Source: a virus | Reading direction: 5' to 3' (one strand) | IMG/VR virus record: IMGVR_UViG_3300008261_000143 | Span: 1-25,395 of that record | DNA length: 25,395 nucleotides | Part shown: positions 1-25,395 of the stretch, in pieces | How positions within the stretch are numbered: the first letter of the stretch is position 1 | Layout: each line of letters starts with the position of its first letter | The notes under the pieces: model-generated | What the model saw: the letters and a program-made list of their open reading frames with translations, nothing else | The model's database searches: none | Told to the model about the DNA's origin: nothing | Translations under genes and position numbers: made by a program

Positions 1-52
1 CCTTTTCGGAATATCCGGCCTTTATGGCCGATGCCGTGGCATTTCCGGTCTC

Positions 53-111
53 GACATAGGCCGCTGCGAAGACAGCCCATTTGGCTGTCTTCTGCCGTTG
101 TTTGGCGTGTC
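53..111. other. Imperfect hairpin, perfect 10-bp tip
   Basis: GAAGACAGCC (68-77) pairs perfectly with GGCTGTCTTC (83-92) around a 5-base loop. Below it a looser stem continues with G-U pairs and small bulges (57-67 with 94-104), ending in GACA (53-56) against TGTC (108-111). There is no T-run directly after it, so a classical intrinsic terminator on the plus strand is doubtful. Confidence 0.6.
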
Positions 112-125
112 TTTCGGTGTACATG
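98..125 (+). promoter_or_regulatory. Possible promoter with GGTGTACA motif (copy 1)
   Basis: TTGTTT (98-103), a 16-base spacer and TACATG (120-125) form a weak sigma-70-like pair. The -10 lies in the sequence CGGTGTACA, which recurs at 402-410, 740-747 and, with a T before it, 6124-6132, each time in intergenic DNA upstream of a plus-strand gene. The recurrence is the main support; the match to consensus is modest. Confidence 0.3.
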
Positions 126-156
126 GCCGCATTCTAGTGCGACTCTCGCATCAAAT

Positions 157-245
157 GCAATCTGTATGCCATTAAGAGATATAAGCAATTTCATGCCAAC
201 TCCTGTTGGCATTAGAAATTGCATCTCTAATGGCATAGAGATTGC
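157..245. other. 89-base hairpin with about 38 base pairs
   Basis: From the base upward the paired blocks are 157-163/239-245 (7 bp), 165-174/228-237 (10 bp), 176-180/223-227 (5 bp), 185-192/215-222 (8 bp) and 193-200/205-212 (8 bp), with loop TCCT. The interruptions are one G/G mismatch (164/238), one unpaired A (175), ATAA (181-184) and TA (213-214). All pairs are Watson-Crick, so the dyad is equally good as DNA cruciform or as RNA on either strand. No T-tract follows. Confidence 0.8.
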
Positions 246-286
246 TCTTCATAAAGACAAGATCTTTTGGTTCTTTGAATCCCCCT

Positions 287-345
287 GATCCTTTCAGAAT
301 TATTCCTCCCGAGATTTGTGAGGGAGGAATAATTCTTTCAGGATC
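287..345. other. Hairpin of about 21 bp, loop containing GATTTGTGA
   Basis: A perfect 14-bp stem (297-310 with 322-335), extended by 296/336, closes an 11-base loop. After three mismatches, GATCCT (287-292) pairs with AGGATC (340-345). The loop contains GATTTGTGA, which reappears in the loop of the hairpin at 780-831. It is followed by a C-run rather than a T-run. Confidence 0.75.
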
Positions 346-381
346 TCCCCCCTTACAGTCCCCATTGGATCGGCACAATGG

Positions 382-412
382 TTGGCTGGCTTGGCTTCAG
401 CCGGTGTACATT
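382..412 (+). promoter_or_regulatory. Possible promoter with GGTGTACA motif (copy 2)
   Basis: TTGGCT (382-387), then 19 bases, then TACATT (407-412). The block resembles the better-spaced copy at 721-749 over about 27 bases, with a 2-base length difference. It sits 20 bases before the start of the 94-aa gene, so transcripts would have a very short leader. Confidence 0.35.
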
Positions 413-431
413 GAACACTATGGAGACGCAC

Positions 432-716
432 ATGGGTATTCAGCTCGATCGTGGAATCAAGTTTGCGAATTCGCTGTCTGGCAACCTTTCGGCGGTTCGG
501 CGTGAGCGGATTGACGGCGTACGATTGGCCGATTGGTTCCTCTCTGCCCATCATCGTACCGATGATGAGGTGCGTAACTTCATGGCCTATGTCGCAAAGA
601 AGTCCTACTTGCCGAAGTGGGCTAATAGCCCAAAGCAAATCAAGGCTGCGTCTCGTGCCATCCAATGGATGGCGGCTTTCTCACAGGATACGGAGGGTAA
701 GTGGGTCAAGCATTGA
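432..716 (+). CDS. Hypothetical phage protein, 94 aa
   Basis: I do not recognise the family. The frame is open upstream to 378, but ATG 432 is chosen because GGAG (422-425) lies six bases before it, the same arrangement used by the amidoligase gene at 886 and the gene at 5906. The protein is small, mixed alpha-helical in appearance and mildly basic, with a Trp/Lys-rich middle (YLPKWANSPKQIKAASRAI). There is no signal peptide or membrane segment. It is the first gene of the plus-strand accessory operon and is flanked on both sides by hairpin-rich non-coding DNA, so it may be regulated separately. Its stop codon lies inside the hairpin 702-720. Function unknown. Confidence 0.7.
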   Translation: MGIQLDRGIKFANSLSGNLSAVRRERIDGVRLADWFLSAHHRTDDEVRNFMAYVAKKSYLPKWANSPKQIKAASRAIQWMAAFSQDTEGKWVKH

Positions 717-720
717 CCCA
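702..720 (+). other. Short perfect hairpin over a stop codon
   Basis: TGGGTCAA (702-709) and TTGACCCA (713-720) pair perfectly around GCA. The TGA stop of the 94-aa gene (714-716) lies in the right arm. It is not followed by a T-run. It abuts the 26-pair hairpin 721-775 directly. Confidence 0.65.
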
Positions 721-749
721 TTGACTGGTGGCTCTTGCCGGTGTACAAA
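721..749 (+). promoter_or_regulatory. Sigma-70-like promoter with GGTGTACA (copy 3)
   Basis: TTGACT (721-726), a 17-base spacer and TACAAA (744-749) make the best-spaced promoter in the left part of the window. Transcription would start near 756 and lead into the amidoligase gene at 886. The same bases form the left arm of a 26-pair hairpin (721-775), so an alternative reading is that the sequence is kept for RNA structure in transcripts from upstream. Confidence 0.5.
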
Positions 750-775
750 GTACATCGGTGAGAGTCGCCGGTTGG
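721..775 (+). other. 26-pair RNA-type hairpin with G-U wobbles
   Basis: Bases 721-746 pair with 750-775 around loop AAA without a single mismatch if G-U pairs are allowed; nine of the 26 pairs are G-U when read on the plus strand. On the minus strand these would be A-C mismatches. That asymmetry argues for a plus-strand RNA structure rather than a DNA-binding palindrome. The tip TGTAC/GTACA is perfectly symmetrical. Confidence 0.7.
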
Positions 776-779
776 CTGA

Positions 780-831
780 TTACTGATTCTGTAAGCACCT
801 TGATTTGTGAAGGTGCTTACAGAACCAGTAA
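780..831 (+). other. 21-bp hairpin with a competing 3' hairpin
   Basis: A 15-bp perfect stem (787-801 with 810-824) with loop GATTTGTG is extended after one mismatch by TTACTG (780-785) against CAGTAA (826-831). The right base region can also pair in another way: AACCAGT (823-829) with ACTGGTT (835-841). The two folds are mutually exclusive at their base. It lies 45-105 bases upstream of the amidoligase start, in the probable leader of that mRNA. Confidence 0.7.
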
Positions 832-885
832 GCAACTGGTTCGATGAAAAGTGTGAATGGATTACCCGTAAATGGAGACCCGCGT

Positions 886-2280
886 ATGCACTTGTTGAAT
901 TACCCGTTTATCAAGTCCCGTCTAAAGACGGAGGGTGGCCGGGAAACGCTTCAACGTCATTTCATGACGTTGTTGCGGCGAGACCCGGAAAAAGTAAAAA
1001 ACATCGTCCAGCAAATGTTGCGAGGACGCCACGAGCTTGGCGTAGACATGTTGGTCTCTGCCCTTGCCGATAATTTTCTCAACAAGCTCGCCCAAACTGC
1101 CGTAGATGACAACTACCACATCGTAGATGTGGTGATGAAGTGCGAGGCTGTCAACTACAGCTACTCCACCAGTAGCATCCGAAATATCCATCAACGCGCA
1201 TCGGGCGGCGAGGATTTCGATACGGTCGATGAGTACCTGCGGAATGAGCGGTACGAACTCGTGACTTGCGACGATTGCGGCGAGCTAGAGTTCCTCGAAG
1301 AGGCGCAGAGTGTTGACGGCAACTCCGTTTGCCACTATTGCATCGAGTCAGAGTACGTTTGGTCGGAATACAGCGACGAATATATCAGCTGCCGCAGAGC
1401 GGTCGAAGCGACCGACCGATACGGTGGAACCGTATGGATCGATGGCGAGTATCCGCCGGATGCGTTCACATACGACGAGGATGAGGAGCGGTACGTTCAC
1501 GACGAGTATGTGCCGTCGATTCTCCGCGACTACCATTCGTCGAAGCACTATCAAGTGCCGATCAGCGACAAATGGACGGCGACCTACGGTCGGCACATGG
1601 GTGTCGAGCTAGAGGTCGAGGTCACCGATGGTGACCGACGCCAAATCGTCAGCCGACTGCACGACGCCATCAATGATGGCGAGTTTGGCAGCAAAGTGTT
1701 TTTCGAGCGTGACGGTTCGTTACGAACCGGCTTCGAGATTATCACCCAGCCTATGTCGCTGCCGATGATTGCGGAAACCTTTGGTTTCCTCAATAACGCC
1801 CAACTAATCAACGGCCTCAAGTCACACAATACCGAGACCTGCGGTCTCCATGTCCATGTCTCACGACATGGCATGACGAATCTGCAAATCTCGAAGATGG
1901 TGTGTTTCGTCAACGACCCCGAGAATCGATGGCTCATCGAAGCTGTCGCCCGACGTTACTCCAATGGATTCTGCCGAATCCATGACAAAAAGCTCGGCAA
2001 TGCCCATTTGAGTGTTGATCGCTATGAAGCGATCAATCTGACTAATCGCAGGACAGTCGAGTTTCGCATCTTCAGGGGTAGCCTGAAGTATGACGCTGTT
2101 GTCGCCGCGACCCAGTTTGTTCATGCCCTTGTCGAGTTTACTCGACCGGCAGAGTCGAGCATCAAGTCGCTCAATGCCGCTGGGTTTCTGAACTTCGTTC
2201 AGAAGAAGATGCCGAAAGAATGTGCGACGTTCCTCCGATATATCGGGGAACGTTCGAAGCAAAACCAAATCGCTGCCTAA
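886..2280 (+). CDS. Amidoligase family (COOH-NH2 ligase) protein with zinc ribbon
   Basis: Predicted ATP-dependent ligase joining a carboxylate to an amine, of the glutamine-synthetase-like amidoligase family (Pfam Amidoligase_2 type). Visible motifs, numbered from ATG 886 (464 aa), are: two CxxC pairs at C128/C131 and C149/C152 forming a likely zinc ribbon; GVELEVE at 239-245 with the metal-binding glutamates; DGSLRTGFEI from 276; CGLHVHVS at 319-326; and VEFRIFRGS at 391-399. These are the expected core motifs, so the enzyme looks intact. The N-terminal 230 residues before the catalytic domain are acidic and Tyr-rich and could bind a substrate or partner. ATG 886 is preferred over ATG 844 because GGAG (874-877) lies eight bases upstream. 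The next gene is a glutamine amidotransferase, a known neighbour of this family. The natural substrate is not evident. Confidence 0.85.
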   Translation: MHLLNYPFIKSRLKTEGGRETLQRHFMTLLRRDPEKVKNIVQQMLRGRHELGVDMLVSALADNFLNKLAQTAVDDNYHIVDVVMKCEAVNYSYSTSSIRNIHQRASGGEDFDTVDEYLRNERYELVTCDDCGELEFLEEAQSVDGNSVCHYCIESEYVWSEYSDEYISCRRAVEATDRYGGTVWIDGEYPPDAFTYDEDEERYVHDEYVPSILRDYHSSKHYQVPISDKWTATYGRHMGVELEVEVTDGDRRQIVSRLHDAINDGEFGSKVFFERDGSLRTGFEIITQPMSLPMIAETFGFLNNAQLINGLKSHNTETCGLHVHVSRHGMTNLQISKMVCFVNDPENRWLIEAVARRYSNGFCRIHDKKLGNAHLSVDRYEAINLTNRRTVEFRIFRGSLKYDAVVAATQFVHALVEFTRPAESSIKSLNAAGFLNFVQKKMPKECATFLRYIGERSKQNQIAA

Positions 2281-2298
2281 TCACGGAGGTAATGGATC

Positions 2299-3225
2299 AT
2301 GTGCTTACTCGTAGAACAGAACGAAGATGTCGTTTTCACCGATGAGTTCCTCATCGACGTTTACAGCAAGAACCGTGACGGTCTCGGCATTATGTATGCC
2401 GAGAATGGCAAGGTAGTTGTCAAGAAAACTATCCCGGCAAGTGCCGCAGAGTTTGTCGAGTTCTATCGGCAGTATGCCGATGGCAAGCGTTGCATCTGGC
2501 ATGCCCGTATGCAAACTCACGGCGACATCGACCTGACTAATTGCCACCCTTACTATGTAACCGACGAGTTGTGGATGGCTCACAACGGTGTGTTGTCGTC
2601 TGGAAACGACAACGACCAGTCAAAGTCTGACACTTGGCATTTCATCCGAAATGTCATTCAGCCAGCCATCGAGGGGAACAAGTACCTTGTTCACGACGAG
2701 AATTGGCAAGCGTTTATCGGCGACCTGATCGGCACATCGAACAAGTTCGGCTTCATGACTGGTGATGGTGACACCATCATCATCAATCGCTCTGCCGGTG
2801 TGACGTTCAACGGCGCGTGGCTTTCCAATACCTACGCTTGGACTCCGTCCAAGTTTGGGTTTCGTGTCCCGGTTCCGAAAACCTACGGCGGCTACTCAAA
2901 GTATACCTACGGTAGCTACTACCACGAGTACGACTGGGACAGCGGCTACTCCGCAAAGGAAAGTAGTGTCGTCAAAGACACTAAGGTCAAGCCGGTATCG
3001 TCGGAGTCTGTTCGGACGATAGTCCGAGCTGCCCACAACTGCTATGTCCGTGACACTCTGGAGCAATGGGTATTGGACGCACCGTGGAAGGCTGCGGCGT
3101 TGCTTGCCTACTGCTACGAGGATGAGAAGGAGGCCGAGGAGCTGGTCGCTGACGACCCGGCTAAAGCCGTCGAATGGATTCGTGACTTGTTTGAACACGA
3201 TGGATTGACACCGTACACGGTGTAA
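2299..3225 (+). CDS. Class II glutamine amidotransferase-like protein
   Basis: N-terminal nucleophile amidotransferase of the GATase-II (GlmS/PurF-like) fold, which frees ammonia from glutamine. The protein starts MCLLVEQ, so Cys2 becomes the N-terminal catalytic cysteine after Met removal. Further signature blocks are IWHARMQTHG (arginine and THG of the glutamine pocket), MAHNGVLS (Asn-Gly oxyanion motif) and KSDTWHF (glutamine-binding Asp). The C-terminal third, from about residue 190, is Tyr/Gly/Ser-rich and then helical, with no synthetase domain I can recognise. This suggests that the acceptor enzyme is a separate protein, most simply the amidoligase just upstream. GGAGGT (2285-2290) lies eight bases before ATG 2299. 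The gene is 18 bases behind the amidoligase, so the two are almost certainly co-transcribed. Confidence 0.85.
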   Translation: MCLLVEQNEDVVFTDEFLIDVYSKNRDGLGIMYAENGKVVVKKTIPASAAEFVEFYRQYADGKRCIWHARMQTHGDIDLTNCHPYYVTDELWMAHNGVLSSGNDNDQSKSDTWHFIRNVIQPAIEGNKYLVHDENWQAFIGDLIGTSNKFGFMTGDGDTIIINRSAGVTFNGAWLSNTYAWTPSKFGFRVPVPKTYGGYSKYTYGSYYHEYDWDSGYSAKESSVVKDTKVKPVSSESVRTIVRAAHNCYVRDTLEQWVLDAPWKAAALLAYCYEDEKEAEELVADDPAKAVEWIRDLFEHDGLTPYTV

Positions 3226-3238
3226 CAGGAGGCGCTAA

Positions 3239-3424
3239 ATGAATACCTACAAGGTATCGATAGCTCGGATCGAGCATTACGTCCACCAGATCGACATCGA
3301 GGCCAACGATAAAGAGGAGGCCGTGGAGGTGGCGAAGTTGATGTGGGCAGAGGACGGGTGGAAATTTAGATCGCTCGGCTGCGTTCACAGGGACGAGTTT
3401 GTCAACGACGTTGAGGAGGCGTGA
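3239..3424 (+). CDS. Small hypothetical protein (61 aa), DpnD/PcfM-like pattern
   Basis: A short protein with a beta-strand start (MNTYKVSIARIEHYVHQIDI) followed by an acidic helix (EANDKEEAVEVAKLMW). The pattern resembles small phage and plasmid proteins of the DpnD/PcfM type, but the similarity is too short to be sure. AGGAGG (3227-3232) lies six bases upstream of ATG 3239, an excellent ribosome site. It follows the amidotransferase gene by 13 bases and overlaps the next start (TGATG), so it is part of the same operon. Function unknown. Confidence 0.7.
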   Translation: MNTYKVSIARIEHYVHQIDIEANDKEEAVEVAKLMWAEDGWKFRSLGCVHRDEFVNDVEEA

Positions 3425-3678
3425 TGAGCATAGAAGCTGACATGGCGAACAGAGAGGCGGACATGGCGAGTGACGACTTGCGAGACGCATCAGTCAAAGC
3501 CCTCGCTCTGTTAGAGCGAAACGCAGTCACCATCGATGGTGAGTGGGGCGACTGCCGCTCATTAGAAGAACTCGAACGTGACAACGCATTGCCCATTGAA
3601 ATACTTGCCCTGCGAAGGGCAATCGACAACTACAACAACGCAGTCAGGCACTTGATTGCTGAAATTCTGGAGGACTAG
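3424..3678 (+). CDS. Hypothetical protein, 84 aa
   Basis: Not recognised. It is an acidic, largely helical protein, with repeated IEADMANREADMASDDL at the start and a possible coiled-coil end (EILALRRAIDNYNNAVRHLIAEILED). ATG 3424 is chosen over the GTG three bases earlier because GAGGAGG (3413-3419) is then four bases away rather than one. The start overlaps the previous stop codon by one base, indicating translational coupling. Confidence 0.65.
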   Translation: MSIEADMANREADMASDDLRDASVKALALLERNAVTIDGEWGDCRSLEELERDNALPIEILALRRAIDNYNNAVRHLIAEILED

Positions 3679-3682
3679 TGCA

Positions 3683-3844
3683 ATGCTGCGTGACGAGATT
3701 GATGAATTGCTTGGCCGTTTAACGGCAAGCGAAAAGCATGACCTGCTGGATTCTCTTTGGCGAAAGTGGGTAGATGAGCGAACGGAATTAAGGCGTGTTC
3801 TCGGAGAGCCGCCAAGCAAAGAACGTGCCGAAGCCAACGGCTAG
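3683..3844 (+). CDS. Hypothetical protein, 53 aa
   Basis: Not recognised. It is a short charged helical protein (LRDEIDELLGRLTASEKHDL) followed by a basic tail ending in PPSKERAEANG. ATG 3683 is preferred to the ATG at 3656 because GGAGG (3669-3673) is nine bases upstream. It is separated from the previous gene by four bases. After it the operon has its only long internal gap (3845-4032). Confidence 0.6.
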   Translation: MLRDEIDELLGRLTASEKHDLLDSLWRKWVDERTELRRVLGEPPSKERAEANG

Positions 3845-4032
3845 TGTGACGCGCATGACGAGAAGCGGGATGGTTTCCCGTAGCGTTCCCCCCGGTGGAA
3901 GTTCCGGCGTTGGCAATACGATAATCCCCTGTGGCCGTGAAGCGGATGGAAGGTGCAAGTGATGGATTGCAAGCCTGATGCACTAAGTTACCGCCGCACA
4001 GGGGGAGCATCTCTTTAACTGAGGATGTGAGC
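3845..4032 (+). ncRNA. Structured intergenic region, possible RNA element
   Basis: This 188-base gap stands out in an operon whose genes otherwise nearly touch. CCCCTGTG (3926-3933) pairs with CACAGGGG (3997-4004), closing a region in which GCGG (3942-3945) can pair with CCGC (3991-3994), GTGCA (3953-3957) with TGCAC (3979-3983), or TGCAA (3954-3958) with TTGCA. A 35-codon frame from ATG 3855 exists but has no ribosome site. I read it as a possible structured RNA or cis-regulatory element. It does not match a riboswitch class I know. Confidence 0.3.
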
Positions 4033-4194
4033 ATGGAAAAAAAGTACACCGTGACTCTGACCGAAAGGCAGATTCGCGATCTCGAAACCTACGCATTGTC
4101 GAAAGAGTTAAACACTACGAACCAAGCGAGTGCCGAGTTTTACAACGAGCTGTTCGTTGTACTGAGCGGCGCAAGAAACAACGAGGGTAAGTAA
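4033..4194 (+). CDS. Hypothetical protein, 53 aa
   Basis: A short frame from ATG 4033 to TAA 4192-4194. It begins MEKKYTVTLTERQIRDLE and continues as a helical segment to GARNNEGK. The pattern of a beta strand followed by helices resembles small ribbon-helix-helix-like phage proteins, but this is only a guess. GAGGA (4021-4025) lies seven bases upstream, and the next gene starts on the base after its stop. Spacing and ribosome site support a real gene. Confidence 0.65.
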   Translation: MEKKYTVTLTERQIRDLETYALSKELNTTNQASAEFYNELFVVLSGARNNEGK

Positions 4195-4530
4195 ATGGAC
4201 GCGATACTGATTGACCCGCACACCGAAACGGTTTCCGTTGTCGATTACAACGGGGACTTCCAAGAGATTAGCCGCATCATCGGCGATGGTTGCCGGACGT
4301 TCACCGTGGTGAACATCGATGGCGGTAACGATGGAATCTTCGTCGATGACGAAGGACTACTGCGTGAGCAAGCCACGCCGTTCTTCAAGTTCCGTGGATA
4401 CCCTCAGCCTTTGGCTGGTCGTGGGCTAATCCTTGGCGCTGACGAAATGGGTGACGCGGTATCACCGAGCATCACCGTTCAACAAGTTAAGAACGCCGTC
4501 GAGTTCCTTGGCTACGGCATGATGGTGTAG
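4195..4530 (+). CDS. DUF3846-like protein
   Basis: The 111-aa protein begins with an ILIDPHTETVSVVDYNGDFQ strand-rich block, then NGD-type acidic turns (GIFVDDEGLL), a GYPQPLAGRGLILG motif and a final helix. This order of a DPxxxTVxxV opening, FVDDEGLL and PLAGRGLILG matches the phage family I know as DUF3846, whose function is not established. The start is immediately after the previous stop codon, so translation is probably coupled. There is no membrane segment. Confidence 0.65.
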   Translation: MDAILIDPHTETVSVVDYNGDFQEISRIIGDGCRTFTVVNIDGGNDGIFVDDEGLLREQATPFFKFRGYPQPLAGRGLILGADEMGDAVSPSITVQQVKNAVEFLGYGMMV

Positions 4531-4532
4531 CC

Positions 4533-4700
4533 ATGTCGTATCCGAAGAAGTTCTACATCTCTTACAAGCATGAAAAGAGCATGCGTGTTGAGATGGTCGA
4601 GGCTTTCAGCCATGTTGAGGCATGGCTGAAGGTCATCTCAAAACTAAACCCGGAAGAAACTCTGCGCAACATTGAGGTCGAGGAGAAAAGATATGCGTGA
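4533..4700 (+). CDS. Hypothetical protein, 55 aa
   Basis: The frame runs from ATG 4533, two bases after the previous stop, to TGA 4698-4700. The product begins MSYPKKFYISYKHEKSMRVE and ends LRNIEVEEKRYA. It looks like a small alpha/beta protein with a basic start and an acidic end, and I cannot name a family. Position between two well-supported genes, and an 8-base overlap with the next start, support it. The ribosome site is weak, consistent with coupling to the gene before. Confidence 0.6.
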   Translation: MSYPKKFYISYKHEKSMRVEMVEAFSHVEAWLKVISKLNPEETLRNIEVEEKRYA

Positions 4701-4866
4701 TCTATTCATGTTCTATGTTGCGATGGTGCGTGGCTACTACGATGGCCGAGTCAATGGCGCTGAGAACAACCCTTACCTTGGAGAACGCCGCTTCTACTAT
4801 CGCCGTGGATACGATCGAGGCATCGCAGATTACTGCGATAAGTACCTGAAGATTAGAGGCGAGTGA
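4693..4866 (+). CDS. Hypothetical protein, 57 aa, Arg/Tyr-rich
   Basis: Not recognised. The product is MRDLFMFYVAMVRGYYDGRV followed by a Tyr/Arg-rich half (ERRFYYRRGYDRGIADYCD). The repeated GYYDGR and GYDRGI motifs suggest a small repeat-like fold in which a helix is followed by a G-Y-x-x-G turn. ATG 4693 is chosen over the upstream ATG 4672 because AGGAG (4681-4685) then has a seven-base spacing. It overlaps the previous gene by eight bases and shares one base with the next start. Confidence 0.6.
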   Translation: MRDLFMFYVAMVRGYYDGRVNGAENNPYLGERRFYYRRGYDRGIADYCDKYLKIRGE

Positions 4867-5072
4867 TGAACAAGTTCATGCGACTACCACCAAGGAAGGC
4901 GCTGTTCGGATTCGACTACAGCAAGAACAAGGAGTTTCGCATGACGGGAAAGGAGTGGCATGCGTATGCCAAGGTAGAGGAATTCAAGACTGAACACGGG
5001 AGTGATTCGGCTTGGCGCAATGGATGCGAGATCTACCTAGACGGAACCAACATTAACTACACGAAAGGATAG
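4866..5072 (+). CDS. Hypothetical protein, 68 aa
   Basis: Not recognised. It begins MNKFMRLPPRKALFGFDY and is basic and aromatic, with a C-terminal strand (CEIYLDGTNINYTKG). The start overlaps the previous stop by one base (TGATG); a GTG three bases earlier is the alternative. AGAGG a few bases upstream is a moderate ribosome site. Part of the tightly packed small-gene operon. Confidence 0.55.
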   Translation: MNKFMRLPPRKALFGFDYSKNKEFRMTGKEWHAYAKVEEFKTEHGSDSAWRNGCEIYLDGTNINYTKG

Positions 5073-5074
5073 CG

Positions 5075-5278
5075 ATGAATGAATGGATGGTTTTATACCC
5101 AGACCAAACGGGTGAGTACCGACAAGTCGGTAAGTTTCGGTCGCTGAAAAACGCCCGTTACTTTGCCGCCACGCTGGCCGATAGGAAGCTGCCGTTTCCA
5201 ATCGTCCCCAACATCAACGACGATAAGACCCCTCGCATCGAGAAGGTGAACAAAAGTGAGGCATACATACAAAGTTGA
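5075..5278 (+). CDS. Hypothetical protein, 67 aa
   Basis: Not recognised. The sequence opens MNEWMVLYPDQTGEYRQVGK and ends in a charged tail (KVNKSEAYIQS). The middle (LKNARYFAATLADRKLPFPI) looks helical. It starts two bases after the previous stop with AAAGGA upstream, and its last 23 bases overlap the next gene, whose GTG start lies inside it. Confidence 0.55.
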   Translation: MNEWMVLYPDQTGEYRQVGKFRSLKNARYFAATLADRKLPFPIVPNINDDKTPRIEKVNKSEAYIQS

Positions 5279-5588
5279 GTTTTTGTTTTCGTCCGGAGAC
5301 TGGTTGCTGGCCGAAGGCGCAGCGCCAGAATACGATGACTTCGAGAAAGCCAATGCAGCTATGAATGAGCTGCTTTGCTATGCAAAGAAGGGAGATAAGT
5401 TTCGTATCACACTCAAGGAGGTGACCGAGAAGGTCGTGCTTGTCCGGGTTGCGACAGACGTAAAGCATTGCTTGGTTTGCGATGGCGTCTACTTCGATAC
5501 CGGAAACCGTACAGAGGGATGCCCGTACTGCGGCAATTCAGATGCAGTCAAGACATCCCTGATTGCAAAGTCACAGAGGAGTTCGTAA
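5256..5588 (+). CDS. Small zinc-ribbon protein, 110 aa
   Basis: The N-terminal half (KVEFLFSSGDWLLAEGAAPE and on) looks like a small alpha/beta domain. The C-terminal third carries CLVCDG and, 18 residues further, CPYCGN, a typical two-knuckle zinc ribbon that may bind nucleic acid or a protein partner. The start is GTG 5256 with AGAAGG nine bases upstream; it overlaps the previous gene by 23 bases. The next gene begins right after its TAA. Confidence 0.65.
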   Translation: MRHTYKVEFLFSSGDWLLAEGAAPEYDDFEKANAAMNELLCYAKKGDKFRITLKEVTEKVVLVRVATDVKHCLVCDGVYFDTGNRTEGCPYCGNSDAVKTSLIAKSQRSS

Positions 5589-5894
5589 GTGTCAGAGCCA
5601 GAAGTAACAGAGGAAGATGTCTTCGGGTGCAATTGGAAGGAGTGGGCGAGCGGCATAGCCGAAACCCAGTTTGTCCAAGAGGCGGCCAAGCAAGGCAAGC
5701 CCAAGCTAGCCGAGGCGCTGGCCGTCATAACCGTGATGGTCATCACGGAATCGCAGAGGATGATTGCAGAAGAGAAGCTTCTTGAATCCGTGCAGTTACT
5801 TAACTGCCTGAAGAGATTGATCACAAGTCCGGGCGACTTCTTCTCCATGCTGGAGAATGTAATCCCCGTCCCGACCACATCCACTAAGCACTAA
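5589..5894 (+). CDS. Hypothetical protein, 101 aa
   Basis: Not recognised. The N-terminus is acidic (MSEPEVTEEDVF), followed by predicted amphipathic helices (LAEALAVITVMVITESQRMI) and a Pro/Thr-rich tail. The hydrophobic stretch is too interrupted for a clear membrane helix. GTG 5589 directly follows the previous TAA, and GAGGAG (5576-5581) is seven bases upstream, a strong ribosome site. Confidence 0.6.
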   Translation: MSEPEVTEEDVFGCNWKEWASGIAETQFVQEAAKQGKPKLAEALAVITVMVITESQRMIAEEKLLESVQLLNCLKRLITSPGDFFSMLENVIPVPTTSTKH

Positions 5895-5905
5895 TGGAGA
5901 ATCGA

Positions 5906-6115
5906 ATGAGCCTGTACGCTGCCCTGAAAGTTGCCCTGCCTATCCTTAACGCCCTCCCCAAGGATGCCTATGTAGCCCTCGCTAAGATGGCCGGTGACCT
6001 GCCGCCTGATATGCGACGGTCTCTGACTGGCGTGTTGGATAGCGGCCTGTCTGAGGAGGAGGCTAAGAGTCTCTCCGCTTCTGTGAAGCGGGTCGATAAG
6101 AAGCACCTTGGTTAA
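5906..6115 (+). CDS. Hypothetical protein, 69 aa
   Basis: Not recognised. It begins MSLYAALKVALPILNALPKD, an amphipathic or partly buried helix, and ends with a basic SVKRVDKKHLG tail. ATG 5906 is preferred over ATG 5894 because GGAG (5896-5899) is six bases before it, the same ATGGAGA-ATG arrangement seen at 420-432. It is the last gene before the promoter-like region at 6108-6160. Confidence 0.6.
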   Translation: MSLYAALKVALPILNALPKDAYVALAKMAGDLPPDMRRSLTGVLDSGLSEEEAKSLSASVKRVDKKHLG

Positions 6116-6134
6116 GTTTTTATTGGTGTACAAT
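6108..6134 (+). promoter_or_regulatory. Possible promoter with GGTGTACA motif (copy 4)
   Basis: TACAAT (6129-6134) is a good -10 box; TTGGTT (6108-6113) is a poor -35 at a short 15-base spacing. The motif TTGGTGTACAAT matches the copies at 116, 403 and 740. It sits in the only gap between 5906 and 6181 and could start a second transcript for the genes from 6181 on. Confidence 0.4.
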
Positions 6135-6141
6135 GTACCTC

Positions 6142-6160
6142 GTACACACAATGTGTGTAC
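6142..6160. promoter_or_regulatory. 19-bp near-perfect palindrome, possible operator
   Basis: GTACACACA, one central A, then TGTGTGTAC: nine perfectly matched positions on each side. It lies just downstream of the possible -10 box at 6129-6134 and just upstream of the AGGAG ribosome site at 6169, where a repressor site or a leader hairpin would be expected. A smaller dyad, GTACA-A-TGTAC, overlaps the -10 at 6128-6138. Confidence 0.4.
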
Positions 6161-6180
6161 ACAAACAAAGGAGAAGTGAA

Positions 6181-6369
6181 ATGCCGTTGAAGTCTGGTAA
6201 AAGCAAGAAAGTTGTGTCCGAGAACATCTCTGAAGTGATGGCCTCGTACAAGAAGAAGGGAAAGATTGGAACGTCACGCCCGAAGAGCAAGGCAAAGGCA
6301 CAGAAGCAAGCGGTTGCTATCGCCCTGACCAAGGCTGGCCTGTCCAAGAAGAAGGGCAAGCGCAAGTGA
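6181..6369 (+). CDS. DUF6496-like small basic protein, 62 aa
   Basis: A very basic protein: MPLKSGKSKKVVSENISEVM, a lysine-rich centre, then KQAVAIALTKAGLSKKKGKRK. The pattern of S-K-K-V-V-S-x-N-I at the start and K-Q-A-V-A-I-A-L near the end matches small phage and bacterial proteins I associate with DUF6496; no function is established. The centre, about 20 residues of Lys/Ser/Arg, looks like an expanded insert compared with the shorter members I recall. ATG 6181 is chosen over ATG 6133 because AGGAG (6169-6173) is seven bases upstream. It may bind nucleic acid, by charge alone. Confidence 0.7.
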   Translation: MPLKSGKSKKVVSENISEVMASYKKKGKIGTSRPKSKAKAQKQAVAIALTKAGLSKKKGKRK

Positions 6370-6677
6370 AAGCAAGTGACGTAAAGAAAGAGGGCGGCAA
6401 GCTTGTATACCGGGGACACAAGTTCCCCGGCTTCAACAAGCCAGTCGATGCCCCGGCTGGGGCGAAGCAAAAGAAGATGGTTCTCGCCAAGAAGGGCGAC
6501 GATGTGAAGCTCGTTCGGTTTGGGTTGCGCGGCATGAGCGACTACACCAAGCACGGCAGCGAGAAGCGCCGCGAGAATTACCTTGCTCGCTCCGGCGGGA
6601 TTCGTGACAAGTCCGGCAAGCTGACGAAGGACGACAAGTTCTCCGCCAACTACTGGGCAAGAAAAGTTCTCTGGTAA
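6366..6677 (+). CDS. DUF5754-like basic phage protein, 103 aa
   Basis: Recognisable by the run VRFGLRGMSDYTKHGSEKRR followed by NYLARSGGIRD and a terminal DKFSANYWARKVLW. I associate this arrangement with small conserved viral proteins of unknown function (DUF5754-like). The N-terminal 35 residues are Lys/Gly-rich. Translation starts at GTG 6366, overlapping the previous gene's stop (GTGA), so the two basic proteins are probably coupled and made together. The assignment to the family is from memory of the motif. Confidence 0.65.
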   Translation: MKASDVKKEGGKLVYRGHKFPGFNKPVDAPAGAKQKKMVLAKKGDDVKLVRFGLRGMSDYTKHGSEKRRENYLARSGGIRDKSGKLTKDDKFSANYWARKVLW

Positions 6678-6680
6678 GAC

Positions 6681-6926
6681 ATGATTATTTACATGTCGCA
6701 ATTAGTTCGCGACAAGCGGAACGCTCGGGCTGAGTTTCGTCAGCCCGTCGTTTCTGTTGTTCGCAAAGGGAAGTTGACCTACGTCAACGAGGTCATCATC
6801 AAGGACTCAAATGGAAGGCAGATATGCCGGGTCGTTTATGAACCCAAGAAAGACCCGTCACCCTTCCACAAGGTTTCCGCTTGGGTTGAAGTGAATGAAG
6901 ATGCGGCGACCGTAGAGTTTCTGTGA
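6681..6926 (+). CDS. Hypothetical protein, 81 aa, beta-rich
   Basis: Not recognised. Alternating strands are evident: RQPVVSVVRKGKLTYVNEVI, QICRVVYEP and KVSAWVEVNEDAATVEFL. The start at ATG 6681, four bases after the previous stop, has no strong ribosome site; an in-frame ATG at 6693 is the alternative. Position in the operon supports expression by coupling. No motif indicates function. Confidence 0.5.
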   Translation: MIIYMSQLVRDKRNARAEFRQPVVSVVRKGKLTYVNEVIIKDSNGRQICRVVYEPKKDPSPFHKVSAWVEVNEDAATVEFL

Positions 6927-6932
6927 TGGTGA

Positions 6933-7220
6933 ATGATGTCTGAAGTTAACGAGCAGGTTGTCGCCGCCCTTTCTAGGTCGGCAAGGGTTGCATCGCCGTG
7001 GTCGAGCAAAAGCTCGAACACAAACGATGAGCTGAAGTCGATCATGTCATCGATGAACCTTAAGATCGATGACGTAATGCGCTTATCAATGACTAGCTAC
7101 GACACGGTTAAAAGCTGGCGAGTAAACAGGAACAGCAAACGCTGGCGGCGTATGCCCGACAGGGTTCTGTCGCACATCAAGATTCAACTAGGAGTCACTG
7201 GTGATAAGAGAGATCATTAG
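6933..7220 (+). CDS. Helix-turn-helix-like phage protein, 95 aa
   Basis: Residues from about 45 on (LKIDDVMRLSMTSYDTVKSW followed by a basic segment NRNSKRWRRMP and a final helix) look like a small Cro/XRE-style helix-turn-helix, with the recognition helix around TSYDTVKSW. The first 40 residues are Ser/Ala-rich and probably flexible. It could be a DNA-binding regulator of the phage, but no operator is evident nearby. The ribosome site is weak. Its last 20 bases overlap a further small gene. Confidence 0.55.
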   Translation: MMSEVNEQVVAALSRSARVASPWSSKSSNTNDELKSIMSSMNLKIDDVMRLSMTSYDTVKSWRVNRNSKRWRRMPDRVLSHIKIQLGVTGDKRDH

Positions 7221-7317
7221 CATCTTTCGCCGATTGAAGATGGCGAGGGATTACGAGTGGCGATGGGTTCCAAACCCGGAGTGGAGAGCCAAGCGAAGCG
7301 GAATAGATTATTGGTGA
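7201..7317 (+). CDS. Tiny hypothetical protein, 38 aa
   Basis: GTG 7201 to TGA 7315-7317. The product begins MIREIISIFRRLKMARDYEW and is basic with many tryptophans (WRWVPNPEW, DYW end). AGGAG (7190-7194) is six bases upstream, a strong ribosome site lying inside the previous gene, and the frame fills an otherwise empty 130-base stretch. No family is recognised; the amphipathic start could associate with a membrane or protein. Confidence 0.5.
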   Translation: MIREIISIFRRLKMARDYEWRWVPNPEWRAKRSGIDYW

Positions 7318-7349
7318 TGATTAGCGTCTGGAATTAACTGGAGTTAGCT

Positions 7350-7559
7350 GTGGCAGCAATACCAAAGCGGTTTACAAGATTGACAATGGAGCAGTACAAG
7401 ATTGTGCTTCAGCGAAAGGCTGAATCCGTCAACAGAAAAGGTCGGACTAGATATATGGATCTAGTGCGTGAGTGGGGCGTAAGCCAGTCGTCGATTGGGA
7501 CGATTATCAAGAGAGGGATTAAGCAGTATGACTATCGAATATGGAAGGGCGAGCAATGA
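7350..7559 (+). CDS. Helix-turn-helix-like protein, 69 aa
   Basis: A small basic protein whose second half, YMDLVREWGVSQSSIGTIIK, reads like a helix-turn-helix: helix DLVREW, turn GVS, recognition helix QSSIGTII. This is typical of small phage DNA-binding proteins or the DNA-binding part of a terminase small subunit or regulator. It starts at GTG 7350 with TGGAG (7339-7343) six bases upstream. It overlaps the next gene by four bases (ATGA). Confidence 0.55.
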   Translation: MAAIPKRFTRLTMEQYKIVLQRKAESVNRKGRTRYMDLVREWGVSQSSIGTIIKRGIKQYDYRIWKGEQ

Positions 7560-7768
7560 ATATTGAGATCGGCTCTGACTTGATCGAAGAGATCACAGCA
7601 GTTGAATTGCAACGCACCCTGAAGTCTCTCCAACAAGATTACAAAGCTCGCAAAGCAGGAAAGTGGATGGCGATATTCGATACCGACAAGGACAAAGACC
7701 TCGCGGAACTAAAGCGGCACATCGATGCGTTCAAGCTGGTTCAACGGTATTACGGAGTGAAGATATGA
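7556..7768 (+). CDS. Hypothetical phage protein, 70 aa
   Basis: Begins MNIEIGSDLIEEITAVELQR and continues with a long charged helix to KLVQRYYGVKI. It resembles small phage proteins that pair an N-terminal beta strand with a helical segment containing a DTDKDKDLAELKRHIDAF block; I know no function. ATG 7556 is preferred over ATG 7541 because a GAAGG-type site then has acceptable spacing and the start overlaps the previous stop (ATGA). Confidence 0.65.
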   Translation: MNIEIGSDLIEEITAVELQRTLKSLQQDYKARKAGKWMAIFDTDKDKDLAELKRHIDAFKLVQRYYGVKI

Positions 7769-8019
7769 CCCGCGACGACATCATCCGACTGGCGCGAGAG
7801 GCAGGAGCGGCGACAGGTCGCCACAGCCCGTACCAGAAAAATGAATCGATTATGCCGTTGTGTATGGACGTTGAACGCTTCGCCGCCCTCGTTGCCGCAG
7901 CCGAGCGGGAGGCATGTGCGAAGGTGTGCGATGACATCGCTTGGAGCAGCGAAGGAAAGTTTTTCGCGAAGTCTATTAGGGCGAGGAGTAACCAGACATT
8001 GCTGGAGTCGAAGTCTTGA
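7765..8019 (+). CDS. Small conserved phage protein, 84 aa
   Basis: Starts MTRDDIIRLAREAGAATGRH and contains VERFAALVAAAEREACAKVC and an IRARSN end. This layout (RDDIIRLAREAG, ERFAALVAAAEREACAKVC, IRARSNQT) is very common in short proteins of phages infecting Burkholderiales and other proteobacteria. Its function is unknown. ATG 7765 overlaps the previous stop codon (ATGA). The longer open frame from 7663 lies in a shadow of the previous gene and has no ribosome site. Confidence 0.75.
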   Translation: MTRDDIIRLAREAGAATGRHSPYQKNESIMPLCMDVERFAALVAAAEREACAKVCDDIAWSSEGKFFAKSIRARSNQTLLESKS

Positions 8020-8204
8020 AGCCACCGCAGATACGAAGATGCACGGAGTGCAAGAGGACGTTCGTCGGAGCTGAGTCATTCAGGCAGCACAAGCACATCG
8101 GCATGGGGTGCAGGACTGACGAGGCACTAAAGGCCATAGGCTTTATTCAAACCGCGAGCGGTTACAAACACACTTACAAGCGGTCAATGGACATTGCAGT
8201 ATGA
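8016..8204 (+). CDS. Small zinc-finger-like protein, 62 aa
   Basis: Contains CTECKRTFVGAESFRQHKH followed by GMGC, giving a C-x2-C ... H-x-H ... C arrangement like the compact phage zinc fingers sometimes called FDXHR-type, here with SFRQHK in place of FDxHR. It is likely to bind one zinc. The start codon is TTG 8016 with GGAG (8004-8007) eight bases upstream, overlapping the previous stop. It overlaps the next gene by four bases. The use of TTG lowers certainty slightly, but no in-frame ATG precedes the first zinc ligands. Confidence 0.6.
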   Translation: MKPPQIRRCTECKRTFVGAESFRQHKHIGMGCRTDEALKAIGFIQTASGYKHTYKRSMDIAV

Positions 8205-8383
8205 GTGACATAACGAAATGCGCTGGCGAATACGAAGGCAGGGTATGCCCCAAGCGGGACACTTGCTATCGCTTTACCGCAAAGTCCAATGAGTTCTGGC
8301 AGCCGTACTTCCACATACCCCCTTTCTATAACTGGAACGATGGCTGCGATTATTACTACCGGGATATGTCGAAGTTCAAGTAA
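8201..8383 (+). CDS. Cys-rich small phage protein, 60 aa
   Basis: Begins MSDITKCAGEYEGRVCPKRD and continues TCYRFTAKSNEFWQPYF, ending in an aromatic DYYYRDMSKFK segment. The pattern KC-x8-CP-x-R-x-x-CYR-x-T-A with a later NDGCDYY fits a conserved phage protein type with four cysteines (7, 16, 22 and one near 49), probably a zinc site. Function unknown. It begins at ATG overlapping the previous stop (ATGA) and shares one base with the next start. Confidence 0.7.
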   Translation: MSDITKCAGEYEGRVCPKRDTCYRFTAKSNEFWQPYFHIPPFYNWNDGCDYYYRDMSKFK

Positions 8384-8700
8384 TGAGCAAGCTGTACGGA
8401 AAGAGATGCGAGGCTTGCGGTCTACCTTCCGCAGGGAAAGGAATTCTGTGCAGCCCCTGCAAGAAGATGGCTGGACGCAGGAACCAGACGCCAGAAGAGT
8501 TCAAGTCTGATGCAGACGTAGGCTGGTGGACTAACGTCTTGTGCAAGGCCGTCGATGAGGCTGAGAAAGCAAGGCGAGACGGAGCCTTGGATGTTCTTCT
8601 GTACGGAGCTGGCGACTACTGGAAGCCGCCATACAAGTACTTTGGTAGAAGAAAAAGAATCTCAGGGACTATCGCCCTGAAAAAGAAAGGGGCGGAATGA
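8383..8700 (+). CDS. Zinc-ribbon protein, 105 aa
   Basis: CEACG (from residue 9) and CSPCK (from residue 23) form a CxxC-x10-CxxC zinc ribbon at the N-terminus. The rest is charged: TPEEFKSDADVGWWTN, then a helix with KAVDEAEKARRDGALDVLLY, and a basic end (FGRRKRIS). It may be a nucleic-acid or protein adaptor. It starts on the A of the previous TAA and is the last gene of this plus-strand operon; its stop codon lies in the loop of hairpin 8688-8708. Confidence 0.65.
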   Translation: MSKLYGKRCEACGLPSAGKGILCSPCKKMAGRRNQTPEEFKSDADVGWWTNVLCKAVDEAEKARRDGALDVLLYGAGDYWKPPYKYFGRRKRISGTIALKKKGAE

Positions 8701-8708
8701 CCGCCCCT
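8688..8708 (-). terminator. GC-rich hairpin with U-tract on the minus strand
   Basis: AGGGGCGG (8688-8695) pairs with CCGCCCCT (8701-8708) around AATGA. Read on the minus strand, the hairpin is followed by TTCTTTTTCAG, a fair U-tract, so it fits an intrinsic terminator for the leftward replication operon. On the plus strand no T-run follows. It sits exactly between the two convergent operons. Confidence 0.65.
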
Positions 8709-8716
8709 GTCTTCTG

Positions 8717-8730
8717 TAATCGATCGATTA
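8717..8730. repeat. 14-bp perfect palindrome
   Basis: TAATCGATCGATTA reads the same on both strands. It includes the stop codon of the minus-strand 37-aa gene and lies between the convergent terminator and that gene. It could be a protein-binding site or coincidental. Confidence 0.4.
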
Positions 8731-8841
8731 CTTGCCTTTCTTGACGACCACGCCAGCCTTCATCGGCTTGGCAGCCATCGGCTTCTTCGCGGCAGCCTTC
8801 ATCGGCTTCTTCGCGGCTTTGCCTTTCTTCATCATAGCCAT
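8728..8841 (-). CDS. Lys/Ala/Pro-rich basic peptide, 37 aa
   Basis: Begins MAMMKKGKAAKKPMKAAAKK and continues PMAAKPMKAGVVVKKGK. It is histone-tail-like in composition, with a KKPMKAA repeat; the underlying 17-base sequence ATCGGCTTCTTCGCGGC occurs twice (8777-8793 and 8801-8817 on the plus strand), 24 bases apart. AGGAG lies just upstream of the start on the minus strand, giving a strong ribosome site, so it is probably expressed. It is the last gene of the replication operon before the terminator. It might bind nucleic acid or be a small virion or DNA-compaction peptide; the composition alone supports this. Confidence 0.6.
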   Translation of the reverse strand: MAMMKKGKAAKKPMKAAAKKPMAAKPMKAGVVVKKGK

Positions 8842-8853
8842 GATTATCTCCTA

Positions 8854-8872
8854 CGAAGGCAAGGCGCCTTCG
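8854..8872. other. Hairpin just before the 37-aa gene
   Basis: CGAAGGC (8854-8860) and GCCTTCG (8866-8872) pair perfectly with a 5-base loop. On the minus strand it ends three bases before the AGGAG ribosome site of the 37-aa gene and begins three bases after the upstream stop, with no U-tract. It may stabilise or insulate the last cistron. Confidence 0.4.
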
Positions 8873-8875
8873 GTT

Positions 8876-9190
8876 TCATATGATATTTTTTTTATTCCAC
8901 CAATGCAAGATGAATGATTCAACCATCATCCTGTACATGCGATCAGGAATCTCATCGATCGCCTTTCGCCTGTCTTCTTTTCTAGGGAGATCGTAGATAA
9001 CTTTCCAAAGCGTGTAGTAAGACAGCGCGAGAGTGTGTTCCCGAAGAAACTCGGGAACATTCTTTTCTAGCCAGCTTGCCCTGTCGTCGTGATGGAGATG
9101 TTTACCGCATCGCTCTGCCCAATCGAGGATTGGGAAGTCTGGGTTATACGGCGCGATGACTTTAGATTTTCCCTTACGAGGCTTGCCCAT
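8876..9190 (-). CDS. Hypothetical protein, 104 aa
   Basis: Not recognised. The N-terminus is basic (MGKPRKGKSKVIAPYNPDFP), then a helical and aromatic body (LDWAERCGKHLHHDDRASWL) ending in FILHWWNKKNII. The start ATG is 124 bases inside the preceding nuclease gene in another frame and has only a weak AGAG ribosome site. Part of the N-terminus may therefore be mis-assigned, but there is no other ATG before residue 80. The protein-like composition after residue 15 supports a real gene. Confidence 0.55.
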   Translation of the reverse strand: MGKPRKGKSKVIAPYNPDFPILDWAERCGKHLHHDDRASWLEKNVPEFLREHTLALSYYTLWKVIYDLPRKEDRRKAIDEIPDRMYRMMVESFILHWWNKKNII

Positions 9191-9549
9191 GCTCTGAAAG
9201 ACAGCGTTACCGGCTCCTCACCCAAGTCGTACGCGACGTCCGGGTTGAGCGAGGACAGCCTAACTGTCACCCTCCATGCTTGTCTGTTGCCGCGCCAGAC
9301 AAGGGCTGGTTGATTGCCAGCCCTCTCTGATGCAATGACCGCCTGAACCCACCACTCCCTCTTGAAGTCGATGGCCTTGGCGTAATGCTTGACCTCTATC
9401 GTCCAGCCGTCAAGCCCGTTTAGATCCCCTTGCTCGTCCGCTCGGTACTGCTCTAGGTTTCTTTGCAGTCTTATGCCCAGCTCTTCGAAAACCAGAGCGG
9501 CCACCTCGCGTTCTGCTGAGGCTCCCTTCGCCCTGCTGTTTATTGCCAT
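9067..9549 (-). CDS. PD-(D/E)XK nuclease, Holliday-junction-resolvase-like
   Basis: Begins MAINSRAKGASAEREVAALV, typical of phage resolvase-like nucleases: an N-S-R-x-K-G start and a helix with conserved Glu (E13/E15), then D42 in the QGDLNGLDGW block and IEVKHY (E52, K54) as the PD-(D/E)XK metal and catalytic triad. The rest of the core (WVQAVIASERAGNQPALVWR) also fits. Likely role: cutting branched or recombination DNA during replication. GGAGAT precedes ATG 9549. The start lies 140 bases inside the upstream gene, and the last 124 bases overlap the downstream gene, so its Ser/Thr/Gln-rich C-terminal tail is probably not part of the fold. Confidence 0.75.
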   Translation of the reverse strand: MAINSRAKGASAEREVAALVFEELGIRLQRNLEQYRADEQGDLNGLDGWTIEVKHYAKAIDFKREWWVQAVIASERAGNQPALVWRGNRQAWRVTVRLSSLNPDVAYDLGEEPVTLSFRAWASLVRENLKSSRRITQTSQSSIGQSDAVNISITTTGQAG

Positions 9550-9796
9550 TTAGATATCTCCAAGCAGTCCTGGGGTTGATGCTGTATTCGTTTTCCAAAA
9601 TCAGTAAGCAGTAATGCAAAGCCTTGAGTACATCTTCCTTTCCATTCTTGTATGGATGCCTACTGATGTACTTGATTACGTTCCCGTCAGCGAATGGAAT
9701 CTTATTCGCGATGCAGTACTTAGTCGGCTGAATCTTCAGCCTCGTGTAATGATTCCCACCAACCTGCATCTTTGCCGATTCTTTTGCAGACTTCAC
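9410..9796 (-). CDS. DUF3310 family protein
   Basis: The N-terminal 71 residues hold the DUF3310 pattern: MQVGGNHYTRLKIQPTKY, then GNVIKYISRHPYKNGKEDVL and KALHYCLLILENEY. The family is common in phages near nucleotide and replication genes and has been annotated as a nucleotide-kinase-like protein, with no firm biochemistry. Translation is placed at GTG 9796 because GAGGAG lies about seven bases upstream; ATG at 9769 (MQVGG) is the alternative. After residue 72 the tail is Arg/Gly/Ser-rich (RTRGGRSGFRRAGHK) and is read entirely across the start of the nuclease gene, so it is likely a by-product of overprinting. Confidence 0.75.
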   Translation of the reverse strand: MKSAKESAKMQVGGNHYTRLKIQPTKYCIANKIPFADGNVIKYISRHPYKNGKEDVLKALHYCLLILENEYSINPRTAWRYLNGNKQQGEGSLSRTRGGRSGFRRAGHKTAKKPRAVPSGRARGSKRA

Positions 9797-10067
9797 TTAA
9801 CAACTCCTCTTCTGTTCCATATCGTTTTTCGAAAGCCGCTTTGTATGGGTGGCGGCTGGTCGCGAAATCAGAATCGATCCCGCCCCTGTGATGGGTTGGG
9901 CAAAGCGGGATGACCATGTAATGGGCGAATCGCTTTGTCTTCCCTTCGAGGTGGTGGATTTCTGCTGGCGACCAGACGTTGTGGTGCATCCGACATACGA
10001 TGCATCCAAGACTAGAGACTTCATCTAGCCATTCATGCTCGCTCTTTGTCGGCTTGCGTCCTTTCAC
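9720..10067 (-). CDS. Ref-like HNH nuclease
   Basis: The order C22-I-V-C25, EIHHL (H38, H39), LCPTHHRGG (C56, H59, H60), SRHPYKAAFE and KRYGTEEELL matches the Ref (RecA-dependent nuclease, HNH-type) family known from phage P1 and many other phages. P1 Ref cuts DNA at displacement loops formed by RecA. Here it would act with the phage recombination genes. It starts at GTG 10067, overlapping the previous stop (GTGA), with AGGAAA upstream. Its C-terminus (KRIGKDAGWWESLHEAEDSAD) overlaps the DUF3310 gene by 77 bases. Confidence 0.75.
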   Translation of the reverse strand: MKGRKPTKSEHEWLDEVSSLGCIVCRMHHNVWSPAEIHHLEGKTKRFAHYMVIPLCPTHHRGGIDSDFATSRHPYKAAFEKRYGTEEELLSEVCKRIGKDAGWWESLHEAEDSAD

Positions 10068-10453
10068 TTGCGGTATTTCCTAACCTTCTTTGCGATGGAC
10101 TTTGGCTGGCTAACGAACTGCTTGCCTTTCGCAGTCCCCTCTCGCTTCTTCCGGGTAGTAGCCGCGTACTCCGACGCGCTTAGTGATTTGATTGCGGCCT
10201 TCGGAAGGTAGCGTTCGCCGGTCTTGGAGGACGGCTTACCGCTTTTCGTAGTCCACTTCTCTTTAGTCCACTTTGTCAGTCCTTTCTGCGCCGCAGTCTT
10301 TCCACCTGAGTAGCCGCCGCCAGCATCTTCGTACCGCTTGGCAAGCAGTTGAGCCTTACGCGCAGACCACTGCCCTGACTTTGTGCCAGCGACATTCTCG
10401 GAAATGATTTTCTTCTTTAGCCTTTCTCGCAAGGCTGGTTTCGTGTAAGCCAT
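10064..10453 (-). CDS. DUF5872-like basic protein, 129 aa
   Basis: The motifs MAYTKPALRERLKKKI, GQWSARKAQLLAKRYEDAGG, KWTKEKWTTKSGKPS, GERYLPKAAI and EYAATTRKKREGTAKGKQF define a Lys-rich family (DUF5872-like) found in phages and large viruses, function unknown. The strong positive charge with regular Trp/Gly turns suggests nucleic-acid binding. GGAGG is five bases upstream of ATG 10453, an excellent ribosome site. It lies between the coiled-coil gene and the Ref-like nuclease. Confidence 0.75.
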   Translation of the reverse strand: MAYTKPALRERLKKKIISENVAGTKSGQWSARKAQLLAKRYEDAGGGYSGGKTAAQKGLTKWTKEKWTTKSGKPSSKTGERYLPKAAIKSLSASEYAATTRKKREGTAKGKQFVSQPKSIAKKVRKYRK

Positions 10454-10462
10454 TTAATCCTC

Positions 10463-10792
10463 CTAGCCGTATCGGCTTCTCTCTCTTCGGACATTTGCTT
10501 GCTCTGTTCGCCATGTCTCGAACTCAACGTCTCTAGCCCGAGCCTCTACCTTGGCGGCAGCGAGCAAGGCCTTCTGCTTCCCGACCTCAAGTCGAGCGGC
10601 AAAGATCTCGTCGTCGGCATCGGCGTAGGTTTGCTGAGCGTTGTCCGCCTTGAGGCCGCGAGCAGCAGCCTCAACTTTCTTCATGGCGTAGAGCTTCTTT
10701 AGGTTCGCCTCTGATTGGGCGACCGCGATTTCCGCATCCATCATTTCCTGCTTCAGGTCACGGATGCGTTGTGCGAAATTCTCTTGATCCAT
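10463..10792 (-). CDS. Coiled-coil protein, 109 aa
   Basis: Begins MDQENFAQRIRDLKQEMMDA and continues as a long Ala/Glu/Lys/Arg-rich helix (EIAVAQSEANLKKLYAMKKV, KQKALLAAAKVEARARDVEF), very probably a coiled coil for most of its length. It may be a partner of the replication proteins, since it follows DnaB by one base. The start ATG 10792 is chosen because the longer frame from 10888 runs back into the dnaB gene with an atypical Arg/His-rich translation. The AAGGAGG ribosome site is 21 bases upstream, with a 14-base hairpin between. Confidence 0.65.
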   Translation of the reverse strand: MDQENFAQRIRDLKQEMMDAEIAVAQSEANLKKLYAMKKVEAAARGLKADNAQQTYADADDEIFAARLEVGKQKALLAAAKVEARARDVEFETWRTEQANVRRERSRYG

Positions 10793-10793
10793 A

Positions 10794-12119
10794 TTAGAAC
10801 GGCAAGTGCCGTGCCTCCTTTGTCTTCTGTTCCCATGGTCGCTGCGGCTTGTTCTGTGCGTCAGCGAACCTAGATTCGTTTGACGCAAAGAGCAGGAAGT
10901 CCATACCGACCTCTCCCATTCTATGCTTTCTCGTTAAGACCTCGACGTAGCCCTGCGCTGGGCTGAGCGGGTCGTAGTAATCCTCTCGATAAAGCATCAT
11001 GATGATATCAGCATCTTGCTCGACAGAGCCAGAGTCTCTTAGGTCAGACATCATTGGCCGCTTGTCATCGCGATGCTCAACGCCTCGGTTAAGTTGAGAC
11101 AAGGCAACAATCGGGATGCCAAGCTCACGCGCCAGAGACTTCAGGCCGCTCGATATACGTCCCATCTCCTCGACACGGCTGCCGCCGCCACCATTCATAA
11201 GGCCGAGGTAGTCGATGAGAATCATGTCAGGCTTTGCCCTTCTGGCCTTAGAGGAAAGCTGCTGAACCGTGATGGCCGGCGTCTCGTCGATTAGGATTTG
11301 TGCGTTGGCCAACTTGTTGATGGCCTCGGAAACCTTGTTGCCGTATGCATCAAAGGCGGAGCCGTCGATCACGCGGCTGATTGGGATATGCCCCTGCGCG
11401 GCAAGCAGCTTCTGCATGACCTGCTGAGACGACATCTCTAGTGTGAAGATCATCACCTTCTTGCCAGAGATTGCCGAGTTCAATGCGATGTTCAGGGCAA
11501 ACGTAGTCTTTCCCATCGAGGGGCGTCCGGCGACGATCACGAGGTCTCCGGGGCGGAAGCCACGGAAGCGGTCATCGAGGTCTTTGAACCCGGTCGCTAC
11601 GCCGAGCATCCCGTTCTTTGCTGAGGACGCCTTCTCCATGTAGTCGAGCAGATCAGACACAAGTTCTTTGCTGGTCTGCGTGGACTTCTCCGTCGCATTG
11701 GTGACCGAGAACATGCGTTGAATCTCATCAACCTTGTCTTCCAGCTTCGCCTTCGACTGAAGGATCGGAAGAATCTGCTCGGCAGCAATCGAGAGATCGC
11801 GCAAGACTTTGGACTCGCGGATGATCTTCTCGTACGACTGCCAGTTGGCCGCGCCTGTCGAGTCCCTAGCAATCTCGCCAACAAGGATTCGCTCCTCGGA
11901 TGTTCTCGGGATTGCGTCGAGCAGCCCGATCAGAGACGAGTCCTTACCGATTTTATGCAGGGACTGCATGGTCTCGAAGATGTACTGATGCGCCGGAGTA
12001 GAGAAGTCGTCCGGGGTCAGAATGCTTTCGCTCAGAAAGCTAGGCTCGGTCATGAATGCGCCGAGGATTGCCCGTTCGGCGGCGGTCGGTGAAAGATTAC
12101 TCACGGTGATACTTCCCAT
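10794..12119 (-). CDS. dnaB: Replicative DNA helicase, DnaB family
   Basis: Ring helicase that unwinds the fork during phage replication. Domain order: N-terminal DnaB domain (AERAILGAFM ... residues about 10-110), linker helices, then a RecA-like motor with Walker A GRPSMGKTT (about 198-206), TLEMSSQQ, Walker B DMILIDYLGLM (about 298-308), sensor ALSQLNRGVEHR and SDLRDSGSVEQDADIIMMLY. The tail ADAQNKPQRPWEQ is family-like. All motor motifs are intact; length 441 aa is normal. ATG 12119 is preferred; a TTG at 12134 and GTG at 12104 are alternatives. The start overlaps the initiator gene's end by 23 bases, so synthesis is probably coupled. Confidence 0.93.
   Translation of the reverse strand: MGSITVSNLSPTAAERAILGAFMTEPSFLSESILTPDDFSTPAHQYIFETMQSLHKIGKDSSLIGLLDAIPRTSEERILVGEIARDSTGAANWQSYEKIIRESKVLRDLSIAAEQILPILQSKAKLEDKVDEIQRMFSVTNATEKSTQTSKELVSDLLDYMEKASSAKNGMLGVATGFKDLDDRFRGFRPGDLVIVAGRPSMGKTTFALNIALNSAISGKKVMIFTLEMSSQQVMQKLLAAQGHIPISRVIDGSAFDAYGNKVSEAINKLANAQILIDETPAITVQQLSSKARRAKPDMILIDYLGLMNGGGGSRVEEMGRISSGLKSLARELGIPIVALSQLNRGVEHRDDKRPMMSDLRDSGSVEQDADIIMMLYREDYYDPLSPAQGYVEVLTRKHRMGEVGMDFLLFASNESRFADAQNKPQRPWEQKTKEARHLPF
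10799..10820 (-). promoter_or_regulatory. Ribosome site with intervening hairpin
   Basis: On the minus strand AAGGAGG (10820-10814) is followed by ACGGCA-CT-TGCCGT (10812-10799), a 6-bp stem with a 2-base loop, and then by the ATG at 10792. The linear distance of 21 bases is too long, but folding the hairpin brings it to about seven. The element lies in the last codons of dnaB. Confidence 0.5.
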
Positions 12120-12930
12120 CAATGATTCGTGCAAAGCCCTGCGGTGACAGCAGGAAATCTATGTCGGCTACAAATCTTTTGCGTCCGTTGGTAGGCATGG
12201 TCTTGCCCATCAGGAACGGAGACTCGCCGACAAACCTAAAAAATTTCTGCCAGAACTCAATTCTTCTAGGATCTTGGCTGCGTCCGTCAAGAACAATCTT
12301 CTCCCTGCACCTAGCGCGAAGCATGGTTCTGCGCTTCTCGGTCAGGGCTATGCAGCGAGGGAGGTCTGGCAGGATTGAGTGGTACTCAGCCAACACTTCT
12401 TCTAAGGAAATGTTGGCATGATTCTTGCTCTTATATATATCTATATTAGATATATCTATATCTATATCTTTACTACTAATACTTTTTTCTTTGGTACTTT
12501 CTTTTTTAGTTTCACGGAGAGGCAGATTATGTAAAACGGGAATCAGCATCTGCTGCTCAATGCCTTGATTTACAAGGGTTTCGACCCCTTCAGGATTCTG
12601 AACCCCCCCTTCAAGATCCTGAACCCCCCCTTCAGGATTCTGAAGGGTATGCCAAAGAATGTTGCACTCTCGGGTGATCTTTATCAGACGCCCCTCGCCC
12701 ACCGTCCGCATCTGGATGTATCCCTTGGAATACAGTCTTGCAAGGTATCCAGAGATGGTTGGCGGGGAAACGCCTAGGCAATCGGCTAGGTCGCCGTTGC
12801 TGACTGAGAACCAGTCTGCGGTCTGGCGGGAGCGGACTTCCGCTAAAAGAATTTTCTCCATCCAAGTCAGATCTTTGCTCACCCAAAGACCGCTCGGGAT
12901 AAAAACTCCATCAAAGTATCTTCTTTCCAT
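12097..12930 (-). CDS. O-like replication initiator with N-terminal winged helix
   Basis: Residues 20-75 (LTWMEKILLAEVRS, SVSNGDLADCLGVSPPTISG, YLARLYSKGYIQMR) form a winged helix-turn-helix. A low-complexity middle (about 97-165) carries three seven-residue units (QNPEGGV, QDLEGGV, QNPEGV) and an Asp/Ile run (DIDIDISNIDIY). The C-terminal domain (EFWQKFFRFVGESPFLMGKT, then FVADIDFLLSPQGFARIIDG) matches the region of phage initiators that contacts the helicase. Likely role: bind the origin inside its own gene and load DnaB, whose gene follows directly. The 277-aa length is usual for the type. Transcription probably starts in the divergent region 12958-13001. Confidence 0.8.
   Translation of the reverse strand: MERRYFDGVFIPSGLWVSKDLTWMEKILLAEVRSRQTADWFSVSNGDLADCLGVSPPTISGYLARLYSKGYIQMRTVGEGRLIKITRECNILWHTLQNPEGGVQDLEGGVQNPEGVETLVNQGIEQQMLIPVLHNLPLRETKKESTKEKSISSKDIDIDISNIDIYKSKNHANISLEEVLAEYHSILPDLPRCIALTEKRRTMLRARCREKIVLDGRSQDPRRIEFWQKFFRFVGESPFLMGKTMPTNGRKRFVADIDFLLSPQGFARIIDGKYHRE
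12425..12650. other. Probable origin of replication inside the initiator gene
   Basis: Three 21-bp direct repeats start at 12587, 12608 and 12629 (core TTCAGGATTCTGAA or TTCAAGATCCTGAA followed by a C-run); each core is a dyad. Further along the gene's reading direction, from 12511 down to about 12430, lies a very A+T-rich tract with repeated ATATCT units. Phage lambda has the same order in gene O: dyad iterons and then an A+T-rich unwinding region. The repeats here are few, and they also encode a repeated peptide, so the origin role is inferred. Confidence 0.6.
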
Positions 12931-12957
12931 AACACTCCATCCTCAACGTGGGTCGGG

Positions 12958-12988
12958 ATTCTAGTCCGCCATACATCCCCCGTGTCAA
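12958..12988 (-). promoter_or_regulatory. Leftward promoter for the replication operon
   Basis: On the minus strand TTGACA (12988-12983) is a perfect -35; TAGAAT (12963-12958) is a good -10 at a long 19-base spacing. Transcription would run into the initiator gene at 12930. The -35 forms an inverted repeat with that of the rightward promoter. Confidence 0.5.
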
Positions 12989-12995
12989 TAGGGTG

Positions 12996-13024
12996 TTGAC
13001 AAAAAAAAATACCTGACTTACTCT
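12996..13024 (+). promoter_or_regulatory. Rightward promoter for the recombination operon
   Basis: TTGACA (12996-13001), a 17-base spacer that begins with a run of A, and TACTCT (13019-13024). The -35 is perfect; the -10 keeps the first, second and last consensus bases. The start point would be near 13031, 30 bases before the sak gene. Confidence 0.55.
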
Positions 13025-13060
13025 CCGTACATCGGCTCGATTGGAGCTTATGGAGGATCT

Positions 13061-13726
13061 ATGGACATAACAAATTTTGCGATCGCAACGCAACCGACAA
13101 TTCGCTTTAGCGGCAGTCCAGTAGTGGATGCAAATACCGCCAAAGAAATCTGGCAAACCCTTAGCCAGATCGATGTCACCCCCTATGTAGAAAAGAAGGT
13201 AGGTCTTACATACCTCCCTTGGGCGTGGGCATGGGCAAAGCTCATGGATCACTACCCGGACTCTGACTTCTACTTCGAGCGTAACAACGAAGGCTCGGAA
13301 GTCTGGTTCTTCGCAGACGGATCTTGCGAGGTACGCTGCGTACTCACGGTCTCTGGCGTAACCCGCCGCTGCTGGTTGCCGGTTATGGACAACCGCAACA
13401 ACGCAGTTAAAGAGCCTGACTCACGCGACATCAACGACACCAAGATGCGATGCCTCGTCAAGAACATTGCACTCTTCGGCCTCGGCCACTACATCTTTAC
13501 AGGCGAGACTGCGCCAGCCCCAGCAGTGCAGGAGGACAAAAAGGACACAGGTATCTCCCTTGAGTCCTCCCTCGCCTATCTATCAGAAGCGAAGGACAAG
13601 GAAGATCTGCGTCGCCGCTTCAGCCATGTCAGCAAAGCCGCAGCGAATCGCGGCGTTTGGGACGAGTGGAAGGATCAGGTAACAGAAGCCGCCAAGCTGC
13701 AGTCGGAGAAGTTCGATGGCAAGTAA
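13061..13726 (+). CDS. sak: Single-strand annealing protein, Sak (DUF1071) type
   Basis: Rad52-like annealing protein that binds single-stranded DNA and pairs complementary strands in phage recombination. The DUF1071/SSAP_Sak signature is clear: LTYLPWAWAWAKLMDHYPDS (residues 49-68), CWLPVMDNRNNAVKEPDSRD (104-123), then KMRCLVKNIALFGLGHYIF (128-146) and GETAPAP. The C-terminal 70 residues are charged and probably flexible. The 221-aa length is usual. GGAGG (13052-13056) precedes ATG 13061. It leads an operon with its exonuclease and SSB-like partner and overlaps the exonuclease start by 11 bases. Confidence 0.88.
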   Translation: MDITNFAIATQPTIRFSGSPVVDANTAKEIWQTLSQIDVTPYVEKKVGLTYLPWAWAWAKLMDHYPDSDFYFERNNEGSEVWFFADGSCEVRCVLTVSGVTRRCWLPVMDNRNNAVKEPDSRDINDTKMRCLVKNIALFGLGHYIFTGETAPAPAVQEDKKDTGISLESSLAYLSEAKDKEDLRRRFSHVSKAAANRGVWDEWKDQVTEAAKLQSEKFDGK

Positions 13727-14627
13727 GCAAGGCACAGAGGCTTGGCTTGCAGAGCGTGTCGGTAAAATTACTGGCTCGCGAATCGGCACGATCCTTGGCC
13801 TGAACCCACATCAAAGCCCGTCTGATGTTATGCGCGAGATGGTTCGCGAGGCGAAGGGGGCTGAGCGTGAGTTCAAAGGAAACGCCGCAACCAAGTACGG
13901 CCAAGAGCATGAGGATTACGGTCGTCGATACCTTGAAGTAACTAGAGGCTACAAGGTAGACGAGGCCGGTTTCATCACTCATCCGGAGCATGCATTCCTA
14001 GGTGCATCTCCGGATGGGCTGGTGGGATTCGATGGGTGCATCGAAATCAAGACGCCGTACTACGCCAAGTCAGTTTATACGCTGAAGGACAAGCCATTCT
14101 ACGAAGCCCAGTGCCGCCTTGTGATGGAGGTCACCGGGACTGATTGGTGTGATTTCGTCTGCTGGATGAGCGACGACAACGCCCACGTTGAACGCCTTGA
14201 GCGTGACCCGAAGTGGCTTGAATCTGTGATGCCGAAGATCAAGGCATTCCATGATGATTATCTTCGCGTCATCGCTGACGACGAGCTTTGCAAGCCTTTC
14301 CTCGATGTCGAGAACAAGGTCGCGTTCGTTGCTAACGATACGATGCACCGCTTGTCTACGCTTGCCGCTCAGCTGCGGAAGCTGGACGAAGCTGCCGCGC
14401 CTTTGCGAAAAGAGTTTGACGATCTCAAGCAGAAAGTTGGTACTGAGTACGGCTCATGCACCAATGGAATTGTTAAGATATCCCGTATCGAGCGTAAGGG
14501 TTCAGTTGACTACAAGGCTGTCCTCGAAGAACTGAACCTTAATGAGTTGTTGGAGAGTAAAGGTCGCACTCTCGACTCCTATAGAAAGAAGGCGACCGTT
14601 GCATATCAAGTGGAGATTTTGGAATGA
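13716..14627 (+). CDS. YqaJ-type recombination exonuclease
   Basis: Lambda-exonuclease-like enzyme that resects double-strand ends to give 3' single strands for the annealing protein. Motifs: TEAWLAERVGKITGSRIGTI (7-26, the R-x-G-x-I-T-A/G-S block), GQEHE (62-66), GASPDGLV (96-103) and IEIKTPY (109-115), the last two holding the metal-binding Asp100 and the E110/K112 pair of PD-(D/E)XK enzymes. The C-terminus (residues 200-303) is helical with a conserved-looking ISRIERKGSVDYKAVL end. Length 303 aa is slightly longer than lambda exonuclease. It overlaps Sak by 11 bases and the next gene by four (ATGA). Confidence 0.88.
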   Translation: MASKQGTEAWLAERVGKITGSRIGTILGLNPHQSPSDVMREMVREAKGAEREFKGNAATKYGQEHEDYGRRYLEVTRGYKVDEAGFITHPEHAFLGASPDGLVGFDGCIEIKTPYYAKSVYTLKDKPFYEAQCRLVMEVTGTDWCDFVCWMSDDNAHVERLERDPKWLESVMPKIKAFHDDYLRVIADDELCKPFLDVENKVAFVANDTMHRLSTLAAQLRKLDEAAAPLRKEFDDLKQKVGTEYGSCTNGIVKISRIERKGSVDYKAVLEELNLNELLESKGRTLDSYRKKATVAYQVEILE

Positions 14628-14908
14628 GTCAGTATAAGGAAGACGGTAAGGTTGCCCTGTGGAAGAACGACAAGTACGAGCGTGGCGGCAAGCAGCCGTA
14701 CGTTCGTGGTCACTTCACCGCCCACCGCGCAATCAAGGCTGGCGAGAAAATCAACATTGCTCTTTGGGTTAACCAGAGCGATAACGAGAAGGCTCCTGCC
14801 ATGTCGGGGATGGTCTCTGATCCGTACAACCCCAATGAGAAGCAAGCGCCGAAAGGCCGTCCTGCTCCTGCGGCAGAGCCTGACTTCGACGACGATCTGC
14901 CGTTCTAA
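14624..14908 (+). CDS. Single-stranded DNA-binding-like protein with SSB-type tip
   Basis: A 94-aa protein with a beta-rich body (GKVALWKNDKYERGGKQPYV, RGHFTAHRAIKAGEKINIAL, WVNQSDNEKAP), a Pro/Ala-rich linker (PKGRPAPAAEP) and the end DFDDDLPF. The last residues nearly copy the DFDDDIPF tip of E. coli SSB, through which SSB recruits repair and replication enzymes. A small OB-like or related fold is likely but not proven by sequence alone. Its place after the annealing protein and exonuclease supports a role on single-stranded DNA. It starts at ATG 14624 overlapping the exonuclease stop. Confidence 0.75.
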   Translation: MSQYKEDGKVALWKNDKYERGGKQPYVRGHFTAHRAIKAGEKINIALWVNQSDNEKAPAMSGMVSDPYNPNEKQAPKGRPAPAAEPDFDDDLPF

Positions 14909-14910
14909 TC

Positions 14911-15264
14911 ATGCTTGTACTGAACCGACGACTCAACGAGGTGGTTTACGTTGGCCGAGATATTCGGCCTGACGATCTCGTCGGTTCGTGTGACTGGGCG
15001 ATCAAAGCTACTTCGGTGATCGATAGCTTTGATCGGCCCAGAATTTACGCGGACATATGGGATAAGACGGACTGGCGGCTTGTTCAGTTCTCGCCGCAAA
15101 GTCCTTCCGCCAAGATAGGAGAAACCACCGTACGGATTCTTAGCGTCAAGCACGTTATGTGGGGATCGACAGAAGAGCCTGTCATCTACTTCGGCTTCGA
15201 CGCCCCAAAGGAGATAAAGATTGTCAGGGAAAACGCACTTAGGAAAACAAGGGATGGGGATTGA
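14911..15264 (+). CDS. CsrA-like RNA-binding protein with a large insertion
   Basis: The first 17 residues, MLVLNRRLNEVVYVGRD, match the CsrA start (MLILTRR ... G). After about 53 extra residues the rest of CsrA resumes: TTVRILSVK (72-80) and, following a 7-residue longer loop, VIYFGFDAPKEIKIVRENAL (91-110), as in the CsrA end (VRIG-NAPKEV-VHRE). The key RNA-contact arginines R6, R7 and R106 are kept. CsrA dimers bind GGA in mRNA leaders. The insert is acidic and aromatic (IYADIWDKTDW) and matches nothing I know. ATG 14911 is two bases after the previous stop with no ribosome site, so translation may be coupled. Possible role: redirecting host or phage translation. Confidence 0.75.
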   Translation: MLVLNRRLNEVVYVGRDIRPDDLVGSCDWAIKATSVIDSFDRPRIYADIWDKTDWRLVQFSPQSPSAKIGETTVRILSVKHVMWGSTEEPVIYFGFDAPKEIKIVRENALRKTRDGD

Positions 15265-15703
15265 CGGCGAAGTTTATGTAAAGTTCACCGGGGTAAGGCC
15301 AACCCAAGGCACTCCCGGCTCTGCGGCGTACGACCTAACGGCCAACATACCGGAAGATATTCCAACGACTATCGCTCCCGGAAAGTTCAAGGTTATCCCG
15401 ACAGGGACTTTTATAGAGCTTCCGCAGGGAACGGCGGCACTTGTCCTGCCAAGGTCAGGGCTTGCTGCAAAGCACGGCATCACGGTTCTTAACAGCCCCG
15501 GCCTGATCGACTCAGACTATCGCGGGGAGATTGGTGTGATCCTGCACAATGTCAGCAGGAGCGAGGAATTCGTAATCCAGAAAGGCATGCGTATAGCGCA
15601 GCTAATGGTGATAAAAGTTCCCGATCTTATCCTAGTTGCTGAGCAAAAGCTTTCTGATACAGTCAGGGGAACCGGAGGGTTCGGTTCAACAGGCGTTCAG
15701 TAA
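15254..15703 (+). CDS. dut: dUTP diphosphatase (trimeric dUTPase)
   Basis: Converts dUTP to dUMP and pyrophosphate, keeping uracil out of phage DNA and feeding dTMP synthesis. All five family motifs are present (149-aa numbering): SAAYDLTA (23-30), PRSGLAAKHGI (66-76), GLIDSDYRGEIGV (83-95, with catalytic Asp86), RIAQL (113-117) and RGTGGFGSTG (138-147). The enzyme is therefore complete and probably active as a homotrimer. ATG 15254 is chosen (AGGA nine bases upstream) over a TTG at 15221; it overlaps the CsrA-like gene by 11 bases. Confidence 0.93.
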   Translation: MGIDGEVYVKFTGVRPTQGTPGSAAYDLTANIPEDIPTTIAPGKFKVIPTGTFIELPQGTAALVLPRSGLAAKHGITVLNSPGLIDSDYRGEIGVILHNVSRSEEFVIQKGMRIAQLMVIKVPDLILVAEQKLSDTVRGTGGFGSTGVQ

Positions 15704-15709
15704 AAGCAT

Positions 15710-15907
15710 ATGGCAGCAGTAGATGACATTAGGTTGGCGGCGGAAAATCCCGATATAAGTGAACGGGATAGGAACCTGCTGACCCGCGCAAGCGATGAGA
15801 TTATTTACATGAACTGGCTTCTATTAGCGGCTAGACCGCTGATAGCCAGCCATAAGAGTCAGCAAGCTAGAACACTGCTGGCGCGAATAGACGACGTTCT
15901 GGCGTAA
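15710..15907 (+). CDS. Hypothetical protein, 65 aa
   Basis: Not recognised. It is an entirely helical-looking protein: MAAVDDIRLAAENPDISERD, then LLTRASDEIIYMNWLLLAAR and SQQARTLLARIDDVLA. It may be a small helical bundle. It starts six bases after dut with a weak ribosome site, and its last base is the first base of the next start (ATG 15907). Confidence 0.55.
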   Translation: MAAVDDIRLAAENPDISERDRNLLTRASDEIIYMNWLLLAARPLIASHKSQQARTLLARIDDVLA

Positions 15908-16494
15908 TGTTCGTCGAACTCAGCATCGCGGAACAGAAGTTGGCGGCGTACATAGGTACGGCCAGACATCTTCGAAGCCGCGAGGCTGGTGTTCTCAACA
16001 TGAAAGTCAGTGACATCCCAGACGACAAGATCGATAGGGAGGGAGCTGCCGCAGAGATTGCCTTCTGCAAGGCCATGAACATTTACCCAGACCTAGATGT
16101 TGGCGAGAGAAAAGCGGCAGATTGCACTCTTCCATCCGGCCACACGGTGGACGTTAAGTCCACTTGGCGGCAAAACGGGATGTTGCTGGCCGTCCCTTGG
16201 AAAAAACAAGAAGTCGATATGTTCGCTCTTGTTATTGGCGAGATGCCAAGATATAGAATAGCTGGGTGGATGTTCTCAGAAGAACTCCTAAAGCCAGATC
16301 GTCTTAGGAGTGTCGGTAGCCGCAAGGCTTATTGCGCTACGCAAACCGAACTCTTTAAGATAGAAGAGTTGATGAACTTTAATGGAAGCTTACCGAAGGA
16401 AGAGATATGGAAACGTCTATCTTTGACCAACAGAACCTCAGCTGGGATCAGGTCGTCGATGCATTCTGGCGACACAAAGACTCAGCCCCAATAA
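15907..16494 (+). CDS. PD-(D/E)XK-like endonuclease
   Basis: The core EGAAAEIAFCKAMNIYPDLD, with Glu50, is followed by GERKAADCTLPSGHTVDVKS, with Asp72, Asp82 and Lys84 (D-x-x ... D-V-K). This is the layout of PD-(D/E)XK nucleases that act on phage or host DNA, with D-V-K in place of E-x-K. Then come strands WKKQEVDMFALVIGEMPRYR and a tail. The last 29 codons overlap the integrase start by 88 bases and are probably disordered. It starts at ATG 15907 with no strong ribosome site; coupling to the previous gene is likely. Substrate unknown. Confidence 0.6.
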   Translation: MFVELSIAEQKLAAYIGTARHLRSREAGVLNMKVSDIPDDKIDREGAAAEIAFCKAMNIYPDLDVGERKAADCTLPSGHTVDVKSTWRQNGMLLAVPWKKQEVDMFALVIGEMPRYRIAGWMFSEELLKPDRLRSVGSRKAYCATQTELFKIEELMNFNGSLPKEEIWKRLSLTNRTSAGIRSSMHSGDTKTQPQ

Positions 16495-17321
16495 CCAAAC
16501 AGTCCCGGTACAAGATCAAGTGGGCAATAGAAGTATATGGGAAATACTTTTGCGGCCACCCCATAAGGGCTATCGGCAAGGCTCAGGTCACTCGCGCAAG
16601 GGACGTAATACGAGCCAACTCCGGGATGAAGGCGTCGTCAATAAACGACGCAACAAAAAAACTGATGCAAGTATTCTCTTTCGCTTTGGAGAGAGAGTGG
16701 ATTGACCGGATACCAAAGGTTGATCCGCTTGCGGAGGAGGCTCCCAATCGACCGGCGTTACGCCCAGATCAGGCCAGCAGACTTGTTGCCGAGCTGCCGC
16801 CGTCCATGGGAAAGGCTATTCAATTTGCCATAGCTACTGGCTTGCGCGGCGCAAACATCTGCCGACTCAAGTGGAGCAACGTTGACCTAGAGTCCGGGTG
16901 TCTCCGCATAGAGGCGTCCAGCATGAAGGCTAGGCGCGAACTCACCATCCCCTTATCGTCGTCCGCAGTGCGGATACTTTCTTCCATTCGAGAGTCGAAC
17001 AGCCACCCCGAATTTGTCTTTGTGAATGAACGGGGTAGACCATATCGCCGGATGTATTCGAAGACTTGGCAACGCGCTGTTGAGGCGGCAGGACTGCGCG
17101 GATATGGAATACACTCTACTCGTAGGGGGTGGGCTACCGAGGTCGGCAAGCGGTCTGACTTAAAGACGCTTATGACGCTCGGCGGCTGGGCAACGCCTAG
17201 TATGGCGGCTCAATACGTCCAGCCGGATATAGACCACCTCAGATCAAAAGCCAATGTGATTGACGAGGTGTACTTCAATGAAGTCAAAGGATCAAAAAGT
17301 CGTCTCGATGTTTCCGTCTGA
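16407..17321 (+). CDS. int: Tyrosine recombinase / integrase
   Basis: Site-specific recombinase of the tyrosine family. An N-terminal core-binding domain (residues about 10-110) precedes the catalytic domain, with Arg147 (TGLRGANICRLKW), Lys174 in the SSMKARRELTIPL hairpin, His236 and Arg239 (IHSTRRGWATE), Trp261 (LGGW) and nucleophile Tyr270 (SMAAQYVQP). The full R-K-H-R-W-Y set is present, so it is probably active. The length of 304 aa is on the short side, with a small N-terminal arm region. AGGAAGAG is just before ATG 16407. It points to lysogeny or resolution of genome multimers. I cannot identify an attachment site. Confidence 0.9.
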   Translation: METSIFDQQNLSWDQVVDAFWRHKDSAPITKQSRYKIKWAIEVYGKYFCGHPIRAIGKAQVTRARDVIRANSGMKASSINDATKKLMQVFSFALEREWIDRIPKVDPLAEEAPNRPALRPDQASRLVAELPPSMGKAIQFAIATGLRGANICRLKWSNVDLESGCLRIEASSMKARRELTIPLSSSAVRILSSIRESNSHPEFVFVNERGRPYRRMYSKTWQRAVEAAGLRGYGIHSTRRGWATEVGKRSDLKTLMTLGGWATPSMAAQYVQPDIDHLRSKANVIDEVYFNEVKGSKSRLDVSV

Positions 17322-17499
17322 CGACGACATTCTTGAAGGCCATATGGGATACGAGGGAAGGAGAGACCTTCTAGTCCTCGCAATGGATGCAGATGGCATC
17401 CTGTCTTGCAGCGCAAACACCACCGACAAGGGACGTATTCTGTTCCTTGTCGAGGTGTTTAAGCTGCAGCTTTTAGACGGCGGCTTCGACCAGCCTTAA
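17278..17499 (+). CDS. Hypothetical protein, 73 aa
   Basis: Not recognised. It begins MKSKDQKVVSMFPSDDDILE; the following GRRDLLVLAMDADGILSCSA and GRILFLVEVFKLQLLDGGF look like two strands and a helix. ATG 17278 is chosen because GAGGTG lies seven bases upstream; it overlaps the integrase end by 44 bases. Its stop overlaps that of the convergent giant gene by three bases, leaving no room for a terminator. The last part of the plus-strand operon. Confidence 0.5.
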   Translation: MKSKDQKVVSMFPSDDDILEGHMGYEGRRDLLVLAMDADGILSCSANTTDKGRILFLVEVFKLQLLDGGFDQP

Positions 17500-20400
17500 G
17501 CGTTCGCATCCTTTAGCTTTTCGTACGCGGAGTTGAATCTGTCGTACACCTTTTGGATGTCGAGTTCTATCCGCTCTATGCGCTTCTCTTTCTCGGCCTC
17601 GTCCAATGTTGAATTTTGTACATTCTTTCTTTGCTCATACAGCTTGCGTAGCTGGTTCTGCGCCGACTTCGCAAACGGGATGGCGCGGTAATCGACCTTA
17701 TTCTCATCTACGAAGCCAGCACGTTCAGCGCCGCGCAGCGTCTTGGCCTCCGCCTCAGTACGATAAACCGTGTCGATGCGGTCGTAGAAGTCTCCGGGAT
17801 TCATCGTCCACGAAGTAGTCTTCACGATCTTGTTCACGATCGGAATCTGGCGGGTCTCGATTGCCTTGCCGGTAACGAGACGCTCAGACACGCCATAGGC
17901 TTGCATCAACGTGCGGCCAGCACCACCAAACACTTCGCCAATCAAGTACTCAACCGAGTCGGGATTGATGTCGATCAACCCCGGCTGGAACGACGTACCG
18001 CCAGTCGCTTTGTTCAGCATGTTGGTAAACGCAATCGCTGCGTCAGTCGTACCACGACGAGACAAGGCAGAGTCTGGCAGCTTGACCTTGGCGAACTCCG
18101 GGTTCTCCTTGTAGATCGGGTTGCCAGCAAAGTCCTTGTTCAAGGCAAGGTCAACGACAGGGCGAACGGCGGTCGGCGTAAATGCGCGAGTCAATCCGCT
18201 GGCCGTGTTCTCATCTCCGGGGACGCGAAGCGGCATCATGTCGTTGGCAATCTTGCCGCCAACCTTCGCCGCAAATCCACCAGCACTCTCTGTGCCTGAC
18301 AAAGCTTCCGTCGCCTTAATCGCTGCGTAGGTGATGATGCTGTATCCGTACGGCAACGGCATGGCAAGGATGGGCATTCCGGGAATCTTGATCGGGAGAC
18401 TGTTCTCCTTCACATAATCCGGAAGGTTTTCCCACTCTGTCTTGCCGTTCTCCTCTTCTTCGCTAGATGCAATACCGAAGGCGGTGATCGCAGCAGCTGC
18501 GCCAGCGGCGTAGTACATAATCTTACGCGCTTCAGCAGAACTCATCGTTCGGAAGAACTGAAGGTTACCGTTGATGCTGGCTTGCCAGAACATATAGAGC
18601 GAGTTCATCAACGGGCCAGCCTCACCGCGACGATTGAAGTTAACCGTCACGTTTTTGGCAAGCAGCGCAGCCTTGTCGCGGCTCACGCCAGCCTTGCGAG
18701 CATTGACGTAAGCGACAACGCGAACAGCGTTTTCGGTCATGTCGTTGAAATGCTCGATGGCGTTCTTGATTCCGTTCAGGCCGCGCTTAATGCGCGTCGT
18801 TGCAGCAACGCCCTCAAGGCCGCTCGACTCTCCGAGCAGTTCGATGCTCGACTCAAGATCCTTGTGAAGCTGACGAGAGTCTAGGTTGCGAACGTATCCG
18901 GTCGCGCCACCATCCTCGAAGAACTCCTTGACGAAGTTATCTTCTGTCGTGTTGCCTGATTTGTTATCAAGGTATCGGCTAAGCGCCTTGTGATACTTGA
19001 GGCTGATGTAATCGGATATCGCAGCTTGCGTCACCGTCTTGCCATCGATCCTGCCAGCACCCTTGAGGAGTCCATCTTGCAGATCAGCCTCCGCAACAAG
19101 GTTCATCATGCCGGCCATGAAGTCGCGAGGCACGTTGATCACAGACCAAGCCGGGTTCCAGCGAGTGGTCATGCCGGCGAGGAATGACGATGCGCGGCCA
19201 AGCGTGTCCTGAACCATGTTGACGACCTTGCCCATGTCGGCAGCGCCAAGGTTCAGCATTGCGCGGCGCAGGTTGTCGTCCTTGATATCGATCAGGATGG
19301 TCTGGCCGTTCTCCTTCACCTCGAAGAAGTCCTCGCCCGGGCCACGAGAGGATTGCCGACGCAGCATTACAGCGTCTTTCTTAGCATCCATGTAGCGGTT
19401 GAAGATCGGATTGTCTTTGTCGATGACCTCCCAAAGAGTGTCGTCCTTGAAGGTACGAACAAGGTTCAGGAATCGACGGCCAACCTCAACCTTCCTTGCG
19501 CGGATGGTCTTTTCGTAGGCTTGCTTAATCGCGTTGGTGACAGGCGGGAAAGCCATAGTCTGGCGGCCAAGGGCTGCGAGAGACTCCTTACCGCCAATCG
19601 AGAAGCCACGGCCAACGCGCATCGGACTATTTTGCGGCGAATCAAATTCGTCGATAGCCCAGCCGGTCAGCGGAACATACGATGAGAACTTGTCGTTCCA
19701 AGTTCCGACAACCTCCTCCTCGATAAGGCCAGAGGCAATCATCTTTTGCTGGGTCGCCTTAACAAGATCATCGACGTACTTCATCGCGGCGTTGTACTGG
19801 TCGTACTTACCTTCGTCGCGGAAGCGGTTCATGATCTCGGCGGAGTCCTTGTTGGACATGCCAGATCCTCGGTCAGCGAACCGCTCCTTCATCGTCAGAT
19901 AACGCTCAAGATCCTTGCTCTCAGCAAGGGTCGCCTTCGTCAGGTCGCCGTCGTACTTATCGAGAAGCTTCTGGCGAAGCTCGTCATAACGAGCGGCATT
20001 CTTTCTGGCGATATCCGCGTTACGCTCAGGAGCGTGACGGGCATACGCAAAAAGGTTCAGCATGTTGTAGTCGAGCTTGTTGTCGAAGATGTACTTCATC
20101 ATCGGCTCAAGGTACTGACGCTGAATTCGTCGCTCGTCTTCGGTCACCTGACCGCTGAACCGCTCGATCTGCCCAGCCGCATCCATCTCGTCGGCAATTC
20201 GATCCATGCCGATCTTCTTCGCCATGGCTTTCTGGAACTGCTCAAGGCGGTAGAAAGAATTGACGAAGGTTCTAGTCAGCGTATCGCGTAGGGTTTCGTC
20301 GGCGCCGTTGTAAACGCTGGTTGGCCTTGTCTGCTCAAGCGACGAATTGATGATCGTCTGCATGGAGTCAACGGCGTGGCCGATGCTTCCGAACGCGCCG

Positions 20401-23400
20401 CTATTGACGGCGGATGCAACTGCGGAATTACGTTGATTCATGAATAGCGGGAAGCCCTTGTATACGGCAGCTTCGCGCAGCGCCGGAGGAATATCCAAGA
20501 AGATGAAGTCACGCTTCGTCTCCACGGCCTCCGGATATTGAACCGAGAACTCAAACTCAGCATCCTCGCCGTACTGACGAGTGATTTCATTCAGCTCTTC
20601 TATGGATGCAGCCGAGCCGCCAAACACATACGAGCCGCCGTCATCAACAAATACGTTTACTTCAGCGCCATCCGTGATGGCCTGAACTGCGTATTTTTTG
20701 TTCGGGGTCGAGTGGTTGTAATCCTCAGAGCCTTCAGGCTTGACCTCCATCTCGCCAATGCTGAGCTTTCCGCCAAGCTTTGAGAACAGCTTCTCCGCTC
20801 GCTTGACTAGCTGCTTATCGTAAAAGTCTACGAGGCCATCACCAGAGTCGAGCAGGTCGCCCTTCATCGAGGTGAACCCACGATAGCGGCCTTGCGCTGC
20901 CTCGCCTTCGCCGTTAGCAATACGCTCTGCGACCAGCTTCGGGATGAACTTCGAGAGTTCGCCCGGCTTGACAGACCGCTCTTCGCCAGTAACTTCGCCC
21001 TGCTTATCAATTGGCTTAACGTGGAACGTGCCGTCGGCGTTCTTCTTGTACAGAACTTCGCTGAACCGACGGCGAACGTCGTAGCGGAACTTCTGGTCTG
21101 CGCCAGTAGTCCAAGCAATCCGGTCGTAGCCGTTCTCTGCGGCAAAGCGAACCATGCGCTTCAACGCAAGGTCAGGCCAGCTGGTCTTGAACGGGGCATC
21201 AGGTATTCCAGATGCCTCTCCGTAGCCCTTCTCGCGACCGGCCTGATGCCAGTCGCTCTGCACTTCTTCGATGTGCAGGACGCGATTACCTTCCGTATCG
21301 ATTCGATCCTTGACGCGAACGTGGGCGAGAATGTTCTCGACGCCAGCGAAGTCATGCATCTCGTTCACGAAGTTCGGCATACCCTTACGCGGAGGCAGGG
21401 TCAGCAACAGTTCGCGGTAGTTGTTCCCGCCGGGGAACGTATAGAAGGAATACTTGTCGCCGCCAACTGCATCAACGACATCGATCTGGCGCTGATTGAT
21501 TTGGTCGAGCAGCTGCTCTTTGGTGATAGGGCCGGTCTGCGAGGAAAGCCATTCGGGCAGATCGTAGTATTCGATCTCTTCTGGCTTCACGCCGGGGACA
21601 TTGCGGAGGGTGGCCAGCCATTGCTGACCTGACGCCTTCGCAGTATTCAGCGCATCAACCGCACTCTTAACAGCACTGTAGAAAGTAGGCGCAACGTCTC
21701 GGACGCCGCCTAGTACTGTGTTTCTTTGCCCTTCGCGGTCTCGGCGTACTTCGCCCTCTCCGCCCACTCCGGGTTCGGCTGGTTCTTGTCCAGCCATTCC
21801 TTCGCCGCGAACCCCGCCCCGAACAGGCGGCTCCGCAAGACCGAGGCCGGCACCGGGTGTCCGAACTTCTTCTCGTACTCCTGCAGGAGCTTCGCGTCTT
21901 CCTGTAACAGATTCATTCCGTGCAATCTCCCGTTTGATAAACGCAGAAGCAAGCGGAGCATTTTCCTCAAGCCACTGCGGGTTGACTGTATGTATAGCAA
22001 ATATTTGAGAAATGATCTCGGACTGTATTGCAGCCCAGTCCTTTCCATACGGCCCGTTGAACTGACGGTCGCCGATGTAGAAGAACGGGTATGCAAACTG
22101 CGCTGCAACTCCAGCCTCGTTAGTCGCCCGAGAAATTGCATCGTTCGGATTCATGCCTTCCTCGACCATGCGGGTCGCGTTAGGCACGATAACCGTACGC
22201 ATTTCGTTTGCCAGAAGTCCGAAGATTTCTCGGATCATCGGAGGAGCGGCGGCGGACACAGCCGTCACGCTGCCATTATTGATGGTCAGCGTCTGGTAGG
22301 AGATGCGAGTCTCTCGCGGGGTCTCAAAGCCAAGGCGGCTATGTAGGTTGTGGCCGAGTTCATGTGCGATAACGAACCGCAGCGTCTCTCGGAACCCCGG
22401 CGTTTCGAAGTTAGCCGGATCAAAGAACTCCTCGGCCAGAGACAAAATGTTCTGGTCGCGGAAGAACATGCCACGAGTCTCAGCCTCGCCCGTGTTCTGG
22501 TAGATATCGATGCCTTCAACCAAGCTGCGGGGCAGGCCGAAGTTATCCACAAGGTCAACCAATGCAGCCGTCACCTCTGCCCGACGAGCCTCGTCGGCAA
22601 CCGGGGACAAGGTGTTCGGGCCAACTCGACGAGCCGCTGCTCGGCCATAGCTGACTATGCTTGCCGTAGCAGAACGCAACAATGTTGCAGTATCTGCGAC
22701 AGCCTTGCCAAATGCGGGGGCCTTGCCTTCAAGGAGACTGCGCTGCGGAGCAGCCGGAGGCGGCGTAACAGCGGCCTCAGCCTCAACCGCAGGCTGAGCC
22801 GGGGCTTCAGTACGCGCCGCTTGCTGGGCTTGCTGCGCCGGTCTGGCGGCAGGCTCGCGGCGACCTCGCTCAACCGTGCGAAGGTCTTGCGCTGCTAACG
22901 CATTGAGGGCTGTTTGCAGGGCATCCCGCTCAGCCCCCTCTGGCATGGTTTCGATCATGCGGGAAAGCTGCCCACGGGCCTGTGCGTTCGGCAGGGTAGA
23001 GGCTCGACGGCCTCGGCGCTGCCGCGGGGCAGGCTGAGCTGCAGGCTCAGGCGCAGCCGGGGTCTCTACCGCAGGCGCGGCTGCCTCGGCAGCAGTCTCT
23101 GCGACCGGCTCTGGTTGGCGCATGAAGGACTCTGGAGTCCTCGCGCTTTGAATCATCGCCTCAAGTCGGCTCCTTGGCTGAACTGGGGCCTGCGGCTGCG
23201 GGATGACGTTTGTGGCGCTACGCGCTACAGCCTCAACTCGATTCGTTGCCGGTTGAGTTACGGGTGATCCAGCGCCTAGTCCCATGCTGGGACGGGCAAG
23301 CGTGGTGACCGGCGGCTCAACGCCAGTCAGGTCGCGAGCAGGCGGCGCAATAATCTCGCCGCTGACTGTTCCTCGCTGCGGAGCAGGCTGACGCCCATAT

Positions 23401-25103
23401 CGAGACATCACTCGCTCAAGAGTGGTCTGCGGCGCTTGTCCAAAGAATGGCTGCTGCACAGGCTCGATTCCGGCGGAGATAGCCGATTGCGGGAATCGAG
23501 AAACAATGCCAGCCGTTTCCGGCGTGACCATTGTCTGGAATTCTGGGAACAAGTATTCGATCGCGGCAAGCCGCGCAGTCAACTCGCTAAGCTGCGCCTC
23601 TTCATTGCGAATCAGGTTTCGAAGAGTCTTGACCTGCTTCGTTTGCGAAGGCGCAGTGCGTTCCAGCTGAGAACCACGATCAATGATTCGCTGGTTAAGC
23701 GCGTCAAGTCGGTCTCGAAGCACAGAACGCTCCGCCTCCATCTGAGTACGCTCTTCAGGAGTAATGCGGTCTCGATAAACATTGGCGATGTTGACGACGG
23801 TCGAGTCTCGATACTCACCAGACATCACTTTCTTAACGTCTTCCGTTAAGACCCCAATAACATCACGGGCATTTTGTGTCTGCTTGATTGCCTCGCCAAC
23901 GCTTGCGGCAATTGCCTCAGGCTGAATCTCTGCCGCTCGGCGGAATACCGGGGTTGCAGCGCCTCCAACGTCTTTAATGTCGTAGGCTTGAGTAACTAGA
24001 TCAAACTTAGCAGGGTCGGCGAGGTTCTCGCGCAGGAAAGACCGCTCGATTGTTTGCTCAAGCGACGGCTCCTGCACGGACTCGAGTTCTGCTAGGCGCT
24101 GGGTTGCGAACGCCGGGGGAGCCTCTGGCTGCTGAACTGTGCCGCCAAAAACAGCGCCTGTCTCTGGGCTGCCAAGGAATGTCCTTGTATCCGGCTTTGT
24201 CGTAGTGCCGCCAATGCCCTCTTGTTGGCTCTCCACTCCACCGACTTGAGGTGGGGCTGGAGGCGTCGGCAATGGGCCGCCGCCGATGCGGCGAGCCGCC
24301 GCGATTTCGGCAGGAAGCACTGCGGCTTCGAGCAAGCCGCCGCCAACTGCGGCAGTGGCAACGCCCGTCATCGGGTCTACGCCACTATCGATGTAACGAC
24401 GCTGCAAAAGGTTCTGAGCGTATTGATTACCGCCTTCAGCAGAGCCTTGCAGCAATGTCTGAATAGCAGTCTTCTGAAGCGCAGACTTGATTCCGTTGAC
24501 GGCAGGGCCAATAGGCGCTATCGCAACAGATGCGGCATCAAGTGCCGCACCAAGTCCAGAAGCCTTTGCGGCGTAGTCATCAGCCCCTTCGAAGTCTCCG
24601 GGGTTATTTTCAATGTAGCTGTAGTAGTTATCGCCGTAGCTTTGAACGAACGACGTAACGCCGCCGCCCAAAGCACCGCCGATGATCGCGCCTACGGCAG
24701 AGCCAATAGGGCCTAATGCGGCGCCAGCCGCAGCACCAGCACCAGCGCCAGCGAGAAATGGAGTCGAGCTTCCGAGCATATTCGGAATGCTTTGACGCCA
24801 GAAGTTTGCATCGGTAAGGTCGGTCGCAGTGCCTGTTCCTTGGAATAGGAACGGAGCGGCCTCTGAAATGTTCTGCTCTGCCGCGATGCCGAGCTGATTG
24901 GCAACGTCAGTTGCGCCAAAAGATTCGGCTATTCGCTCTCCAGTTCTCTGGAATCCGGCTTGCGCTATATCAACGCCAGCGCCGAATGAGGATGACAGGC
25001 TAGGCTCCTTGCCTTGTTCTGCCTGCTTCCCAAGTGACGCTCCAATCGAGCGTACTTGTTCAGGATCAACGATATCGCCCCAGAGATCTGTAATGTCAGC
25101 CAT
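17496..25103 (-). CDS. Giant polyvalent virion protein, 2535 aa
   Basis: A multidomain protein of the large polyvalent type, injected with phage DNA and expected to act early in the host. From the N-terminus: helical region 1-110; a Gly/Ala zipper (112-150, AGAGAAAGAALGPIGSAVGA) that may insert in membranes; Pro/Gln/Ala-rich disordered linkers (about 540-830); a zincin-like HELGHN site (914-919, H-E-x-x-H); an Arg/Gly/Glu-rich linker (about 1060-1130); a globular module with EVQSDWHQAGREKGY (about 1281-1295) and AAENGYDRIAWTTGADQ; then, from about 1590, a helical region with MTTRWNPAWSVINVPRDFMA, NDMTENAVRVVAYVNARKAG and MFWQASINGNLQFFRTM (about 2170-2185), the LPD38-like pattern of polyvalent proteins. 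The frame is open throughout. It is preceded by a lytic transglycosylase gene, consistent with an ejection complex. Confidence 0.85.
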   Translation of the reverse strand: MADITDLWGDIVDPEQVRSIGASLGKQAEQGKEPSLSSSFGAGVDIAQAGFQRTGERIAESFGATDVANQLGIAAEQNISEAAPFLFQGTGTATDLTDANFWRQSIPNMLGSSTPFLAGAGAGAAAGAALGPIGSAVGAIIGGALGGGVTSFVQSYGDNYYSYIENNPGDFEGADDYAAKASGLGAALDAASVAIAPIGPAVNGIKSALQKTAIQTLLQGSAEGGNQYAQNLLQRRYIDSGVDPMTGVATAAVGGGLLEAAVLPAEIAAARRIGGGPLPTPPAPPQVGGVESQQEGIGGTTTKPDTRTFLGSPETGAVFGGTVQQPEAPPAFATQRLAELESVQEPSLEQTIERSFLRENLADPAKFDLVTQAYDIKDVGGAATPVFRRAAEIQPEAIAASVGEAIKQTQNARDVIGVLTEDVKKVMSGEYRDSTVVNIANVYRDRITPEERTQMEAERSVLRDRLDALNQRIIDRGSQLERTAPSQTKQVKTLRNLIRNEEAQLSELTARLAAIEYLFPEFQTMVTPETAGIVSRFPQSAISAGIEPVQQPFFGQAPQTTLERVMSRYGRQPAPQRGTVSGEIIAPPARDLTGVEPPVTTLARPSMGLGAGSPVTQPATNRVEAVARSATNVIPQPQAPVQPRSRLEAMIQSARTPESFMRQPEPVAETAAEAAAPAVETPAAPEPAAQPAPRQRRGRRASTLPNAQARGQLSRMIETMPEGAERDALQTALNALAAQDLRTVERGRREPAARPAQQAQQAARTEAPAQPAVEAEAAVTPPPAAPQRSLLEGKAPAFGKAVADTATLLRSATASIVSYGRAAARRVGPNTLSPVADEARRAEVTAALVDLVDNFGLPRSLVEGIDIYQNTGEAETRGMFFRDQNILSLAEEFFDPANFETPGFRETLRFVIAHELGHNLHSRLGFETPRETRISYQTLTINNGSVTAVSAAAPPMIREIFGLLANEMRTVIVPNATRMVEEGMNPNDAISRATNEAGVAAQFAYPFFYIGDRQFNGPYGKDWAAIQSEIISQIFAIHTVNPQWLEENAPLASAFIKREIARNESVTGRREAPAGVREEVRTPGAGLGLAEPPVRGGVRGEGMAGQEPAEPGVGGEGEVRRDREGQRNTVLGGVRDVAPTFYSAVKSAVDALNTAKASGQQWLATLRNVPGVKPEEIEYYDLPEWLSSQTGPITKEQLLDQINQRQIDVVDAVGGDKYSFYTFPGGNNYRELLLTLPPRKGMPNFVNEMHDFAGVENILAHVRVKDRIDTEGNRVLHIEEVQSDWHQAGREKGYGEASGIPDAPFKTSWPDLALKRMVRFAAENGYDRIAWTTGADQKFRYDVRRRFSEVLYKKNADGTFHVKPIDKQGEVTGEERSVKPGELSKFIPKLVAERIANGEGEAAQGRYRGFTSMKGDLLDSGDGLVDFYDKQLVKRAEKLFSKLGGKLSIGEMEVKPEGSEDYNHSTPNKKYAVQAITDGAEVNVFVDDGGSYVFGGSAASIEELNEITRQYGEDAEFEFSVQYPEAVETKRDFIFLDIPPALREAAVYKGFPLFMNQRNSAVASAVNSGAFGSIGHAVDSMQTIINSSLEQTRPTSVYNGADETLRDTLTRTFVNSFYRLEQFQKAMAKKIGMDRIADEMDAAGQIERFSGQVTEDERRIQRQYLEPMMKYIFDNKLDYNMLNLFAYARHAPERNADIARKNAARYDELRQKLLDKYDGDLTKATLAESKDLERYLTMKERFADRGSGMSNKDSAEIMNRFRDEGKYDQYNAAMKYVDDLVKATQQKMIASGLIEEEVVGTWNDKFSSYVPLTGWAIDEFDSPQNSPMRVGRGFSIGGKESLAALGRQTMAFPPVTNAIKQAYEKTIRARKVEVGRRFLNLVRTFKDDTLWEVIDKDNPIFNRYMDAKKDAVMLRRQSSRGPGEDFFEVKENGQTILIDIKDDNLRRAMLNLGAADMGKVVNMVQDTLGRASSFLAGMTTRWNPAWSVINVPRDFMAGMMNLVAEADLQDGLLKGAGRIDGKTVTQAAISDYISLKYHKALSRYLDNKSGNTTEDNFVKEFFEDGGATGYVRNLDSRQLHKDLESSIELLGESSGLEGVAATTRIKRGLNGIKNAIEHFNDMTENAVRVVAYVNARKAGVSRDKAALLAKNVTVNFNRRGEAGPLMNSLYMFWQASINGNLQFFRTMSSAEARKIMYYAAGAAAAITAFGIASSEEEENGKTEWENLPDYVKENSLPIKIPGMPILAMPLPYGYSIITYAAIKATEALSGTESAGGFAAKVGGKIANDMMPLRVPGDENTASGLTRAFTPTAVRPVVDLALNKDFAGNPIYKENPEFAKVKLPDSALSRRGTTDAAIAFTNMLNKATGGTSFQPGLIDINPDSVEYLIGEVFGGAGRTLMQAYGVSERLVTGKAIETRQIPIVNKIVKTTSWTMNPGDFYDRIDTVYRTEAEAKTLRGAERAGFVDENKVDYRAIPFAKSAQNQLRKLYEQRKNVQNSTLDEAEKEKRIERIELDIQKVYDRFNSAYEKLKDANA
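21710..21916 (-). CDS. Possible overprinted 68-aa gene inside the giant gene
   Basis: In the other minus frame, from ATG 21916, the product begins MNLLQEDAKLLQEYEKKFGH and continues PVPASVLRSRLFGAGFAAKE and WLDKNQPNPEWAERAKYAET before a stop. It looks like a real globular or helical protein. In the same bases the giant protein's own frame reads a low-complexity Arg/Gly/Glu linker (for example RGGVRGEGMAGQEPAEPG). GGGAG lies about ten bases upstream of the ATG. Alternatively the frame is a fossil: a small gene absorbed into the large one by frameshift. No comparison was possible, so this is a hypothesis. Confidence 0.4.
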   Translation of the reverse strand: MNLLQEDAKLLQEYEKKFGHPVPASVLRSRLFGAGFAAKEWLDKNQPNPEWAERAKYAETAKGKETQY

Positions 25104-25149
25104 GTCTCACCGATAGTGGTTAGTTGCTTCCATCTTTTGTCTCCATGTA

Positions 25150-25395
25150 TTAGCCGAAGATCTTTCGAAGGTAGTCCTTCGTTTCTCCCGGCAGGTGCTT
25201 CTTCCAATCAGCAGCCTTCTGTTGGTTAGCGAGAAGCTTGGCAAGGTTTGTCGGCCCCCAATTATACGCAGCGGCAGCCTTCTCGTAATCACCGCCAAAG
25301 CGGTTAAGCAATTCGCTGAAGTACCTTGCCCCCTCATTCAGGGCGTATTGCGTATCAGTCTTTACGCGATTGAAGTCAACGTTCGGATGGTATTT
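25150..25395 (-). CDS. Lytic transglycosylase, C-terminal part
   Basis: The last 81 codons of a gene that continues past the right edge of the window. The product reads KYHPNVDFNRVKTDTQYALN, then EGARYFSELLNRFGGDYEKA, AAAYNWGPTNLAKLL and LPGETKDYLRKIFG. The order LN-x-GARYFSELLNRFGG, A-AAYN-GP and LP-ET--Y is the C-terminal half of an SLT-type peptidoglycan-cleaving transglycosylase. The catalytic Glu would be upstream, outside the window. It is encoded just before the giant polyvalent protein on the same strand, so both are likely part of the DNA-ejection machinery that opens the host wall. Confidence 0.85.
   Translation of the reverse strand, partial: KYHPNVDFNRVKTDTQYALNEGARYFSELLNRFGGDYEKAAAAYNWGPTNLAKLLANQQKAADWKKHLPGETKDYLRKIFG

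Follow-up and report, generated by a model that had tools for sequence, protein, structure and literature searches.

What reaction would an amidoligase and a class II glutamine amidotransferase (GATase) encoded side by side in a phage carry out, and on what target? The two genes form the left end of a 25.4 kb phage fragment (25,395 nt), which is a complete virus record by itself (IMGVR_UViG_3300008261_000143) and is referred to here, over its whole length, as the window. Its other genes include a DnaB helicase, a Sak-type annealing protein, a YqaJ exonuclease, a dUTPase and a tyrosine integrase. A preliminary description had placed two adjacent and intact genes at 886–3225, and the open reading frame starts together with the relatives show that these coordinates are correct, with a gap of 18 bases between the amidoligase stop and the GATase start (Table 1). 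Elsewhere in the window, positions 17496–25103 on the minus strand encode a 2535-aa large polyvalent protein whose sole Pfam match is LPD38, near its C-terminus, and positions 4195–4530 on the plus strand encode a DUF3846 protein common to 13 of the 89 related phage loci.

Table 1. Features of the amidoligase–GATase locus, in window coordinates
Feature	Coordinates	Strand	Basis
Zinc-ribbon amidoligase	886..2280	+	464 aa; open frame from 844; PF12224, PHROG 16683, model pLDDT 92
N-terminal all-helical basic region	889..1251	+	Residues 16–136 (from 844); pLDDT mostly >85
Zinc ribbon, treble-clef type	1267..1341	+	C142, C145, C163, C166 (numbered from 844)
GS/GCS-like carboxylate-amine ligase domain	1567..2280	+	Fold match and invariant residues
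Class II glutamine amidotransferase (GATase)	2299..3225	+	308 aa; GATase_4; putative nucleophile Cys2 after Met removal
Ntn-hydrolase domain of GATase	2299..2871	+	Z 12.0 to EgtC 4zfj, 11.4 to GlmS 3ooj
C-terminal helical domain of GATase	3001..3195	+	pLDDT mostly >90; conserved in viral relatives

Folds and active sites of the two enzymes

Residues of the amidoligase are numbered from the start of its open frame at 844. Translation probably begins at the Met codon at 886, since GGAGA lies ∼8 nt upstream of it and relatives start at the position that corresponds to Met15 of the longer frame; the first Met of the closest relative (L038, 464 aa) aligns with this same position. Pfam Amidoligase_2 (PF12224) matched at 23.6 bits against a cut-off of 22, over 50 residues at the domain end, and PHROG 16683 matched at E 1.2e-28, with PHROG amidoligase families covering residues 249–434. 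Because the only PDB sequence match below E 0.01 was yeast RRN9 (E 0.0029), which aligned to the acidic middle region and was taken as spurious, a fold comparison was needed. In the AlphaFold2 model, the catalytic domain (residues about 245–478) superposed on YbdK (1r8g) with Z 12.8 over 209 residues at 3.7 Å (VIA-align), on the plant glutamate-cysteine ligase (GCL) 2gwc with Z 12.2, and on glutamine synthetases with Z about 11–12. The domain carries the motifs G253-x-E255-x-E257, D290-x-S292, E298, G334-x-H336-x-H338, R371, N398 and E406-x-R408, within which E255, E257, D290, E298, H336, H338, R371, N398, E406 and R408 are near-invariant across 72 non-identical relatives; the catalytic residues are also kept in 79–80 of 80 bacterial and 63–64 of 64 further viral sequences. 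The predicted structure thus combines the GS-like fold with the conserved acidic, His and Arg active-site residues that define Amidoligase_2, and model and alignment together strongly support an intact GS/GCS-like ligase with a conserved active site.

An Ntn enzyme needs a Cys directly after the initiator Met, and the GATase ATG at 2299, preceded by GGAGG, indeed codes for Met-Cys. M1-C2 is present in 97% of relatives, the glutamine-site residues R70, T73, N96, G97 and D111 are near-invariant (75 relatives), and R70, N96, G97 and D111 occur in 68 of 68 bacterial GATases. Pfam GATase_4 matched at 30.3 bits against a cut-off of 23, and a profile match to the GlmS glutaminase 1xff (E 5.7e-8) aligned R70, T73, H74, N96 and G97. 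The AlphaFold2 model (pLDDT 87) contains a low-confidence linker, residues 196–224, ahead of the C-terminal helical domain. With its N-terminal Cys, its modeled Ntn fold and its Arg/Thr/Asn-Gly/Asp glutamine site, the protein has the features that define class II, and its assignment as an intact EgtC/GlmS-like Ntn class II enzyme is strongly supported.

The preliminary description had further counted an added zinc ribbon, a long acidic N-terminal part and small zinc proteins encoded downstream among the features of this module. The ribbon is real and family-wide, as its cysteines are 96–100% conserved in the 72 viral relatives and are found in 80 of 80 bacterial amidoligases, which usually have six CxxC motifs; the one bacterial example tested gave a LIM match. 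The acidic character held only in part: residues 121–240, which include the ribbon, are acidic (pI 4.05), whereas residues 1–120 are basic (pI 9.6) and are modeled with confidence as helices, and this helical region is poorly conserved (column identity 0.09–0.31). The downstream proteins had to be dropped. Four small CxxC proteins are encoded on the same strand as the pair, 2–5 kb away, but they match only 1–5 of the 89 related loci, so that the zinc ribbon belongs to the amidoligase family while the small CxxC proteins lie outside the module. A LysW-like carrier was also considered and set aside, its Pfam match reaching only E 0.72.

A proposed amidation reaction

We consider it reasonably probable that the two proteins make up a glutamine-dependent amidotransferase of two subunits, which would turn a carboxylate into an amide on what is probably a macromolecular target. 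The two gene products would be subunits of one enzyme, in which the GATase would hydrolyse glutamine at Cys2 and hand over ammonia, the amidoligase would use ATP to activate a carboxylate as an acyl phosphate, and the ammonia would convert this acyl phosphate into a carboxamide. For this pair we infer complex formation, ammonia transfer and an amide product. Recruitment of the target, probably a host protein or other macromolecule, would most likely fall to the zinc ribbon together with the variable N-terminal region, and an acceptor other than free glutamate would be expected, because glutamate would yield glutamine and hence a futile cycle. We found no published biochemistry for members of the family examined here and no experimental papers on phage amidoligases.

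One structural result speaks against an amidotransferase: the structure that the GATase matches best is EgtC, which acts as a gamma-glutamyl hydrolase and not as an ammonia donor. The main chemical rival, unlikely though it seems to us, is an attach-and-trim pair like EgtA/EgtC of ergothioneine synthesis, in which the ligase would link an amine to a glutamyl group or some other carboxylate, and a gamma-glutamyl bond would later be cut by the Ntn enzyme, with no transfer of ammonia. It is consistent with EgtC ranking first, at Z 12.0 and tied with GlmS, among the structures that match the GATase, and with the nearest folds of the ligase being the GCS-type YbdK and plant GCL. However, the GATase's sequence-profile matches are GlmS- and PurF-type ammonia donors, the exceptions being a designed helical protein (E 0.09) and 1te5, which is uncharacterised, and no EgtB-/EgtD-like third gene is conserved beside the pair. 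Class II GATases also serve archaeosine and nucleotide pathways, so the pair might synthesize an amidated nucleobase or other small metabolite. This is very improbable, as the pair is not accompanied by any base-synthesis gene, and recruitment through a zinc ribbon would fit a macromolecule better.

Pairing and spread of the two genes

A neighbourhood survey of related phages, which the preliminary description had suggested, shows that the two genes adjoin near-obligatorily: of 80 viral contigs found in IMG/VR with the GATase as the sole query, 79 have the amidoligase upstream on the same strand, mostly no more than tens of bases away, and the lone exception is a contig that starts inside the GATase. 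A further viral search found the pair in 62 of 64 loci, with no room for both genes in the other two, where the contigs end. Among bacterial amidoligase loci, an adjoining GATase was found in 66 of 80 by profile and in 3 more by motif, leaving a few amidoligases with no detectable neighbouring GATase. The next most common neighbour family, which was not formally identified, occurs at 39 of about 90 loci, and no other neighbour is conserved; there is no consistent third gene beside the pair in phages (about 90 loci) and no natural fusion of the two genes among the collected loci. The distance matrices of amidoligase and GATase correlate with r 0.89 over 68 loci, compared with at most 0.27 in 1000 label permutations, a correlation that is partly expected from linkage alone, and dN/dS against relatives is 0.12–0.26, indicating purifying selection. 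The amidoligase and GATase are therefore a cassette moving as one unit. Catalytic residues are kept in close relatives and the two genes are not consistently separated, and profiles, folds, invariant residues and pairing strongly support both the enzyme assignments and a functional link between the two.

The viral-contig relatives are mostly tailed phages, while the bacterial loci are mostly from Clostridia, together with Polynucleobacter and others. A relaxase, resolvase or integrase lies near the pair in 41 of 80 bacterial loci, with a relaxase in 13 of these. Carriers of the gene are few among related genomes (3 of 81 and 11 of 80), so the pair is accessory, and because it is both patchy and common to phages and other mobile DNA, we favour an accessory role in host manipulation or counter-defence. 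Restriction-modification or other named genes made up 4 of 78 sampled proteins around the bacterial loci, too few to judge enrichment, and neither protein matched a defence system in PADLOC. In a bolder version, which we hold to be doubtful, mobile DNA of several kinds, from phages and conjugative-type elements to archaeal viruses, would share the pair as a general system for protein amidation: turning a carboxylate into an amide would silence some conserved protein of the host or its defences, and the ribbon region would serve as a targeting module that can be swapped. As a separate observation, 44 of the 80 bacterial loci contain DUF960 (PF06124), often adjoining the amidoligase (e.g. L128:9645–9974).

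The prevalence of tailed phages among the viral relatives would suit modification of a virion protein, either the capsid or an injected protein. We nevertheless regard this as extremely unlikely, given that phage neighbours are varied, with none conserved beside the pair, and that the pair adjoins relaxase and integrase genes in bacterial genomes, which makes the capsid unlikely as a general target.

Haloarchaeal viruses may carry the cassette as well. In phiCh1 (MK450543, L257:1216–2283) and ChaoS9 (L258:1216–2289), an uncharacterised protein of 355–357 aa is encoded directly upstream of a class II GATase and shows the ladder of motifs GxExE, DxS..E, GxHxH and xExR seen in amidoligases. Of 259 amidoligase frames, 252 contain this ladder, against 0 of 3915 other frames; shuffling the archaeal protein 200,000 times produced it twice. 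Both genes are also present on two further related contigs. The archaeal-virus proteins are without the zinc ribbon, they have no Pfam match, and a profile comparison of the archaeal protein (two sequences) with the window family was not significant (E 0.064), so that the case for homology rests on the motif ladder. We take it as a strong lead that the haloarchaeal-virus pair is the same amidoligase–GATase pair. The newer phiCh1 record notes that the protein combines what the old record listed as ORF41 and ORF42. The haloarchaeal hosts of phiCh1 and ChaoS9 have no murein.

These viruses bear directly on the often-quoted idea that the cell wall is the target. Wall modification that blocks superinfection has been proposed for the related cassettes of phiEco32-like and LUZ24-like phages (PMC5498523, PMC10580990), and murein-modifying amidotransferases exist, MurT-GatD being one (PMC3267633). 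That the pair of the window amidates or cross-links peptidoglycan peptides in this way appears improbable to us: phiCh1 and ChaoS9 carry what is apparently the same pair, which, if homologous as the motifs suggest, weakens peptidoglycan as a general target, and the other cassette genes are missing. An amide-bond-forming pair had been proposed for this locus at the outset, with host wall, host protein and capsid named as possible substrates; the enzymes and their link stand, whereas two of the three substrates have lost ground as general targets. Overall, the pair is a real and widespread module that occurs in phages, in the mobile DNA of bacteria of many kinds and, apparently, in archaeal viruses, and this spread argues that the wall and capsid ideas are not the whole answer.

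Comparison with known systems

At the level of single enzymes, the amidoligase shares its catalytic-domain fold with the YbdK/EgtA/glutamate-cysteine ligase superfamily (GS fold; Z 12–13 to YbdK and plant GCL), but with only 13–16% identity, and it differs in its extra zinc ribbon, its helical N-terminal part and its near-obligate GATase partner. The GATase has the Ntn class II fold and glutamine-site residues of the GlmS glutaminase domain and EgtC, yet it stands as a polypeptide of its own, which carries a helical domain at the C-terminus. MurT-GatD differs on both sides, since it combines a Mur-ligase-like synthetase with a class I GATase, while the window encodes a GS-like ligase and a class II GATase.

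Amidoligase–GATase pairs are already described in phages, namely in Marvin, in MEP401/402 and in LUZ24-like phages. In mycobacteriophage Marvin, gp105 and gp106, annotated as glutamine amidotransferase domain proteins, are an amidoligase that has CxxC motifs in its N-terminal part and, directly downstream, a class II GATase, as in the window, although the pairs share about 23–26% identity (full alignment) and Marvin has a different N-terminal part and is another type of phage. The Methylophilales phages MEP401 and MEP402, whose amidoligase and GATase have been called auxiliary metabolic genes (PMC10580990), have the same gene order as the window, with overlapping genes, and 29–35% identity over aligned stretches, but the N-terminal part is longer and different. 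In the LUZ24/tf/phiEco32-type cassette, too, the genes for an amidoligase and a class II GATase are neighbours; they lie in the early region, within a set of five genes that also includes a COOH-NH2 ligase, an ATP-grasp protein and a gamma-glutamylcyclotransferase (GGCT). The phage tf amidoligase begins directly with its catalytic domain, and the model of the window family misses it.

None of these three additional genes was found in the 25-kb window, and no ATP-grasp or GGCT partner was detected in 15 relatives of 51–65 kb, each with one GATase. The GGCT search was positive in 9 of 14 control genomes, and the ATP-grasp search had no positive control, making its null result the weaker one. Because neither partner was detected in these 15 longer records, two genes appear to suffice. 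Rare relatives have a cyclotransferase or ATP-grasp gene near the pair (L034:161–661, L253:4664–5449), possible links to the five-gene cassette. Strict pairing, a conserved ribbon, the missing cassette genes and the likely archaeal members thereby extend the picture given by the known pairs. Phage amidoligases have been predicted for years, and the strict two-gene form is their smallest version for biochemistry.
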